The notes beneath the pieces are model-generated. The model saw only the letters and a program-made list of their open reading frames with translations. It was not told the origin of the DNA and did not search any database. A program made the translations under genes and the position numbers. Below, piece after piece: positions 1 to 64,000 of a DNA stretch of 64,000 bases. Origin of the DNA: Acetobacter malorum. GTDB taxonomy: Bacteria > Pseudomonadota > Alphaproteobacteria > Acetobacterales > Acetobacteraceae. Location: the NCBI RefSeq assembly GCF_001580615.1, contig NZ_LHZC01000056.1, positions 186,001 to 250,000 on the forward strand. Direction: 5' to 3'. Numbering within the stretch: the first letter of the stretch is position 1; each line of letters begins with the position of its first letter.

Positions 1-750
1 TACCTTTATGGTACGATTTCTAACGGGTTTAAGGCAGGAACATACTTTGCTGCCCCTGTCTCAGCATCGCAGGCCCTTGATTACGTCCGTCCGGAAAACC
101 TGATTGCTTACGAAGTCGGTGTCAAATCAAGCCTTTTCAAAAACAAGCTGATGCTTGAAGGTTCTTTGTTTGATTACGAATATCATAACAGACAGACCCT
201 GTTTGTTGCGGAAATGCCGGGAAATATCACGTCCCTGAGCCTGGGCACAATTTCACGGGCCCGCACCAGAGGTGGTGAGGTTTCTTCCACCATACATGAT
301 GTGATACCCAATCTTGATCTCAGAGGATCCTTTGCCTACCTCGACGCGCAGGCAACGTCCGCAGTGAACAATATTGGCGGCCTGCCCCTTCTTTCCAATG
401 TAAATGCCCACTCTGCCCTGCCGTTTGCTCCCCGTTTTTCATGGAGCGCCGTTGCACGGTACGGGGTTGATATCAGTCGCTACCGTGTGACATTGCAGGC
501 CAGTTACACATGGAAAGACAATATGCTTGTGGCATTGGGAGACCCCAACGGTCAGACCAACAAAATTGGCTCCATGGGTCTGCGTATGGAGTTCGCTCCT
601 AAAACCAGTAAATGGTCGGCAGCAGTGTATGTGGACAATATGCTCGACAAACACGGCAATGTTTATTCCTTCACAGGGAGTGACAACAGCCGGGCGCAGT
701 ATTTGCAAACACCTCGGTGGGTTGGTGTCGATCTGCACTATAATTTCTGA
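1..750 (+). CDS. TonB-dependent receptor, C-terminal part (5' end outside window)
   Basis: The reading frame is open from base 1 and ends at TGA 748-750, so only the last 249 residues of an outer-membrane beta-barrel receptor are seen. The visible part alternates short aromatic-rich strands and turns (YGTISNGFKAGTY, then GSLFDYEYHNRQTLF). It ends in the typical receptor tail: a conserved VYVDNMLDKHGNVYS-type segment, then RWVGVDLHYNF with a terminal Phe, the signal for BAM-dependent barrel insertion. Plug and TonB box lie upstream of the window. The substrate cannot be told from the barrel. A strong terminator follows, so it is probably not co-transcribed at full level with the enzymes from 810 on, although the spacing is only 59 bases. 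Confidence 0.88.
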   Translation, partial: YLYGTISNGFKAGTYFAAPVSASQALDYVRPENLIAYEVGVKSSLFKNKLMLEGSLFDYEYHNRQTLFVAEMPGNITSLSLGTISRARTRGGEVSSTIHDVIPNLDLRGSFAYLDAQATSAVNNIGGLPLLSNVNAHSALPFAPRFSWSAVARYGVDISRYRVTLQASYTWKDNMLVALGDPNGQTNKIGSMGLRMEFAPKTSKWSAAVYVDNMLDKHGNVYSFTGSDNSRAQYLQTPRWVGVDLHYNF

Positions 751-758
751 CCATCTGC

Positions 759-795
759 GCTGGGTTCAGCATCCCCTATCTGAACCCAGCTTTTT
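759..795 (+). terminator. Rho-independent terminator after TonB receptor
   Basis: A perfect 11-bp stem, GCTGGGTTCAG (759-769) with CTGAACCCAGC (780-790), has a 10-nt loop and is followed directly by five T. This is textbook intrinsic terminator structure, placed nine bases after the receptor stop. Confidence 0.9.
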
Positions 796-809
796 CCCAG
801 GAAATTTCT

Positions 810-1673
810 ATGCGCCTTGAGGTGTTTAAAACGTTATGGGGTGACAGTCGCCCGTGGCAATGCGCCGCAGAGGAAGCGAAAGCCGCTGGCTTTACCGGTC
901 TTGAAGGCCGAATTCCCTCCACCCACACAGACGCACGCCGGAACGCTCAAATCCTGACGGATGAAAATATGCCTTACATTGGCATCATCATGACGGGAGG
1001 TGGCGTGATACCCAAACAGTCGTGTAGCATAGAAGAGCATCTGGAAGATCTAAAGCAGGCGCTTGATCGTGCGGCCCTTATGGCCCCTCGCTTTGTTAAT
1101 GTTCTGGGAGGGAATGACCGTTGGGGCGCCAGTAAGCAGGCAGACTTCATAAACAAAGCCTACGCCATCGCACAGGAGGCTGGAATTCTTTGTGTGTTTG
1201 AAACACACCGTTCCAGAATTCTGGCAAACCCATGGGTTACGCTGGATGTTTTACCGCATCTGGAAAGCAATATTCTTTTCACACTGGATATAAGCCACTG
1301 GGTTGTCTGCTGTGAACGGCTGCTTAATGACCCGGAAGATGACTTCAGTGCCTTTTTCAAAAGGGTGCATCATATACAGGCCCGCATCGGGTATGATCAG
1401 GGGCCACAAGTCCCGCACCCAGCAGCACCTGAGTACACGGCCGCCCGAAAGTTCCATCAAAACGTGTGGGAACAAATCTGGCGATCTCAACAGGAACGGG
1501 GTTACAGCACCTCCACCCTCACGCCAGAATGCGGACCGGATGGATACGTCCATACCCTTCCCTTTACCAACGCCCCCATAGCCGATCTATGGGACCTGAA
1601 TAAATGGATTGGCCAGACAGAGCAGGCCCACTTCAAACAAATCTTCTCTTCGCAAGCTGAACTGGACAGATGA
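810..1673 (+). CDS. Sugar phosphate isomerase/epimerase family protein (xylose isomerase-like TIM barrel)
   Basis: 287 residues, the usual length for AP-endonuclease-2 type TIM barrels such as hydroxypyruvate isomerase and inosose dehydratase. Candidate divalent-metal ligands appear in the family order: Glu131 in FETHR, Asp160 in LDISHW, His187/188 in HHIQARI and Glu240 in TPECGPDGY. An AGGAA ribosome site lies six bases before ATG 810. Its stop overlaps the start of the next gene (ATGA at 1670), indicating translational coupling with the 2-oxoglutarate oxygenase. The reaction is unknown. The family isomerises or epimerises keto-sugars and sugar acids, and the neighbouring oxygenase and aldolase-fold protein suggest catabolism of an unusual polyol or sugar acid. 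No signal peptide is seen, so it should be cytoplasmic. Confidence 0.82.
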
Positions 1674-2713
1674 TTATGACAGAAACCGCTACCTTCACAT
1701 CCATTCCTGTCGTCAATATCGCTGGACTGTACAGCGAGACGTTAGAGGACCGTATGGCTGTCGCTCAACACCTTGGGGACGCGGCCCGCAACGTGGGTTT
1801 TCTGTATATTGCAGGCCACCACGTTCCGGCAGATGTCATTCAAGGCGTGCGTGATGCAGCCAAGGCCTTTTTCGCGCAGCCTTTTGAGCGGAAGATGGAC
1901 TATTATATTGGTGCTTCGGAAACGCATAAGGGCTTTGTACCCGAAGGCGAGGAAGTCTACGGCAGTGGTCGGCCTGACCATAAAGAAGCTTTTGATATTG
2001 GTTTTGAGGTCCCCGCTGACAATCCGCTGGTTCAGGCAGGCACACCTCTGCTGGGCCCCAACAAATGGCCCACTGTTCCGGGTTTCAAAGAGGCTGCGCA
2101 AGCATACTATAAGGCTGTTTTTGCTCTGGGCCGCACGCTATTCCGTGGCTTTGCCCTTACTCTTGGTTTACCCGAAAACTACTTTGACGATCACGCCAAT
2201 TTCCCACCGTCGAAGCTGCGCATGATCCATTATCCTTATGACGCCGAAGCACAGGATGCCCCCGGCATCGGGGCGCATACTGACTATGAGTGCTTTACCA
2301 TCCTGCTTGCTGACCAGCCGGGACTGGAAGTTATGAACGGCAACGGAGAATGGATTGACGCTCCCCCTGTTCCGGGAGCCTTTGTGGTCAATATTGGTGA
2401 CATGCTGGAGGTTATGACAGCCGGCACATTCGTCGCCACTGCGCACCGGGTCAGGAGTGTGAAAGAAGAACGCTATTCTTTCCCGCTCTTTTACGCCTGT
2501 GACTACCATACGCAAATCCGGCCGTTACCAGCCTTTGCCAGCGGCAGCCAGGAATATGAAGCCATTGCTATTGGTGAACATATGTGGGCACAGGCACTCC
2601 AAACCTATCAATACCTTGCACGTCGCGTAGAAGCTGGCACATTGGCTCTTCCTGCCGGTGCACGCAGAACAGCAACTTTTGGTCATTTCAAAAAGACAAA
2701 AGAAGTGTCCTGA
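1670..2713 (+). CDS. 2-oxoglutarate/Fe(II)-dependent oxygenase, isopenicillin N synthase-like
   Basis: 347 residues with the full non-haem iron facial triad: His203 and Asp205 in GAHTDYE and His259 in TAHRV. Arg268 and Ser270 in RYSFPLF bind the 2-oxoglutarate carboxylate. The N-terminus (IPVVNIAGL) is the DIOX_N-like start of the isopenicillin-N-synthase superfamily. ATG 1670 overlaps the upstream stop; a second ATG at 1676 is also possible. The family hydroxylates or oxidatively cleaves small molecules, using O2 and 2-oxoglutarate. The substrate is not deducible, but co-transcription with an isomerase-type barrel and a class II aldolase-fold protein points to carbohydrate-like or aromatic-ether catabolism rather than antibiotic synthesis. 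Confidence 0.88.
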
Positions 2714-2722
2714 AGAAAGAAG

Positions 2723-3469
2723 ATGACAATGCCGAATATCTCCTCAACAGAACAAGCCCTGCGTGAAGATTTAGCCGCAGCCTACCGGCTGATGGCGCAC
2801 TTCAACATGACCGACCTTGTTTATACCCACCTTTCCGTCCGTCTGCCGGGTGATGACCATCGGTTTCTGGTCAATCCATATGGACTGTTGTTTGAAGAAA
2901 TTACAGCCAGCTCTCTCGTCGTTGTGGATGCGGATGGCCAGCCAAAGCAGGAAACATCCTGGCCGGTTAATCCCGCAGGTTTTGTCATTCATTCCGCTGT
3001 GCATCGTAGCCGCCCGGATGCCGCCTGCGTGATGCACACTCATACTGTGCCAGGTATGGTTGTGGCTGCACAGGATACCAACATTCTGCCCTTGAATCAG
3101 ATCAATATTGAGTTTTACGGCTCAGTCGGGTTTCACCCCTATGAGGGCATTGCCGCTGACGATAATCTAAGCGAACGTGAACGTCTGGTGCGTGATCTTG
3201 GCACGAATAGTGCCCTGATTCTGCAAAACCACGGTTTGCTGACTGTGGGGGAAACCGTTGCACGGGCATTTTACCGCATGTATTATCTGGAACAGGCGTG
3301 CCGCATTCAAATTGCAGCACAAGCAACGGGAGTGCCTTTATACACGCCTTCCGAAGATAAAATTCTCAGAACTAAAAAACAATTTGATGAAGATCCGGAC
3401 CAGGGCCGCATGATCTGGTCTGCGTTAAAACGCAAACTTGACCGAGAACAGCCCGATTATAAGATGTAA
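2723..3469 (+). CDS. Class II aldolase/adducin family protein
   Basis: 248 residues of the FucA/AraD fold. The zinc site is visible as His105 and His107 (HTHTVPG) and His170 (LQNHGLLT). The Glu that acts as general base in FucA lies before the HxH motif; here that stretch reads NPAGFVIH with no Glu. Aldol chemistry is therefore uncertain, and the protein belongs to the adducin-like side of the family (epimerases, decarboxylases, unknowns). It starts nine bases after the oxygenase stop, with an AAGAAAG purine stretch in front, and closes the operon. A terminator follows at 3543. A second adducin-like gene with the same motif pattern is at 45119-45925. Confidence 0.85.
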   Translation: MTMPNISSTEQALREDLAAAYRLMAHFNMTDLVYTHLSVRLPGDDHRFLVNPYGLLFEEITASSLVVVDADGQPKQETSWPVNPAGFVIHSAVHRSRPDAACVMHTHTVPGMVVAAQDTNILPLNQINIEFYGSVGFHPYEGIAADDNLSERERLVRDLGTNSALILQNHGLLTVGETVARAFYRMYYLEQACRIQIAAQATGVPLYTPSEDKILRTKKQFDEDPDQGRMIWSALKRKLDREQPDYKM

Positions 3470-3542
3470 ATTAATAGTCTCTGCTTAAAAAAGCAGAAAG
3501 TCTGCGGCATGTTACCGCCAGATGTGCCCGATGAGAGAACAG

Positions 3543-3581
3543 TCCGGAAGCAGGTCGTATCCTCCGCTTCCGGATTTTTTT
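3543..3581 (+). terminator. Rho-independent terminator after isomerase-oxygenase-aldolase operon
   Basis: Perfect 9-bp stem TCCGGAAGC (3543-3551) with GCTTCCGGA (3566-3574), a 14-nt loop and seven T. It separates the three-gene operon from the lipase gene. Confidence 0.9.
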
Positions 3582-3649
3582 CAAACATAGGTGCCTTTTT
3601 ACAAATTCTATGGTTTCATACCGTTATCAAAACAGAAATGGCGTGAAAC

Positions 3650-4987
3650 ATGTCTTTTACAATGCCGGAAAAATTTTCGAAAACATGCCTTCTGCTGGCT
3701 CAAAGCCTACAGTGGCCTCTTGCGCGCAAATCGAACACTCAAAGATACAGCGGGAAGAAAGCTGCACGTATGGCATTGCTCTCAGGTGCCACAATCATGG
3801 CGCTCAGCGCAGGACAGCATGCCTTTGGGCAGACAGCGCTGCCAAAAAACATTCCTGAAGGGCTTAAGCTTGAAGCCGATCAGGCTCTGCCGATTACCCC
3901 TTTCTATACAGATAACACCCTCGCCAATACGCCATCATGGCCCGGTGCCCTAATCCGCGCTGAAAAAGTAACAGATTACGCTATCCCGGCAGGCATGACG
4001 GCATGGCGCATCCTGTATCATTCCCTTGATGCTGAACGTCATGACGTCACCACATCTGCTTTCGTGCTACTTCCTGCTGGACCTGCCCCAGCCGGCGGCT
4101 GGCCGATGGTTGCGTGGGCTCATGGCACCAGTGGTGTCGCCCAGCCCTGCGCTCCTTCATTAATGAAAGATCTCTACTATGGGGATGAAGGGCTGTTTGA
4201 ATTCCCCAAAGCAGGTCTGGCAGTCGTTGCGACCGACTATCATGGTGAAGGCACGCCCGGTGCTCATCAATATATGAACAAGCTCGCTCAGGGCTACGAT
4301 GTCATTTACTCCGTTGCTGCGGCGCATGAGGCGCTTCCGGGCCTACTGAGCCAGAAGTGGGTGGCTGATGGTCATTCGCAGGGCGGCATGGCCTCCTGGA
4401 GCGTGGGGGAAATGGAGCAACAGATGAACAACCCGGATTATCTGGGAACAGTCTCCGTTTCCGGCACAGTCGACATGCTCGACTTTATTGCCCCCAAACC
4501 CGAAGAGATTGGAGCCCCCTTCTACTTCCCCATGGTGGCCTATGGCCTGAAGGCCCGTTATCCGGACTTTGACGTCAAAACTGTTCTCTCCAAAGAGGGG
4601 TATGAGCATTACCCTCTGATTGCGACAAAAGCCTGCTGGTTTACTGGCTATGCAGCGTATCTGGGCAAAACAAGCTCGCAGATTATGAAGCCCAACTGGA
4701 CCAAATTGCCTGCGGTGCAAGCCATGCTGAAAGAAGACCGTATGGGGGATGAACCCGTCAAAGGACCATTGATGGTCCTTACCGGCGGCGGAGATGTTTC
4801 TGTTCCTCCGGGCGGCGTCAGGAAAACAGCGCATAAAGCCTGTAGAAACGGTATTAAACTCTTTTTCCATCTTTATCCCGGCCTTGATCATGACCCGACC
4901 ATGATCAATTCTACGCAGGATCAAATTGCGTGGATCAAAGATCGCTTTGCAGGCAAACCCTTCAATGAAAATTGCGGCACATTCTAA
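3650..4987 (+). CDS. Secreted lipase/esterase, alpha/beta hydrolase (secretory lipase-like)
   Basis: 445 residues from ATG 3650. The nucleophile elbow is GHSQGG with Ser243. A downstream Asp and His are supplied by the DVSVPPGG and GLDHDPTM regions, as in LIP-family secretory lipases and related prolyl-oligopeptidase-like esterases. The N-terminus carries a late hydrophobic stretch from Met41 (MALLSGATIMALSA) ending in HAFGQ. The true start may therefore be ATG 3770, giving a normal Sec signal peptide; the longer start would give an unusually long n-region. It is flanked by a terminator upstream and a minus-strand regulator downstream, so it is probably monocistronic. The substrate would be an ester in the periplasm or outside; lipid specificity is not shown by the sequence. 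Confidence 0.8.
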   Translation: MSFTMPEKFSKTCLLLAQSLQWPLARKSNTQRYSGKKAARMALLSGATIMALSAGQHAFGQTALPKNIPEGLKLEADQALPITPFYTDNTLANTPSWPGALIRAEKVTDYAIPAGMTAWRILYHSLDAERHDVTTSAFVLLPAGPAPAGGWPMVAWAHGTSGVAQPCAPSLMKDLYYGDEGLFEFPKAGLAVVATDYHGEGTPGAHQYMNKLAQGYDVIYSVAAAHEALPGLLSQKWVADGHSQGGMASWSVGEMEQQMNNPDYLGTVSVSGTVDMLDFIAPKPEEIGAPFYFPMVAYGLKARYPDFDVKTVLSKEGYEHYPLIATKACWFTGYAAYLGKTSSQIMKPNWTKLPAVQAMLKEDRMGDEPVKGPLMVLTGGGDVSVPPGGVRKTAHKACRNGIKLFFHLYPGLDHDPTMINSTQDQIAWIKDRFAGKPFNENCGTF

Positions 4988-5202
4988 TTTTTAATGATCA
5001 GCAGCCTCCCTCGGTGGGGCAGGTAAAATCTTCATACAGAGCTTAAGAAACTCGAGCGTATCGAAAGAACAGGATGGCGAGATCCGTAAAAAAGACCACT
5101 CTGTCATCCTGCGTCTTTGCTTTTATGAATTTCAATATCCAGCACGCCTGACGCTCCGGATGCGACATGCCAAATCATTGACCATAAATAAAGCGCCCAC
5201 TC

Positions 5203-5844
5203 TCATTCTGTTAAAAGGCCTTTCATTTCGGAATTCAAAATCGATTTACAAATATCCTTTGCCTCAAGGGCAACATTGGGATTCCGACTGACCAGCGCTT
5301 TAACAATACACCCATCAATAATAGTGGTCAGCATGGAAGTAAGGCGTATGGGGGCTTCAAACCCCGCCTCTTCACACAAATGGATCAGATAGTCGTCCAT
5401 TTTCTGTTTGTGAGTTTTAAAAATACGTCTGATTTCAGCAGACTGGTCATCAAATTCTATAGCGGCTTTCATGACCAGACAGCCAAAATAGTCTTTCCGT
5501 TCAAACCAGACGAACAGCGCATCAAAAATGAACAGAAGCCGCCCATAACGTGGATCTGGCGTAGGCGCGTTGACCGAGGCAAAAAACCATTCCCGCCACT
5601 GCTCGGCCTCCTTTTCGAGTGCAGCAGAAACCAGTCCGTCCTTGGTGGCAAAGCGGTTGTATAACGTCATTTTTGAAACCCCGGCCCGCGAGATGATCTT
5701 CTCTATCCCGGTATTTCGGATGCCATTACGGCAGAACAGCCAGATGGCCGCTGTAATCAGCGCCTCCCCCGCATCACTTACCTGTTCGTCTGGTTCCGCG
5801 TCGGGTGCGTAGGTCGGGTGGAGCATAGGGGCGGGTTCAGTCAT
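5203..5844 (-). CDS. TetR/AcrR family transcriptional regulator
   Basis: 213 residues. The N-terminal helix-turn-helix spans about residues 28-75 (ALITAAIWLFCRNGIRNTGI, then AGVSKMTLYNRFATKDGL), with the canonical VSKMTLYNRF recognition helix. The C-terminal ligand domain has the TetR_C pattern (RIFKTHKQKMDDYLIHLCEEAG). It is transcribed divergently from the OsmC/flavoenzyme/cyanase block, with 114 bp between the two starts. It is the obvious candidate repressor of that block and of itself. The inducer is unknown; a small hydrophobic or reactive substrate of the block is plausible by analogy with other TetR members. Confidence 0.92.
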   Translation of the reverse strand: MTEPAPMLHPTYAPDAEPDEQVSDAGEALITAAIWLFCRNGIRNTGIEKIISRAGVSKMTLYNRFATKDGLVSAALEKEAEQWREWFFASVNAPTPDPRYGRLLFIFDALFVWFERKDYFGCLVMKAAIEFDDQSAEIRRIFKTHKQKMDDYLIHLCEEAGFEAPIRLTSMLTTIIDGCIVKALVSRNPNVALEAKDICKSILNSEMKGLLTE

Positions 5845-5872
5845 GGCGGTTTTTTACCATAGAGTTATTTTA

Positions 5873-5900
5873 TTGACGAGGTAGACAGACCGGTATACCC
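5873..5900. promoter_or_regulatory. Divergent promoter with candidate TetR operator
   Basis: TTGACG at 5873-5878 and TATACC at 5894-5899 (15-bp spacing, short) face the OsmC gene. Between them lies GACAGACCGGTATACC. GACAGACCGGT is the half-site type that many TetR/AcrR operators repeat symmetrically; only one half matches well here. It sits between the regulator and the cluster it faces. Assignment is by position and resemblance only. Confidence 0.4.
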
Positions 5901-5958
5901 ATAAATAACGATTCGGAATGATATTACCACAATAAATAGTTGTTTAGGGAGTTTCTTC

Positions 5959-6501
5959 ATGTCTGAAGCCACCAAAGTCACCACCTACCTCCGCCCGATC
6001 GACCGGGATGGCCTTCTTAAATTTGCAGAAAAAGGCAAAGCAAACCCCAACGGTCAGGGCACCAACAAAGTACGCACCATTACCGATGGCCAGTACCGGA
6101 CCCTGAGTTATGTGGAAGGGCATGAGCCCGTGGTTGTGGATGAGCCGCTCCACCTGTTCGGGCAGAACACTGCGCCTGCGCCGGGCGAAATTGTTCTGTC
6201 TGCTCTTGGGGGCTGCCTTGCCGTGGGCATTACCGCCGTGGCCACCTACCGGCAGGTCAGGCTGAGCAAACTGGAACTCTGGCTGGAGGGGGATATCGGC
6301 AATACGGCTGCCTGGGGGGCCGGCGGAGCCGAACGCCGCCCGGAGGAGATGGGGTTCCGGCAGGTGCGGGTCCGCGTCAACGTAGAAGGTGACGCCCCGC
6401 GCGAGGTTCTGAACGAGATTGTTGAACACGCCAATTATTTCTCGCCCGTTGCCAACACCCTGCGCAATCCGGTGCCCCTGACTGTCACTCTCGCGGACTG
6501 A
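5959..6501 (+). CDS. OsmC family protein
   Basis: 180 residues of the OsmC/Ohr fold. The first conserved cysteine is Cys86 in SALGGCLAVG. At the second conserved site, where peroxidatic family members read CPV, this protein has Ser162 in NYFSPVANTL. It therefore lacks the two-cysteine pair of true thiol peroxidases and may instead bind or carry a substrate, or use one thiol. AGGGAG lies seven bases before ATG 5959. It is the first gene of a tightly spaced series (next start four bases after its stop). Being first in a flavin/rubredoxin/cyanase operon suggests a role in handling a reactive sulfur or nitrile-type intermediate. This is inference. Confidence 0.85.
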   Translation: MSEATKVTTYLRPIDRDGLLKFAEKGKANPNGQGTNKVRTITDGQYRTLSYVEGHEPVVVDEPLHLFGQNTAPAPGEIVLSALGGCLAVGITAVATYRQVRLSKLELWLEGDIGNTAAWGAGGAERRPEEMGFRQVRVRVNVEGDAPREVLNEIVEHANYFSPVANTLRNPVPLTVTLAD

Positions 6502-6505
6502 TTGC

Positions 6506-7666
6506 ATGATGCTGCCACACATCTCACACCCGATGTCCGACCTCCCCCCAGAAGCCGCGTCCACGACCGGGAACAACGGCTGTGATGATGTGTCCAGCAG
6601 GATCGAACAGATTGCCCAAACCCGTCTGAGCAGCCTTGCCAGCACTATAGATCAGGAAGGCTACTACCCGCTCGACGTGCTGGAGGAACTGGCGCAGGCG
6701 GGGCTGTTTTCCCCCCTAGCCAGCAAGGACAACCCCGATCTGGTGCAGGCTGTGCGCGGGGTGTCCGCAGTGTCGCGCTGGTGCGGCTCTACCGGCTTTC
6801 TGGTTTGGTGCCACATGGCGTGCGCCCTTTATCTGGCAGCCGCCCCTGATGCCAGCCTGAATACGGACCTGCTGGCCCTGCACCTCAAGGGTGCGCGTTT
6901 TGGGGGGACAGCGCTTTCCAACCCCATAAAGGCGCAGGCCGGAATAGAAAAAATGGCCCTGCATGCAACCCGTGTTGCAGGGGGCTATCTGGTCGACGGC
7001 ACCTTGCCATGGGTCAGCCATATTGCGCAGGGGCAGTATTGCGGCGCTGTTGCCAGTCTGGGAGAGGACCGAACTGAGCAGGTCCTGTTCCTGCTCCGGC
7101 TGGATAAGCCGGAACTCCTTTTCAAATGCCCGCATTTTTCGGGCATGGAAGGCACCAGCACCTGGGGCATACGCTTACAGGCTCACTTTGTGCCCGAGCA
7201 GGATGTTATTGCCTCCCCCGCAGCACCGCTGCTGAAACAGATCAAAGTCCCATTCCTGCTTTTGCAATGCGGTATGGCTGCTGGCATCATTCAGGGCGCG
7301 ATCGACAGCATGGAGGAGGTCGAAGGACCGCTGGGCCACGTTAACCAGTATCTGCATGATCGCCCCGATACGCTGGCTTCTGAATTAAAAACTCTTGAAG
7401 AGCGCCTTATATTTCTGGCGCGTAACCCGGCACCCCAAGACAAAGGCTACATGCTGGATGTGCTGGATATACGCGCCCACGGGGCCGAACTGGCCCTGCG
7501 CGCAACGCAGTCCGCACTGCTGCACCAAGGGGCGCGTGGCTATCTGAGCAGCGCGGCACCACAACGGCGCGTGCGCGAGGCCCAGTTTATGGCCATTGTC
7601 ACACCCGCCATCAAACACCTGCGTTATGAGATGGATCGCCTTTCCCAAGAGGAAATGCCCGTATGA
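6506..7666 (+). CDS. Acyl-CoA dehydrogenase-like flavoprotein (SfnC/DszC-type monooxygenase candidate)
   Basis: 386 residues. The N-terminal helical domain ([20 protein letters not shown]), a middle beta-domain with a substrate-pocket segment [14 protein letters not shown], and C-terminal helices ending in LRYEMDRL follow the acyl-CoA dehydrogenase fold. No good CoA-type catalytic Glu motif is apparent. The gene sits among rubredoxin-reductase and transport genes rather than beta-oxidation genes. This fits the FMN/FAD-dependent monooxygenase branch (DszC, SfnC, amine N-hydroxylases) better than fatty-acid oxidation. It has the same potential length (386-387 codons) as the interrupted homologue at 41724-42887. 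Its stop overlaps the next start (ATGA, 7663), so the electron-transfer fusion protein is its likely redox partner. Confidence 0.8.
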
Positions 7667-9009
7667 ACGCACCAGCCTACCCTACCTCTGTCACATTATA
7701 TATCTGCAAGGTTTGCGGCTGGATCTATGATGAAAGCAAGGGGGACCCGGATAGCGGTCTGCCACCCGGTACACGCTTTGAAGATATTCCCGATGACTGG
7801 TACTGCCCCTTATGCGGGGTAGGAAAAGCTGACTTTGAGCCCCTTCCCCAACAGCCCCCTACCCTAGCCTCACCAGACCAGAACGTCCGCCCCGCCAGCG
7901 TAAGGAATACAGGGGCGACAAGCACTGCCATTGTGATTGTAGGAGGTGGCGCGGCAGGCTGGAGTGTCGCCCGCAGGCTGCGGGCGCTGGACCCACTTGT
8001 CCCTATTACGCTGGTTTCAGCCTGCACAGCAGATGTGTACGCCAAACCCGAACTGTCCGTTGCTCTCTCTCGTGGGCTGGATGCCACAGGCCTGCGGCAG
8101 GAGACCGGGCAGGACGCCGCGCAACGCCTGCATGTAACCCTACTGCCGCAAACCGTTGCCGTGGGCATAGACCCGCACGCACAGCGTTTGCGCACCACAC
8201 GCGGCACCCTACCCTACAGCAAGCTTATTCTGGCTCAGGGGGCGTGCCCTGTTGAGCACCCCGCCTTTCCCGCCAGCCTGGTCTGGCGGATAAACACGCT
8301 GGCCGCATGGGCCGCGCTACGCACACAGCTCGGCCAGAACGCACGCAGGATTGTTATTGTGGGTGCCGGGCTTGTCGGGTGCGAACTGGCGGAAGATGCG
8401 GCACGGGCAGGCCACTCCGTTACACTGGTATACCGAGGCAAATACCCGCTTGCCTCGCTGCTACCCGCACAGGCAGGTGCGCGGCTGCAACAGCAGTTAA
8501 GGAGCTGCGGTGTAGCGCTTATTCCGGAAGCCATAGTATCCTCCGTCAAGCGAACGGAACACGGCACTATGGTCCAGCTTGAGACGGGAGAGGCACTAAC
8601 CGCCGATTACGTTATTGCCGCCATTGGCCTCCAAACCGACCTGAGGCTGGCGCACATGGCCGGGTTACAGACGGACCAAGGCATTGCGGTGAACGCGCAG
8701 ACGCTGCAAACCAGCAACCCCGCCATCTATGCCCTTGGCGACTGCATCAGTCTGGATGGGCAACCCTGCCGCTATATTGGCCCTATTGCCCCCCAGGCCG
8801 ACGCCATTGCTCATGCCGTTCTGGGCCTGCCCTATGAAGGCTACCACCACAGCCCGCCCGCCATACGCCTGAAAAACCGTAGCCTGCCGCTGGAACTGCG
8901 CGGCCAGCCCGACCCTGCATTAGTCTGGCACACCATACACAACACACCGGAGCGGCTGGTCATGCAGCAACGCCACGATGGTACCGTTACCGCAACTCTG
9001 GAGGTCTGA
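7663..9009 (+). CDS. Rubredoxin fused to NAD(P)H-dependent FAD reductase
   Basis: 448 residues in two parts. Residues 11-60 are a complete rubredoxin with Cys15, Cys18, Cys48 and Cys51 (YICKVCGW and YCPLCGVG) and the conserved [10 protein letters not shown] loop. After a Pro/Gln-rich linker, residues 88-448 form a rubredoxin-NAD+ reductase-type flavoprotein. It has an FAD dinucleotide fold (GGGAAG, 94-99), an NAD(P)H fold (GAGLVG, 234-239) and the second FAD motif IYALGDC. Electrons would pass NAD(P)H to FAD to Fe(Cys)4 and on to an acceptor, possibly the flavoenzyme encoded just upstream, whose stop it overlaps. Rubredoxin and its reductase are usually separate genes; here they are joined. 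It is cytoplasmic. Confidence 0.93.
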
Positions 9010-9013
9010 TGAT

Positions 9014-10288
9014 ATGATAAGACATTTTATTTCGGGCTTATACACATCGCGCCCCTCCACTCTGGCATGCGATGATGCCTCCTCGGCCTCCATTTGCTCA
9101 TGCGGCGGCATGCATGGTCTGTCCCTGTCGCGTAGAGGGCTGCTGGGCACCTCCCTTGCCGCAGCCCTGACTGGTGCCGTGGGTCCGGCTTTTGCCGCCA
9201 CACCCTCGGCTACACCTGAAAAAACGACTCTCAAAATCGGCTTTGTTCCAATCAGTTGCGCAGCGCCACTGATCATGGCGCACGCCAAAGGGTTTTTTCA
9301 TGACGAAGGGCTTACGGTAGAGTTACAAAAAACCGCCGGATGGGCTCTTATCCGGGACAATCTGCTGAACGGCAATTTTGACGCCTCGCACCTGCTTTCT
9401 CCCATGCCGCTGGCCCTCTCACTGGGCGCAGGGCATGCGCCTACACCTGTGCGGGCGGTGACGATGCAAAATACCAACGGGCAGGCCATTACCCTTGCCC
9501 TCAAGCACCAAAACCGGCGGGACCCGCGTAGCTGGAAAGGCATGACATTTGCCATTCCCTTTGAATTTTCCATGCACAATTTTCTGCTGCGGGCCTATCT
9601 GGCACATTACGGCCTCAACCCGGATCAGGACGTAACCCTGCGCGTCACCGCGCCGCCAGAGATGGTAGCGAACCTGAAGGCTGGCAATATTGACGGCTTT
9701 CTAGGCCCAGACCCGTTCAACCAGCGCGCAGTGACGGAACAGGCAGGATTTTTGCAGATCCTTACCTCCCAAATCTGGGACGGCCACCCCTGCTGCGCAC
9801 TGGGCATGACGGAAACCTTTATCCGTGTACATCCTAACACCTATGGTGCGGTGCAACGCGCCATGATCCGGGCCGCCGCCTATATGCAGCAGGCTGAAAA
9901 CCGGCAGGAAGCCGCTGCCATTCTTTCCAGAGCTGAATACCTCAACCAACCCGAGATTGTCATCCGTCAGGGCCTGACGGGCCACTACGCCGATGGGCTG
10001 GGCGCAGTCCGCAACGAGCCGTCACGCTCCGCCTTCAGCCCCTTTCCTTATTATTCGCCCGCCATATGGATGATCGAGCAGATGAAACGCTGGGGCTACC
10101 TCAATACACCCGTTGATGAGCGCAGGGTTGCAGAAGAGGTGTTCATGCTCAGAGATGTGCGCAAGCAGGCTGCTGCACTGGCCCTGCCCGACCTGACCCC
10201 ACCTTATGCCAGTGATTACCCACCCATCCAGGTTCTGGGCACGCCGTTTGACCCGGCCGCCACGTTTGCAGAAAACGGGAAGAGGTGA
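9014..10288 (+). CDS. ABC transporter substrate-binding protein, NitT/TauT (CmpA/NrtA-like) family
   Basis: Start 9014 is chosen because GGAGGT (9000-9005) lies eight bases upstream; an in-frame start at 8978 would overlap the previous gene. The N-terminus has a Tat signal (SRRGLLGTSLAAALTG, ending AFA), but preceded by about 38 residues containing three Cys (DDASSASICSCGG), unusually long. The mature part starts with LKIGFVPISCAAPLIMAHAK and has the NMT1-like binding-protein layout, including DGFLGPDPFNQRA. The family brings nitrate, cyanate, bicarbonate, sulfonates or pyrimidine precursors to an ABC importer. Adjacent permease, ATPase and cyanase favour cyanate or a compound that releases it. 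NrtA-like length (about 424 residues) rather than the shorter SsuA length. Confidence 0.85.
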   Translation: MIRHFISGLYTSRPSTLACDDASSASICSCGGMHGLSLSRRGLLGTSLAAALTGAVGPAFAATPSATPEKTTLKIGFVPISCAAPLIMAHAKGFFHDEGLTVELQKTAGWALIRDNLLNGNFDASHLLSPMPLALSLGAGHAPTPVRAVTMQNTNGQAITLALKHQNRRDPRSWKGMTFAIPFEFSMHNFLLRAYLAHYGLNPDQDVTLRVTAPPEMVANLKAGNIDGFLGPDPFNQRAVTEQAGFLQILTSQIWDGHPCCALGMTETFIRVHPNTYGAVQRAMIRAAAYMQQAENRQEAAAILSRAEYLNQPEIVIRQGLTGHYADGLGAVRNEPSRSAFSPFPYYSPAIWMIEQMKRWGYLNTPVDERRVAEEVFMLRDVRKQAAALALPDLTPPYASDYPPIQVLGTPFDPAATFAENGKR

Positions 10289-11145
10289 TGGGCGGCAGAC
10301 AGGAAAAACTCAAAGGCACTCTGCTCAGTTTCGTTCTGGCCGGAGCCCTGCTGCTGGCATGGCAGGTGCTGACCCTGCCCTCTGCTCCCCCGGCAGAGGT
10401 CATAAAAGGGGAGAATGCGGAATACGCGCAGCTTATGGGAATGTCCTCAGCCACCCCGGCCAGCCACGGTTTCCCCTCCCCTAGCCAGTTTGGCCATGAT
10501 GCATGGCAGCAGCTTCAGGCGCCTTTCCATAACAGCGGCCCCAATGACCGGGGTATTGGCTGGCAACTGGGCGCCTCCCTGCTGCGGGTCTTTATCGGTT
10601 ACGGGCTCGCTGTGGCTGTTGCCGTGCCGCTGGGCCTGCTTATGGGGCAAATACCTCTACTCGCACGCGCGCTTAACCCTTTTATTCAGGTCCTGCGCCC
10701 AATCTCGCCCCTCGCATGGATGCCCATCGCCCTCTACACCATACAAAATGCAGAAGAATGCGGTATTTTTGTCATCTTTATCTGCTCGCTCTGGCCAGTT
10801 CTGCTTAACACGTCCTTCGGGGTTGCCAGAGTCCGTCGGGAATGGCTGGACGTTGCCAGCACGCTGGAACTGGGCTGGGCGCGGCGCATGTGGCTTGTCA
10901 TCCTTCCGGCAGCTGCCCCCACAATTATAACGGGCATGCGGGTTGGAATGGGCATTGCCTGGCTGGCCATTGTTGCCGCAGAAATGCTGGTGGGGAGTTC
11001 CGGCATTGGCTATTTTGTCTGGAACCAGTGGAACAATCTGTCCATCTCAAATGTTATTCTGGCAGTGTTGCTGATCGGGATAACAGGCATGATTTTAGAT
11101 ACCGCGTTCAGCGCCCTCCAACGGAGTGTTGGCTATGCAGAATGA
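10285..11145 (+). CDS. ABC transporter permease, NitT/TauT family
   Basis: About 286 residues. GTG 10285 overlaps the stop of the binding-protein gene; ATG 10288 is an equally good start. An N-terminal membrane segment (LLSFVLAGALLLAWQVL) is followed by a roughly 60-residue periplasmic stretch. The BPD_transp_1 domain carries the cytoplasmic EAA-type loop around LELGWARRMWLVILPAAAP. The length and long first periplasmic loop resemble NrtB/CynB-type permeases. It forms the importer with the genes on either side. Confidence 0.9.
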   Translation: MMGGRQEKLKGTLLSFVLAGALLLAWQVLTLPSAPPAEVIKGENAEYAQLMGMSSATPASHGFPSPSQFGHDAWQQLQAPFHNSGPNDRGIGWQLGASLLRVFIGYGLAVAVAVPLGLLMGQIPLLARALNPFIQVLRPISPLAWMPIALYTIQNAEECGIFVIFICSLWPVLLNTSFGVARVRREWLDVASTLELGWARRMWLVILPAAAPTIITGMRVGMGIAWLAIVAAEMLVGSSGIGYFVWNQWNNLSISNVILAVLLIGITGMILDTAFSALQRSVGYAE

Positions 11146-11947
11146 TACAGGAGGCATAACGCCGCTTATGCATGTGCAGCATCTGGAAAAGCGATATGGC
11201 GCCAACGCTCCGGCCATTTTCTCCGATATCTCCTTCACTATCAACCGTGGTGAATTCGTCTGCATGATCGGCCATTCAGGATGCGGTAAAAGCACCATCC
11301 TGAATATTCTGGCAGGGCTTGAACACCCGACCACAGGCCATGTCAGCATGAACGGCCACCATGTTACCCAGCCCGGACTGGAACGAGGCGTTGTTTTTCA
11401 GGGCCATGCGCTTATGCCCTGGCTCACAGTTGCCCAGAATGTCGCCCTGGCGGTGCGGGCACGTTACCCGGGTATGAACAAAGCCGACGTGACCCAGAAG
11501 GTCCTGCACTACCTCACCATGGTCAACCTGCAGGACGCGCAACACAAACGCCCGTCCGAACTGTCTGGCGGCATGCGGCAACGGGTAGGCATAGCCCGCG
11601 CCTTTTCCACCACACCAGACATGCTGCTCATGGACGAACCCTTCGGCGCGCTGGACGCCCTGACCCGCGGGGTGATTCAGGAAGAGCTGCTACGGATCTG
11701 CGCAAAAACGGGCCAGACCGTGTTCATGATCACTCATGACGTGGACGAGGCCATTCTGCTTGCTGACCGGTTGATACTCATGAGCAACGGCCCGCAAGCC
11801 CATATTGCGGAAATCGTGGAGAATCCCCTTCCCCGCAACCGGGTCCGGACATCCATCCACCATCAGCCGGGTTTTTATGACCTTCGAAACCATCTGGTGG
11901 ATTTTCTGGTGCGCCGCTCCGCACTTGCCTCGCAGACCAGCCATTAA
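11135..11947 (+). CDS. ABC transporter ATP-binding protein, NitT/TauT family
   Basis: 270 residues from ATG 11135, chosen for a CGGAG ribosome site eight to nine bases upstream; a GTG at 11126 is in frame. Walker A is GHSGCGKST (46-54), the signature LSGGM is at 143-147, and Walker B with catalytic Glu is MLLMDEP (163-169), followed by the H-loop ITHDVDEA. It overlaps the end of the permease gene by 11 bases, so the two are translationally coupled. It energises the importer whose binding protein is at 9014. Confidence 0.93.
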   Translation: MQNDTGGITPLMHVQHLEKRYGANAPAIFSDISFTINRGEFVCMIGHSGCGKSTILNILAGLEHPTTGHVSMNGHHVTQPGLERGVVFQGHALMPWLTVAQNVALAVRARYPGMNKADVTQKVLHYLTMVNLQDAQHKRPSELSGGMRQRVGIARAFSTTPDMLLMDEPFGALDALTRGVIQEELLRICAKTGQTVFMITHDVDEAILLADRLILMSNGPQAHIAEIVENPLPRNRVRTSIHHQPGFYDLRNHLVDFLVRRSALASQTSH

Positions 11948-11964
11948 GACAAAGGAACAGACCC

Positions 11965-12414
11965 ATGTATGAATCACGCGCAGACGTTACACGAGCACTT
12001 GTGACAGCCCGGGTGGAAAAAGGTGTGAGCTGGGCAGAAATTGCCGCTGTTGTCGGCCGTAGTAAGGAATGGACCACCGCTGCCTGTCTGGGGCAGATGG
12101 CTTTTCAGCCGCAGGAAGCACAGGCCCTTATTGCCCTGCTCGGGCTGCATGCTGGTGCGCAGCCGTGGCTGTGTACCATTCCCACCAAAGGAACTCTAGA
12201 GGGCGGCGCACCATCCGACCCCCTCATCTATCGGTGGTACGAAATCGTCAGTGTTTATGGTCCGGCCATAAAAGAACTCATCCATGAAGAGTTCGGCGAT
12301 GGCATTATGAGCGCCATTGATTTCCGTATGCATATCGAACGTGAGCCCGACCCCGCGGGTGACAGGGTCAATGTCCGGATTTCAGGCAAGTTCCTGCCGT
12401 ATAAACCGTTTTGA
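11965..12414 (+). CDS. cynS: Cyanate hydratase (cyanase)
   Basis: 149 residues, close to the 156 of E. coli CynS. It converts cyanate and bicarbonate to carbamate and CO2, carbamate then giving ammonia and CO2. All three catalytic residues are present with the correct spacing: Arg90, Glu93 and Ser116 (E. coli Arg96, Glu99, Ser122), in IYRWYEIVSVYGPAIKELI and FGDGIMSAIDF. The N-terminal helix-turn-helix-like domain (VSWAEIAAVVGRSKEWTTAA) is also intact. It is the last gene of the block, 17 bases after the ATPase gene. Position at the end of an oxidation-plus-import operon suggests that cyanate is either the imported compound or the end product of the flavoenzyme pathway. Confidence 0.97.
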   Translation: MYESRADVTRALVTARVEKGVSWAEIAAVVGRSKEWTTAACLGQMAFQPQEAQALIALLGLHAGAQPWLCTIPTKGTLEGGAPSDPLIYRWYEIVSVYGPAIKELIHEEFGDGIMSAIDFRMHIEREPDPAGDRVNVRISGKFLPYKPF

Positions 12415-12510
12415 ATAATAGTTCCAAGAGGCAACAACACGTCCTGTAGCCGGGCACCTAACAGACAGGTGTCTATCCCCTAGATTACGTCAGATAGAAA
12501 GGTCGAAAAG

Positions 12511-12639
12511 CCTCTTGGTTTTGAGCGTTACGCTGCGTTTCCCTTCCAGCAACTCAAAACGTTTTCCCGGACTGTGGATTTTGAGGCGTTTCGACCTGAT
12601 CTGGATAAAGCTCCCGGGAGATGGAAAGTCTGCTGTTGA
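12511..12639 (+). pseudogene. Decayed IS5-type transposase N-terminal fragment
   Basis: One frame reads a GFERYAAF stretch and then SRTVDFEAFRPDLDKA before a TGA. This resembles the start of IS5-group transposases (GFFDLEERYAAL, then VVDFEAFRPDLEAAL). There is no start codon in good context and nothing recognisable after the stop, so it is a remnant. The rest of the 12415-12722 gap shows only an imperfect hairpin (CACCT 12455-12459 with AGGTG 12467-12471). The 12-mer GTTGATTAGGGA at 12635-12646 recurs at 32311-32322 beside another transposase remnant. Confidence 0.5.
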
Positions 12640-12722
12640 TTAGGGATACAGCACAACAGTCATTGAGGTGAGCATGGAACACGCCTTACGCCGCGTCGCC
12701 ACGATCATGCTTCTGTTCACAA

Positions 12723-13622
12723 TCAGCACAAGGCTGCGTCATGGTATTCCGGAACACTTTGCGAAAGCCAGATTTTTTCAGTCAAGGCGCTTCTGCGTCC
12801 CACTTTCCGGTACAGTCTGAGCTCCAGCGGTAGCTCCTCGCCTACAGCTATAACCAAACCTTGTTGCAATTCCTGCGAGACAAGACTCTTGGGTAACCAC
12901 GCCACCCCATGACCTGCAAAAACCATATGTTTAAGGGCCTCCGCCATTGCACTTTCATTAAGGTGCCGTTCTTCAGTGAGAACATGAAGCGTTTTTGATC
13001 TGGCAGAATGGCTCAACTGCCCTAACAGAGAATTCTCGCTATATGATAGAAGTGGGTAAACCGTATCATTATCTTTATAGATTTCTTTGAGAATCACAGG
13101 AACAAAAGAGTCGGATCCAACAATTTTATAAATATAGGAATTATCATCCAGAGGTATTTCCATGCCTTCATTATAGAAGCAAAGCAGGAAATCATACTCA
13201 CCTTCAGAAAGAGCGGAAATACAATTGTAAAAATCGTCCGACAATAAGCGCGAGTACAAGGGGCCTACAGCGTCTTCGGTTTTCTGAAGCCAGAGCGGGA
13301 AAAATGTGATCGCAATTGTATGGAGAGCCGCCACTGATACAGGCGGAATTCTATCATCCGGCTGTCGTTGCAGATTGTTTTTTCCCGCATTCAGAAGCCT
13401 GATCGTTTCTTTAGCGGTTTCACGAAACAGCATGCCTTCTGCTGTAAGCGAGGCCGGATAACGGGTGCGATCAATCAACGCCACCCCAACCCATAATTCG
13501 AGCGCCTGTATCCGGCGACTAAATGCGGATTGCGTTACGTTCCTTTCTTCAGCCGCTTTCGAAAAGCTTTGCAGGCGCGCCAGAGCAAGAAAATCTTCAA
13601 GCCATTTGATGTCCATCATCAC
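12723..13622 (-). CDS. LysR-type transcriptional regulator
   Basis: 300 residues from ATG 13622 (MDIKWLEDFLALARLQSFSK); the frame is open further upstream but the family start fits here. The winged helix-turn-helix is intact (AAEERNVTQSAFSRRIQALE, then DRTRYPASLTAEGMLF). The effector domain starts near residue 90 and ends with the usual GHGVAWLPKSLV segment. It is the last gene of the minus-strand series transaminase, TonB receptor, ester hydrolase, regulator, with 106 bp separating it from the hydrolase. It is a likely activator of that set, but LysR genes usually stand divergent from their targets, so this is inference. Confidence 0.93.
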   Translation of the reverse strand: MMMDIKWLEDFLALARLQSFSKAAEERNVTQSAFSRRIQALELWVGVALIDRTRYPASLTAEGMLFRETAKETIRLLNAGKNNLQRQPDDRIPPVSVAALHTIAITFFPLWLQKTEDAVGPLYSRLLSDDFYNCISALSEGEYDFLLCFYNEGMEIPLDDNSYIYKIVGSDSFVPVILKEIYKDNDTVYPLLSYSENSLLGQLSHSARSKTLHVLTEERHLNESAMAEALKHMVFAGHGVAWLPKSLVSQELQQGLVIAVGEELPLELRLYRKVGRRSALTEKIWLSQSVPEYHDAALC

Positions 13623-13728
13623 GCATCCATACGCAGCGTCTGCACAGGCAGCGCAATCAGAACTCACACTCCCTCATCATACCATATCATTTCGAAAACG
13701 GAACATGATAACGCTGTTATGGTCGTGT

Positions 13729-15660
<1,932 letters not shown>

Positions 15661-15771
15661 ATCACACGCGCGCATTGCTTCCCCCAGAATTAAAGATGCT
15701 CCCGGGTTGGCACACTAGCCGCCACCCAGAAACACCGCAGTCGATATCAGGCGTCTTCCGTTCCGTCAGGC

Positions 15772-18333
15772 TTACAGATCGACATTCACCCGACCATAAT
15801 AATATCCACCCGTAATAGGAATTCCCGAGTTCCGGAAATCGTAGATATTGGCCCCAACATAGTTGAACTGGTCTTGCAGCCTGCGTGGGCGCTGATTGAA
15901 AATATTGTTCGCACCAACAGCAACATGAAGGCGCGAATTAATGTGATAGCCCACTTCAAGATCTGTCAGCCAGACAGGGGTGTTGTTGTATTGGCCAAAG
16001 CAGTGCACCGAATAACGCAGTGAGCCTCCGTCCAGAGGGCACACGGAACTGGCTGGCGTCTGATCCTCATAAGTCATCAGGGTACTTGTCAGACCATATC
16101 GCGTCTCGCGCAGATTGATATCCCAGTTCCGAAAGGTCCAGCGTGCATTCAGAATAATCTTACTGCGCGGGGAAGCCGTCGTCAGATAACTAACATTCTG
16201 CGCATTCAGAACGGGACTGCCGTGCTGGTCGGTATTAATATGGCTCATACGCGTCCGGTTGAGGTTGAGCGACGCGCTTAGATCCAGATTGCCGTAATTC
16301 TCAAAACGGAACAGGTAATCACCGGAAATATCAATACCCTGCGTCCGTGTCGAACCGACATTCGCGAAGTAATAGGCGGTTGTATTGTCCAGAAGCACAC
16401 CCGGCGGGATCGAAGCACCCGTCTGGAGAATGGCGTCATGCGCCGCCTGCCCCCGCACAGTGCCACCACCGGCAATACGATCACGAATATTGATCTGATA
16501 CACATCCACGCTGATATGGAACCGATCCACCGGCTCCAGCAAAATCCCCGCCTCGGCGCTGGTGGAGCGTTCCGGCTTCAGATGGTTCGCTCCAAGCGCC
16601 TTCGCTGCGTCACTGGATGATGCCAGCAGACCGCCTGCATTGGTCGGACCGATATTAACCTCACTGTAATGCTCTTCGGCCAGAGTGGGTGCCCGGAAAC
16701 CGTTACTGATGGTGCCACGGATGGCAATCCGTTTGGTAAAGTCATAGCGGGTTGAGATCTTACCATTCTCGGTATTACCCGTATCGGTGTAATGCTCGAA
16801 ACGCCCCGCAAAATCGAGATCCCAGTGTTTGAGCGGGTGGAAATCTCCATCCAGATATCCAGCCCAGATATCACGATCCCACTTACCGGCATTTTCCGGA
16901 ATGATGCCCCCGAATGCCTGCGTACCGCCATACAGATAGGACGCAGGCTCACCCGCATAAAGATTATACATTTCCAGACGATGCTGACCACCGAATGCCA
17001 GCGTCATGGGCACGACATGACCGATATTGAAACGGCGGCGAAAGCCAAGGTCGTTGGTCCACTGGGCCATGGAATAAGACTGCGCCGTTACCGTCGTCGG
17101 CGTATAGCCTGTATATTTATACAGATTGATATTGACCGTATTGCGGTTGTTGACGCGATCATCATCTTCCCCATACGTCGTGCTCAGATCCCAGGAAAAT
17201 CCCAGAAAATTATCCCCCGTCAGACCAAGCATGCCCGAGAAATCATTCTCGTTCATGGTCTCGATCGGCGTAAAGCCGTTGGGCTTCACTGCGGGAAGCA
17301 CGCTTGGCAGCCGGAAATTCTCGTACGTTTCAGCGTGCCTATGCGCATAGGTAATCAGACCGTACCCCTTAACGCCACTAAACAGGGTTTTACCGAACTT
17401 GATACTCAGGTTCTCACGCGTCTCTTCCGGGGTGCTGATGACCTTGTTGGAATTGGACGGAAAACTATATCCGGCATAACCGAGCCGGTTCGGCTGCGAG
17501 CGAAAATCCACCGTGCGCGGATACATATGATCGGTATGGTACATTGAGCCGCTAATATGGACATAGCCATCATCACCGAATTTCAACCCACCATCCGCAT
17601 TGACCTGATAATTCCAGCCATTACCCACATAGGCATTTGCACCCGTCTGAGCGCTGATATGTAGTCCATGATCAGTCTTCTTGAGGATGATGTTAACCAC
17701 CCCCGCAATCGCGTCAGATCCGTACATGGCGGCCGCACCATCACGCAAAATTTCGATATGATCGATAGCGTTGGCCGGGATCATATTCAGATCGACCGGC
17801 GTCCCACCTTGCTGCGGACCATTATCAGCATAAATATTAGCGGTGGTATGCCGCCTTTTTCCGTCAACCAGAACAAGAACTTCGTTCGGATTCAATCCCC
17901 GCATCCGAATGGAGGACGTGAGTGCCCCGGCATCACCGCCGACCGCCTGCATAGTGATCGACGGATCGAGACGTGTGATGGCGTCAGCGACATTCATCTG
18001 GCCGGTCTGCCGCAGTTGCGCACCGGTAAGGATAGAAATCGGAGCAGTGGAATCACGCGCACGCCGATTGAAAGCATGTGTCCCCGTGATGATCATCGTT
18101 TCCGAAGAACTGGCGAGAACCTCCTTAGAGGAAAGGCTCGCCGCCCGTCTGCGGGCCTGATGCACAGTACCTGAGGGGGCAGTTTTCGCCCCTGTTCTCA
18201 CCAGAGACGATCCGCGGTCTTTTGTTTTGTCCGCATTCTCGTCATCCTGCACCGCAGCATAAGCATTCACTCCCCCCAGTCCGATCTGGAATGAAACAAT
18301 GGCGGTGCAGATAACCGTTCTATTCTTTCTCAT
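15772..18333 (-). CDS. TonB-dependent receptor
   Basis: 853 residues from ATG 18333 (RBS CGGAGTGAGG just upstream; signal peptide ending VNAYA). The plug domain holds the conserved LVDGKRRHTT, AIDHIEILRDGAAAMYGSDA and AGVVNIILKK motifs, followed by a long barrel ending in YYYGRVNVDL. It shares these plug motifs and a similar barrel end with the receptors at 33169 and 55005, so the three are paralogues of one subfamily, found here beside ester-hydrolase and organosulfur genes. The gene sits between the D-amino acid transaminase and ester hydrolase genes, suggesting uptake of the hydrolase substrate. This is inference from position only. Confidence 0.93.
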   Translation of the reverse strand: MRKNRTVICTAIVSFQIGLGGVNAYAAVQDDENADKTKDRGSSLVRTGAKTAPSGTVHQARRRAASLSSKEVLASSSETMIITGTHAFNRRARDSTAPISILTGAQLRQTGQMNVADAITRLDPSITMQAVGGDAGALTSSIRMRGLNPNEVLVLVDGKRRHTTANIYADNGPQQGGTPVDLNMIPANAIDHIEILRDGAAAMYGSDAIAGVVNIILKKTDHGLHISAQTGANAYVGNGWNYQVNADGGLKFGDDGYVHISGSMYHTDHMYPRTVDFRSQPNRLGYAGYSFPSNSNKVISTPEETRENLSIKFGKTLFSGVKGYGLITYAHRHAETYENFRLPSVLPAVKPNGFTPIETMNENDFSGMLGLTGDNFLGFSWDLSTTYGEDDDRVNNRNTVNINLYKYTGYTPTTVTAQSYSMAQWTNDLGFRRRFNIGHVVPMTLAFGGQHRLEMYNLYAGEPASYLYGGTQAFGGIIPENAGKWDRDIWAGYLDGDFHPLKHWDLDFAGRFEHYTDTGNTENGKISTRYDFTKRIAIRGTISNGFRAPTLAEEHYSEVNIGPTNAGGLLASSSDAAKALGANHLKPERSTSAEAGILLEPVDRFHISVDVYQINIRDRIAGGGTVRGQAAHDAILQTGASIPPGVLLDNTTAYYFANVGSTRTQGIDISGDYLFRFENYGNLDLSASLNLNRTRMSHINTDQHGSPVLNAQNVSYLTTASPRSKIILNARWTFRNWDINLRETRYGLTSTLMTYEDQTPASSVCPLDGGSLRYSVHCFGQYNNTPVWLTDLEVGYHINSRLHVAVGANNIFNQRPRRLQDQFNYVGANIYDFRNSGIPITGGYYYGRVNVDL

Positions 18334-18402
18334 ACCCTCACTCCGTCGCTCAGTATTAGGCATTGATGACAAAACGGCGTTAATTTTTTGAAATTGAAAA
18401 AA

Positions 18403-19242
18403 TCAATGAAGATATTTGATATAAATACCCTGAAGTTTTTTTGTTTCATTGCAGGAATAAGTGATTGCTTTCTCCCCAAACTCCAATTCCACAACAGGAA
18501 CGACGAGGTAGGTCGAACTCGTGAGAAATATTTCTTTCGCGTTTGACAGATCGTCATGGGAGATCGGGCGCTCTATCACCGTCATGCCGTTCAGTATGGC
18601 AAGTTCGATCAATGTATTACGCGTGCATCCAGACAGTATCTGATGCGACACAGGTCGCGTAACGAGTGCGCCGTCAGCTGTCACCATGAAAACATTCGAG
18701 GAACTACCTTCTGTAATTCCCAGGTCATCGTAAAATATTACATCGTCAAAACCAGCATTTAGCGCGGCACGCTTGGCCATAACCTGCGGCATGAGCATCG
18801 TCGTCTTGATATCGCGTCGTTTCCAGCGAATATCCGGCAACACCTGAACGCGCATACCGTTTTTGAAGGCTTTGCTGCCCTCAAGCTGCGCTGGCCCAGT
18901 GCTTATGAGAAGCGTGGACCGCTCTGCTGGCAAAGCAACAAAATTGCGGGGAGTTTTCCCCGGCGTTACCTGAATATAGACGAACCCATTTTCGATGCTG
19001 TTTCTGGCGAGAATATCATGCATCAGACCAGACAGCATGCTCCTCTCAGGAGGTGGGTTAATACCGGCGGCTTCCAGAGAGTGGTCCAGCCGCGCAAGAT
19101 GATCTTCCAGATCGACAATTTTTCCATCGACTGAAATGCAAACTTCATAAATGCCTTCTCCGAAGGTAAACCCCCGGTCGAAAGGCGAGATCATTGCTTC
19201 ATCCTCATTGATGAAACGACCATTGAGGAAGACGACCTTCAC
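18403..19242 (-). CDS. D-amino acid transaminase (fold-type IV PLP enzyme)
   Basis: 279 residues. It has the D-alanine aminotransferase pattern: RGFTFGEGIYEV near the start, Lys146 in RDIKTTMLMP as the PLP-binding lysine (Lys145 in Bacillus), and Glu179 in ITEGSSSNVF as the pyridine-N ligand (Glu177 in Bacillus). The pattern fits D-amino acid transaminases better than branched-chain aminotransferases or aminodeoxychorismate lyase. It would convert D-amino acids and 2-oxoglutarate or pyruvate to 2-oxo acids and D-Glu or D-Ala. It is the first gene of the minus-strand set, 69 bp upstream of the TonB receptor start. The pairing with an alpha-amino acid ester hydrolase suggests catabolism of D-amino acids released outside the cytoplasm. 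Confidence 0.85.
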   Translation of the reverse strand: MKVVFLNGRFINEDEAMISPFDRGFTFGEGIYEVCISVDGKIVDLEDHLARLDHSLEAAGINPPPERSMLSGLMHDILARNSIENGFVYIQVTPGKTPRNFVALPAERSTLLISTGPAQLEGSKAFKNGMRVQVLPDIRWKRRDIKTTMLMPQVMAKRAALNAGFDDVIFYDDLGITEGSSSNVFMVTADGALVTRPVSHQILSGCTRNTLIELAILNGMTVIERPISHDDLSNAKEIFLTSSTYLVVPVVELEFGEKAITYSCNETKKLQGIYIKYLH

Positions 19243-19469
19243 TTTTTATCCCTTTCCAGAGATTACATAATTTTCGAAATACAAAAGACAAATGAAGTGG
19301 ATTTCTAAACTGCCTTTTGGAACGGGCGTCGCCCTCTATCTCGTTTCGATATGGATACAGTGTCGTGCATAAGGCAGCCAATGCTAATTCGGTATATTCC
19401 ATTCATCATATGCATAACTTGAGGTAGCGGGGTCTCGTTCTTCAATCGGCAGCAGGGCGTTAGGATGAC

Positions 19470-19760
19470 CTGGACCGCGAGAATAAACGCCTTCGTCTGG
19501 GAAAGGGGATTATCAGGGATGAGAGGAAAATTCTAAAAAAGCCCACCGTTGTCCGTGCGCTAAAAACACGAAGTTTGCCTTCATCTATGGGTATCGGCAT
19601 GCATGACCAATTGGGAAACTGTATCAGATCCCGCAGACTGCGGTACGCTGCTACCAAGCCCGGACATCCCGAGCGGCTTGGTAGCACCCGCCGGCACAAG
19701 TCCAACGCACGACACGCCCAATCTGGACCGATTAGCTTTCAGTCTTGTATACCAAATAAT
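19470..19760 (+). pseudogene. Decayed IS3-family transposase (OrfA end and OrfB start)
   Basis: The first part reads LDRENKRLRLG and then DERKILKKPTVV, the leucine-zipper end typical of IS3 OrfA (ENRRLRxERDILKKA). In another frame from about 19576, KFAFIYGYRHA, PIGKLYQIPQTAVRCYQA and SAAW-like stretches resemble the IS3 OrfB start (KFAFIxxHRxxxPIxxLCxxLxVSxSGYYAW). Three internal stops and frame changes interrupt it. It lies in the 690-bp gap between the transaminase and the next LysR gene. Nothing else in the gap (19243-19460, 19760-19890) is recognised as coding. Confidence 0.45.
19650..19685. repeat. Perfect 10-bp inverted repeat
   Basis: GCTACCAAGC (19650-19659) and GCTTGGTAGC (19676-19685) with a 16-nt loop. 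No T-run follows, so it is not an intrinsic terminator. It lies inside the IS3 remnant. Confidence 0.6.
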
Positions 19761-19893
19761 AAACTCATCTTTCGCAGACAGAATAAAATCACAGCAATAT
19801 AAATTCCCATTTTCTTGTCATAACACGAACAAACATTAAGTATTTTTTACACTGCTCCCATTTCTTTATCGCATCGTTTTCCTTGACGATTTC

Positions 19894-19919
19894 ATATCCA
19901 TATCGCATCAATCGGATAT
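19894..19919. promoter_or_regulatory. Candidate LysR operator upstream of the porin-operon regulator
   Basis: ATATCC (19894-19899) and GGATAT (19914-19919) form an inverted repeat with a 14-nt spacer, 28 bases before the LysR start. ATCGC and GCGAT form a second overlapping pair (19902-19925). Position suits an autoregulatory LysR site. The call is by symmetry only. Confidence 0.35.
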
Positions 19920-19946
19920 AGCGATTCCGTTTTGGTGTTTATCTAT

Positions 19947-20807
19947 ATGCTCGATAAATCTAATCTAGATCTGCAACACCTTCGGTCTTTCCTGGCTGTC
20001 GCAGAGACGCTCCACTTTACATCTGCGGCTCATCGCCGGGGCGTTAGTCAATCGACCATAAGCCTGCACATCAGCCGCCTGGAAGAAGCGCTCGGCATTT
20101 CCCTTCTTTCGCGCTCAACGAAAGTGGTCGAACTCACCAGTTCGGGGCATACTCTTATCCGTCTGGCACAAGACGCCCTTCAATCTCATGACAGAATTTT
20201 TCAACTCTCAGAAAAACTCGAAACACAGACTCAAATAAGACTGGGGTTAACAGAAGATCTTATTCTTTCAGACCTTCCTTTATTACTTAGAAATTTTAGA
20301 AAACAGAACAACAAAACTCAGGTCAGTCTTATCACAGGATTAAGCCACCAATTACGCGACCGACTTGGAACCGGGGATATTGACCTCATGTTTGGCATGC
20401 AGGCTCCTCACGAAACGCATGGCACCTTACTCTGGCAAGAAACTCTGAAATGGTACATGCACCCTGAAGAAATTCTCGATAAGGAAAAGTCCATACCTCT
20501 TGTGGTTTTTCCAGAAGGAAGTGTTACCCGCCGCATAGCACTCGAAACCCTTAATCGACACAAAATCCGTTGGCATATTGCATTTTGTAGCGACAGCCTC
20601 AGCGCTCTGCTTGGAGCAGTAAAAGCAGGCTACGGCTGCACGCTGCAACCCGGCTTTCTCCAGCGGAGCGCCCTTGCCTCTCCTATCGTTATCCCAGACT
20701 TACCCGAAGCATTGCCTGTTGGTTTTGTCGCACTGAACAACAAACAAGAGTTCAGTTCCCTTGAAAATATGCTGATCCAGGCAACAAAAGATGCCTTTCC
20801 AGGCTGA
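19947..20807 (+). CDS. LysR-type transcriptional regulator
   Basis: 286 residues from ATG 19947 (MLDKSNLDLQHLRSFLAVAE); an ATG-like codon at 19932 is in frame. The helix-turn-helix is canonical (RRGVSQSTISLHISRLEEAL, then SSGHTLIRLA). The effector-binding half is relatively short and ends near ALPVGFVALN. It lies 26 bp before the OprB-like porin gene on the same strand, so it may be co-transcribed with or directly regulate the porin-carrier-transferase operon. The codon usage looks A/T-richer than in the downstream genes. Confidence 0.92.
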   Translation: MLDKSNLDLQHLRSFLAVAETLHFTSAAHRRGVSQSTISLHISRLEEALGISLLSRSTKVVELTSSGHTLIRLAQDALQSHDRIFQLSEKLETQTQIRLGLTEDLILSDLPLLLRNFRKQNNKTQVSLITGLSHQLRDRLGTGDIDLMFGMQAPHETHGTLLWQETLKWYMHPEEILDKEKSIPLVVFPEGSVTRRIALETLNRHKIRWHIAFCSDSLSALLGAVKAGYGCTLQPGFLQRSALASPIVIPDLPEALPVGFVALNNKQEFSSLENMLIQATKDAFPG

Positions 20808-20833
20808 AGTCAGCACATAAAAACAGGCCCGCC

Positions 20834-22402
20834 ATGATCTTGTTCAAGAAAATTCCCAGCCCACTTTGTTTTGGCTTGCTCCTCGTTGGTGCTGTTCTTC
20901 AGATGCCCCGCCCCGCTTCTGCGTCCCTCGCTGAGGGTGACACCACAACAGCCCCTAACGTCGTGGTGCACGGGAAAAATTCGGATAATGGACAGGCACG
21001 CAGCATGACGGATCCTTCCGTGCCCGCGTATGTTCCGTCCATCAACACCCCGGGAGGTGTTCCATCCACTCCCTCCGCCAATAGTGCACATTCGACTGCT
21101 CCCCAGCCCTATCTTTTTTCCATGCATACACAACCTGTTATGTCTGCTGGGAAATACCTCTCTAAAAATGGTATCTACATTACCGGCTGGAATGTTTCCG
21201 AATATTCTGGTGTTCCTGCCGGCGGCATAAAACATGGTTCCTTCTTCAATAATTTTGCAGGGATTGGGCTGGATCTGGATATGCAGCGCATTGCGCATAT
21301 CCCGGGTGCAAAAATCCATTTTCTGGCAGATGATGTTGCCGGTCAGGGACGCGCAGGCGGAGCGACCGGTTCCAGTTGGGGGTTTGTTTCCTATTATGGA
21401 AACCACAATGGTTTTCAGGTCAGAGAATTTACGTGGGATCAGGCTCTTTTTAACAACCGCCTTTTTATTCTGGCAGGCCGTTCCATGCCCAAAGGCGGCG
21501 AGTTTGACGGGTCTGAACTCTACTGCATGTTCCCGTCTTTCCTTTGTTCTGTGCCAACTACCCTCACAGTCAACGGCTCCATGCCGTCCTTTGTCACGTC
21601 CTCATGGGGCACACGTTTCCTCTATAAACCCACAGAAAAAACTTACATTAAGACAGGGATCTGGGAAGCCGAGCCTTGGTTAAAAGCCAGCAACCATAAT
21701 AGCTGGCCCGGCCCGGACTGGGGTTTTGATAAAGCCGAAGGCGAATACATCCCGACTGAGGCAGGCTACCGCACAAACTTCACCAATGACCTCTATCCCC
21801 GCGCTTATGATCTCGGGTTTGTTTACGATACCGCCAGCTATTCTGACCCGCTCTACAACAACCATGGCCAGTCTCGCCCTCTGTATGGAGGAACGGCCAT
21901 GAACCGCCGTGGCCGTACACAGCTCTACCTTCAGGCGCAGCAGATGATCTGGAAGCCAGATGAACATGGAACCAGAGGTCTGATCCTTTTTGGCGCGGCT
22001 AACCTCATGACATCAGGGAACGCCGCCATCAAAGATGGTTTCGTCGCTGGTCTGTTTGACTGGGGTCCCTTTGCCAGCCGTCCTCGTGATTATTTTGGTC
22101 TGGTTGGTCAAAGCTTTATCTGGGACCATAGATTTGTTGAAGGCATGAACGATACACTCACCGCGCATGGTCACCATGCCAAATGGGCAAAACAGGAAAC
22201 CATGGTGGAAGTAAACTATGGCCTGAACATTGCCCCTGGCGTTATGTGCACACCCTATTTTGAATATATCTGGAACCCGGACCAGTTGGGACGCAAGACC
22301 ATTCTTCCCAACCTGAACACCGCAGTACAGGCCGGCATCATGATCAACGTCCAGTTCAGTCCAGCTTTTGGCCTCCCCACCCTGCATCGCACACGTAACT
22401 AG
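20834..22402 (+). CDS. Carbohydrate porin, OprB family
   Basis: 522 residues with a Sec signal peptide (FGLLLVGAVLQMPRPASA) and a low-complexity N-terminal linker rich in Pro and Ser. The body has OprB hallmarks: GIYITGWNVSEYSG early, GSLF-like FFNNFAGIGLDLDM, RLFILAGRSMPKG with a DGSELYC insertion, and the C-terminal VEVNYGLNIAPGVMCTPYFE segment. In acetic acid bacteria OprB-type porins admit sugars and small polar organics. It is the first transport gene of a five-gene same-strand set ending at 27480. Two Cys pairs in the eyelet region are unusual for porins. Confidence 0.85.
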   Translation: MILFKKIPSPLCFGLLLVGAVLQMPRPASASLAEGDTTTAPNVVVHGKNSDNGQARSMTDPSVPAYVPSINTPGGVPSTPSANSAHSTAPQPYLFSMHTQPVMSAGKYLSKNGIYITGWNVSEYSGVPAGGIKHGSFFNNFAGIGLDLDMQRIAHIPGAKIHFLADDVAGQGRAGGATGSSWGFVSYYGNHNGFQVREFTWDQALFNNRLFILAGRSMPKGGEFDGSELYCMFPSFLCSVPTTLTVNGSMPSFVTSSWGTRFLYKPTEKTYIKTGIWEAEPWLKASNHNSWPGPDWGFDKAEGEYIPTEAGYRTNFTNDLYPRAYDLGFVYDTASYSDPLYNNHGQSRPLYGGTAMNRRGRTQLYLQAQQMIWKPDEHGTRGLILFGAANLMTSGNAAIKDGFVAGLFDWGPFASRPRDYFGLVGQSFIWDHRFVEGMNDTLTAHGHHAKWAKQETMVEVNYGLNIAPGVMCTPYFEYIWNPDQLGRKTILPNLNTAVQAGIMINVQFSPAFGLPTLHRTRN

Positions 22403-22449
22403 CCCGTAATGACCGAGCTACGCAGCAATTTCCAAAAAGGATACAGAAG

Positions 22450-23664
22450 ATGATCGCAGCAAAATGGCGGCAGATGATAGCCGGTCTGGTCTGCATGGGG
22501 GCCATTTCCTCCCCGCAATATGTATGGACCCTGTTTACGCCCGTTCTGAAAACAGATTTTAGCGCCAGTGCCGCAGCCTTGCAGGTTACCTTCTCCCTGC
22601 TGATTGTGCTGCAAACCCTGTTCTCGCCCATCCAGGGCTGGATTGCGCGTCATGTCCTGCCGCGTAACCTGATTATTGCGGGCATTGTTCTGACTGGCTT
22701 CAGCTGGGTTGCCTCAGCGCAGGTCCATTCTCTCACCATGCTTTACCTGACCTATGGTGGACTAGGCGGCATTGGCACCGGTATTGTTTATGTAGGTGTC
22801 GTTTCGCTCCTCATGCAGTGGTTTCCTAAAAACCGGGGCATGGCAGCCGGGGCTGCTGCCGCAGGTTATGGCATGGGGGCCATGCTTACCACATTCCCCA
22901 TCTCTCATCTTCTGGCTGCGTCTGACTGGCGGAACACCATGACGGTGTTTGGCATCATCATGGCCGTTGTAGGCGTTGTCGCAGCCTGCTTCCTGAAAAC
23001 ACCGGAAAGCGCCGCCTCCACCGACACTTCTTCTGCAAGCACGGGATATCTGACCGCTTACGTCGTAAAGACCCCACTCTTCTGGCTGATGTTTTTTATG
23101 ATGGCGACCATGGCCACATCAGGCCTGATGGTTACCTCTCAGCTCGCCCAGATTGCGACAGATTTTGGCGTAGCACACCTTACTATTCTGGGAATGGCCG
23201 CTCTCCCGCTGGCTATGACGCTCGACCGCATTGCCAATGGCGTCACACGCCCGTTGTTTGGCTGGGTTTCCGACCATCTGGGGCGGGAGCAGACTATGGC
23301 TTTCGCTTTCTCTCTTGAGGCAATTGCCCTGACATGCTGGCTCGCTCTGGCCAATCACCCTGTCGCTTTTGTGCTGCTTTCCGGCATCGTCTTCCTCGGC
23401 TGGGGTGAAATTTTCTCGCTTTTCCCTGCCACACTCACCGATACGTTCGGCACACGTGATGCCTCCCGCAATTACGGACTGCTCTACATGGCACAGGGCG
23501 TGGGGGCAGTCTTTGGAGGCCCACTGGCAGCGTGGCTGCATCAGGCCAGTGGCAACTGGCATCCGGTCTTCGCACTGGCCATTGGAGGCGATCTGCTGAC
23601 AGCCGTTCTGGCTCTTGCCGTTCTGCGCCCCATGCGCCGCCGTTTTATGCAGCGTGCGTCCTGA
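22450..23664 (+). CDS. Major facilitator superfamily transporter (oxalate/formate antiporter-like)
   Basis: 404 residues, about 12 hydrophobic segments. The N-half segment YLTYGGLGGIGTGIVYVGVV followed by MQWFPKNRGMAAGAAAAGYG matches the OxlT/monocarboxylate branch of MFS (motif G-x-G-x-G plus WFPxxRGxAxG). The C-half has FGWVSDHLGRE, the cytoplasmic 8-9 loop. It probably moves a carboxylate, exchanging or co-transporting protons. Its stop overlaps the next start (ATGA at 23664), so it is coupled to the BASS-type carrier. Confidence 0.88.
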   Translation: MIAAKWRQMIAGLVCMGAISSPQYVWTLFTPVLKTDFSASAAALQVTFSLLIVLQTLFSPIQGWIARHVLPRNLIIAGIVLTGFSWVASAQVHSLTMLYLTYGGLGGIGTGIVYVGVVSLLMQWFPKNRGMAAGAAAAGYGMGAMLTTFPISHLLAASDWRNTMTVFGIIMAVVGVVAACFLKTPESAASTDTSSASTGYLTAYVVKTPLFWLMFFMMATMATSGLMVTSQLAQIATDFGVAHLTILGMAALPLAMTLDRIANGVTRPLFGWVSDHLGREQTMAFAFSLEAIALTCWLALANHPVAFVLLSGIVFLGWGEIFSLFPATLTDTFGTRDASRNYGLLYMAQGVGAVFGGPLAAWLHQASGNWHPVFALAIGGDLLTAVLALAVLRPMRRRFMQRAS

Positions 23665-24620
23665 TGCGTAAAATCGACCCTTTTCTGACAGCTCTTATTT
23701 GTGCCGTCCTTCTGGCGACAGTTCTTCCGTGCAAAGGAAACGCTACTCTCATTCTGGAATATGTGACCGATGCCTGCATCATGGTCATGTTCTTTATGCA
23801 GGGTATCAAACTTGAGCGGCGCGCCATTCTGGAAAATATGCGGAACTGGAAATTGCAGGGGCTAGTACTGGCATGCACTTTCCTGCTTTTTCCCCTCCTC
23901 GGGGTTTCGCTCCATGCTCTGGCGCCGGGCCTGCTGGACAGCAATACATGGCTGGGCGTGCTGTTTTTGTGCTGCCTGCCCTCTACGGTTCAGTCCTCTA
24001 TTGCCCTGACGTCCCTCGCCAACGGGAATGTGGCGGCCTCCATCTGCGCAGCAACGCTCTCCAATATTGCAGGCATCTTCATCACACCGGTTCTCGTTTC
24101 AGTGGTTCTACACACGCAGGGTGTATGGTCTGCCCAGGCCATCACAGATATTGCAGTGCAGCTTCTGCTTCCCTTTGTGGCTGGCCAGCTCTTTCAGTCC
24201 GTTTTGCACAAATGGGTACACCGCAACAAAAAGATCATTTCCATAACAGACCGCTCTTCTATCCTGCTTGTCGTATATACAGCGTTCAGTCATGCCGTTG
24301 TGGAGGGCATCTGGTCCAAGCTGGACTTGCAGAGCATTCTCTCTCTGGTGGCCATAGATGTCGGGCTGCTGCTGCTTGTGTTGCTGATCACACTGCTGCT
24401 CGGAAAAGCCTGCGGTTTTCCTTCTCGCGATGAAGTCTCCCTCATTCTGTGCGGATCCAAAAAATCACTTGCTTCGGGCGTGCCTATGGCAAACGTCCTC
24501 TTTCCGGCCTCTATCGCAGGTTTCATTATCCTGCCGCTGATCCTGTATCATCAGATCCAGCTTTTTCTCTGCACACTCATTGCGCGCCATTATCACACCA
24601 AACATTCTTCGGACGTCTAA
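23664..24620 (+). CDS. Bile acid:sodium symporter family carrier
   Basis: 318 residues from ATG 23664 overlapping the MFS stop. About nine to ten membrane segments. The start RKIDPFLTALICAVLLATVL, the segment ACIMVMFFMQGIKLE, and LCCLPSTVQSSIALTSLANG with the crossover motif in segment 4 place it in the SBF-like/YfeH-type branch. These carriers take up organic anions, often with Na+. It is coupled to the gamma-glutamyltransferase gene by another overlap (TAATG at 24618-24622), which suggests that the carriers and enzyme act on the same compound. Confidence 0.88.
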   Translation: MRKIDPFLTALICAVLLATVLPCKGNATLILEYVTDACIMVMFFMQGIKLERRAILENMRNWKLQGLVLACTFLLFPLLGVSLHALAPGLLDSNTWLGVLFLCCLPSTVQSSIALTSLANGNVAASICAATLSNIAGIFITPVLVSVVLHTQGVWSAQAITDIAVQLLLPFVAGQLFQSVLHKWVHRNKKIISITDRSSILLVVYTAFSHAVVEGIWSKLDLQSILSLVAIDVGLLLLVLLITLLLGKACGFPSRDEVSLILCGSKKSLASGVPMANVLFPASIAGFIILPLILYHQIQLFLCTLIARHYHTKHSSDV

Positions 24621-26212
24621 TGCTGCATACATTTCATGCTACGCGGGGAATGGTGACCTCGCCGCATCATCTCGCAAGTCAGGCCGGGCTTGATATTCTG
24701 AAAAAAGGCGGCACAGCGCTGGAAGCCATAGTTGCCACAGCGGCGACTCTTTCTGCCGTTTATCCGCATATGACAGGACTTGGCGGGGATGCTTTCTGGC
24801 TCGTTTCTTATCCAGATGGCCGCACCTGCGTTATTGATGCCTGTGGCGCTGCTGCTGCCAAGGCCAACCTCGCTCTCTATCAGGACGCTGGTCATACTGA
24901 AATTCCATGGCGTGGAGGCCTTGCCGCCAACAGTATGGCAGGCGCGGTTTCAGGCTGGCAGGAAGCCCTACGCCAGAGCGCGGCAATAAAGCCCGGTCTT
25001 TCTCTATCAGAGTTGCTAAAGGACGCCATTTACTACGCTGAGGCAGGTTATGCTGTTTCAGATAGTGAAGCCGCACTTCTCCACACAAAGAAAGCCGAAC
25101 TGGCTCACAATCAGGCTTTCATATCCGCTTATGCTGGGGGAGACGCACTGGTGCGCCAGGGAGAAATCCGCCGAAACCCGGCATTAGCACGGACTTTACA
25201 GCATCTGGCGGCGGATGGGCTGGACAGTTTTTATACCGGCCGCATCGCGCAAGCCTTGGCTCATGACCTCCAGCAGGCAGGAAGTCCCCTGAGCATTGAA
25301 GATTTTACAAGCCACAGAGCGATACTTACCGCGCCGTTGCAAGCCCACATTCACGGAGCAAAACTCTACAATACGCCGCCCCCCACACAAGGCGTTGCTT
25401 CACTCGCCATTCTCAAACTGTTCGACCAGCTTCATGCACCCGACGCAGAAAGTTTTGCCCATATCCATGGACTGCTGGAAGCCACCAAAAAGGCTTTCCT
25501 CTTCCGCAATGCGCATGTCGGGGATCCTGCCTTCATGACGGCGTGTGCACAGAGCTTCCTGAATGATGCAGCGCAGATGAAAAACCTTGCAAGCAGTATC
25601 GATATGAAACGCGCCATGCCCTGGCCTGCGCCCTCCCAGCAAGGAGACACCACATGGATGGGGGCCATTGATTCAAATGGCGTTGCTGTCAGTATGATAC
25701 AGAGCCTGTATTTTGAATTTGGCTCTGGCGTGTTCCTGCCAGAAACAGGACTTATCTGGCAAAATCGCGGCTCGTCCTTCCGTCTGGCAGAAGAAGGCTG
25801 GAATACGCTTAAACCCGGACGGAAACCATTCCATACCCTCAACCCCGCCATGGCCCGCTTTGATGATGGCCGGGCCATGGTTTACGGCACGATGGGAGGA
25901 GAAGGACAACCACAAACACAGGCCGCCATTTTTACACGGTATGCTCGCTATGGTATTCCACTCCAGCAGGCTGTCACGGCACCGCGGTGGCTGCTGGGCC
26001 GAACATGGGGAGCAGAAAGTGTCTCTCTCAAAATGGAGTGTAATTTTTCCGAGCTCCTCATCCAGCAATTGAAGCAGGCAGGGCATGATGTAGAACTTGT
26101 CTCGCCCTTTTCCTCCATGATGGGTCATGCGGGTGCCCTCGTCCGCCACAGTAACGGTATGATAGAAGGAGCCGCAGACCCCAGAAGCGATGGTTGTGTT
26201 GCTGCATTTTGA
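24620..26212 (+). CDS. Gamma-glutamyltransferase family protein, no evident signal peptide
   Basis: 530 residues from ATG 24620. The family start RGMVTSPHHLASQAGLDILK, the PHMTGLGGDAF oxyanion region and the autoprocessing site GDTTW with candidate nucleophile Thr344 (Thr391 in E. coli, TTHY) are all present. A C-terminal YGTMGGEGQPQ segment matches the glutamate-binding GGS-type loop. Classical enzymes are exported; this one starts directly at the mature fold, so it is probably cytoplasmic. Such members hydrolyse gamma-glutamyl amides or related amides and lactams. Gene overlap with two carriers suggests that it processes an imported gamma-glutamyl compound or acylated amino acid. Confidence 0.85.
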   Translation: MLHTFHATRGMVTSPHHLASQAGLDILKKGGTALEAIVATAATLSAVYPHMTGLGGDAFWLVSYPDGRTCVIDACGAAAAKANLALYQDAGHTEIPWRGGLAANSMAGAVSGWQEALRQSAAIKPGLSLSELLKDAIYYAEAGYAVSDSEAALLHTKKAELAHNQAFISAYAGGDALVRQGEIRRNPALARTLQHLAADGLDSFYTGRIAQALAHDLQQAGSPLSIEDFTSHRAILTAPLQAHIHGAKLYNTPPPTQGVASLAILKLFDQLHAPDAESFAHIHGLLEATKKAFLFRNAHVGDPAFMTACAQSFLNDAAQMKNLASSIDMKRAMPWPAPSQQGDTTWMGAIDSNGVAVSMIQSLYFEFGSGVFLPETGLIWQNRGSSFRLAEEGWNTLKPGRKPFHTLNPAMARFDDGRAMVYGTMGGEGQPQTQAAIFTRYARYGIPLQQAVTAPRWLLGRTWGAESVSLKMECNFSELLIQQLKQAGHDVELVSPFSSMMGHAGALVRHSNGMIEGAADPRSDGCVAAF

Positions 26213-26214
26213 TT

Positions 26215-27480
26215 ATGATTTCTGAAAAACTGCCTCTGTTTTTTAAAGCGTCACCTCGCAGAATGAGTGCTTTGCGGCGCTACGCTCTGCGCTTCTCCGT
26301 CGCCTGTGTGGGTGTATCACTGATCCACACACCAGCGGCGTTTGCGGGCACGATCCCAACTTTCAAGTTCGACGGCATCACTATCAAACCCTATGCGACT
26401 GATCAGTTGGATATAGGAGGCTTCCCCAAAACCAGCCAGCCCGCACCGGGCGTTGGAGCACGAGGCGGGCGCATTCGGAATGGCGCGCGCATTACCATTC
26501 ACGATCAGGTTGAACTCGGCGGCATCTGGGATTTCGGCCCGGCCCCCGGTGGACAGATGCGTCTTTTTGAAGGTCAGATCAGCTATATTGGACTGAAACC
26601 CTTTGTGTTCACAGCAGGTATTTTCAAACCGAGTTTTGGGCTTGAATCCATGCAGGCTCAAGGGGACACGGCTTTTATCGAACGTTCCAGCATTTCCACC
26701 ATTACCCGCAATATTGCGGCTGGCATTGAGCGGCAGGCTGTTCAAATAGAAGTACATGGCAAACGATACCATTTGGCGATCTCCGGCACCGCCGGAACCG
26801 CCGGTCCGGGAGAAAACGGTAACCAGCGGGCCCTTGTTTTCCGGCTGGTAGGTGTACCCATCCGCACGCAGGATCTGTTTTTCCATGTCGGGTTTTCAGG
26901 AGAGTGGGTCTTCAAAGTCGCTCATGGTCGCGGAGAGGGACCTGCGGCCACATTTTCCGATTACCCAGAAATGAATATTGGCCTGACATCCAAATATCTG
27001 AATACAGGAAAAATAGACCTCAGGAGCGTTGGGGCTTTTGGGCTGGAAGCGGCAGCGGCCTGGAAAGGGCTACTGTTCCAGGGGGAGGCTTATGAAATTA
27101 TTGCGAATAAAGCTGTAGAAAACACAACGCAAAAGCTGCATTTTTCAGGCTGGTATGCTCAGGCCAGTTACACACTGGTCGGAAAGCCGCGGAGCTGGAA
27201 ATCCAGAACGGCCGCTTTTTCTTCCCCGACATGCGCAAAAAATCAAAATTACCTTTGTAATGGGGTAGGACTTATTGAGGGCTCAGCACGATATTCAGAA
27301 GCCAATCTGAGGTCCGCTTCCGTTGATGGAGGGCAGCAGAAAGCATGGTCTGCCAATTTGAACTGGTGGCCCATGGATATTTTAAAAATTGCTTTGCAAT
27401 ATGAATATGGCACGATCAAAGGGGGCCGCATTCCAGAAAATTTCCATGCCGTTCTCTCCATGGTTCAAATCAAATTTTAA
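26215..27480 (+). CDS. Phosphate-selective-type porin (OprO/OprP-like)
   Basis: About 421 residues from ATG 26215, two bases after the previous stop. An inner ATG (26263) would give the neat signal peptide ALRRYALRFSVACVGVSLIH cleaved after AFA. The body has OprP-like features: FKFDGITIKPYATDQLDIGG, RNGARITI, GQISYIGLKPFVFTAGIFKP and FERSSISTITRNIA-type segments, ending in AVLSMVQIKF with terminal Phe. It would form a second outer-membrane channel for the same operon; anion or oligosaccharide preference is not visible. It ends the set; no clear terminator was found in 27481-27698, which holds only C- and G-tracts (near 27575 and 27643) without a good stem. Confidence 0.8.
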   Translation: MISEKLPLFFKASPRRMSALRRYALRFSVACVGVSLIHTPAAFAGTIPTFKFDGITIKPYATDQLDIGGFPKTSQPAPGVGARGGRIRNGARITIHDQVELGGIWDFGPAPGGQMRLFEGQISYIGLKPFVFTAGIFKPSFGLESMQAQGDTAFIERSSISTITRNIAAGIERQAVQIEVHGKRYHLAISGTAGTAGPGENGNQRALVFRLVGVPIRTQDLFFHVGFSGEWVFKVAHGRGEGPAATFSDYPEMNIGLTSKYLNTGKIDLRSVGAFGLEAAAAWKGLLFQGEAYEIIANKAVENTTQKLHFSGWYAQASYTLVGKPRSWKSRTAAFSSPTCAKNQNYLCNGVGLIEGSARYSEANLRSASVDGGQQKAWSANLNWWPMDILKIALQYEYGTIKGGRIPENFHAVLSMVQIKF

Positions 27481-27698
27481 CGGCTAGTTTGGAACCTTAA
27501 TTTTCATGGATTATTTCTAAAAACTTCTTAGGTTATTAGAGACGAATTAGGCAGGCTGTCTCTTGTATTACCCCTCCCCCTGATACCGACAAAACGGATC
27601 AACAACTGCTGAAGAGCCAATCATTTACCTCTGAAAAGAAATGAGGGGGATTATGTCGATCCGATACCCCCCACGCAACAACATTTTTCCCCGTGACG

Positions 27699-28961
27699 TT
27701 ACTTGCTTACCTCAACAGCAAAGACATACGTCGGGCCAAACATATTTGAACGGAAAATCACGTACTTTCCATCCGGCGTAAAATTAACGTTCGGCTCCAA
27801 ATGATAATTATGTTTGGACATATTGACCAATCGCTCAGCCCTGAACTTGCCTGGCTGAATGAGATGTTCACCTAAACTGCGATCATCCTTTACCAGTTCC
27901 GGATGAAACAAATAGAGCCACCTGGCTCCCGGTGCATCGCTGCCGTCGCCCGCAAACAGGCTCCCGTCAACTGACCTGTTAAAATGGATAGAGGATTCTT
28001 CCGGAGCGTAATGGAACCACGTTCTATCTCCATTTTCGACGTTATAGCTTGCAACGAATGAGATCATCCCTAAAGGTATATGAAGATCATACCATATGTT
28101 TTTTCCGTCATGGTCCCACCACTGGTGGCCACTGCCTTCCATCTTCATGATGCGTGGATCGATATGTTTATTTTCTGAACCATCGGTGCGAATGGTCCAC
28201 AGTTTTTCTACCTGTTGCCACTCCCCTTGATGAGCATACATGAGCAATGTCGGATCGGTGGGTGAAAACTGTAAATGGTCAATCCAGTCCGTGCTGGCAA
28301 ATACTGGTTTGATCTGACCTGTATGTAAATCTACGGTAAAGATAACCATCGGTAGCCTTGCAGCCAGACGTCTGCTCATCTTGGTCTTTTTGTCTAAAGG
28401 CTCTTCTGCTGTTGGGTGCGGTGCCACCTGCCCTGCCTGGCGTCCATTATAATCTTCGCCGTCTCCAACAATGTAGCTCCCTGCGCCCAGCGTTTCATCT
28501 GCATTAATGGAAAAAATGCCTGCACGCCGTGGTAGATCAGCTATTTTTCTCTGCTCACCCGTCTCGATGTTGGCAGCCCAGAGAGAGCCATAGTGTGAGT
28601 CACCTTTTAGCCCTTTGAAATAATAAACTGTTGCCGTTTTGTGTCCTACTACAACGGCTCCAGGCCCACCTCCAACTGGGCCTTTGACCAAAGGTTTGGC
28701 CGTAAACGTAGACAGGTTAATTACACCGATACCACGGTCTGCCGTCGTGTAAATCATCTGCTTACCGTCGGGTGTATAAGCATGAATGTTAAAATACAGA
28801 CTTGCAGATCCCGGCTCATCCGTGACCCGAATGACGCGATGACCTGTATCGGGATCAATCCACGATTTTGGGGGCGATTTTGCATCGGCAAAAGACAAAT
28901 CTGGCAACAGGCACAACGCCATAGCGCCGCAAAAAGCGCGAATCGAATATCGTTTGAGCAT
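27699..28961 (-). CDS. Oligogalacturonate lyase-like protein (PL22 beta-propeller), exported
   Basis: 420 residues from ATG 28961 (AAAGG seven bases upstream), with a signal peptide ending LSFADA. It has a seven-bladed propeller pattern with repeated WSxD-like strands. Segments typical of PL22 are DHLQFSPTDPTLLMYAHQGE, GHQWW and the late LEPNVNFTPDGKYVIF, where His and Gln residues hold the metal. PL22 enzymes split unsaturated digalacturonate; characterised ones are mostly cytoplasmic, so the signal peptide is notable. It faces away from the TonB receptor at 29094 across a shared control region. Pectin/oligogalacturonide use is the natural reading. Confidence 0.8.
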   Translation of the reverse strand: MLKRYSIRAFCGAMALCLLPDLSFADAKSPPKSWIDPDTGHRVIRVTDEPGSASLYFNIHAYTPDGKQMIYTTADRGIGVINLSTFTAKPLVKGPVGGGPGAVVVGHKTATVYYFKGLKGDSHYGSLWAANIETGEQRKIADLPRRAGIFSINADETLGAGSYIVGDGEDYNGRQAGQVAPHPTAEEPLDKKTKMSRRLAARLPMVIFTVDLHTGQIKPVFASTDWIDHLQFSPTDPTLLMYAHQGEWQQVEKLWTIRTDGSENKHIDPRIMKMEGSGHQWWDHDGKNIWYDLHIPLGMISFVASYNVENGDRTWFHYAPEESSIHFNRSVDGSLFAGDGSDAPGARWLYLFHPELVKDDRSLGEHLIQPGKFRAERLVNMSKHNYHLEPNVNFTPDGKYVIFRSNMFGPTYVFAVEVSK

Positions 28962-28980
28962 GGATAGGCCTTTTATTAAC

Positions 28981-28995
28981 ACTAACCTCGTTAGT
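28981..28995. promoter_or_regulatory. Candidate operator in the divergent pectin-gene region
   Basis: ACTAAC (28981-28986) and GTTAGT (28990-28995) form a perfect 6-bp inverted repeat around CTC, 20 bases upstream of the lyase-like gene. The intergenic stretch to 29093 is strongly A/T rich and must hold both divergent promoters. No local regulator gene is present, so the factor is unknown. Confidence 0.4.
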
Positions 28996-29093
28996 ACATT
29001 ATTATCAATAAAACACCATATTACGTTTTATTAAATATACCAACGAATAATATCGTGTGAATAAGGCCTTTCCTAATTCCACATTTTTAATCG

Positions 29094-31403
29094 GTGGTTG
29101 AGTTGAGTATCTCGAGACACGCTTTCGTAAGTAGCTTTTTGCTGACGACCACCTTGCTGAGCACCAATGCCTGGTCGGAGCAAACCTCAGACTCTCCTGA
29201 GATCAGCCATAAAAAACTCCAGAAACTTACCAAACAAAGCAGTAAGCGTGGAGCTGGAGAGTCTGTAGACGTTGTTGGAAACAGAGCGACAACGGACAGA
29301 CAAAAACCGACATCATCATCCTATCATTTCACGGGAAAAGAGCTGGAAAGTGAACGAATCAATACGATCGAAGACCTCCAGCAACTCTCCCCCAGCCTGA
29401 ATGTTGATGCTGCCGACCCCTTCAATAGCAGTATCTCCATTCGCGGCATGGGGGATGGAGGCGGCCAGACAGGGGGGGAAGCCAATGTTGGCATGCCGAG
29501 CAGTGTCGGGCTATTTCTTGATGGTGTGTATTTGAGCCGTCCTTCCATGATGGCTCATGGGTTTAACGATCTTGATTCGATTGACGTCTATAATGGCGCA
29601 ACCCAAGGCACCTTGTATCCAGCTAACGTGACGGCTGGTGTTATTGACATCAAGACAAGAGTGCCAACCGCTACCCCCCGCCGCGAAGCATTCTTTTCTT
29701 ACGGCAGTTATGGATACATGCGAGCATCTGCGCTGGTCTCTGGGAAAATACTGAATAATCTTTACAGCAGCATTAGCTATAACCACACAGCGCAAGGCGG
29801 TTACATAAAAAATGTCCGTTATGGAAACAACGTTAATGGCTACCATGGGGACAGCGTTCGCACTCAGCTTTACTACACACCCACTGAAAATCTTAATTTC
29901 CGTCTGATTGCAGATTATAGCGCTGAACGCGAGACACCAACACCAGTTCTATACAAAAGCATTACTGTGGAAGGCGTCAATCAGTTTGAAAATAGGTCTG
30001 CTGCTTTGGGAAACCATATTATAACGGGCCGTGCGACTGACATTGATTACCAGAATTATGATACAACTCAGCAACTGGGTGTCTCTCCTCAAATAAGCTG
30101 GAGATTTGGTGGAGGCTGGAAACTCTCGTCTATCAGTTCGTTCCGCTACTTCTATACGAACCCTGTTATGTCTGACCCATACAGTATTAATGCCTATTAC
30201 AATTCTGGCACGAATGTCAGAGATAGAACATGGTACGAAAATATTCGCTTTGATTCCCCTCACTGGAAAACCATTAATTTTGCAACAGGTTTTGCCTATT
30301 CTGGTGAGAGCCTTAATACCAATGCAATTACTCAATATAGTGATGGCGTTTCCGGAGCCTGGTATAAAAGCGCCAGTTACAATGATTTGACCGTCTATCG
30401 TTATGGCTCTTTAAGAGATGATTACTATTCTCTCTATGCACAGGCAACAGCACATCCCTTGAAGAAGCTCACAATTAAATTTGGTTTCAGAGAAGGAATT
30501 GATGATAAAAGTGGAACATTCAGACGATTGAACAGAAATCCATTTTACTCAGGCATATTAAGCAAAACGACCGCTTTACCTTCAGCAATGGTAAATATTG
30601 ATTACGATCTGGATATCCTGACAAAATTTTATGTTGCACTGTCTTATGGCAAAAAAGCAGGCGCCATAAATATATCTTCGGGTTCTGCTAGCAAAGCCGG
30701 ATTCGATAGCCTTTATATCAAACCAGAAACGACAGAGAGCATCGAGGTTGGCTTGCATAAAGATATCCCTATAGCAAATCTCGATTTCAAGATTGATTAC
30801 TTTAATGCACTGGTCAAAAATTTTCAGACGCAAGGCTATGATACGGACTCTCAACAGACTTACTTAACCAATGCAGGCAACTATAGGTCTCGTGGGGTTG
30901 AATACACCATGAACTGGCACCCCATAAAAAATCTGAATATCACCCCGAATGTTTTGTATAATGATACAAAATACCTCAGTTACGACAGCGCCCGGTGCGC
31001 ACCGGAAATCTCTTTACAAAGTCACCCCCCGTCTTCCTGTAACCTGAACGGGCGCCCGGTCTTCCGCGCACCAAAGGTCTCCTTGAGCGTTATGGGGCGT
31101 TATGAGCATAGTCTGGACGACAAATCTTCCCTTTATGCGACTGTCCGCTATTCCTATCGCACAGCTACTTTTGCAACAGTTGATAATTCCCTATCAGCTA
31201 AAATCCCGGCCTATGGCCTCCTGAATTTTTCATTAGGCTACAAGTTGAAAATCCACGGAACATCTCTGGATACATCTATCTGGGTCAATAATGTTTTGGA
31301 TAAAACTTACTATATGAGTCTCCGTGAAGGCGATTATGGCTCTGTTTTCGGATGGATGGGAACTCCGCGTATTATTGGCGGCTCTGTGGGCGTTCATTTT
31401 TAG
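29094..31403 (+). CDS. TonB-dependent receptor
   Basis: 769 residues. GTG 29094 is the longest start; a TTG at 29103 is possible. Signal peptide HAFVSSFLLTTTLLSTNAWS. The plug has TIEDLQQLSPSLNV, SISIRGMGDGG and SVGLFLDGVYLSRP, a FecA/CirA-type pattern different from the LVDGKRRH subfamily elsewhere in the window. The barrel ends in RIIGGSVGVHF with terminal Phe. Third codon positions are visibly richer in A/T than in most neighbours, as in the flanking PL22 gene. It probably imports an oligouronide or rhamnogalacturonan fragment, by association with the lyase and DUF6250 genes. Confidence 0.9.
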   Translation: MVELSISRHAFVSSFLLTTTLLSTNAWSEQTSDSPEISHKKLQKLTKQSSKRGAGESVDVVGNRATTDRQKPTSSSYHFTGKELESERINTIEDLQQLSPSLNVDAADPFNSSISIRGMGDGGGQTGGEANVGMPSSVGLFLDGVYLSRPSMMAHGFNDLDSIDVYNGATQGTLYPANVTAGVIDIKTRVPTATPRREAFFSYGSYGYMRASALVSGKILNNLYSSISYNHTAQGGYIKNVRYGNNVNGYHGDSVRTQLYYTPTENLNFRLIADYSAERETPTPVLYKSITVEGVNQFENRSAALGNHIITGRATDIDYQNYDTTQQLGVSPQISWRFGGGWKLSSISSFRYFYTNPVMSDPYSINAYYNSGTNVRDRTWYENIRFDSPHWKTINFATGFAYSGESLNTNAITQYSDGVSGAWYKSASYNDLTVYRYGSLRDDYYSLYAQATAHPLKKLTIKFGFREGIDDKSGTFRRLNRNPFYSGILSKTTALPSAMVNIDYDLDILTKFYVALSYGKKAGAINISSGSASKAGFDSLYIKPETTESIEVGLHKDIPIANLDFKIDYFNALVKNFQTQGYDTDSQQTYLTNAGNYRSRGVEYTMNWHPIKNLNITPNVLYNDTKYLSYDSARCAPEISLQSHPPSSCNLNGRPVFRAPKVSLSVMGRYEHSLDDKSSLYATVRYSYRTATFATVDNSLSAKIPAYGLLNFSLGYKLKIHGTSLDTSIWVNNVLDKTYYMSLREGDYGSVFGWMGTPRIIGGSVGVHF

Positions 31404-31578
31404 CATTAAACGCTCGCATAGGAATGGTGTTAATTACCCCTCTCACAGGCATCAATAACAGCATGATAAATCCCCAAGGTTTCGGCGCACCTCGTCACAT
31501 AGCCTGCTCCAACCGAGGTCTTCTTAGAATTACCATGAGCCGTCTGGCACTCCTCTCCAATGATCGTGAGGGCATGCT

Positions 31579-32241
31579 ATGAAGAGCCGACGCCTACTTT
31601 GGGGATTACTGGCTTCTGGCGCTCTGAGCCAGAATGCCCTAGCCGGAGAACTGCCACTACTGCACTGGGCAGAGGAGAACTGGCGAGTGGAAAGCGAACC
31701 TTCCTCCCCCCCTTCCATCACCCGGCAGGAGCCTGATGGCAGCCTGTATTTACAGGCACGGAAGGGCATGACGATCTGGCTGCTCCGCCCGCTTTCTGGC
31801 AGTTATACCCTGTCGTTTGAGAGGACCATCCTTACCTCGTCTCCATCATGCCGCCTATCGGACATGAATTTTTTCTGGGCAGCGCATGAGCAGAACAACG
31901 CTTTACCTCATATACGCGACGGCGCACTTGCCTCCTACAATAACCTGATACTGCTTTACGCCGGTATTGGGGGTAACACGAACACGACAACCCGCTTTCG
32001 TTGGTATGACGGTTCAGGCAAGCGCCAGCTTTTACAGGAAAGCACCCAGGAAAAAGATCTGCTGCAGGCGGGTCATACCTACCACATTACACTCACAGTC
32101 AGCAAAGAGACCACGACCTTCCTGATTGATGGCAAAACCGTTTTCTCTCAAACATCAACGCCCGCTCCAGCTGGATATTTTGGCATAAGAACAGTTGGCT
32201 CTTGCCAAAAGCTAAATAACTTTACACTCCTCCTAGACTGA
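31579..32241 (+). CDS. DUF6250-like secreted protein
   Basis: 220 residues with a signal peptide (LLWGLLASGALSQNALAG). The core matches what I recall of DUF6250: RLSDMNFFWAAHE, then YAGIGGNTNTTTRFRWYD, and a jelly-roll-like tail (TFLIDGKTVFSQ, GYFGIRTVGS). Such domains occur near or fused to pectin and rhamnogalacturonan-degrading enzymes, with a concanavalin-like sandwich fold. It lies 175 bp after the TonB receptor. A carbohydrate-binding or lyase role is inference. The 175-bp gap before it shows no further gene. Confidence 0.75.
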   Translation: MKSRRLLWGLLASGALSQNALAGELPLLHWAEENWRVESEPSSPPSITRQEPDGSLYLQARKGMTIWLLRPLSGSYTLSFERTILTSSPSCRLSDMNFFWAAHEQNNALPHIRDGALASYNNLILLYAGIGGNTNTTTRFRWYDGSGKRQLLQESTQEKDLLQAGHTYHITLTVSKETTTFLIDGKTVFSQTSTPAPAGYFGIRTVGSCQKLNNFTLLLD

Positions 32242-32401
32242 AGAAACCTCCAGATTATACTTACATCACAAAATATTTTTCCTATCTTTGTCGCTAGTAG
32301 TTTGCTCCACGTTGATTAGGGAGCTCTGGAACGTATCGTCAGTTAATTCCGATGATGGGGGAGACGAGTGACACTGCTATGAGGAAAGTTGATTTTGGCT
32401 T

Positions 32402-32663
32402 GTCGTAATCGGCAACCGAATGGCGGAAAACCCGCTCGATCACACCGCTTTCGCATCAGCGACGTAATCACCAGTAAACGCTCTTCCGGTCCCCAAAACC
32501 GGGTGGAAATATCATGCCAGGGAATCCCAGTGGGATAACGATCCCACTCGGCTTTCATAAACAGACGGTTATCGGCGGCCATGCCATCGACATCACCTTC
32601 GCGACCCAGGAGCCCCCCTAGATCCGTTCCCATTGATCGTCGGCTTATACCATACCGCCGCAT
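32402..32663 (-). pseudogene. Decayed IS5-family transposase
   Basis: On the minus strand the start reads MRRYGIS, then LLGREGDVDGMAADNRLFMK, YPTGIPWHDISTRF. This is the N-terminus of Acetobacteraceae IS5-type transposases (LLPGREGDVGVTAADNRLF, YRTGIPWRDLPERF). A frame change follows, and ESGVIERVFRHSVADYD is read from 32452 to 32402. Downstream, TFLIAVSLVSPIIGIN may be the very C-terminus, implying an internal deletion. It marks the left side of the organosulfur island. Confidence 0.8.
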
Positions 32664-33168
32664 CTAATATATTTCCAAAAAATAGGGAAAAAACATTACA
32701 AAACACGTCAATGTACAAAATCAGTCTCGTCCATCCGATAACTGACGACACACTCTAGAAAACTAGAGGCTATTCAAATATCAAAAGCTAAGATTGAGGT
32801 GAAATATGCGTCTGCTCTTCCCGTAAAGGATAGAAATCCTCGGTATTGACTGAAACACCCTTATCAGCATTTGCAGGCGTTTTGCACAGTGTCCCGAACA
32901 GATCCTCTGCCAGAAGTTCAGCTTATTCCCGCAGAATTAATTCTGCTTCGGGCGAACAATTGCTCCTGGGCCGATTTCTCTCCACCCTTCTCCTGCCCGA
33001 TAGGCTCCCAGACCGGAACTCGTAGCCCCCTTTGCGCCATTTCGCGCATACGGGTTTGGATCAATGATTGTCACTCATTAAAAGGATTAAAAAACGGCAT
33101 TTGCCCTTTTCGGTTCTCCTTCGTATCAACACCTCCTCTCGAAAACATCATTTTTGACCGGAAAAACG
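32664..33168. other. Non-coding stretch before the organosulfur TonB receptor
   Basis: About 500 bases without a recognisable gene. It contains CTCTAG-AAAA-CTAGAG (32753-32768), a 6-bp stem with 4-nt loop, and the perfect 16-bp palindrome at 32931-32946. The promoter of the receptor gene at 33169 must lie here. Confidence 0.6.
32931..32946. repeat. Perfect 16-bp palindrome GCAGAATTAATTCTGC
   Basis: The sequence equals its own reverse complement over 16 bases, 222 bases upstream of the TonB receptor start. A dimeric regulator site is possible; no motif match is claimed. Confidence 0.6.
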
Positions 33169-35625
33169 ATGCGGGCGTTTCGTAACTCTCTTTATATCAC
33201 CGCAGCCTTTTTTGCATCACAACAGGTCGCCGCAGGTGCCACGATCCAGCCTGTGGAAAGGGTGCACCATCGCAAGGAGCTCGAGAAATCTCCTTCTCTA
33301 CACAATAAACGACCAGTTCATGAAGCAGCGCGAACCCGTCAGCAAACCAGAGTTGCAAGTGAGCAGTATATCGTGACTGGCACGCGTGATGCCCATCGCA
33401 CTGCTCGCAGCAGCTCCAGCCCGATCGACATCATCACCGGCGCCGAACTGGCGCGAACTGGTGCCATGAATGTCAGCGACGCACTGGTTCGCACGGATCC
33501 CTCAATCAACAGCAGCATCACCGGCGGCTCTGGCGTGGTCGCGGGCCTTCGGATGCGCGGGCTGAGCCCGAATGAAGTGCTAGTGCTTGTCGATGGTAAG
33601 AGACGACACACCACCGGTGTCGTCGCTACCTATTCCGGTCCGGAACATGGCGCGACGCCGGTCGATCTCAATACGATCCCGGTTTCAGCAATTGACCATA
33701 TCGAAGTGCTAAGGGATGGTGCTGCCGCCATGTATGGCTCAGATGCCATTGCCGGTGTCGTCAATATCATCCTTAAGAAAAAGCCAAGCAGACTGAACAC
33801 GACGTTCCAGACGGGTGCTCATCCGTTTAGTTATCTTTATGGGTCTCCTGGCTGGGATTACCAACTCAGTGCCGATGGCGGTGTCGGCTTTTCCGGCAAC
33901 GGCTATCTGCACGTAAGCGGCCAAGTTTATCACGCCGACCACTACGTTACCGGCACGCATTACCGCCCCGAAGACTATAATTTTGGCCTTCCCGAGGAAA
34001 CGAGAGAATCCATGGCGATTGAGGCGGGGCGCGATATAACGGAAAACGTAAAAGGCTACATGAACATCACGTATATGCATCGGCATATACAAAACTACAT
34101 GACCAACCGGCTTCCTTCGGTCCTACCTCAAGTTTATCCCTACGGCTTCAATCCGTCAGTCGTGAACGAGGAAAACGATTATGCAGCAACCCTGGGCCTA
34201 ACTGGCGATACCCTATTCGGCAGCTTTCACTGGGATCTGAGCACGACCTACGGCGCTGACGAAAGTAAGCTTTCGACAATCAATTCGGCCAATCTTCTTT
34301 ACTACGCCACGTATGGCTCTACGCCAACGAAGGGCTTCACCTCAGGCTACAGAAATGCGCAATGGACGAATAATCTGGATATTTCCAGATCTTTCAAAGT
34401 ATTGTCCCGCCCACTAAAACTGGCCTTCGGCGCCGAACACCGACTTGAAACTTATGACATCGTCTCGGGAAATGAACCGACTTACATCATGGGTGGTTTC
34501 CAGGGCGCGCCGGGCCTGACGCCCCAGTCGGCGGGAAACTGGAGCCGCGATGTCTGGGCGGGTTATATCGATGTGGCGATCTCGCCCATTGACAAGCTCG
34601 ATCTCGATTTCGCTGGCCGCTTCGAGCATTATACCGATTTCGGCAATTCGGAGAGCGGAAAGATCTCTGCGCGCTACGAGCTTTCGAAACGCATCGCCTT
34701 CCGCTCGACGATCAGCAATGGTTTTCGCGCTCCCACTCTAGCCGAGCAGCATTTCAGCAGTCTGAGCGTTACGCCGACAGGGGCCGCCGGCAGCCTAGCC
34801 GTCGCATCTGATGCAGCTCGCCTGCTCGGGGCCAGTCCGCTTAAGCCTGAACGCTCCACCAATGTCAGCGGCGGCATCGTCTTTGAGCCGCTGCCCGGCC
34901 TGCATGTGACGGCGGATGCCTACCAGATTAACATTCGTGATCGCATCGTGGGGGGCGGCAACTACAGCGGAACCGTCGCCGAACAGGCAATCGCCCTCAC
35001 CGGCATCGACCTTCCACCGGGTCTCGATCCTCGCAATGTCAGCGCGAATTATTTTTCGAATGGTGCCAGCACCCGCACACAGGGCGTCGACATTAATATC
35101 GACTACGTGACGCGCTTCGGGCGTTTCGGCAAGGTCGACTGGTCCGCCGGTATCGATCTCAACCGCACCCGCCTGCATCATTTGTCGAACGACACGAACA
35201 ACCAGCCTCTGCTCAATGCCCAAGCCATCGGCTGGCTGACCACCTCGGTTCCACGCAGCAAGATCATCCTGAACGCTCGCTGGACGGTCGGCGAATGGGA
35301 TGTGAATGTGCGGCAGACCCGTTATGGCCAGACCACGGGAAATATGACCTACCAGATCGCGGCTCCCGCCGATATTCGGTATTCGATCGAGCACTTTGCC
35401 GAGTTCGAGAACAAGCCACGCTGGATGACCGATCTGGAGGTGACACGGCATTTCCTGTCCCACCGCCTGCATGTCACCCTTGGTATCAACAATCTGTTTA
35501 ACGTGCGCCCACGAAAGCTGCCCCTTATCCTGCGGTACAACGGGAATTCGATCTATGACACCTCGTCTTCGGGCATCCCGATTTCAGGTTCCTATTATTA
35601 TGGCCGGATCGGATTTTCCTTATGA
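33169..35625 (+). CDS. TonB-dependent receptor (organosulfur island)
   Basis: 818 residues from ATG 33169; TTG 33154 is in frame but less likely. Signal peptide RNSLYITAAFFASQQVAAG. The plug carries LVDGKRRHTTG, SAIDHIEVLRDGAAAMYGSD and AGVVNIILKKK, nearly the same as the receptor at 15772-18333, and the barrel ends SYYYGRIGFSL. It opens a same-strand set with a binding protein and a flavin monooxygenase, pointing to uptake of an organosulfur compound or its complex. Confidence 0.93.
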   Translation: MRAFRNSLYITAAFFASQQVAAGATIQPVERVHHRKELEKSPSLHNKRPVHEAARTRQQTRVASEQYIVTGTRDAHRTARSSSSPIDIITGAELARTGAMNVSDALVRTDPSINSSITGGSGVVAGLRMRGLSPNEVLVLVDGKRRHTTGVVATYSGPEHGATPVDLNTIPVSAIDHIEVLRDGAAAMYGSDAIAGVVNIILKKKPSRLNTTFQTGAHPFSYLYGSPGWDYQLSADGGVGFSGNGYLHVSGQVYHADHYVTGTHYRPEDYNFGLPEETRESMAIEAGRDITENVKGYMNITYMHRHIQNYMTNRLPSVLPQVYPYGFNPSVVNEENDYAATLGLTGDTLFGSFHWDLSTTYGADESKLSTINSANLLYYATYGSTPTKGFTSGYRNAQWTNNLDISRSFKVLSRPLKLAFGAEHRLETYDIVSGNEPTYIMGGFQGAPGLTPQSAGNWSRDVWAGYIDVAISPIDKLDLDFAGRFEHYTDFGNSESGKISARYELSKRIAFRSTISNGFRAPTLAEQHFSSLSVTPTGAAGSLAVASDAARLLGASPLKPERSTNVSGGIVFEPLPGLHVTADAYQINIRDRIVGGGNYSGTVAEQAIALTGIDLPPGLDPRNVSANYFSNGASTRTQGVDINIDYVTRFGRFGKVDWSAGIDLNRTRLHHLSNDTNNQPLLNAQAIGWLTTSVPRSKIILNARWTVGEWDVNVRQTRYGQTTGNMTYQIAAPADIRYSIEHFAEFENKPRWMTDLEVTRHFLSHRLHVTLGINNLFNVRPRKLPLILRYNGNSIYDTSSSGIPISGSYYYGRIGFSL

Positions 35626-35654
35626 TCTCTGGGCACGCTTCAGGAGCCAGACGC

Positions 35655-36617
35655 ATGTCAAAGAAAACTGCCCTACTCTGCCCTAGCCGGCGCCGTATCC
35701 TTGCCGGAAGTATTGCGGCCCTTATTAGCGGCGCAACGCAGCCGGCTCAGGCGGAACCATCGCATCGACTACGCATCAGCTCCCAGGAATCCTCGATCCT
35801 CTTTGAAATCGCCAGGGAGCGAAAGCTATTCGAGCAACCGCTGGCGGAGGCCGGATACGCAGCCGAATGGAGCACTCTGGGGCATTCCCCGGCCCAGATG
35901 GGCCAGGTCGATTTTCTCAGCGATATCGCCGAAGCCGTGCCGGTGTCCATCCATCCGTTCTTTCCGGACCTGGCACTCTACGCCGCGGAAGGGCCAAGCC
36001 CCCATGCTTTGGGGTTGCTGACGCGCAAGGACAGGAACATTGATTCCATCGCCGCGCTGCGTGGTCGGTCCGTCGCCGTGGCAAAATCGGGAAGCTCCTT
36101 CAACCTTCTTCTTGTTTCGCTACAACAGGCTGGGATGATGCTATCGGATATCCGTCCGGTTTACCTCCCCGAAGCCGGTAGCCTTCAAGCCTTCCGTACC
36201 GGATCGATTGATGTTTGGGCGACATTCGATCCCTTCTTTACATTCGGACGCGCCCTTCCCGAAGCCTCTGTGTTGGAAGACGGCGCGGCGGTCGGCATGC
36301 ATTACAACCGCTATTACATGGCCGATCGCACCTTTGTTCGCGATAACCCTCGGACAGTCGCTATCATCCGCTCGGTCCTGACCGAAACAGCCTCCTGGCT
36401 CAACGCCAATCAGGAGGAAGGTGCACGCATCCTCTCAGCACGTTGGCAGAACATGCCGCTCGACATCGTCGCCGAAGTTCTCAAGCACCGGAACTTCACC
36501 ATTAGACCGGCCGACGACACCGATATCTCGGTGCTGGAATCCATTGCCGCGACTTACGCCGCCGCAGGTCTCATCGCTCCGGACAATGACATGAAGACCC
36601 TCACGCTTATCAGATAA
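35655..36617 (+). CDS. ABC substrate-binding protein, SsuA-like (aliphatic sulfonate type)
   Basis: 320 residues from ATG 35655 (MSKKTALLC). A Tat motif (SRRRILAGSIAALISG) precedes cleavage near AQA. The mature start HRLRISSQESSILFEIARER, the segment AALRGRSVAVAKSGSSFNLL and the DVWATFDPFF motif are typical of SsuA/TauA proteins; the WATxDP motif lies at the ligand-facing hinge. No permease or ATPase follows, so it probably feeds the SsuBC pair at 38983-40556 or 50692-52466. It lies between a TonB receptor and a monooxygenase. Confidence 0.88.
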   Translation: MSKKTALLCPSRRRILAGSIAALISGATQPAQAEPSHRLRISSQESSILFEIARERKLFEQPLAEAGYAAEWSTLGHSPAQMGQVDFLSDIAEAVPVSIHPFFPDLALYAAEGPSPHALGLLTRKDRNIDSIAALRGRSVAVAKSGSSFNLLLVSLQQAGMMLSDIRPVYLPEAGSLQAFRTGSIDVWATFDPFFTFGRALPEASVLEDGAAVGMHYNRYYMADRTFVRDNPRTVAIIRSVLTETASWLNANQEEGARILSARWQNMPLDIVAEVLKHRNFTIRPADDTDISVLESIAATYAAAGLIAPDNDMKTLTLIR

Positions 36618-36644
36618 CGACCACCCGCCCAAATGGAGAAAACT

Positions 36645-37967
36645 ATGACGAAAAAGCAACTCAAACTCGGCATCGTACCCACCGGCGTCGGCGGCCCCGG
36701 AACCTATAATCGCTGGCTGGACCCGGATATCCCCACGGATGCCAGCGTCAATATCGACTGGTATATCGACATAGCAAGACAAGCTGAGGCGGCTAAGTTC
36801 GACTGGATCTTCATCGTCGACAGCCAGTTCATCACACCCAACTCACCACCTCATTACCTAAGCCGTCTGGAGCCCCTGACTTTGCTCTCGGCACTCGCCG
36901 TCGTGACGAAGAATATCGGCCTGGGAGGCACACTCAGTACCTCCTACAACGATCCGTTCAATATCGCCCGCCGCCTTGCATCGCTGGATCTGATCAGCCG
37001 CGGCAGGGCCGGCTGGAATGTGGTCACGACTGGTGATGCCGGCACCGCAGGAAATTTCAGCCTCGAAGAACATTATGATTACGAAACCCGCCATGCGCGG
37101 GCGGCAGAGAGCATCGATGTCGTGCGGGGATTGTGGCGTTCCTACGAAGAAGGCGCCCTGCCGCGAGACCGCGAACGGAAGCAGTTCCTCGACCCCTCCA
37201 AGCTGCACACACTGAATCACAAGGGAGAATATTTTAGCGTTGTCGGCCCGCTCAATATCGAGCGTTCGCCGCAGGGCGAGCCAATCATCTTCCAGGCCGG
37301 TGATTCAGAACCGGGGCGCGAACTCGGAGCACGCTACGCCGACGTCATCTTCACGCATGCCACCACGCTGGAAAAGACGAGGGAATTCAGAAATGATCTG
37401 AGAACTCGCGCCGAAAAAGCGGGCCGCGAGGCCGACAGCCTGCTCGTTGCACCGGGGATCAAGTTCATCATCGGCGATACCGACGAGCACGCTGCGGAAA
37501 TTGCACACTACTATGATGAGCATGATCACAGTTTCGCGCAGGCACTCGGCGAATTTGGCCGCCTGTTCGGCTGGCATGATTTTACCCGTTATGACCCCGA
37601 TCTGCCTTTTCCTCCCGATGTCCTGAAATATGCCGAACGGAGCTGGTACACCAGCGCGCGAAAAATTGTCGAACACGCCGAGGACAATGCTCTTACGCTG
37701 CGTCAGGTCATTGAATCCATGCGGGAGAAAAACCAGGCGGCTGGGGTAGGCAGAGGCATGTCGCCCTTTGTTGGATCTGCTCTCACCGTGGCGAACGCGA
37801 TTACGGAGTGGTTTGAAAATGGCGCGTTCGACGCGGTCAATATCTATCTGGAACATCCTTCCCAGTTCCAGCGCCTTGTGCACACGGTCTTTCCTATCCT
37901 GCGTGAACGTGGCGTGATCCGAAGCGACTATGCCGGTACGACCTTGCGAGAGAATCTCGGGCTATAA
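36645..37967 (+). CDS. LLM flavin-dependent monooxygenase (NtaA/SnaA/DszA family)
   Basis: 440 residues from ATG 36645, with GGAG about seven bases upstream. It is a luciferase-like TIM barrel with hallmarks of the NtaA/DszA branch: FDWIFIVDSQ, IGLGGTLSTSYNDPFNIARR, GRAGWNVVTTGDAG, the LNHKGEYFSVVGPLN insertion and IIFQAGDSEPGRELGARYAD. It uses FMNH2 and O2, needing the flavin reductase encoded at 49050. DszA-type members cut C-S bonds of sulfones, NtaA-type members cleave nitrilotriacetate. The setting among SsuA-type proteins favours a sulfur substrate. Confidence 0.9.
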   Translation: MTKKQLKLGIVPTGVGGPGTYNRWLDPDIPTDASVNIDWYIDIARQAEAAKFDWIFIVDSQFITPNSPPHYLSRLEPLTLLSALAVVTKNIGLGGTLSTSYNDPFNIARRLASLDLISRGRAGWNVVTTGDAGTAGNFSLEEHYDYETRHARAAESIDVVRGLWRSYEEGALPRDRERKQFLDPSKLHTLNHKGEYFSVVGPLNIERSPQGEPIIFQAGDSEPGRELGARYADVIFTHATTLEKTREFRNDLRTRAEKAGREADSLLVAPGIKFIIGDTDEHAAEIAHYYDEHDHSFAQALGEFGRLFGWHDFTRYDPDLPFPPDVLKYAERSWYTSARKIVEHAEDNALTLRQVIESMREKNQAAGVGRGMSPFVGSALTVANAITEWFENGAFDAVNIYLEHPSQFQRLVHTVFPILRERGVIRSDYAGTTLRENLGL

Positions 37968-38349
37968 CGGCCGAGGCAGGCGGAGCGGCCTCTCCGGTTG
38001 CTGCCGAGTCACACCTTCCGTATCCGCAATAACCCACGGCAACGACAAGGGAAAACTGATTTACCCCCATAACGCGCGGCTGAGGGTCATACCGGGCTGG
38101 CAATCGCGCATGTTGCCTCCAGCGTTTCTCTCCCCGTCGCACACACAGCTGTATGCTTCCCTGGAACGTCAAGAACCTCAAGAGACGTTCCAAGGAAGAA
38201 AACTGACAGGCCTTGGGGATGAATGGAACTCTGCGCGTGACGGCTATAGTAGAAACGGCCATCATAGCGGGAAGACACCGCAAAGCGCCTTTCCTGGTAA
38301 AGGAAAAGCACTACTAGTTATCACAAAACAGAATGCTATAGCGGAAGCC
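37968..38349. other. Convergent gap, no gene recognised
   Basis: 382 bases between the converging monooxygenase (+) and nitroreductase (-) genes. GGCCG (37969-37973) and CGGCC (37987-37991) can pair just after the monooxygenase stop but without a T-run. Short open frames exist on both strands; none shows family motifs. Confidence 0.6.
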
Positions 38350-38955
38350 TTACAGATCGTCCGGCCTGAAACGTCCTTCAAATGCGATTTTTTCAATTGG
38401 CAGCCGACTGGATGGCTGTTCGCGTTCACGCAATTCCTCCGATAAGGTTGCAGCATCCGCCTGGCGGCCAATTACAAGAGCCGCATGTAGCTGATAATCT
38501 TCCGGGAGCTCCAGTCCCGCATGGGCCAAATCATGGTCAAAACCACTGATCGGATGAACCGCCCATCCGGCTTGTGAAGCCTGAAGCTGTATAAGAACAG
38601 CCGCTGCACCTGCATCAAAAGCATGGGTGGGCAATAAAGAAGGTTCTCCCGTCCTGCTTGAAATCGTAATCGTTCTGGAAACGATATACACGACTGCTGA
38701 AGCATTTTCCGCCCAGCTCCGATTGAATGGGATCAGCCATGAAAGAAACCGGTCCCAATCCGGAGTATTCCGGCGGCCATGAATAAAACGCCACGGCTGG
38801 ATATTATAGGCCGAGGGTGCCCAGCGCCCCGCATCCAGAAATCCGAGCAGATCTTTCAGATCAATATCCGTCGGCTGATAAGCTCGCGGAGACCATCTAT
38901 CGAGAATAACTGGCAGGACAGCAGAATCCGGCGCGCGGTCGGGAGCAGTTGTCAT
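38350..38955 (-). CDS. Nitroreductase family protein
   Basis: 201 residues. The start SPRAYQPTDIDLKDLLGFLD, then GRWAPSAYNIQPWRFI, is the FMN-binding entrance of the nitroreductase family. The second conserved FMN segment is replaced by shorter loops, and the C-terminal ELPEDYQLHAALVIGRQAD follows the usual LP..Y.....I.IG pattern. It would be an FMN-dependent NAD(P)H oxidoreductase. Its position next to SsuBC on the same strand suggests flavin supply or reductive detoxification for the monooxygenases. ATG 38955 lies 27 bp downstream of the SsuB stop. Confidence 0.85.
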   Translation of the reverse strand: MTTAPDRAPDSAVLPVILDRWSPRAYQPTDIDLKDLLGFLDAGRWAPSAYNIQPWRFIHGRRNTPDWDRFLSWLIPFNRSWAENASAVVYIVSRTITISSRTGEPSLLPTHAFDAGAAAVLIQLQASQAGWAVHPISGFDHDLAHAGLELPEDYQLHAALVIGRQADAATLSEELREREQPSSRLPIEKIAFEGRFRPDDL

Positions 38956-38982
38956 GAAATTAGCCTTATCCGAAATACAAAC

Positions 38983-39717
38983 TCACGCGGTATGTACGCC
39001 CAGTGCATCAAGTAACAGACTACGTAGCCCTTCGAACCCTGGATCGGCATGCCGCCGAGGGCGCGGTATGGTAATGGGAACATCCACACGAATACGCCCC
39101 CGTTCAAGTACCACCGCACGGTCAGCAAGAAGAAGCGCCTCGTCCACATCATGTGTCACAAGCAGAACCGCACACCCATGCTTCTTCCACAAATCAGCCA
39201 CCAGTTTCTGCATCTTTAACCGCGTCAGTGCGTCCAGAGCAGCGAACGGTTCATCCAGCATCAGAAAGGCCGGCTCCCTCACAAGGGCTCGGGCAAGCGC
39301 CGCGCGCTGCGCTTCTCCACCCGAGAGCGTAAGCGGCCATGCATTGCTACGATGAGATAGTCCGACCTCCTCCAGAACGGTTTCCGCCCGCTGCCGGATA
39401 CCTTTGTCTTCCTGCCCCAGCACAATATTCTTCCACACACGTTTCCACGGGAGAAGCCGGTGTTCCTGAAACACAACCGAGACTTTACGCGGTCTGGTTA
39501 CGGCCCCGTCGGTCACGGGATCAAGCCCGGCCAGGGTTCTCAACAGGGTTGATTTGCCCGATCCGCTATGCCCCAGCAGAGCAACAAACTCACCGGGAGC
39601 AATCGCCAGATCCAGTCTATTCAGAACAGGAGGACCATTGTTGAACCGTCGCGTGAGCTGTTCCACGATCACGGCCGTACCGGGATCAGCTTCAGAATAA
39701 GAATGTGTGGAGGTCAT
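38983..39717 (-). CDS. ssuB: ABC transporter ATP-binding protein, SsuB-like
   Basis: 244 residues. Walker A is GHSGSGKST (49-57), the signature LSGGE is at 131-135, Walker B FLMLDEP at 151-157, with H-loop VTHDVDEA. The size and the tail RPRRHADPGFEGLRSLLL fit the aliphatic sulfonate subgroup. It overlaps the permease stop (39714-39717, ATGA) and forms an inner-membrane importer with it. The SsuA-like gene at 40740 is divergent and nearest. Confidence 0.92.
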   Translation of the reverse strand: MTSTHSYSEADPGTAVIVEQLTRRFNNGPPVLNRLDLAIAPGEFVALLGHSGSGKSTLLRTLAGLDPVTDGAVTRPRKVSVVFQEHRLLPWKRVWKNIVLGQEDKGIRQRAETVLEEVGLSHRSNAWPLTLSGGEAQRAALARALVREPAFLMLDEPFAALDALTRLKMQKLVADLWKKHGCAVLLVTHDVDEALLLADRAVVLERGRIRVDVPITIPRPRRHADPGFEGLRSLLLDALGVHTA

Positions 39718-40556
39718 GCCTTACGCCCTTTTCGTCCATCTGGGCGCCAGGCCAGCAGAGTGCTTTCGAGAAAACGGACAATCTGATCGGATATCAGGCC
39801 CAGCACACCGTAAACGAGAAGACCTACAAGAATGATATCCGTACGCAGGAAATCCTGAGCGTCCATCATCATGTGCCCGATACCGCTTTCCGCATTCACC
39901 TGCTCGGCGACGACCAGCATCAGCCAGGACACGCCAACGGCGTAACGCAGTCCTGTCAGGAAATCTGGCAATGCTCCGGGAAGAAACACGTCCCGGATCG
40001 TCTGCCACCGTGAAAGACCCAGCGTAGACGCCATTTCCACAAGCTTAGGATCAATGGATCGGATCCCTTTATGCAGATTCAAATAGATCGGAAACGTCGC
40101 ACCTAGCGCAACAAGCAGGATCTTGGGTGTCTCACCAATTCCGAACCACAGGATAAATAGCGGCACAAGCGCCAGAGCAGGCAAAGTCCGCAAGACTTGC
40201 AGAGGCGCATCAACAACGTCCTCCCCAATACGGGACAAACCTGAAATCAACGCCAGCACCACGCCTAAGGTAATCGCCACCCCCAGACCACTTCCTGCCC
40301 GCAGAAGCGATACTCCAAGATTGAAAGGAAGCGTTCCGTCATGCACTAGTGTCCAGCCCGTCACGACAATCTGGATCGGCGACGCCACGAGCCGCGTCGA
40401 AAGAACCCCTAAAGAGCACGCAACCTGCCAGAGACAAACCAGCGCAACGGGAGACATGTAACGCCTTATGGAGGAGACAAGCGCTCTCAAACTCTGGGTT
40501 TTCCCTCTGGATTCAGCAGTCTTGTACAGTCCAGTCAGCGTGATGGCGTCTGACAT
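39714..40556 (-). CDS. ssuC: ABC transporter permease, SsuC-like
   Basis: About 280 residues from ATG 40556. Six predicted membrane segments (VALVCLWQVACSLGVL onward). The cytoplasmic coupling loop ASTLGLSRWQTIRDVFLPGA has the EAA-type Gly. The binding-protein-dependent permease ends with the LVYGVLGLISDQIVRFLE segment common in SsuC. Translationally coupled to the ATPase gene. Confidence 0.92.
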   Translation of the reverse strand: MSDAITLTGLYKTAESRGKTQSLRALVSSIRRYMSPVALVCLWQVACSLGVLSTRLVASPIQIVVTGWTLVHDGTLPFNLGVSLLRAGSGLGVAITLGVVLALISGLSRIGEDVVDAPLQVLRTLPALALVPLFILWFGIGETPKILLVALGATFPIYLNLHKGIRSIDPKLVEMASTLGLSRWQTIRDVFLPGALPDFLTGLRYAVGVSWLMLVVAEQVNAESGIGHMMMDAQDFLRTDIILVGLLVYGVLGLISDQIVRFLESTLLAWRPDGRKGRKA

Positions 40557-40660
40557 CGCGGGTCCTCTCACAGGCAACATTAGGTGCCTACCTTCTCTAT
40601 TCTACGCGCAGATGTCAGGTGAATATTTTAAATATCAATGTTTAACGTGATTTAATTGTT

Positions 40661-40688
40661 CCTCAGCAGATATGCCATCAGGCTGAGG
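40661..40688. promoter_or_regulatory. Leader hairpin between divergent ssuC and ssuA genes
   Basis: CCTCAGC (40661-40667) pairs with GCTGAGG (40682-40688) around a 14-nt loop, in the 183-bp divergent region. It lies 50 bases upstream of the SsuA start. A weak GCTTTCCTGTTT follows; attenuation is possible but unproven. The upstream A/T-rich block (40622-40660) probably holds promoters. Confidence 0.4.
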
Positions 40689-40739
40689 GCTTTCCTGTTT
40701 ATGCAGGGTCGGTTCCCAGATTTGAACGAGTTAATTTTT

Positions 40740-41678
40740 ATGGCCTCTGTAAGAAAACTCCTGTCCTTTGTGGCGGCACTTTTTTGGACAATCTCTTTTG
40801 CCCACGCAGAAGATACCCTGATCGTCGCTGATCAGAAAGGACAGCAGAAGGCCCTTCTTGAGGCCGCCGGACAGGATAAAAATCTTTCCTACACTCTTCA
40901 ATGGACCGAATTTGAAGCCGCTGCTCCCCTTTTGCAGGCGCTTGCGGCAAACGCAGTGGATACAGGAATTGCAGGAGACGGCCCCTTCCTTTTTGCATGG
41001 GGAGCTAATCTGCCCATCAAAGCCGCCTTTCTTGTTCCCCCCAGAGGAGGCGGAGAGTCGACCGCTGTAATCACGACGACCTCATCGCCCATTCACAACG
41101 CGGCGGACCTGTCAGGCAAAAGGATTGGAACGGGCAAAGGCTCGATTGGCCATTTGCTGCTTCTACGCCTGATTGCGACAGGCGCCATTCCTGCCCCCAC
41201 TCCTCATATCGTTTTTCTGGCACCTGCTCAGGCCAAGGCTGCCCTTGATACGAAACAGATTGATGCCTGGTCCACATGGGAGCCGTATGTCTCGCTGGCG
41301 GTCGTCCAAAGCCACGCACACAACATTGTGGATGGTCGGAACGTCATGCCCAACAACAGTTTCTTTGTTGCCACTAACAAGGCTCTGGCAACAAAACACG
41401 TGCGACTTGCAGATTTCTATAAACGAATGACGGCGGCCTACGCGTGGGGAACAGAGCATCAAGCTGAATACGCAGCCATTCTGGGCCGCCAGACCGGCCT
41501 GCCCCTTCCGGTCGCAACGGTCGTAGCTAAACACCTCATCGCCGCTCCGGCGCCTTTGACGCCAAAGGTCATTCAGCAGGAACAGACGACGCTGGACGCC
41601 TATCGTTCCGGCGGTTTTCTGAGAGATGCAGGGAAGCTGGAAGATGCTTTCGATCTGACAGTTTCCCCCTCACAATAA
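40740..41678 (+). CDS. ssuA: ABC substrate-binding protein, SsuA-like
   Basis: 312 residues from ATG 40740, giving a clean Sec signal peptide (VRKLLSFVAALFWTISFAHA); a start at 40656 would bury it. The start LIVADQKGQQKALLEAAGQ, the SP-binding loop LAANAVDTGIAGDGPFLFAW and DAWSTWEPYVSLAVVQ are typical of aliphatic-sulfonate binding proteins. It is divergent from SsuBC and followed by the interrupted SfnC-like gene. It closely resembles the binding protein at 52626 in layout. Confidence 0.9.
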   Translation: MASVRKLLSFVAALFWTISFAHAEDTLIVADQKGQQKALLEAAGQDKNLSYTLQWTEFEAAAPLLQALAANAVDTGIAGDGPFLFAWGANLPIKAAFLVPPRGGGESTAVITTTSSPIHNAADLSGKRIGTGKGSIGHLLLLRLIATGAIPAPTPHIVFLAPAQAKAALDTKQIDAWSTWEPYVSLAVVQSHAHNIVDGRNVMPNNSFFVATNKALATKHVRLADFYKRMTAAYAWGTEHQAEYAAILGRQTGLPLPVATVVAKHLIAAPAPLTPKVIQQEQTTLDAYRSGGFLRDAGKLEDAFDLTVSPSQ

Positions 41679-41723
41679 ATACGTTCTGTTATCTGCAGGA
41701 TTGAGGAAAAACGGAGAACCGTT

Positions 41724-42887
41724 ATGGATGACAATCAATTTCCCCCCACAACCAGCACCACGGCTACGGACAAAGCCCTCGACGAACTGGTTCAGGTCTT
41801 TGCCGAGCGTGCACCACGCTATGACCGCAGCGGCAGTATCGCGGTCGAGAACCTGCATGATCTTCATGAAGCAGGTTTCCTCACTCTGGCATTGCCAAAA
41901 ACGGCGGGGGGAGAGGATATTTCCCTTCGTACTGTGACGGAGATCATCAGCCGTCTTGCACAGGGCGATCCATCAACCGCTCTTATTCTGGCCATGCAGT
42001 ATCTGCAATCCGCTACCTTTGCACAGTCATCTCAATGGTCAGACGAGGTAAAGCAGGAACTGTTCGAGAGCATTCGTCAGGAAGGCGCTCTCATCAACAC
42101 GCTGCGCGTGGAGCCGGAACTCGGCACACCGGCTCGTGGTGGCCTACCCGACACGACTGTCAGCCGAAACGGTTCGACATGGCGCATTTCCGGTCGCAAG
42201 ATCTTCTCGACAGGCTCGACAGCCCTTCAATGGGGCATTGTCTGGGCTAAAACAAATGATACCGAACCCAAAGTCGGACCGGTCCTCGTTCCGCTCGACC
42301 TGAAAGGTGTGCGTATCGAGAAAAGCTGGCATCAGCTTGGAATGCGCGCCACCGGAAGTCACACCATCATTTTTGATAATGTGGAGATTCCGAAACGCTA
42401 TATTGGCCTTTTGGCGTCCCCTCTCGCAAAAGAGAATGTTCCAATCGCGATTGCAAGTTGACATGCGGTTGTCATAGCTGGCCTCTATAACGGCATAGCC
42501 ATTACTGCACGGAACTGGCTGGTGGCGTTTCTTCACAGCCGTAAACCCTCCAACCTAGGAACGTCTCTGGCAAGGCTGCCTCGTTTTCAGATCCTGCTAG
42601 GAGAAATCGATGCCCTGCTTTTGTCCAATGAAGCTTTGATTAACCATACGATCACGCTTACGGAACAAGGCGCAGACACCGATACCACCGCTGGACTGGC
42701 CAAACAGGTCATCACGGAAAATGCCATTGCAGCCGTCAGTAAAGCGGTTGCCGCCATAGGCAATCCCGGTCTGAGTCAGGATAACCCACTTGAACGACAT
42801 TACCGCAATGTCCTGTGCGGCCGCATTCACACGCCACAGGCTGACAGTGCCCTGCTGGCCGCAGGGTGCGAAGCACTGAAGGTTTAG
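41724..42887 (+). pseudogene. SfnC-like acyl-CoA dehydrogenase-fold flavoenzyme, interrupted by one in-frame TGA
   Basis: The frame codes 245 residues (TEIISRLAQGDPSTALILAM, GSTWRISGRKIFSTGS, KSWHQLGMRATGSHTIIFDN) up to TGA at 42459-42461. It then continues in the same frame for 141 residues (HAVVIAGLYNGIAITARNWL, SNLGTSLARLPRF) to a normal stop. The two halves together match the family and equal the 386-residue homologue at 6506. The sequence around the stop, IAIAS-TGA-HAVVIAG, fits a family tryptophan (TGG to TGA), a single-base change. No frameshift is needed. Family members are FMNH2-dependent monooxygenases of dimethylsulfone metabolism. Whether it is a real nonsense mutation, a sequencing error or readthrough cannot be told here. 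Confidence 0.85.
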
Positions 42888-42902
42888 AGAGGAAAAGGGC
42901 CG

Positions 42903-44510
42903 TCAGATGTTTTCCAGAACTCTGAAACCATGGGTTCCATCTTTCTCAAGCTGAGCAACCAGTCCGTACTCCCAGTCCAGATAGGCCTGCATAGCCTCTA
43001 CTGCATTATCCGTACCCTCGTAAGGCCGTTTGTAAACATCATCCGGTGTCGAAAAGGCCTGCACCTCGTCCAGCCCTGTTTCAAGCGCATACCCAGTCGC
43101 CTGCCAGGCTTCCGTACCGCCCTTCAAAGCACGAACCCGACAACTTCCGCCGACAAGGTCCGCCGCAGCCAGATAAGCTGCTATACCATTCGGGGACACC
43201 AGAACGATCTCTCTGGCTTCGCGAATTGTCGGATGAGACACCGGAACCGGCCGGATCACGAACCGCGCCCCCGGAATATGTCCTTTCCGGAAGGCCGGAC
43301 TGCCAGCAAGATCCAACACCAGAATATCGCCGCCCTCAAGACGATCATGCAGTTCTACAGCAGAAATCATTTCCACATCAGGCAAGGGCTTTGAAAGCAG
43401 AGGTGCTTCCTGCCCTGTTTCAAACGGCAGGCCATCCCATTCTTCCAGAACGTAAACTTCATTCCACCCCAACTGCCTGAGCCAGTGAGCCGTCATTCTG
43501 GCTCGAACCCCATCATTGTCTGTCAAAACAAGGGTTCCATGCCGCACGCCCACCCATTCATCCGTCGCCTGAACAAGCTGGCCGCCCGGTGCGGACCGGA
43601 AACCCTTCAGGTGCCCTTCCACATATTCTTCAGGCGAACGAACATCCAGCCGATAAACAGTCCGCTGCGGATCCGTCAGAAGTCTCTCCAGACCCTCCAC
43701 TGTAACAGGCCGAACGCCTGTCCGCTCTGCCAGCAACTCCGCGCGAGCTTGGACCGCCTGATGATTTTGCTCTGAAACGTCTGCTCCTTTGCGAGCAGCG
43801 CCCTGTTCGAGCGAAAGTCCTTCCAGCGTCCAGCCAATCGTGCCGTTTCGAAGCGCAAAAACCGGATTGGGAATTCCGGCATTGACGAGAGACTGCGTAC
43901 CGATAATGGATCTTGTCCGTCCCGCGCAATTCACAATGACGGTTGTTTCTGGCGAAGGCGCAATATCCCGAACCCGTAACACCAACTCTCCCCCCGGAAC
44001 CGAACGGCCTCCCGGGATAGCCATAACATTGTATTCAATGAACCGGCGCGCATCGAGAATGACAAGATCATCGCCACGCTTAATCCTGTCATGAACCTCG
44101 CGCGCCGGCAAAGAGGGTGTATGGCGCACATGCTCAACAAGTTCGCCAAATGCCTTCGATGGGACGTTCACATCAATGAATATCTCGCCCCCCGAACGCT
44201 TCCAGCCCTCCAGACCGCCCTCAAGTGCCGATACAGCCGAATATCCAAGAGACTGAAGCAGGTGAACTGCTTTTGTTACCCGGCCTTCTCCATTATCATA
44301 CACAATAATGGGTACGTCTTTGCGCGGTACCAGGCCAGCAATGCGCTCTTCAATACGCCCAACGGGCAAATTGACCGCGAAGAGCGGATGCGCCGAGGCA
44401 AAAGGTCCTTCTTCACGCACATCCAGCAGCGCAATTTCAGCACCGTTTTTGAGACTCTGCCTTACGCTTTCCGAAGAGATCACTGGCAGAAGGTGTGTAA
44501 TGCGGTTCAT
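42903..44510 (-). CDS. Four-domain rhodanese-like protein with one canonical active site
   Basis: 535 residues from ATG 44510 (CAGGAG nine bases before). Four rhodanese-fold repeats in tandem: about 10-112, 135-235, 266-365 and 382-480. The active-site loop has its cysteine only in repeat 2 (Cys195 in CAGRTR). The other loops read DNGEGR (Asp72), DNDGVR (Asp331) and SPNGIA (Ser439). Repeats 2 and 3 keep the LDARxxxEY and LDVRSPEEY strands. A sulfur transfer role through Cys195 with regulatory or binding inactive repeats is likely. The start overlaps the stop of the thiol dioxygenase gene (ATGA), and both lie downstream of an adducin-like gene, so a persulfide/thiol oxidation module is inferred. 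Confidence 0.9.
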   Translation of the reverse strand: MNRITHLLPVISSESVRQSLKNGAEIALLDVREEGPFASAHPLFAVNLPVGRIEERIAGLVPRKDVPIIVYDNGEGRVTKAVHLLQSLGYSAVSALEGGLEGWKRSGGEIFIDVNVPSKAFGELVEHVRHTPSLPAREVHDRIKRGDDLVILDARRFIEYNVMAIPGGRSVPGGELVLRVRDIAPSPETTVIVNCAGRTRSIIGTQSLVNAGIPNPVFALRNGTIGWTLEGLSLEQGAARKGADVSEQNHQAVQARAELLAERTGVRPVTVEGLERLLTDPQRTVYRLDVRSPEEYVEGHLKGFRSAPGGQLVQATDEWVGVRHGTLVLTDNDGVRARMTAHWLRQLGWNEVYVLEEWDGLPFETGQEAPLLSKPLPDVEMISAVELHDRLEGGDILVLDLAGSPAFRKGHIPGARFVIRPVPVSHPTIREAREIVLVSPNGIAAYLAAADLVGGSCRVRALKGGTEAWQATGYALETGLDEVQAFSTPDDVYKRPYEGTDNAVEAMQAYLDWEYGLVAQLEKDGTHGFRVLENI

Positions 44511-45103
44511 GCAGCCCTGCTCCTGGAACGATCCCAAAGATTGGGAACATCCTCGCTGGAATATCCGGATATAAAAGTCTTCTCGATGCCACTGGTCTCG
44601 TCGTAAACGGCGCGCGAAACGCCACCGATATTGGCACCGTAGACATGGATGGAAATAGACGTCTGGTCCGGCAGAGCATTGGCCACGAGATGATAGTCAT
44701 TCACCCCTGGTGCCAGAAACGCGACTTCACCCGGCTCCAGAAAATCCGTTTCTCCTTTTTCAAAACGTCCATCGTCCCTGCGCGTAAACTGCGTTTCGCT
44801 TTCCTTACCACGGAGCATCCCGATCAACCCCCAGACTCGATGATCGTGCAAAGGTGTTTTCTGTCCCGGTCCCCAGACGAAACTGACAACAGAGAACCGC
44901 TCCAATGGATCACAGTGAAGGAGATACTGGCTGTAACGTTCCGGATGTGGTCGGGTATAAGTTTCAGGCAACCAGTCATCGCGCGAGACCAGGGTTTTCA
45001 GAAGCTCCGCACCCACTTTCTGGAGTGACGCAGCGTCAGAGTGTGTCTCGAAAAGCCGCGTAAATCCGAAAACAAACTCCCGTAGTGGCTCAATATTCGT
45101 CAT
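44507..45103 (-). CDS. Cysteine dioxygenase type I family thiol dioxygenase
   Basis: 198 residues, cupin fold. Iron ligands His86 and His88 (PLHDHRVWG) and His138 (NDYH) keep mammalian cysteine dioxygenase spacing (86, 88, 140). The Ser-His-Tyr triad is Ser151, His153 and Tyr155 (SIHVYG; 153, 155, 157 in rat). The Cys crosslinked to Tyr in animals is absent, as in most bacterial forms. It oxidises cysteine or 3-mercaptopropionate to the sulfinate using O2. Substrate preference cannot be called. It is coupled to the rhodanese gene downstream. Confidence 0.9.
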   Translation of the reverse strand: MTNIEPLREFVFGFTRLFETHSDAASLQKVGAELLKTLVSRDDWLPETYTRPHPERYSQYLLHCDPLERFSVVSFVWGPGQKTPLHDHRVWGLIGMLRGKESETQFTRRDDGRFEKGETDFLEPGEVAFLAPGVNDYHLVANALPDQTSISIHVYGANIGGVSRAVYDETSGIEKTFISGYSSEDVPNLWDRSRSRAA

Positions 45104-45118
45104 TGATCTCGCAGTCCT

Positions 45119-45925
45119 TTAATCAAGCAGATCTGGCTCAAGTGCGACGATCCAGTCCCATAAAGGCTGGAACGAATAATAGGCGCCCTGCGCCGTCCCG
45201 ACCTGGCTGGCAGTCAGCCGTGCAATATCCGGTGCAATAGGCTTCAGTGGCCCGGCGGCCTGCGCCAGAAGCTGAGTATGGGCAGCATTGTCCATGGCCA
45301 GAAACCACCACGCCACAGCCTCAACAGTTGGTCCGGCGGTCAGGAGGCCGTGATTCTGAAGGATCAGGCCTTTTCGATGGCCCAGTGTTTCCGCCAGACG
45401 GTCACCTTCACTGTCATCCAGTACCACGCCGCTAAAAGGGTCGAAAACCGCATGATCCTCGTAAAAAGCACAGGAATCCTGCGTGATGGGCAGCAGCTCG
45501 GTTCCTAATGCAGAAAACGCCTTGCCGTATGTAGAGTGGGTATGCGCCGCAGCGACCACATCCGGACGGGCCCGGTGCAGCGCCGAATGAATGGTAAAAC
45601 CCGCTGTATTGATCGGACGATCCCCGATCAGGATATTTCCTTCATGATCCACGAGCTGAAGATCAGAAACCTTGATTTGGGAGAAATGCACAGCCAGCGG
45701 ATTGATCCAGTACCGGTCCGGGAACTCAGGATCACGAGCGGTTACATGGCCTGCAAGCCCCTGATCGAAGCCATATCGCCCAAATAGCCGAAACGTAGCG
45801 GCAAGCCGCTGCTTGCGGTGAAGCCGCTCCGCCTCAAACGTCGCTGCGGGTGTGCGTGGCTGAAGATGGTGCGTCCTCGCACGAACGTCCTGCAGGGACG
45901 AAATGTTATACTGTGTCGCACTCAT
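45119..45925 (-). CDS. Class II aldolase/adducin family protein
   Basis: 268 residues. Zinc ligands His128 and His130 (AHTHSTYG) and His192 (LQNHGLLT) are present. As at 2723, the FucA catalytic Glu position is replaced in TAGFTIHSALH, so aldol cleavage is uncertain. An N-terminal extension of about 30 residues precedes the fold. First gene of the operon aldolase-fold protein, thiol dioxygenase, rhodanese, with 15 bp to the next gene. A role on a sulfur-linked keto acid or mercapto acid is inference. Confidence 0.85.
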   Translation of the reverse strand: MSATQYNISSLQDVRARTHHLQPRTPAATFEAERLHRKQRLAATFRLFGRYGFDQGLAGHVTARDPEFPDRYWINPLAVHFSQIKVSDLQLVDHEGNILIGDRPINTAGFTIHSALHRARPDVVAAAHTHSTYGKAFSALGTELLPITQDSCAFYEDHAVFDPFSGVVLDDSEGDRLAETLGHRKGLILQNHGLLTAGPTVEAVAWWFLAMDNAAHTQLLAQAAGPLKPIAPDIARLTASQVGTAQGAYYSFQPLWDWIVALEPDLLD

Positions 45926-45943
45926 AGGTTCTTCCTTGAGAAA

Positions 45944-46027
45944 TCAGTATCCACGCCTCAGATCCAACCGTGCTTCCAGCGGTCGCCCCTGAAGGAAATT
46001 TTCAAAATTTCGGGCGATGCTGCGCCC
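45944..46027 (-). pseudogene. Possible 3' remnant of a 2-hydroxyacid dehydrogenase
   Basis: One frame ends with GRSIARNFENFLQGRPLEAR and then LDLRRGY before TGA at 45944-45946. This resembles the C-terminus of D-2-hydroxyacid dehydrogenases (NxxRFLxGxPLxNVVDxxRGY). Nothing upstream is recognisable as the Rossmann domains. It occupies the 229-bp gap between the SsuD-like and adducin-like genes, whose remaining bases hold the palindrome at 45995. Confidence 0.35.
45995..46011. promoter_or_regulatory. 17-bp palindrome upstream of the aldolase-thiol dioxygenase-rhodanese operon
   Basis: GAAATTTT (45995-46002), C, AAAATTTC (46004-46011) is a perfect inverted repeat 70 bases upstream of the adducin-like start. 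It is a good candidate for a dimeric regulator, possibly the LysR protein encoded at 47392. No binding motif is claimed. Confidence 0.4.
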
Positions 46028-46154
46028 ACACAGGCCATCACGTCTGACTGGAACGAGGAAATATCTGGCGCCAGCCGAATTTTGAGAGGCGTATAAAAAG
46101 GGAGCTGAGCGCCCGGAAGCTAAGGGGCCCCCAATTAGACGCGTTTACCATGCT

Positions 46155-47249
46155 TCAGGCGGCCTTCTTGCCAGAACGCTGGTCTTCTTTTGCAACCAGT
46201 TCATGAACACGTGGCAACAGATCCCGTCCATAGTCATAGGCATCTCCCAGCGGATCAAACCCACGAATCAGAAAGGTTGAAATTCCCAGACGATAGTAAT
46301 CCAGAAGGGCTTCAGCCACCTGATCCGGGGTTCCCACCAATGAGGTGGAGTTACCTTTAGCGCCTGTCAGAGCAGCAATGCCCGTCCAGAGGCATTTGTC
46401 CAGCCTTGAGCCTTGCTCGGCCGCAGCCAGCAGACGGCGGGACCCTTCATTCGGAATAATGGAAGAGCGGACGTAGCCCGTTTTTTCCTGAAGAACCCTG
46501 GCCTTTTCGAGAATGGCATCAGCCTTGGCCCAAGCGGCTTCTTCAGTGTCAGCCAATATTGGCCTAAGGGAGAGCGAAAATCGTAGGTTACTGCGCCCTG
46601 CCTTTTCCGCAGCAGCCCGAACACGGGAAACGGTTTCCCGAACCTGCTGGTAGGTTTCCCCCCACAGAGCGTAAACGTCTGCCTGTTCTCCGGCGACGGC
46701 AATCGCTTCTTCCGAAGACCCACCGAAGTAAACCGGAATAGCGTGCCCCTGATAGGGAAGGACGCGGGACTGGGCACCACGCACAGTGTAGAACTTGCCT
46801 TGGTAATCAAACGGCTCCAGGCTCCTCCATTCCCGACGCACAATCTCAAGATATTCGCGGGTTCGAGCATAACGCTCTGCTTTGACAGTGTGATCACCAT
46901 CAGCCTGAAGTTCCGTATCACTCCCGCCCGTGATGATATGAACGGCGGCCCGCCCACGGCTGATCTGATCCAGCGTCGCAAACTGGCGAGCCGCCAGAGT
47001 TGGCGCTGTAAATCCGGGGCGATGCGCCACCATCAGGCCCAGCGTCCGTGTGGCTGCAGCGACATACTGGGCCAGCAGGATGCTCTCGGGTGAATTGGAA
47101 TGAAAGGCGATCAGCACCCGATCAAAACCGCCATTTTCATGGATTTTGGCGGTCGTTTCGATATGGGCAAGATCAATGACCGGCCCGGTGGGGGGAATAA
47201 TCTCGGAATGGTTCTGGCTGTTCACGAACCCGATAAATTCCACAGGCAT
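46155..47249 (-). CDS. LLM flavin-dependent alkanesulfonate-type monooxygenase (SsuD-like)
   Basis: 364 residues of the luciferase fold in the SsuD branch. Visible motifs: PPTGPVIDLAHIETTAKIHE, FDRVLIAFHSNSPES, ATRTLGLMVAHRPGFTAPT, ISRGRAAVHIITGG, VYFGGSSEEAIAVAGEQAD and the C-terminal GTPDQVAEALLDYY. SsuD uses FMNH2 and O2 to cut C-S in alkanesulfonates, giving an aldehyde and sulfite. Length (SsuD 381) and conserved Arg/His residues fit. It is divergent from the LysR gene and could be its main target. Confidence 0.88.
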   Translation of the reverse strand: MPVEFIGFVNSQNHSEIIPPTGPVIDLAHIETTAKIHENGGFDRVLIAFHSNSPESILLAQYVAAATRTLGLMVAHRPGFTAPTLAARQFATLDQISRGRAAVHIITGGSDTELQADGDHTVKAERYARTREYLEIVRREWRSLEPFDYQGKFYTVRGAQSRVLPYQGHAIPVYFGGSSEEAIAVAGEQADVYALWGETYQQVRETVSRVRAAAEKAGRSNLRFSLSLRPILADTEEAAWAKADAILEKARVLQEKTGYVRSSIIPNEGSRRLLAAAEQGSRLDKCLWTGIAALTGAKGNSTSLVGTPDQVAEALLDYYRLGISTFLIRGFDPLGDAYDYGRDLLPRVHELVAKEDQRSGKKAA

Positions 47250-47277
47250 GACTGAAGCCCCTAAAAAACTATAATGG

Positions 47278-47294
47278 ATTGTGGTATTGACAAT
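47278..47294. promoter_or_regulatory. Candidate LysR binding site between ssuD-like and lysR genes
   Basis: ATTGT (47278-47282) and ACAAT (47290-47294) form an inverted repeat with 7-bp centre (GGTATTG), like LysR half sites. TTGACA (47287-47292) overlaps its right half and could be a -35 for the LysR gene. Candidate -10 CATAAT (47313-47318) is 20 bp off, longer than ideal. Confidence 0.45.
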
Positions 47295-47391
47295 ATACTC
47301 ATTTTCTTACGTCATAATTCAAGCAAGAAACATTAATTCCACACTTTTGCATGGTTAATTATAGACCATGCCTCCAGCATGGAGCGCTGCT

Positions 47392-48276
47392 ATGTCTCAA
47401 ACGTCCCTTCCCCAGCGCATGGCTCGCAATGTTCCAACTGAACTTCTGCGGTCTTTCGTCGCCATTGTGGAAGCTGGCTCCATGGCGCAGGCGACCGAGA
47501 CAATCTTCCTCACTCAATCCGCCCTGAGCCTGCAGATGAAACGGCTGGAAGATGTACTCCAACAGAAGCTCTTCCGCCGGGATGGACGAAAGCTGGTTCT
47601 CACACCAGCGGGAGAGGAACTCGTGGCCTATGCGCGGCAGCTCCTCGCCCTCAATGACCGGATCATGCACAAGCTTGGCCACGTTGCAGAGCCGGAACCG
47701 ATCACAATTGGTATGGTGCAGGATTTTGCCGACACCATTCTTCCTGATGTTCTGGCGCGTTTCCGGCTCGAACATCCGCGTTGCAGACTGACGGTCCGTG
47801 TTGGCGGATCAACGGAACTGCTGGAGATGTTTGATCGCTCCCGACTGGATATCGTGCTGTGCCTGGGTCAGCACGGAGATCGCCCCAACTCCTCCTGGCG
47901 CATTGTTGGGCAGGACAGAATGGTCTGGATTGGAGATCCCGGCGTTCTGGATCAATCTGAGATTCCACTCGTCCTTCTCGAGCCACCTTGCCGGTTCCGT
48001 GAAGCGGCACTCAGAACCCTTGCAAAAGCACGCCGAGACTACCGCATCGTGCTTGAAACCCCTCACCTTCCAGCCATGCGTGCTGGTGTCCGGAGCGGAC
48101 TTGGCGCAAGCTGCCGAACACGTCGTTTCGCGACGTCAGAAGGACTCTCCATTTTACCAATGGGTATCCTGCCAGAAGTCCCGGAAATCGAAACCATTCT
48201 GGTGCAAAGAAACGGTCTGTCCGAAGCTGCGCAGGATCTTGCGGAACTTCTGACAGAGGCGACTGCGGATCAATGA
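47392..48276 (+). CDS. LysR-type transcriptional regulator of the organosulfur island
   Basis: 294 residues from ATG 47392 (GGAG seven bases before); other ATGs at 47368 and 47419 are in frame. The helix-turn-helix (ATETIFLTQSALSLQMKRLE, then RRDGRKLVLTPAGEEL) is canonical. The effector domain is intact, ending GILPEVPEIETIL. It is divergent from the SsuD-like gene and upstream of the redoxin/flavin reductase/importer set. It is the only regulator gene in the island, and so the likely sulfur-limitation or substrate-sensing activator. Confidence 0.92.
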   Translation: MSQTSLPQRMARNVPTELLRSFVAIVEAGSMAQATETIFLTQSALSLQMKRLEDVLQQKLFRRDGRKLVLTPAGEELVAYARQLLALNDRIMHKLGHVAEPEPITIGMVQDFADTILPDVLARFRLEHPRCRLTVRVGGSTELLEMFDRSRLDIVLCLGQHGDRPNSSWRIVGQDRMVWIGDPGVLDQSEIPLVLLEPPCRFREAALRTLAKARRDYRIVLETPHLPAMRAGVRSGLGASCRTRRFATSEGLSILPMGILPEVPEIETILVQRNGLSEAAQDLAELLTEATADQ

Positions 48277-48373
48277 CCACTCACAAATTGTCACATAAGA
48301 AAAACTCTTTGGAAACCATGCCCGGTTCTCCCGCATGGTAGGGACGTCAGGTCACCCTTAGGGTCTATTGAGC

Positions 48374-49060
48374 ATGAACACTCTCTCTTCTTCCCTCCAA
48401 AGCCGCTATGAAGCCCTTGAGGCCGAACGTCGCAGAACGTGGTCTTCTGAGGCGCTGGCTGGAAATATCGCGCAACGGGAGGCTCTTGTCCGGGCCCAGC
48501 CCGAGACAACGCATGTTAAAGTAGGTGACGTCCTCTCGCCCCATGTACTTTTGGACGCAGACGGCACTACGATTTCACTCGATGACCTGACGTCTGCAGG
48601 GCCAGCTGTAGTGGTCTTTTTCAGGTTCGCAGGCTGTCCCGCGTGTAATATTGCGCTGCCTTACTATGCAGAAACACTAGCTCCTGTTCTGAAAGCCGCA
48701 GGTATCCCACTAGTCGCAGTCTCTTCACAGCCTTTTCCAGAACTCGACAGCATCAGAACGCGAAATGACTTACCTTTCCCGATCCTGAACGATCCGGAAC
48801 TAGCCCTGTCTCACGCTCTGGGCATTACGTATCTCTTTGATGAGAGCGCACGAGACGCCGCGATTGCTAAAGGAGACCGAAGCGAAGCCCTGAACGGAAC
48901 GTCACGCTGGGAACTTCCAAAACCCACCATTCTTGTTCTCGGCCCCGGCCGCACCGTGAGCTTTATCGACATCTCACCTGACTGGATGCGCAGAACCGAA
49001 ACTTCAGTCGTGCTGACAGCACTTGGGCTTAAAAACAAAGGTGTTTATCATGCTGCATGA
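48374..49060 (+). CDS. Redoxin/AhpC-TSA-like protein with CPAC motif
   Basis: 228 residues; TTG 48368 is an alternative start. Residues from about 50 form a thioredoxin-like fold: VGDVLSPHVLLDADGTTISL, then VVFFRFAGCPACNIALPYYA with a CxxC (CPAC) where peroxiredoxins have a single peroxidatic Cys. The following VSSQPFPELDSIRTR matches the peroxiredoxin-like family (AhpC/TSA or DUF899-like). Likely a thiol peroxidase or disulfide reductase protecting flavin chemistry, which leaks peroxide. It overlaps the flavin reductase start by 11 bp, in line with a shared operon. Confidence 0.8.
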   Translation: MNTLSSSLQSRYEALEAERRRTWSSEALAGNIAQREALVRAQPETTHVKVGDVLSPHVLLDADGTTISLDDLTSAGPAVVVFFRFAGCPACNIALPYYAETLAPVLKAAGIPLVAVSSQPFPELDSIRTRNDLPFPILNDPELALSHALGITYLFDESARDAAIAKGDRSEALNGTSRWELPKPTILVLGPGRTVSFIDISPDWMRRTETSVVLTALGLKNKGVYHAA

Positions 49061-49595
49061 CACCACAATCCTGTTTCCGCAAAACACCTTTGAAGCGCCA
49101 GGTGTCAGTAAGGAGCAGTTTCGAGAGGCCATGAGTCTGCTTGGGGCTCCTGTGGTTCTCGTCACAACTCACGGCCCTGGAGGACGTCAGGGACTAACAG
49201 TTTCTGCCATCAGCAGTGTCAGTGATGCGCCACCCACCGTGTTGGTGTGTCTTAACCGTAATAATCGCTCCCATCAGGCGTTTCTGCAAAACGGTGTCAT
49301 CGGAATCAGTGTGCTGTCGCCCGTTCATCATGATCTGGCGCGAATTTTTTCCAGCCGCTCTGTAGCGCCTGATGAAAAATTCGCACAAGGCAACTGGGTC
49401 ATTGGTGATACGGGATCAGCGCTGCTCGCAGACGCCCTTGTCACACTCGATTGCGAAATTGACGCCATTCATAGCGCCGGCACGCACGATGTCCTGTTCT
49501 GTGCCGTCAAATCCATTTCTACCAGCGCAGACGCCGAACAGGGACTTGCCTGGTTCTCTCATAATTTTCACCCTCTGCCCGTCAAACGGGCCTGA
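49050..49595 (+). CDS. Flavin reductase (HpaC/FMN-binding split barrel family)
   Basis: 181 residues from ATG 49050 (AAAGG in front). It is a split beta-barrel: AMSLLGAPVVLVTTHGPGG, GLTVSAISSVSDAPPTVLVC, RNNRSHQAFLQNG, FAQGNWVIGD and the C-terminal WFSHNFHPL. It reduces FMN with NAD(P)H and supplies FMNH2 for the LLM and SfnC-like monooxygenases of the island. The family is that of HpaC/DszD rather than E. coli SsuE, which has a flavodoxin fold. Confidence 0.88.
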   Translation: MLHDTTILFPQNTFEAPGVSKEQFREAMSLLGAPVVLVTTHGPGGRQGLTVSAISSVSDAPPTVLVCLNRNNRSHQAFLQNGVIGISVLSPVHHDLARIFSSRSVAPDEKFAQGNWVIGDTGSALLADALVTLDCEIDAIHSAGTHDVLFCAVKSISTSADAEQGLAWFSHNFHPLPVKRA

Positions 49596-49618
49596 CTGAT
49601 TTTTCAGGGTCATTATTA

Positions 49619-50695
49619 ATGTCCAATGCGTTTCATCCCTCACGCCGTATTATCCTGACTGGATCTCTGGCAAGTCTATCCGCTTTAAGCGTGTATGGAC
49701 GCGCCTTCGCACAAGCCATGGATCATATGGATATGGGAGGACCGCAAACTGCATGTCAGGCTACCGCACCTGTAACTGTCGAACCCATTCCGCGCCCACC
49801 TCGCAACCTAACGATCGCATGGAATGAAGCCTCGATCTGCACTGCGGCCGTTCCCGTTGCGAAGGAGAAAGGATTTTTCAAAAAATACAATCTGGACGTC
49901 GATTACGTCAATTTTGCGGGGGCGACTGACCAGCTTCTTGAGGCGCTTTCAACCGGCAAGGCTGATGGAGCACCGGGCATGGCCCTTCGTTGGCTAAAGC
50001 CACTCCAGCAGGGTTTTGACGTCAAGCTCGTGGCTGGATTGCACGCTGGTTGCATGTATCTCATGACGGCTCCGTCTACTGGAATCAAAACGCTTGTGGA
50101 CCTGAAAGGCAAGACCGTTGGAGTAACGGATATTGGTGGGCCAGACCGGAATTTCTTCAGCATTCGCCTGAAAGAAGCCGGGATCGATCCCGAAACGGAT
50201 GTTCAATGGAAGCAGTTTCCAGCCGATCTGTTGCCTCTAGCCCTACAACGTGGAGACATTCAGGCCATTTCAGATGCCGATCCGTTCTCTTATCCGCAGC
50301 GGCGCCAGTTCGGCCTTTTGGATATTGATAACAACATGAAGGGCGAATGGGCTCATCTGACATGCTGCGTCATCGGGTTACGCGGTAGTCTCATCCGGAA
50401 TGAGCCAAAAGTCGCGGCGGCTGTCACGCGAGCGATCATGGAAGCTGGCGCCTGGCTGGCCTGCAACACTGAGGAAGCAGCCACCATTTTCCAGCCTTAT
50501 GCCCCTAAAGCAAATATCAAGGATCTGACGGCCATGCTTCAGATGCAGGGCCATCACCACCAGACACTAACCGGTAATTTCAGGCAGGAAATTATCCGTT
50601 ATGCAGAAGCGCTCAAGCAGATTGGTGTTTTTCGCCCCTCTCTGGACACTGAACGCTATGCACAGCGTGTCACGCAGGACCTGTTCAGCTTATGA
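49619..50695 (+). CDS. ABC substrate-binding protein, NitT/TauT family
   Basis: 358 residues with a Tat signal (SRRIILTGSLASLSALS). After the expected cleavage near AFAQ, an unusual His/Met-rich segment DHMDMGGPQTACQ precedes the fold. NLTIAWNEASICTAAVPVAK, FFKKYNLDVDYVNFAGATDQ and KTLVDLKGKTVGVTDIGGPD show the NMT1-like domain. It heads the importer completed by the next two genes, whose starts overlap (50692, 51681). Nitrogen-, sulfonate- or nitrile-like ligands are all possible. Confidence 0.85.
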   Translation: MSNAFHPSRRIILTGSLASLSALSVYGRAFAQAMDHMDMGGPQTACQATAPVTVEPIPRPPRNLTIAWNEASICTAAVPVAKEKGFFKKYNLDVDYVNFAGATDQLLEALSTGKADGAPGMALRWLKPLQQGFDVKLVAGLHAGCMYLMTAPSTGIKTLVDLKGKTVGVTDIGGPDRNFFSIRLKEAGIDPETDVQWKQFPADLLPLALQRGDIQAISDADPFSYPQRRQFGLLDIDNNMKGEWAHLTCCVIGLRGSLIRNEPKVAAAVTRAIMEAGAWLACNTEEAATIFQPYAPKANIKDLTAMLQMQGHHHQTLTGNFRQEIIRYAEALKQIGVFRPSLDTERYAQRVTQDLFSL

Positions 50696-51687
50696 GCAAC
50701 GCGCAGACTATGCTGGGCAACTCCAACGCTTTGGAGGGAGGCGCCGAAACAACGAACACTCGCTTCAAACCCAAGCAGTTCTGGCGTCAGGCCGCAGGAC
50801 CCGCATGGCTGCTGTCAGCACTCATAACATGGAAATGGCCGGATGCGGATGACTTCCCTGCCACCAACCAGCTTGCCGCCTTTCTCCTCGCGACAGGCCT
50901 TGTGCTGATCGCTCTCGCAGCAGCGGGCCGACTGAAAGACCGCGCGCCGTGGGCTTTCGTTCTCGGGTTAGGCCTGGGCGTATGGGAACTCATGCAGGCA
51001 AAGCTCCTGCTTCTTCCACGACCATTTTTTGGAACACCACAGGACCTGCTTGATGTCTTTCTGACTGACTGGAAACGCCTTGGAAACAGTCTATTCCACT
51101 CCCTGCTTCTGCTGGCAGGAGGATATCTCCCCGGTTCCATTCTCGGGATTATTATTGGTGTTGCATTGGGGCGCTCTCAGCATGTCCGTTACTGGGTTCG
51201 ACCTGTCATGCGGGTTATCGGGCCGTTACCGCCTGTAGCACTTCTGCCACTGGCATTTGTCGTCATTCCCTCGGCCCGCTGGGCTGGTGAGGCTCTCATG
51301 GCCCTTGCAGCGGGTTTTCCGGTCGCTATCCTGACATGGTCCGGCGTGTCCGCGGTCGATCCCGCCTATTACGATGTTGCCAGAACAATGGGGGCAAAAA
51401 ATCGCTTTCTGGTTCTTCGCGTGGCACTTCCCGCCGCAACACCACAGATTTTTGTTGGGCTGTTCATGGGGCTAGGCGCGTCTTTCGCCATGCTCGTCGT
51501 GGCAGAAATGCTGGGCGTTAAATCAGGACTGGGGTTCTACATGCAATGGGCTCAGGGATGGGCCGCCTACCCAAACATGTATGCCGCCCTGTTCGTCATG
51601 TCCCTGATGTGCACCACTCTCATGACAGTGTTGTTCAAGCTCAGAGACCATCTTCTCAAATGGCAGAAGGACGGCCTCAAATGGTAA
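50692..51687 (+). CDS. ABC transporter permease, SsuC-like
   Basis: 331 residues, longer than typical SsuC by an N-terminal segment (AGPAWLLSALITWKWPDADD) with two additional hydrophobic stretches before the core permease starts near residue 115. Core loop VARTMGAKNRFLVLRVALPA carries the coupling motif. Overlaps both neighbours (ATGA at 50692, ATG 51681). Forms an importer with the ATPase and the binding protein at 49619. Confidence 0.9.
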   Translation: MSNAQTMLGNSNALEGGAETTNTRFKPKQFWRQAAGPAWLLSALITWKWPDADDFPATNQLAAFLLATGLVLIALAAAGRLKDRAPWAFVLGLGLGVWELMQAKLLLLPRPFFGTPQDLLDVFLTDWKRLGNSLFHSLLLLAGGYLPGSILGIIIGVALGRSQHVRYWVRPVMRVIGPLPPVALLPLAFVVIPSARWAGEALMALAAGFPVAILTWSGVSAVDPAYYDVARTMGAKNRFLVLRVALPAATPQIFVGLFMGLGASFAMLVVAEMLGVKSGLGFYMQWAQGWAAYPNMYAALFVMSLMCTTLMTVLFKLRDHLLKWQKDGLKW

Positions 51688-52466
51688 ACTCCACTCAGCG
51701 AGAGGCACCTCTTGCTTTGACATTATCTCATCTCCATCACAGCTATGACACGCCATCAGGCTCCCGGCCTGTTCTGGACGATGTAAGCCTTGATGTAGAA
51801 CCGGGCGAGTTTGTGGCTTTGATCGGCCCATCCGGATGCGGAAAGTCCACCCTTTTGCGGTTGGTCGCGGGGCTCGAAACTCCGGATGCGGGAACGCTTC
51901 TTGCCGATGGTACGCCCATTACGGAACCTCATCCCAGCCGCATCATTATGTTTCAGGATCCTACTCTTTATCCTTGGCGGACCGTCCGCGGCAACATATC
52001 TCTTGGGCCAGATATTCACGGAGAAAAAAATCCGGAGGCTGTCACGGCAGCTATCCGCCTTGTCGGGCTCGAAGAATTCTCCAGGGCGTGGCCTCATCAA
52101 CTGTCTGGCGGCATGGCCCAGCGTGTGGCGCTGGCACGCGCCCTGATCAACAGCCCCCGTCTGCTTATTCTTGACGAACCCCTCGGAAAGCTCGACAGCC
52201 TAACCCGGTTCGCCATGCAGACGGAGCTTTTCCGCATCTGGAAGAGTCAGGGTTTCACAGCTCTGATGGTCACCCATGACGTGGAAGAAGCCTTGCTTCT
52301 CGCCTCGCGCGTCCTTGTCTTCAGTCCGAGACCTGCCCGCATTCTGGCCGACATCCATGTAGACTGGCCGGAACCACGGCACCGTGAGAATCCACGCCTT
52401 CAGGAACTGCGCGCTCATATCCTCGAACAGCTTGAGACCGGTATTTCTCCTCTTTCCCTCGCCTGA
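51681..52466 (+). CDS. ABC transporter ATP-binding protein, SsuB-like
   Basis: 261 residues from ATG 51681. Walker [10 protein letters not shown] (49-57), signature LSGGM (141-145), Walker B LLILDEP (161-167), H-loop VTHDVEEA. The tail [20 protein letters not shown] matches sulfonate/taurine importers. Overlaps the permease stop by seven bases. Two binding-protein genes flank the operon (49619 and 52626), so the transporter may accept more than one. Confidence 0.92.
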
Positions 52467-52625
52467 CCTAACACGCACAGAAGAACCGACAGACGGCCGC
52501 CCATCCCTCTTTCTGACAGGCAGGGAAAATCAAATAATTCAAAATACATTGATAAAACTATCTCATTTTGCGCTGTTTTCTTTTCCTGATGAGATCGGAT
52601 GCTCTGTTTTTGACAAGGATCACCA

Positions 52626-53567
52626 ATGCTTCTCAGCCGTCGTGTCTTTTTCTCCGGCCTCTCTTCGGCAACCAGCGCATATCTGCTGTCCCGCTCCCAG
52701 GCCCTTGCTGCAACTCCGCTGCATGTCGGTGATCAAAAAGGTGGGGCGCAGGCACTCATTACTGCTGCAGGACTGACATCCCAGTCGCCCGTCTCGTTGC
52801 AGTGGAGCCTGTTTGCCGGAGCTCCGATGCTGATTCAGGCCCTGACGGCAGGCGCCGTAAATGTAGGCGTAATCGGCGACGCGCCTCTCGTTTTCGCTCA
52901 GGCTGGCGGCAGCCCGATTAAGGCCGTAGCGGCCATTCAGACTGATGGCACCATGACTGCAATCGTGGTTCGCAAGGATAGTCCCATCCGCAGCATACAG
53001 GATCTCAAAGGACTCTCCATCGCCACACTGAAAAGCCAGACAGGACATTATCTTACGCTCGCAGCGCTGCGTGACGCTGGAATGCAGGATGGCGATGTCC
53101 GCTTCGTCTTTGTTCCCCCCACAGCTGCAAAAATGGCTTTGCAAAATGGCAACGTCGATGCCTGGGCAACATGGGGACCTTATATCGCAGACGCCAAGAT
53201 CCATGACGGGGCACGGGAAATTGTGAATGGTGGGCGCCTGATGAGCGGTCTGAGCTATGTTGTTGCTACAGACGAAGCACTTCAGAGCCAGCGAAACGAT
53301 ATCATCGCCTATAGCAAACTTCTGAGGGACGGCCATCGGTGGGCACTGACCCACGCAGAAGATTACGCCGTGGCCTGGAGCAGGGAAACGGGGCTCTCTC
53401 TCCCAGTCGCACGCGAAGTCGTCCGAACATCGATGGCATCCATTACACCCATCACTCCAGACATCATTGGGAAACAGCAGGGTGTTTCCGACTTCATGAC
53501 TGCAACAAAAATGATTCCAGGTTCATGGAACGCGAAAGCTGTGACCGATTCAACCATAGCATTCTAG
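52626..53567 (+). CDS. ABC substrate-binding protein, SsuA-like
   Basis: 313 residues. Start LSRRVFFSGLSSATSAYLLS is a Tat-type signal, cleavage near ALA. The mature part PLHVGDQKGGAQALITAAG, AGAVNVGVIGDAPLVFAQAG and DAWATWGPYIADA is nearly the same pattern as the protein at 40740, including the WATWxPY hinge. It lies between an ABC operon and an LLM monooxygenase, 12 bp before the latter, and probably delivers that enzyme's substrate. The 159-bp gap before it is A/T rich with no gene. Confidence 0.9.
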   Translation: MLLSRRVFFSGLSSATSAYLLSRSQALAATPLHVGDQKGGAQALITAAGLTSQSPVSLQWSLFAGAPMLIQALTAGAVNVGVIGDAPLVFAQAGGSPIKAVAAIQTDGTMTAIVVRKDSPIRSIQDLKGLSIATLKSQTGHYLTLAALRDAGMQDGDVRFVFVPPTAAKMALQNGNVDAWATWGPYIADAKIHDGAREIVNGGRLMSGLSYVVATDEALQSQRNDIIAYSKLLRDGHRWALTHAEDYAVAWSRETGLSLPVAREVVRTSMASITPITPDIIGKQQGVSDFMTATKMIPGSWNAKAVTDSTIAF

Positions 53568-53579
53568 GGTATTTCTATC

Positions 53580-54902
53580 ATGACCGCTTCACGCAGCACA
53601 CGCGCGCCCTTCGCTCTCGGAGCCTATTTTACCGGCTCAGCCACAAACGGAGACGCCTGGCGAGCACCGGAAGAAGACATCGACGCTGACCTTTCGTTTG
53701 AACGATATCGTGACTATGTCGCCACTCTGGAAAAAGGACGCTTCGACGCCATTTTTCTTTATGACAATGTCCTCCCCATCCCTGACCCTTCGCACATCGC
53801 ACGCACACCGGCCCTTGCACGCTGGGACACTTTCACCCTGCTTAGTGCACTGGCCGTTACGTCTTCTCACATCGGCCTAATCGGAACGGCCTCAACGACC
53901 TTTAATGAACCTTATAATATCGCACGGCGCATCGCCTCGCTTGATGTTCTGAGCGGCGGACGCGCAGGGTGGAATGTCGTCACGGCCACAGGAGGTGGCG
54001 AGAACTTCAACCTGGCCTCCCATGTCGATCATGCACTACGCTATGAACGTGCCCATGAGTTTGTCGATGTCGTTAAAGGATTGTGGAGAAGCCTCGAACC
54101 AGAGGCTTTTATACGTGATAAGGAAAGTGGCGTGTGGCTCGACCCTTCCCGCGTTCACCCCTTGAATCATAAAGGGCGTTGCTTTCAGGTGGCAGGCCCG
54201 CTCAATTCTCCGCCCCCTGTTCAGCGTCCCCCCATTCTTGCACAGGCCGGCGCGTCAGGCGCCGGAAAGGAACTGGCCGCCCGCATAGGCGAAATCATCT
54301 ATACAGCCGAATATGATGTGGACGCCGGTCGCGCCTACCGCTCCGATGTTCTTGATAGAGCAGCCCGCTATAGGCGTGATGACCGACATGTCCGCATTCT
54401 ACCGGGTCTTGCACCTATTGTCGGAAGAACAGAAAGCGAAGCACGCGAAAAATTCGAGCGCTATCAGACCTATCTCGACAAGGCCGACGTTCTCCGATCC
54501 ATCTCGTCCTATTCCAGTCTTGGAACCGATCTTTCGCAGTGGCCTGAAGACAGACCGGTCGAGCTGGACTCCATCGTGGAAACCAACAGCCACAAAAGTC
54601 GACAATCACTAATTGTAGACTGGATCCGGAAAACCCGCCCGACAGTCAAAGACATTCTCCATCATTTTACGCGCGGCGGGCATCGTCTTCTGGTAGGCAC
54701 CCCAACATCTATCGTCGATGAAATTGAGGAATGGTATCATTCTGGTGCCTGTGACGGTTTTAATATCATGTTCACATCTGCACCCGATGGTATCAATGAT
54801 TTTGTGGAACTGGTCATTCCGGAGCTGCAGCGAAGAGGACTGACCCGCCAATCCTATGAAAGTCGTAACCTAAGAGAAAGTCTGCAAATTCCTGCCACAT
54901 GA
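53580..54902 (+). CDS. LLM flavin-dependent monooxygenase (NtaA/SnaA/DszA family)
   Basis: 440 residues, same length and branch as the enzyme at 36645. Motifs: FDAIFLYDNVLPIPDP, SHIGLIGTASTTFNEPYNIA, GGRAGWNVVTATGGGE, the LNHKGRCFQVAGPLN insertion, ILAQAGASGAGKELAARIGE, LLVGTPTSIVDEIEEWY. It needs FMNH2. Together with the SsuA-like gene before it and the receptor after it, this forms a mirrored version of the 33169-37967 set, probably acting on a related sulfur compound. Confidence 0.9.
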   Translation: MTASRSTRAPFALGAYFTGSATNGDAWRAPEEDIDADLSFERYRDYVATLEKGRFDAIFLYDNVLPIPDPSHIARTPALARWDTFTLLSALAVTSSHIGLIGTASTTFNEPYNIARRIASLDVLSGGRAGWNVVTATGGGENFNLASHVDHALRYERAHEFVDVVKGLWRSLEPEAFIRDKESGVWLDPSRVHPLNHKGRCFQVAGPLNSPPPVQRPPILAQAGASGAGKELAARIGEIIYTAEYDVDAGRAYRSDVLDRAARYRRDDRHVRILPGLAPIVGRTESEAREKFERYQTYLDKADVLRSISSYSSLGTDLSQWPEDRPVELDSIVETNSHKSRQSLIVDWIRKTRPTVKDILHHFTRGGHRLLVGTPTSIVDEIEEWYHSGACDGFNIMFTSAPDGINDFVELVIPELQRRGLTRQSYESRNLRESLQIPAT

Positions 54903-55004
54903 AACAAGCGTTGGAAAACTGTATTCTTTGAAAATCTCATTTGTTATTTCAGAACGAAACAAACATCTTTTCATAATATCTTTATAAAACTCTGGTAAAA
55001 TGCA

Positions 55005-57557
55005 ATGAGAATTTCATCTTCCATCATCCAATGGAACAGACGCGTAGCCGTACCGTTAAGTCTCGCATCCGGCATGCTACCACCTCTGGCTGGCTGGGCG
55101 CAGACAGCACGAAGCACCACCTTACAGTCTCCTGAAGCGGTAATCGTTACAGGCACACGCTCTTCCGTCAAGGCATCGAAAAGCATGTCGCCTATTGCCA
55201 TTTTCACGGCGGCTGATCTGAAGAGAACAGGCCAGACCAGCCTGAAAAACGCCATCGTTGCACTCGACCCTTCAGCGAGCAACACACCGGGGTATCCCGG
55301 TCAGCTTGGCTTCACCACCAAGACGATGTCACTGCGCGGCCTCGGCGCGAATGAGACACTTGTACTGGTCAACGGAAAACGTCGCCACACCATGTCTTCC
55401 GTTTTCTATGGGGGTGCTATGCAGGGGCAATCTCCTGTCGACCTCGACATGATTCCGATGAGCGCCGTCGATCACATAGAAATCCTAAAAGATGGCGCGG
55501 CTGCACAGTATGGCTCCGACGCCATCGCCGGGGTTGTCAACATCATTCTAAAATCCGCAGACCACGGCGGCTCCGTGGATGTCGGATACAACCAGTATGG
55601 TTCAAGCGTTGGTCCACTCGGAGATTATGGCAAGGGTGGAAACCTGAATTATAATCAGGGATTCCGGATAGGCCAGAACGGCTTCCTGAATCTGACAGCT
55701 GAATTTGTCGGTAACCAATCCACAAATTATGGCGGTTACGTCCCAAAGACTCAGGGCGGCAGCCCGGTATTACTGTACCCACTACTGACTGATGGTTCCC
55801 AGGACCCACGTGAAAATGGCAACCGTTACCGTCAGATTTCAGGTGCGCCGGAATCCGAACGACAAAGCATCGCGTACAACCTTGAAATTCCACTCAATCA
55901 GAAAATCCGATTTTACTCTAACGCTACTTATACACATAGGACATCTTTTGTCGCGGCCTGGTACAGACCGTCGAACTCCCAGCAGAACATCATGAGCGTT
56001 TATCCGGAGGGATATTTGCCAACAGATACGACCGAAGACAATGATTTCCAATTCATAAGCGGCCTGAAAGGAGACAACTTCTTCGGCTGGCATTGGGATG
56101 GCAGCGTCAATTACGGGCGCAACGACAGCAGCATCGGCATCGAGAACACCATAAACAATTCACTCGGTCCTGACAGTCCCCACAACTTCCACTTACAATC
56201 TCTGGCTAATTCTGAATTGACAGCTGATTTCGATATTCGTCGTCCATTCCAGACAGGTCTTTTCAAACCCCCCCTTCAGGTCGCAGCTGGCATTGAATAT
56301 CGATACCAACAGTATGAAGTAGACGCAGGCGAACGATCCGCCTGGGGGGATGGTGGTTACGTCAACCCCGCCAGTTACGTCTTTCCCAATGCTACCCCGG
56401 CACTTCCCTTCGCCTCTGGTCTGGGTGCAACCTCGCTCTCGCAGGCAGGCACTCATTCGCGCATGAATGGCGCCTTCTATCTCGACCTGACACAGAAAGT
56501 GACTAACAAAATAACGGTTGCCTTGTCCGGACGTGATGAACAATACAGCGATTTCGGCAACGCTTTAAGCGGGAAAGTTTCCGTGCGTTATCAGGTCAAG
56601 CCTTGGATCGCCCTGCGCGGGTCAGCCAGCAATGGCTTCCATGCACCAACACTCCAGCAGGAATATTTCCAGAGTACAGCCCTTTTCTATTCCATTCTAC
56701 CCAGCACGAACCAGCTCGTACAGTCCTATACCAACTATGCGTCCGTCACAAACGCTGGTGCCCGCGCTCTCGGTGCCACGCCTCTGAAGCCCGAAACCTC
56801 TCATAACTTCAGCGTAGGCTTTGTTCTCACGCCTCTGAAACGGCTCGATATCTCCCTCGACGCCTATCGTATCGACATTTTTAACCAGATTGTTCCCATC
56901 TCCGTCTCCGGTGCAGGCGTTTCGGGCGCGACCGTGCTGAATATCCTTCATCAGAATGGCATCGTCCCAAATGACGGCCGTTATTATGGCTATACTTACG
57001 AGCGGAATGCAGCCCACACCCGTGCTATGGGGCTCGACCTTCAGGTGCATTACCTCAGCACATTCGGACGCGCAGGAAACGTCCTGTGGACCGTCATGAT
57101 GAACCAACAGCAGCAGCAGATCATGAGAGTCAATCCACTAAACGTAAATCTCGGCCCTAGCGTCACGGCGCTCTATCGCAGCCAGATTGGCAATATCACG
57201 GCAATTTATCCTCGGAATACGCTCCGTCTTAGCGGGACATGGAACATAGATAACTGGAGTACAACCATCAGGATATCGCGTTATTCAAAAACCCAGCTCT
57301 GGAGCGATCGGGGCGCCGCTTATGACCAGACAGTAGCCCCCGCCTGGCTAATGGATTTCGATGTTTCCTATACCTTCCCGAACCGTATCCGGGTTTCAGC
57401 GGGCGGTAATAATGTTTTCAACCACCGCCCACAAACTCTCAGCAAACTGGCACAAGGCGCCCAGTCCCTCCTTCAGGTCAATCCGAACTACAGCTACGCC
57501 TCGGCCTACGGATTGGACGGAAGCTATTTCTATGGTCGTGTCAGCTATTCATGGTGA
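55005..57557 (+). CDS. TonB-dependent receptor (organosulfur island, right side)
   Basis: 850 residues. Signal peptide RRVAVPLSLASGMLPPLAGW. Plug motifs LVNGKRRHTMSS, SAVDHIEILKDGAAAQYGSD and AGVVNIILKS are those of the receptors at 15772 and 33169. The barrel ends DGSYFYGRVSYSW with a terminal Trp. Located 102 bp after the monooxygenase. The adjacent 57560 onward is a transposase remnant, so the island ends here. Confidence 0.92.
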   Translation: MRISSSIIQWNRRVAVPLSLASGMLPPLAGWAQTARSTTLQSPEAVIVTGTRSSVKASKSMSPIAIFTAADLKRTGQTSLKNAIVALDPSASNTPGYPGQLGFTTKTMSLRGLGANETLVLVNGKRRHTMSSVFYGGAMQGQSPVDLDMIPMSAVDHIEILKDGAAAQYGSDAIAGVVNIILKSADHGGSVDVGYNQYGSSVGPLGDYGKGGNLNYNQGFRIGQNGFLNLTAEFVGNQSTNYGGYVPKTQGGSPVLLYPLLTDGSQDPRENGNRYRQISGAPESERQSIAYNLEIPLNQKIRFYSNATYTHRTSFVAAWYRPSNSQQNIMSVYPEGYLPTDTTEDNDFQFISGLKGDNFFGWHWDGSVNYGRNDSSIGIENTINNSLGPDSPHNFHLQSLANSELTADFDIRRPFQTGLFKPPLQVAAGIEYRYQQYEVDAGERSAWGDGGYVNPASYVFPNATPALPFASGLGATSLSQAGTHSRMNGAFYLDLTQKVTNKITVALSGRDEQYSDFGNALSGKVSVRYQVKPWIALRGSASNGFHAPTLQQEYFQSTALFYSILPSTNQLVQSYTNYASVTNAGARALGATPLKPETSHNFSVGFVLTPLKRLDISLDAYRIDIFNQIVPISVSGAGVSGATVLNILHQNGIVPNDGRYYGYTYERNAAHTRAMGLDLQVHYLSTFGRAGNVLWTVMMNQQQQQIMRVNPLNVNLGPSVTALYRSQIGNITAIYPRNTLRLSGTWNIDNWSTTIRISRYSKTQLWSDRGAAYDQTVAPAWLMDFDVSYTFPNRIRVSAGGNNVFNHRPQTLSKLAQGAQSLLQVNPNYSYASAYGLDGSYFYGRVSYSW

Positions 57558-57559
57558 AA

Positions 57560-57948
57560 TTCACATAGGAGGAAGGCGGCTCAATCAGATGCAGTTGGAC
57601 CGGTCGTTCCTTACAATCACAAACGGCATGGAGCTTTGAGTTCAGACCGCCCTCTACCCGTCTGATATGGTGACAAAAAGCCCTTTTTAAGCAGGGAGGC
57701 CGATATTCGGGGCGCCTTGAGACGTATCGCGTTGATGGGCCACTCTGTTCTGTCAGCACGACGAAAATCTGGTCAAAGACACTCAGGCGGTTCCAGCGAA
57801 TAAAGCGGTTGTATAACGTCTTCTATGGACCATACGCTTTCGGAGCCTCTTTCCTCTGAAGATCGTTGCGGATCACATAAACGATCCCGCCCAAAACCCG
57901 CCTGTCGTCCGCACGCGAACCCCATGCGCCAGTGGGAAAAATAGCTTA
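57560..57948 (-). pseudogene. Decayed IS5-family transposase bordering the island
   Basis: Minus-strand frame gives ADDRRVLGGIVYVIRNDLQR, EAPKAYGP-stop-KTLYNRFIRWNRL and SVFDQIFVVL, the classical core of IS5-family transposases (DDRRVLSGIIYVIRNGLQWK, GPHKTLYNRFIRWSRLGVF). A frame change then gives LKAPRISASLLKKG in a second frame and GGLNSKLHAVCD in the first. The catalytic end is missing. One stop and two frameshifts show that it is long dead. It abuts the receptor stop at 57557. The rest of the gap to 58107 has no gene. Confidence 0.85.
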
Positions 57949-58106
57949 ATCCGTTTCATACTTGATATGCGTGCTTATATTCCGGCCAAGTTGCAAAGCT
58001 TGCTACCTGGCATGGAAAGAAAAAGGCACTCGGGTTATACCCCTCCAGACAAGCATCGGTTTTCGCCGGAAAATAAAATCTTATCTACAGAGCGTGCCAC
58101 CAAGAC

Positions 58107-59411
58107 ATGAGCGACCTTTTTGATACCGGAACACCGATAGGCCAACTGCCACTCGCCGCCCAGCTCCGGCCCGCGACATTGGATGATGTCATTGGTCAGT
58201 CTGCCGTGGTGGCACCCGGTTCAATCCTGCGACGACGTATTGCAGCAGGCACTTTGGGAAGCGTCATTCTCTATGGGCCTCCGGGCATTGGCAAAACCTC
58301 AATAGCGCGCGCTGTCGGCACTATGCTTGGCAAAAATTTCCGGCCTCTTAATGCGACACGCGCAGGGGTATCGGACATCCGCAAGCTGGCTGATGAAGCA
58401 CGCATGGTGCCTCTGTTGATCTTTGTTGATGAAGTCCAGAGATTTTCAGCAACCCAGACTGATGACCTTCTCGCTATCTGCGAGGAAGGCACAGCTGACT
58501 TTATTGGTGCGACAACCGGCAACCCCTACCACGTTCTTACCCCGGCCCTCGTCTCGCGCTCTACAATTCTAAAGCTGGAACCTCTGAGCATTGAGGAGAT
58601 GGAACAGGTTGTCCGCCGTGGCGTGACACATCTGCAAAACAGCGGCGTCCATATTACACTCACTGCCCCTCAGATCAGGGTGATCGCGGGTCGCTCTGGT
58701 GGCGATGCCCGACGCGCCCTTACCGCGCTTGAAAGCCTTGCGGTGGGGCATGAGCGAGGAACAGTGACTGTCACGGATGCCATGCTGGAGGAACTCTATG
58801 CCGCAGCCCCCGTCAACCATGATCGCTCGGGAGATGCGCATTATGATGTGGTCTCAGCGTTCGTTAAGTCCATGCGGGGCTCGGATCCGGATGCCACGCT
58901 TTACTGGCTGGCACGCCTGATCCACGGCGGCGAAGACCCACGCTATATTGCACGACGGATCATGATTCACGCCTCCGAAGATGTGGGGCTTGCCGATAAC
59001 ACCGCCCTCCAGACAGCAGTCGCTGCGGCACAGGCCGTGGAAAAAATCGGCTACCCGGAGGCGCAGCTCGTTCTGGCCCATGCGGCGTTACATATCGCAC
59101 GGGCCCCAAAATCGATGTCAGCATGCCGCGGGATTTCAGCCGCGCTACAGTATGTCGCAACGCAGCCCGCGGCATCCGTACCCCAGCATTTACGCGATGC
59201 CCACTACAAGGGAGCCCAAGCCTTAGGTCACGTTGGGTACCGCCTGCCCCATGATGACCCGAGAGGCTGGGTAGAGCAGGTGTATTCTCCAATCCCTAAA
59301 GGAACATTCTATCAAAGCGACGCACGCGATGCCGCGACTTTTGAGAAGCGGGCCGATGAATACTGGCAACGCGTGACAGGCCACGCCCACCCTCCGGCAA
59401 AGAAATACTGA
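58107..59411 (+). CDS. rarA: Replication-associated recombination protein A (AAA+ ATPase)
   Basis: 434 residues. Walker A is GPPGIGKT (57-64). Walker B is LLIFVDE (103-109), followed by VQRF where most family members read IHRF or VHRF. Sensor 1 region FIGATTGNPYHVL and arginine region LVSRSTIL are in order. The C-terminal MgsA-type domain, SAFVKSMRGSDPDATLYWLA and IARRIMIHASEDVGLAD, is canonical. RarA/MgsA tetramers act at stalled replication forks with single-strand binding protein. It is not linked to the metabolic genes, so it probably marks core chromosome right of the island. Confidence 0.95.
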   Translation: MSDLFDTGTPIGQLPLAAQLRPATLDDVIGQSAVVAPGSILRRRIAAGTLGSVILYGPPGIGKTSIARAVGTMLGKNFRPLNATRAGVSDIRKLADEARMVPLLIFVDEVQRFSATQTDDLLAICEEGTADFIGATTGNPYHVLTPALVSRSTILKLEPLSIEEMEQVVRRGVTHLQNSGVHITLTAPQIRVIAGRSGGDARRALTALESLAVGHERGTVTVTDAMLEELYAAAPVNHDRSGDAHYDVVSAFVKSMRGSDPDATLYWLARLIHGGEDPRYIARRIMIHASEDVGLADNTALQTAVAAAQAVEKIGYPEAQLVLAHAALHIARAPKSMSACRGISAALQYVATQPAASVPQHLRDAHYKGAQALGHVGYRLPHDDPRGWVEQVYSPIPKGTFYQSDARDAATFEKRADEYWQRVTGHAHPPAKKY

Positions 59412-59433
59412 AAACATCGCAATTATAGAGGTT

Positions 59434-59457
59434 TGAATTCATAGAATAATGAATTCA
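59434..59457. repeat. Paired TGAATTCA palindromes
   Basis: TGAATTCA occurs at 59434-59441 and again at 59450-59457, eight bases apart, in the 195-bp gap between rarA and the aldehyde oxidoreductase genes. A cooperative regulator site is possible. Confidence 0.5.
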
Positions 59458-59606
59458 GCCTATAACGTCATACGAAATCAACGATTAATCGACATAGAAC
59501 TCCACCTTGCTGACGGCGTTACTACCAGAGCCTCAGGGTCCCCTACGCGCGTCGTCCCCGCCCGTGCCATGAGCTGAAGTCGCACTCATTAGCAAGGACG
59601 TTCACC

Positions 59607-60236
59607 ATGCCTCCCAGTATGACACTGATTTTCTCCCGTCGTGCGGTGCTGGCTGGCAGCGCGGCGATTGGCGTCTTTCCTGATCCCTCACCGGCAAATG
59701 CCCGCACGGAGGAAAGCCCCACACAGAGCCTGGACGTCACATTCGAAGTCAATGGACGCACTCACACCCTCCATCTGGATCCAAGAACCACGCTACTGGA
59801 TGCCCTACGCGAGCACCTGCTTCTGGCCGGTACCAAAAAGGGGTGCGACCATGGGCAATGCGGGGCCTGCACGGTCATTGTGGACGGTCGACGCATCAAT
59901 TCCTGCCTTAGCCTTGCGGTCATGCATGAAGGAGACCGAATTACGACGATCGAGGGTTTGGGAGATCCGGACCATCTGCATCCGATGCAGGCCGCGTTCA
60001 TTCAGCATGATGGGTATCAGTGCGGATACTGCACACCCGGCCAGATATGCTCCGCCGTTGCGGTTCTTGATGAAATCAGAAGTGGCATTCCCAGCCATGT
60101 AACGAAGGATCTGCTCGCACCAATGGAGCATAGCGGTCTGGAAATGCGGGAGCGGATGAGTGGCAATATCTGCCGCTGTGGTGCGTATTCTAACATCGCT
60201 GAAGCCATGGCTGAAGTCGCGGGAGCGCAACCATGA
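59607..60236 (+). CDS. paoA: Aldehyde oxidoreductase, [2Fe-2S] subunit (PaoA/YagT-like), Tat-exported
   Basis: 209 residues. Tat motif [13 protein letters not shown] near the start, cleaved near ANA. Two [2Fe-2S] clusters are visible: plant-type Cys in [14 protein letters not shown] and NSCLSLA, and the four-helix cluster in QCGYCTPGQ and [12 protein letters not shown]. This is the small subunit of xanthine oxidase-family enzymes; PaoABC of E. coli oxidises aromatic aldehydes in the periplasm. Overlaps the next gene by four bases. Confidence 0.94.
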
Positions 60237-61186
60237 AAGCGTTTACTTATGAGCGTGCCCGGACACCCCATGAAGCAGTCACCGCCCTTGCCCGGACACC
60301 GGGAGCGCGGATCATTGCCGGAGGAACGAACCTCCTTGATCTGATGAAACTTCAGATCGAAACGCCGGACCATCTGATTGATATCGGCCGGATTGGTCTG
60401 GATACCATTGATGACACCCCAGACGGCGGGCTCCGCATCGGTGCGCTTGTCCGCAATACGGATCTTGCCGCAGATATGCGCGTTCGCCGCCATTACGGGG
60501 TCTTAAGTCGTGCCCTTCTCGCAGGTGCCTCAGGGCAGCTCCGGAACAAGGCAACAACATCAGGCAATCTGCTACAACGCACGCGGTGCCCGTATTTTTA
60601 TGACCCGAACCAGCCCTGTAACAAACGCCAGCCCGGAGCGGGATGTGCGGCCATCGGGGGCGTCAGCCGGCAGCTAGGCATCATCGGGACGAGCGAAGCC
60701 TGTATTGCGACGCACCCCAGTGACATGGCTGTGGCCATGCGTCTTCTTGATGCCACTGTTGAAACTATAAATGTCCGCGGGCAATCCCGTCATATTTCCA
60801 TTGCCGATTTTCATCGACTTCCGGGAAAAACGCCGCATATCGAAACATCTCTGCACAGTGACGAACTGATTACGTCCCTCACCCTCCCGCCCCCAGTGGG
60901 CGGCCATCATTTCTATCGTAAGGTTCGAGACCGGGCTTCCTATGCCTTTGCCCTCGTCTCGGTGGCAGCCATCCTTCAAAAAGATGGTACAGGCCGGGTT
61001 GCGGTCGGCGGCATCGCGCCGAAACCATGGCGTATCGAGGCTGCGGAGTCAGAAATGCCGAAGGGGTCCGAGGCTGTTGCCGCAAGGCTTCTGGCTGATG
61101 CCTCCCCCACGCCGGCAAATGCGTTCAAGGTGCCGCTGGTGGAGCGCACTCTGGCGGCCGTTATTCAGGAGGCCAAGGCATCATGA
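60233..61186 (+). CDS. paoB: Aldehyde oxidoreductase, FAD-binding subunit (PaoB/YagS-like)
   Basis: 317 residues. FAD-binding motifs [19 protein letters not shown] and [19 protein letters not shown]. It has the Cys cluster of Pao[14 protein letters not shown] and GAGCAAIGG, which in E. coli holds an additional [4Fe-4S] centre absent from most xanthine dehydrogenases. No own export signal; it would be carried by the Tat-signal subunit. Coupled to both neighbours by overlapping start and stop codons. Confidence 0.94.
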
Positions 61187-63387
61187 AGTTCGATAGGGCC
61201 GCAGGCCAAAACCCCATTGATCAATTACATGTCGTTGGCCACCCTCTGGACCGCATCGACGGACGTTTCAAAACAACAGGCACCGCACCGTATGCCTATG
61301 AACGGCATGACGTCGTCCCTCATCAGGCTTACGGCTATATTATCGGAAGCGCTGTCGCCAAAGGCAGGGTCACCCGCATGGATGTGGCCCGTGCGAAGGC
61401 CGCTCCCGGCGTTCTGGCAATCGTCACAACGCTTGATATGCCAGCCCTGAAAAACGGTCCCAGAAATACGGCAAAGCTCTTCGGTGGCCCCGAAATATCC
61501 CATTACCATCAGGCCACTGCGATTGTGGTGGCGGAAACTTTCGAACAGGCACGGGCGGCGGCGGTTCAGATCGAAACGGATTACGGCCATGATGAGAGTC
61601 AGTTCGATCTGAAACAGGCCCAGCATGGCGCCCGGTCTGTTCCGGCAGCCGACGGATCTCGCGCGGATCGTGTTGGAGACTTTGAAAAGGCATTTTCTGC
61701 CTCTGCAACGCGCCTTGATGAGACGTACACTACACCGGATCAGACGCATGCCATGATGGAGCCCCATGCAACACTTGCCGCATGGGAAGGCGAAAAACTG
61801 ACGCTCTGGACGTCAAACCAGATGATCGCCTGGAACCGGCGTGATATCGCAACTACGCTTGGCCTGTCCGAGGACAACGTCCGGGTTGATTCCCCCTATA
61901 TTGGCGGTGGTTTTGGCGGGAAGCTGTTCTTGCGATCTGACGCCGTGCTGGCAGCTCTCGGCGCAAAAGCAGCAGGTCGGCCTGTCAAAGTTGCCCTCAC
62001 CCGCCCTTTCATCATGAACAATACAACGCACCGGTCTGCTACAATCCAACGCATTCGGATCGGTACGGACCGTGACGGCAGGATCATGGCCATTGCCCAT
62101 GAGAGCACGTCGGGCAATCTCCCTCATGGGCGTCCGGAAGCCGCTATAGATCAGACAAAGCTACTGTATGCGGGTCCTAATCGACTGACCGCGATGCGGC
62201 TGGCTGTTCTTGATCTGCCGGAAGGCAATGCGATGCGCGCGCCTGGCGAAGCATCAGGCCTGATGGCGCTGGAAATCGCCATGGACGAGATGGCTGAACG
62301 CCTGCGTATGGACCCCGTGCGCTTCCGAATTCTGAATGACACGCAGGTCGACCCCGAAAAGCCGGGACGCCCGTTTTCACAGCGTCATCTCGTTGAGTGT
62401 CTGGAGCATGGAGCCGAAAAATTTGGCTGGAGCCATCGAAAAGCCCGCCCCGCATCCGTGCGGGAGGGAGAATGGCTGATCGGCATGGGCGTCGCGGCAG
62501 GTTTCCGGAACAATCTCCTGACGAAATCGGCAGCACGCGTGCGTCTTGATTCACAGGGGATCGTGACGGTCGAAACCGACATGACCGATATTGGCACCGG
62601 CACCTATACCATCCTTGCCCAGACGGCCGCCGAAATGATGGGAGTTTCCATCGATCAGGTCCGGGTCATTCTGGGTGATTCAGATTTTCCGGTGTCCGCA
62701 GGGTCCGGAGGCCAGTGGGGAGCCAACAATTCGGCTGCAGGTGTGTATGCCGCATGCGTCAAATTGCGAGAAAGCGTTGCGGAGAAGATGGGACTACCGC
62801 CAGCCGAAGCGCAGTTCTCCGGCGGAAATATCCATGCCGGCAACAGTATTTTCCCCCTTGGGCAGGCTGCGCATGAAGGTGAACTGGTTGCCGAAGATGC
62901 CATTGAATATGCGGACGTGGACAAACGATATCAGCAGTCCACCTTTGCGAGCCACTTCGTCGAGGTCGGCGTCAATGGATTTACCGGGGAAGTTCGTATC
63001 CGCCGGATGCTGGCCGTCTGCTCCGCAGGCCGCATCCTGAACCCCAAAACCGCCCGAAATCAGGTTATCGGTGCCATGACCATGGGAGCCGGTGCAGCCC
63101 TCATGGAGGAACTGGCGGTCGATACCGGGCGCGGTTTCTTCGTCAATCACGATCTGGCGGGTTACGAGGTCCCTGTTCATGCCGACATTCCTCATCAGGA
63201 GGCGATTTTTCTTGATGAAGTCGATCCCCTCTCTTCGCCCATGAAAGCAAAAGGTGTGGGGGAACTAGGGCTATGTGGCGTAGCCGCAGCGATTGCAAAT
63301 GCCGTTTACAACGCAACAGCTGTGCGCATCCGTGATTATCCTGTCACGCTCGACAAACATCTGGCTCATCTGCCCCGGATGTCCTGA
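61183..63387 (+). CDS. paoC: Aldehyde oxidoreductase, molybdopterin-binding subunit (PaoC/YagR-like)
   Basis: 734 residues. Start [20 protein letters not shown] is typical. Molybdenum-pocket segments [29 protein letters not shown] and the final catalytic Glu in GVGELG are intact. It oxidises aldehydes to acids, electrons flowing over the FeS clusters and FAD to an external acceptor. The maturation gene paoD (XdhC-like), usual in E. coli, is not seen downstream within the window. Confidence 0.94.
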
Positions 63388-63552
63388 TTGCGGTCAGGCA
63401 TTCGGCCATTGATCTCGGGGGGAAGCGGTTCCAGTTGGTGATATATTTATGAACAGCCGATATAACTTCATGCTCTTTATACACCCTAATCAATAGCTAT
63501 TTCATCACTTACCGTCCTCTGCTGATAGAGTGAGAAGCAGAAGGCCGTTCTG

Positions 63553-64000
63553 ATGAGCAGAAAATTTGAAGGCAAGGTTGCGTTGGTAACGGGTGCCGGT
63601 GCCGGAATGGGCCTCGCCGCCGCTCAGGCATTTGCCCGAGCCGGCGCCAGCGTTGTTCTCGCGGATATCAATGAGGAAAGCGTTGTTACGGCAGCCAAAG
63701 CTTTAAGCTGGGAAGGAGCCAGAGCTCTTGCCGTCAGGTGTAATGTAGCCGCGGAAGCAGATGTTGAAACCATGATGGCGCGGACTGTCGAGACTTTTGG
63801 ACGTCTGGACTGTGCCTTCAACAATGCCGGAGTTATCAGCCAGCACCACGACACAGCAGATCTGCCAGACGCAGAATGGGACCGCGTCATGTCGGTCAAC
63901 CTGCGTGGCACCTGGTACTGCATGAAGCATGAACTGAAACAGATGCTCTCTCAGGGGAGCGGCGCAATCGTCAACGCGTCCTCCATTGGTGGCCTGAACG
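63553..64000 (+). CDS. Short-chain dehydrogenase/reductase, 5' part (cut by window end)
   Basis: The first 149 residues are seen. Cofactor motif TGAGAGMG (13-20), Asp in VLADINEE favouring NAD(H), NNAG, and the Ser of the catalytic triad at the end of the window (NASSIGG). AGAAGG lies ahead of ATG 63553. Classical SDR; substrate not deducible. It follows the aldehyde oxidoreductase by 165 bp and may provide or consume an alcohol/aldehyde for it. Confidence 0.9.
   Translation, partial: MSRKFEGKVALVTGAGAGMGLAAAQAFARAGASVVLADINEESVVTAAKALSWEGARALAVRCNVAAEADVETMMARTVETFGRLDCAFNNAGVISQHHDTADLPDAEWDRVMSVNLRGTWYCMKHELKQMLSQGSGAIVNASSIGGLN

Follow-up and report, generated by a model that had tools for sequence, protein, structure and literature searches.

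Genes at the locus

Three genes lie on the minus strand at positions 42903-45925 of the window, the stretch of 64,000 nucleotides of Acetobacter malorum DNA that was analysed. Their products, in gene order, are an aldolase/adducin-fold protein, a thiol dioxygenase and a rhodanese. Such a same-strand trio had been proposed in a preliminary description of this DNA, and both the coordinates and the family identities match. The genes and their neighbours are as follows.

39714-40580, minus strand: SsuC-like permease (PF00528; PRK11365, 249 bits, below the cut-off of 347)
40656-41678, plus strand: SsuA-like sulfonate-binding protein (TIGR01728, 152.9 bits, below the cut-off of 163.5)
41724-42887, plus strand: acyl-CoA-dehydrogenase/SfnB-like open reading frame with an in-frame TGA at 42459-42461
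42903-44510, minus strand: four-repeat rhodanese of the PA2603/1YT8 type, 535 aa from the ATG at 44510 (four PF00581 stretches; 1yt8)
44507-44510, minus strand: ATGA overlap of the dioxygenase stop and the rhodanese start (from the sequence)
44507-45103, minus strand: thiol dioxygenase of the 3-mercaptopropionate dioxygenase type, 198 aa (PDB matches; PF05995, 25.1 bits, barely above the cut-off of 23)
45119-45925, minus strand: class II aldolase/adducin-fold protein, NovR-like (PF00596; NCBIfam PRK06208, 420 bits against a cut-off of 255)
45950-46030, minus strand: 27-aa C-terminal remnant of a D-2-hydroxyacid dehydrogenase, which relatives carry at the same place
46155-47249, minus strand, as the trio, and upstream of it: flavin-dependent SsuD-like monooxygenase (PF00296)
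47368-48276, plus strand: divergent LysR-type regulator (PF00126/PF03466)

The rhodanese open reading frame opens at a TTG at 44537, and the ATG at 44510, from which Cys195 is numbered, forms the ATGA overlap that the preliminary description had also reported. The acyl-CoA-dehydrogenase-like frame consists of two parts in one frame separated by the TGA, and is uninterrupted in the related loci L028-L030. The SsuD-like monooxygenase scores 227 bits against the alkanesulfonate monooxygenase model, below its cut-off of 510. With SsuA- and SsuC-like transporter parts, an SsuD-like monooxygenase, an SfnB-like gene and a LysR regulator, the setting looks like an organosulfur-scavenging cluster.

The thiol dioxygenase

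The best PDB match of the dioxygenase is 4qma (E 1.8e-68), which its depositors named cysteine dioxygenase type I. Solved 3-mercaptopropionate dioxygenases (3MDOs) match at 6.8e-67 (6xb9), 2.5e-63 (3uss/4tlf) and 4.4e-62 (4wvz), and PDB entries of cysteine dioxygenase type 1 at 2.5e-5 or weaker. Gln59 is conserved in 84 of 85 aligned rows, and we take it to be a further family mark of 3MDOs. Mammalian-type cysteine dioxygenase has a crosslink Cys within its cupin motif; no Cys was found in the stretch HDHRVWGLIGML of the window dioxygenase. The three iron histidines (His86, His88 and His138) together with Ser151, His153 and Tyr155 are kept in 83-85 of the 85 rows, and an iron-binding His trio with a Ser-His-Tyr network is described for 3MDOs (PMC8050391). 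Arg164, kept in 84 rows, corresponds through the alignment with 6xb9, the Azotobacter enzyme Av3MDO, to Arg168, which is reported to bind the carboxylate of 3-mercaptopropionate at a place that does not correspond to the Arg position of mammalian cysteine dioxygenase (PMC8050391).

An identity as cysteine dioxygenase was rejected on the weak type 1 matches and on residues that fit a 3MDO. The earlier label of "cysteine-type" is therefore replaced: the closest solved 3MDOs and Arg164 point to the 3-mercaptopropionate dioxygenase type. The proposed oxidation of a thiol to a sulfinate is supported by homology, which strongly implies that the enzyme uses O2 to oxidise a small mercapto-acid, with 3-mercaptopropionate as the likeliest one, to the sulfinate.

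The four-repeat rhodanese

Four PF00581 repeats and no other domain were found in the rhodanese, which matches 1yt8 over nearly its whole length (E 4.2e-158). Its AlphaFold model (pLDDT 90.4) superposes on 1yt8 with TM-scores of 0.93/0.95. The 1YT8 structure was solved in 2005; its name was given by its depositors, the sulfurtransferase activity is putative, and no tested function for a rhodanese of this type was found in the literature searched. The catalytic positions and the tail are listed below, with counts from a 108-row alignment that contains the window gene three times.

44295-44297, minus strand: Asp72, catalytic position of repeat 1 (Asp in 101/108 rows)
43926-43928, minus strand: Cys195 codon, loop CAGRTRS of repeat 2 (Cys in 108/108 rows)
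43518-43520, minus strand: Asp331, catalytic position of repeat 3 (Asp in 108/108 rows)
43194-43196, minus strand: Ser439, catalytic position of repeat 4 (Cys in 52/108 rows, Ser in 43/108)
42906-43067, minus strand: C-terminal tail past repeat 4, RPYEGTDN..EAMQAYLDWE.., with invariant alignment columns outside the rhodanese repeats

The constancy of Cys at repeat 2 and of Asp at repeat 3 goes beyond chance. For the window protein, the claim of four repeats with a catalytic Cys in repeat 2 only, and Asp or Ser elsewhere, is confirmed; a second Cys, Cys457, lies outside the catalytic loop. A single catalytic-type Cys is not general in the family, given the Cys of repeat 4 in about half of the rows; 1YT8 itself has Cys there where the window rhodanese has Ser. 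Repeat 4 is gone altogether from forms of about 430 aa (six rows, two of them read and one scanned). Repeats 1 and 3 keep their Asp in 101 and all 108 rows, respectively, and on this ground decay was rejected as the cause of their inactivity. We infer that repeats 1 and 3 and the tail are maintained structural parts and that repeat 4 is dispensable. The tail pattern is present in 86/86 3MDO-paired, 17/23 Msdo-paired and 33/48 other rhodaneses, and is kept in both three-repeat forms read.

Pairing of dioxygenase and rhodanese across genomes

The pair is already known as the PA2602-PA2603 pair of Pseudomonas; new here is that the pairing is general. On sequence grounds, the locus represents, in acetic acid bacteria, a conserved module of a thiol dioxygenase and a four-repeat rhodanese. 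The dioxygenase gene lies on the same strand immediately upstream of the rhodanese gene in 76 of 80 named loci. Among these 76 pairs an NTGA overlap is found in 52, the start is unresolved in 16, and in 8 the rhodanese frame opens past the dioxygenase stop. In a drawn phylum sample of 299 genomes, the rhodanese occurs in 11/11 genomes with a 3MDO against 22/299 overall (Fisher 2e-14), and in 13/14 with a 3MDO-like or mercaptosuccinate-dioxygenase-like gene (Fisher 4e-16). A family sample of 150 genomes has it in 54 of the 59 with either dioxygenase (1e-18).

In 23 loci a rhodanese of this kind is paired with a second dioxygenase subfamily; the two proteins of that subfamily that were tested match the mercaptosuccinate dioxygenase 8VNI at E 1.1e-41 and 1.6e-44. 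In loci L127 and L122 a mercaptosuccinate-type dioxygenase is fused to the rhodanese in a single frame, of 753 aa in L127, and in one alphaproteobacterial family fusion matches span both proteins in 59 of 75 genomes. The fusions found all involve the mercaptosuccinate type and none a 3MDO. This wide co-occurrence, together with fusion, ties the rhodanese to thiol dioxygenases. The tight coupling proposed earlier extends further than first claimed, to two dioxygenase subfamilies and to fused proteins. In a tree of the rhodaneses, partner types cluster, but 20 changes (one of which stems from a separate label of the window row) and long branches mean that the tree is not taken as proof of one origin.

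There are exceptions to the pairing. The rhodanese is absent from 5 of the 59 family genomes with a dioxygenase. At the thresholds used, neither dioxygenase turned up in 19 of the 73 genomes of the family sample that have the rhodanese, nor in 9 of the 22 such genomes of the phylum sample. Neither dioxygenase lay within the stretch in 48 of 157 rhodanese loci read, and about 313 kb separates the two genes in genome G150. Many dioxygenase-free rhodanese loci in the window's family are flanked by BioC-like and ComF-like genes.

Relation to known systems

We take 1YT8 to be PA2603 and 3USS/4TLF to be PA2602. The PA2602-PA2603 pair of P. aeruginosa and the 3mdo-tst pair of P. protegens CHA0 likewise combine a 3MDO with a rhodanese of the same architecture. 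If the listed Pseudomonas loci have an aldolase-fold relative at all, it scores less (109-126 bits) and is encoded on the other strand, whereas in the window it shares the strand. The 3mdo-tst genes apparently form one transcription unit, and both have been deleted (PMC12947264). PA2602 is merely listed as a gene near a BsrA site (PMC8407307), and neither gene of the pair is named in the main text of PMC9765439. Little was found in the literature searched on a rhodanese-dioxygenase link or on four-repeat rhodaneses, and nothing on the pair in the sulfur-starvation papers covered, a passage of PMC12581299 among them. The pair is widespread in bacteria yet poorly understood.

A thiol dioxygenase also lies near a rhodanese in the msdo/cystathionine beta-lyase/rhodanese cluster of Variovorax paradoxus B4 and Advenella mimigardefordensis (PMC5373536); that dioxygenase belongs to another subfamily than the window's. 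Locus L124 shows this gene order with a four-repeat-type rhodanese. Persulfide dioxygenase-rhodanese fusions, such as the S. aureus type III enzyme and PpPDO, likewise join a non-heme iron sulfur dioxygenase to a rhodanese (PMC6060420), but they have a metallo-beta-lactamase fold, a persulfide substrate and a C-terminal rhodanese domain, in contrast to the cupin thiol dioxygenase and four repeats here. The window dioxygenase belongs to the cysteine dioxygenase family and not to the metallo-beta-lactamase fold. Several rhodanese repeats are also present in YnjE and EanB. These have different partners and substrates and reach TM-scores of only about 0.2-0.3 with the rhodanese model; going by the titles of its PDB entries, EanB acts on a small molecule through a persulfidated Cys412.

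Proposed mechanism and alternatives

The explanation that we favour, which taken as a whole stands about evenly poised between right and wrong, combines a conserved module, sulfinate formation and exchange between a Cys195 persulfide and the S-oxygenated product. The dioxygenase would convert a small mercapto-acid, likely 3-mercaptopropionate, to the sulfinate, and Cys195 of repeat 2 would hold a persulfide and exchange sulfur with that product. In the preferred form the sulfinate would act as acceptor to give a thiosulfonate, or a thiosulfonate would act as donor; in the next form sulfite would become thiosulfate at the Cys195 persulfide. Repeats 1 and 3 and the tail may offer a docking surface for the dioxygenase. 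The three-step order of the preliminary description, its end products sulfite or sulfane sulfur and a scaffold role of the inactive repeats are hypothetical. With the dioxygenase-rhodanese fusion, one protein suffices to look for the missing reaction.

The known route from 3-sulfinopropionate requires a CoA-linked desulfinase. No 3-sulfinopropionyl-CoA desulfinase scored above the curated cut-off in the window genome (best 271 of 600 bits). The model had no positive control; of 14 control genomes, 9 gave matches below the cut-off and none above it. Weak matches are uninformative, because the control genomes also have them. The known CoA-dependent desulfination route was tentatively set aside for this genome, which may leave the sulfinate without a known exit. 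Elsewhere, the desulfinase Acd adjoins mdo (PMC5373536).

It is possible, though doubtful, that the rhodanese merely disposes of sulfite: sulfite freed from the sulfinate at a later stage would accept the sulfane sulfur from Cys195 and become thiosulfate, the reverse of the textbook direction. Sulfinosuccinate, the product of mercaptosuccinate dioxygenase, is reported to decay to succinate and sulfite (PMC5373536), the persulfide dioxygenases fused to rhodanese provide a known analogue (PMC6060420), and both dioxygenase types pair with the rhodanese. For 3-sulfinopropionate, however, release of sulfite would call for the desulfinase that did not score above its cut-off here.

Less likely, the rhodanese would precede the dioxygenase, removing sulfane sulfur from small-acid persulfides or thiosulfonates and passing on the free thiol. 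Enzymes of the PLP-dependent Cys/Met-metabolism family could supply persulfides, and L124 has such a gene between the dioxygenase and rhodanese genes; a fusion would also suit hand-over of the thiol. Against this order, extracellular 3-mercaptopropionate was not significantly altered in P. protegens without tst (PMC12947264). The same result fits a later step, as in our favoured explanation, and also fits no role.

Still less credible is a role of the rhodanese as sulfur donor for a cofactor, such as the molybdenum cofactor in a sulfite-oxidising enzyme, without direct reaction with the dioxygenase product. PMC5373536 suggests such a role for the rhodanese encoded in the mercaptosuccinate cluster, but the window protein has only PF00581 and no MoeB/ThiF-type domain (PRK08762 MoeB, 128 bits against a cut-off of 449), and the dioxygenase fusion would be hard to account for.

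The NovR-like protein

The closest solved structure to the third protein is 9ryg, "Decarboxylase NovR" (E 3.8e-69), with 4xxf near-equal (E 9.6e-67); TqaM is also among the closest. NovR and TqaM have substrates in secondary metabolism. His128, His130 and His192 align with His92, His94 and His155 of E. coli FucA, its metal ligands, and the catalytic Glu73 of FucA is replaced by Gly109. All 29 rows, from the window and its cluster relatives, have Gly or Ala at this position; NovR has Ala and 4xxf has Gly. The name "adducin-like" is apt for the aldolase/adducin fold, but the aldolase catalytic Glu is lost and the protein resembles NovR. A true class II aldolase that cuts a larger thiol compound to yield the thiol acid, for which the fold and the three metal histidines speak, is very unlikely, since a retro-aldolase would lack its catalytic Glu. 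More tentatively than for the other two proteins, the NovR-like protein might act before the dioxygenase, tailoring the thiol acid by metal-dependent (oxidative) decarboxylation and not by retro-aldol cleavage.

Of 15 named Acetobacteraceae loci, 14 have the gene directly upstream of the dioxygenase gene, and none was found in L054. At E 1e-50 it occurs in 12 of the 299 genomes of the phylum sample. Just two of these 12, the window genome and G255, also have a 3MDO, and G255 carries the NovR-like gene on a different contig. No 3MDO was found within about 5 kb of the NovR-like protein in ten stretches from other genomes (L128-L137). Its place as a fixed third partner was borne out only in part.

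According to PMC12947264, no enzymes have been reported for the biosynthesis of 3-mercaptopropionate, a thiol of the environment; candidates at this locus are the NovR-like enzyme and the adjoining dehydrogenase. A far-reaching scheme, which we consider improbable, would have the two small-thiol dioxygenase subfamilies share a dedicated multi-repeat rhodanese as one catalytic unit, which in one alphaproteobacterial family is a fused protein. There the newly formed sulfinate would meet the Cys195 persulfide and exit as a thiosulfonate, and organosulfur metabolism would have a branch so far unrecognised; the NovR-like enzyme, with the 2-hydroxyacid dehydrogenase in relatives, would make the thiol acid from a precursor of the 2-hydroxy/2-oxo-4-mercaptobutyrate type. 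The entry 4xxf, with Gly at the Glu73 position, is still named fuculose-1-phosphate aldolase.

The dioxygenase and rhodanese as a known pair

The locus comprises three intact genes on the minus strand. The preliminary description had read them as an operon with an ATGA overlap; the three genes, their place and the ATGA overlap at 44510 are confirmed.

45119-45925, minus strand: aldolase/adducin-fold protein
44507-45103, minus strand: thiol dioxygenase
42903-44510, minus strand: rhodanese, 535 residues counted from ATG 44510, with four PF00581 stretches

The rhodanese frame can also be opened at TTG 44537; it is ATG 44510 that overlaps the dioxygenase stop. Its closest named relative is from Gluconobacter japonicus (90% identity), and the genome itself is Gluconobacter-like.

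Among solved chains, the dioxygenase matches 4qma (E 1.8e-68), to which its depositors gave the name cysteine dioxygenase type I, and 6xb9 (E 6.8e-67). Strong matches are also found to 3uss and 4tlf (2.5e-63) and 4wvz (4.4e-62), named 3-mercaptopropionate dioxygenase (3MDO). Next comes mercaptosuccinate dioxygenase (1.6e-9); entries for cysteine dioxygenase type 1 reach 2.5e-5 at best. In 6xb9, the Azotobacter 3MDO, the substrate carboxylate is bound by Arg168, whose position is not homologous to that of the Arg in mammalian cysteine dioxygenase (PMC8050391). Of 85 dioxygenase rows, 83-85 retain the counterpart of this residue (Arg164 in the window protein), the iron ligands and the Ser-His-Tyr network. 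Almost the full length of the rhodanese aligns with P. aeruginosa 1YT8, and its AlphaFold model, built with 30 sequences, has a mean pLDDT of 90.4 and TM-scores of 0.93 and 0.95 against 1YT8. The two genes correspond to the PA2602-PA2603 pair. The two homologous genes of P. protegens CHA0, apparently one transcription unit, have each been deleted singly; 3-mercaptopropionate rises without 3mdo and does not change significantly without the rhodanese gene tst (PMC12947264). The locus is a further case of an already known pair, the rhodanese of which has no established function in the literature covered.

Conservation of the rhodanese repeats

When the four repeats are aligned with each other, their catalytic loops read VYDNGEG, VNCAGRT, LTDNDGV and LVSPNGI, which places Asp72, Cys195, Asp331 and Ser439 at the catalytic position. 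Conservation was followed across 108 aligned rhodanese rows, made up of 80 named loci, 25 others and three copies of the window gene. Repeat 2 has Cys and repeat 3 has Asp in every row, and repeat 1 has Asp in 101; repeat 4 varies (Cys 52, Ser 43, Lys 6, Ala 5, Leu 1, gap 1). The earlier statement that only repeat 2 carries the catalytic Cys therefore holds for the window protein but not universally, given the repeat 4 Cys in 52 of 108 rows. Its suggestion that inactive repeats may serve as a scaffold fits the steady conservation of repeats 1 and 3.

The six Lys rows (loci L017-L022) are proteins of approximately 430 amino acids, and three PF00581 stretches were found in the one scanned. In L118 and L120, wider copies of loci L020 and L017, repeat 4 is missing but the C-terminal tail is still present.

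L118:5032-6318: rhodanese of approximately 430 amino acids without repeat 4, tail kept

At the level of sequence, the conserved C-terminal tail (RPYEGTDN..EAMQAYLDWE) outlasts repeat 4, because the two shorter forms read drop the repeat yet keep the tail; docking through it is a guess. No dioxygenase of either kind was found in the six L017-L022 genomes at the thresholds used.

Generality of the pairing

The 3MDO gene lies directly upstream of the rhodanese on the same strand in 76 of the 80 best named loci, a set picked by similarity with many Pseudomonas and Caulobacter members. Among 299 genomes sampled from the phylum (E 1e-20 for both proteins), the rhodanese occurs in 22 and 3MDO in 11, all 11 of which carry the rhodanese. 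Seven of these pairs are adjacent, three (in genomes G139, G202 and G292) lie about 3 to 8 kb apart, and that in G150 is separated by about 313 kb; nine of the 22 rhodanese genomes have neither dioxygenase. The window's own family was sampled with 150 genomes (rhodanese E 1e-50, 3MDO 1e-20, mercaptosuccinate-dioxygenase-like protein 1e-15), giving 73, 37 and 32 genomes, respectively. Here the rhodanese is present in 54 of the 59 genomes with either dioxygenase and absent in five, 19 of the 73 rhodanese genomes have neither, and many genomes keep the genes at separate places. Fisher tests gave 2e-14 (3MDO, phylum) and 1e-18 (either dioxygenase, family), values that overstate the strength because related genomes are not independent.

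At L108, L110, L149 and other loci of the family, the rhodanese lies near BioC-like methyltransferase and ComF-like/DUF1178 genes with no dioxygenase nearby. Of 39 loci of this sort, 25 have the ComF-like gene; a single protein per kind was scanned, with NCBIfam scores below cut-off.

A second dioxygenase and gene fusions

Across 157 rhodanese loci, 86 have 3MDO, 23 another thiol dioxygenase and 48 neither in the stretch. Two of the 23 were tested, and both gave a match to 8VNI, a mercaptosuccinate dioxygenase (E 1.1e-41 and 1.6e-44). L124 has the dioxygenase gene first, then a gene for a Cys/Met-metabolism PLP enzyme and then the rhodanese gene, an arrangement also described for A. mimigardefordensis (PMC5373536). 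At two loci, the mercaptosuccinate-dioxygenase-like protein and the four-repeat rhodanese form one open frame.

L127:5043-7301, minus strand: fusion, 753 amino acids
L122:4265-6835, plus strand: fusion, 857 amino acids

The L127-type fusion is a trait of the alphaproteobacterial family that includes G139: 71 of 75 genomes match it and 59 span both parts, with a match that begins at query residue 20 or earlier and ends at 750 or later. Three of the 59 (G481, G451, G455) have one TGA somewhere within the match; the remaining 12 match partly. In the G196 family, matches occur in 13 of 80 genomes: apart from G196 itself, G537 spans both parts (one TGA noted) and G586 partly does so, and the others match the rhodanese part. 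Among the loci and genomes examined, none fuses 3MDO itself to the rhodanese. A literature search, mostly by title and covering few subscription papers, returned no title naming a dioxygenase-rhodanese fusion of this kind. Pairing with two dioxygenase types, together with a fusion fixed in one family, lifts the locus above routine annotation.

Proposed role of the rhodanese

By homology, conversion of the thiol to a sulfinate is the well-supported predicted step of the dioxygenase. A partner shared by two dioxygenases with different thiol acids would act on a target common to both: the sulfinate group or sulfite derived from it. The preferred proposal is a persulfide exchange in which Cys195 reacts with the sulfinate, with sulfite as the next candidate; the direct product is favored over sulfite because of the fusion. 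Rhodaneses are able to use sulfinates and thiosulfonates. The lack of a desulfinase match above the curated cut-off in the window genome also points, weakly, toward sulfinate exchange.

The adducin-like protein and the neighborhood

The best solved-structure match of the adducin-like protein is NovR (9ryg, E 3.8e-69), followed by 4xxf, named fuculose-1-phosphate aldolase (9.6e-67), and TqaM (6.7e-46). Aligned with E. coli FucA, it retains the three metal His residues, and catalytic Glu73 is replaced by Gly109; in 29 aligned rows, taken from the cluster here and its relatives, this site holds Gly 15 times and Ala 14 times. A FucA-type aldolase is unlikely because this Glu is lost. We propose a metal-dependent, perhaps O2-dependent, decarboxylase.

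Upstream of the trio lie an SsuD-like flavin monooxygenase gene and a divergent LysR gene; downstream are an SfnB-like acyl-CoA-dehydrogenase-like gene and SsuA- and SsuC-like genes, names that denote likeness only, as the NCBIfam matches fall below curated cut-offs.

45950-46030: D-2-hydroxyacid dehydrogenase remnant, the last 27 (C-terminal) residues
42459-42461: in-frame TGA in the SfnB/acyl-CoA-dehydrogenase-like gene, which is uninterrupted in L028-L030
48368-49060: AhpC/TSA (redoxin) family gene adjoining the LysR gene

Of 15 named Acetobacteraceae loci, 10 were found to have the D-2-hydroxyacid dehydrogenase gene immediately upstream of the adducin-like gene; it is shortened in L028 (G. 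japonicus) and in two pieces in L041. No close second copy was found elsewhere in the window genome, where the best other match has 31% identity. AhpC/TSA relatives occur near the cluster in 22 of the 80 named loci. In a Caulobacter cluster, a TonB-dependent receptor gene (L043:7137-9416; one protein scanned) lies immediately upstream of the 3MDO gene, and the receptor ORF cluster spans 16 loci (L043 and 15 more), a hint that some larger thiol compound may be imported.
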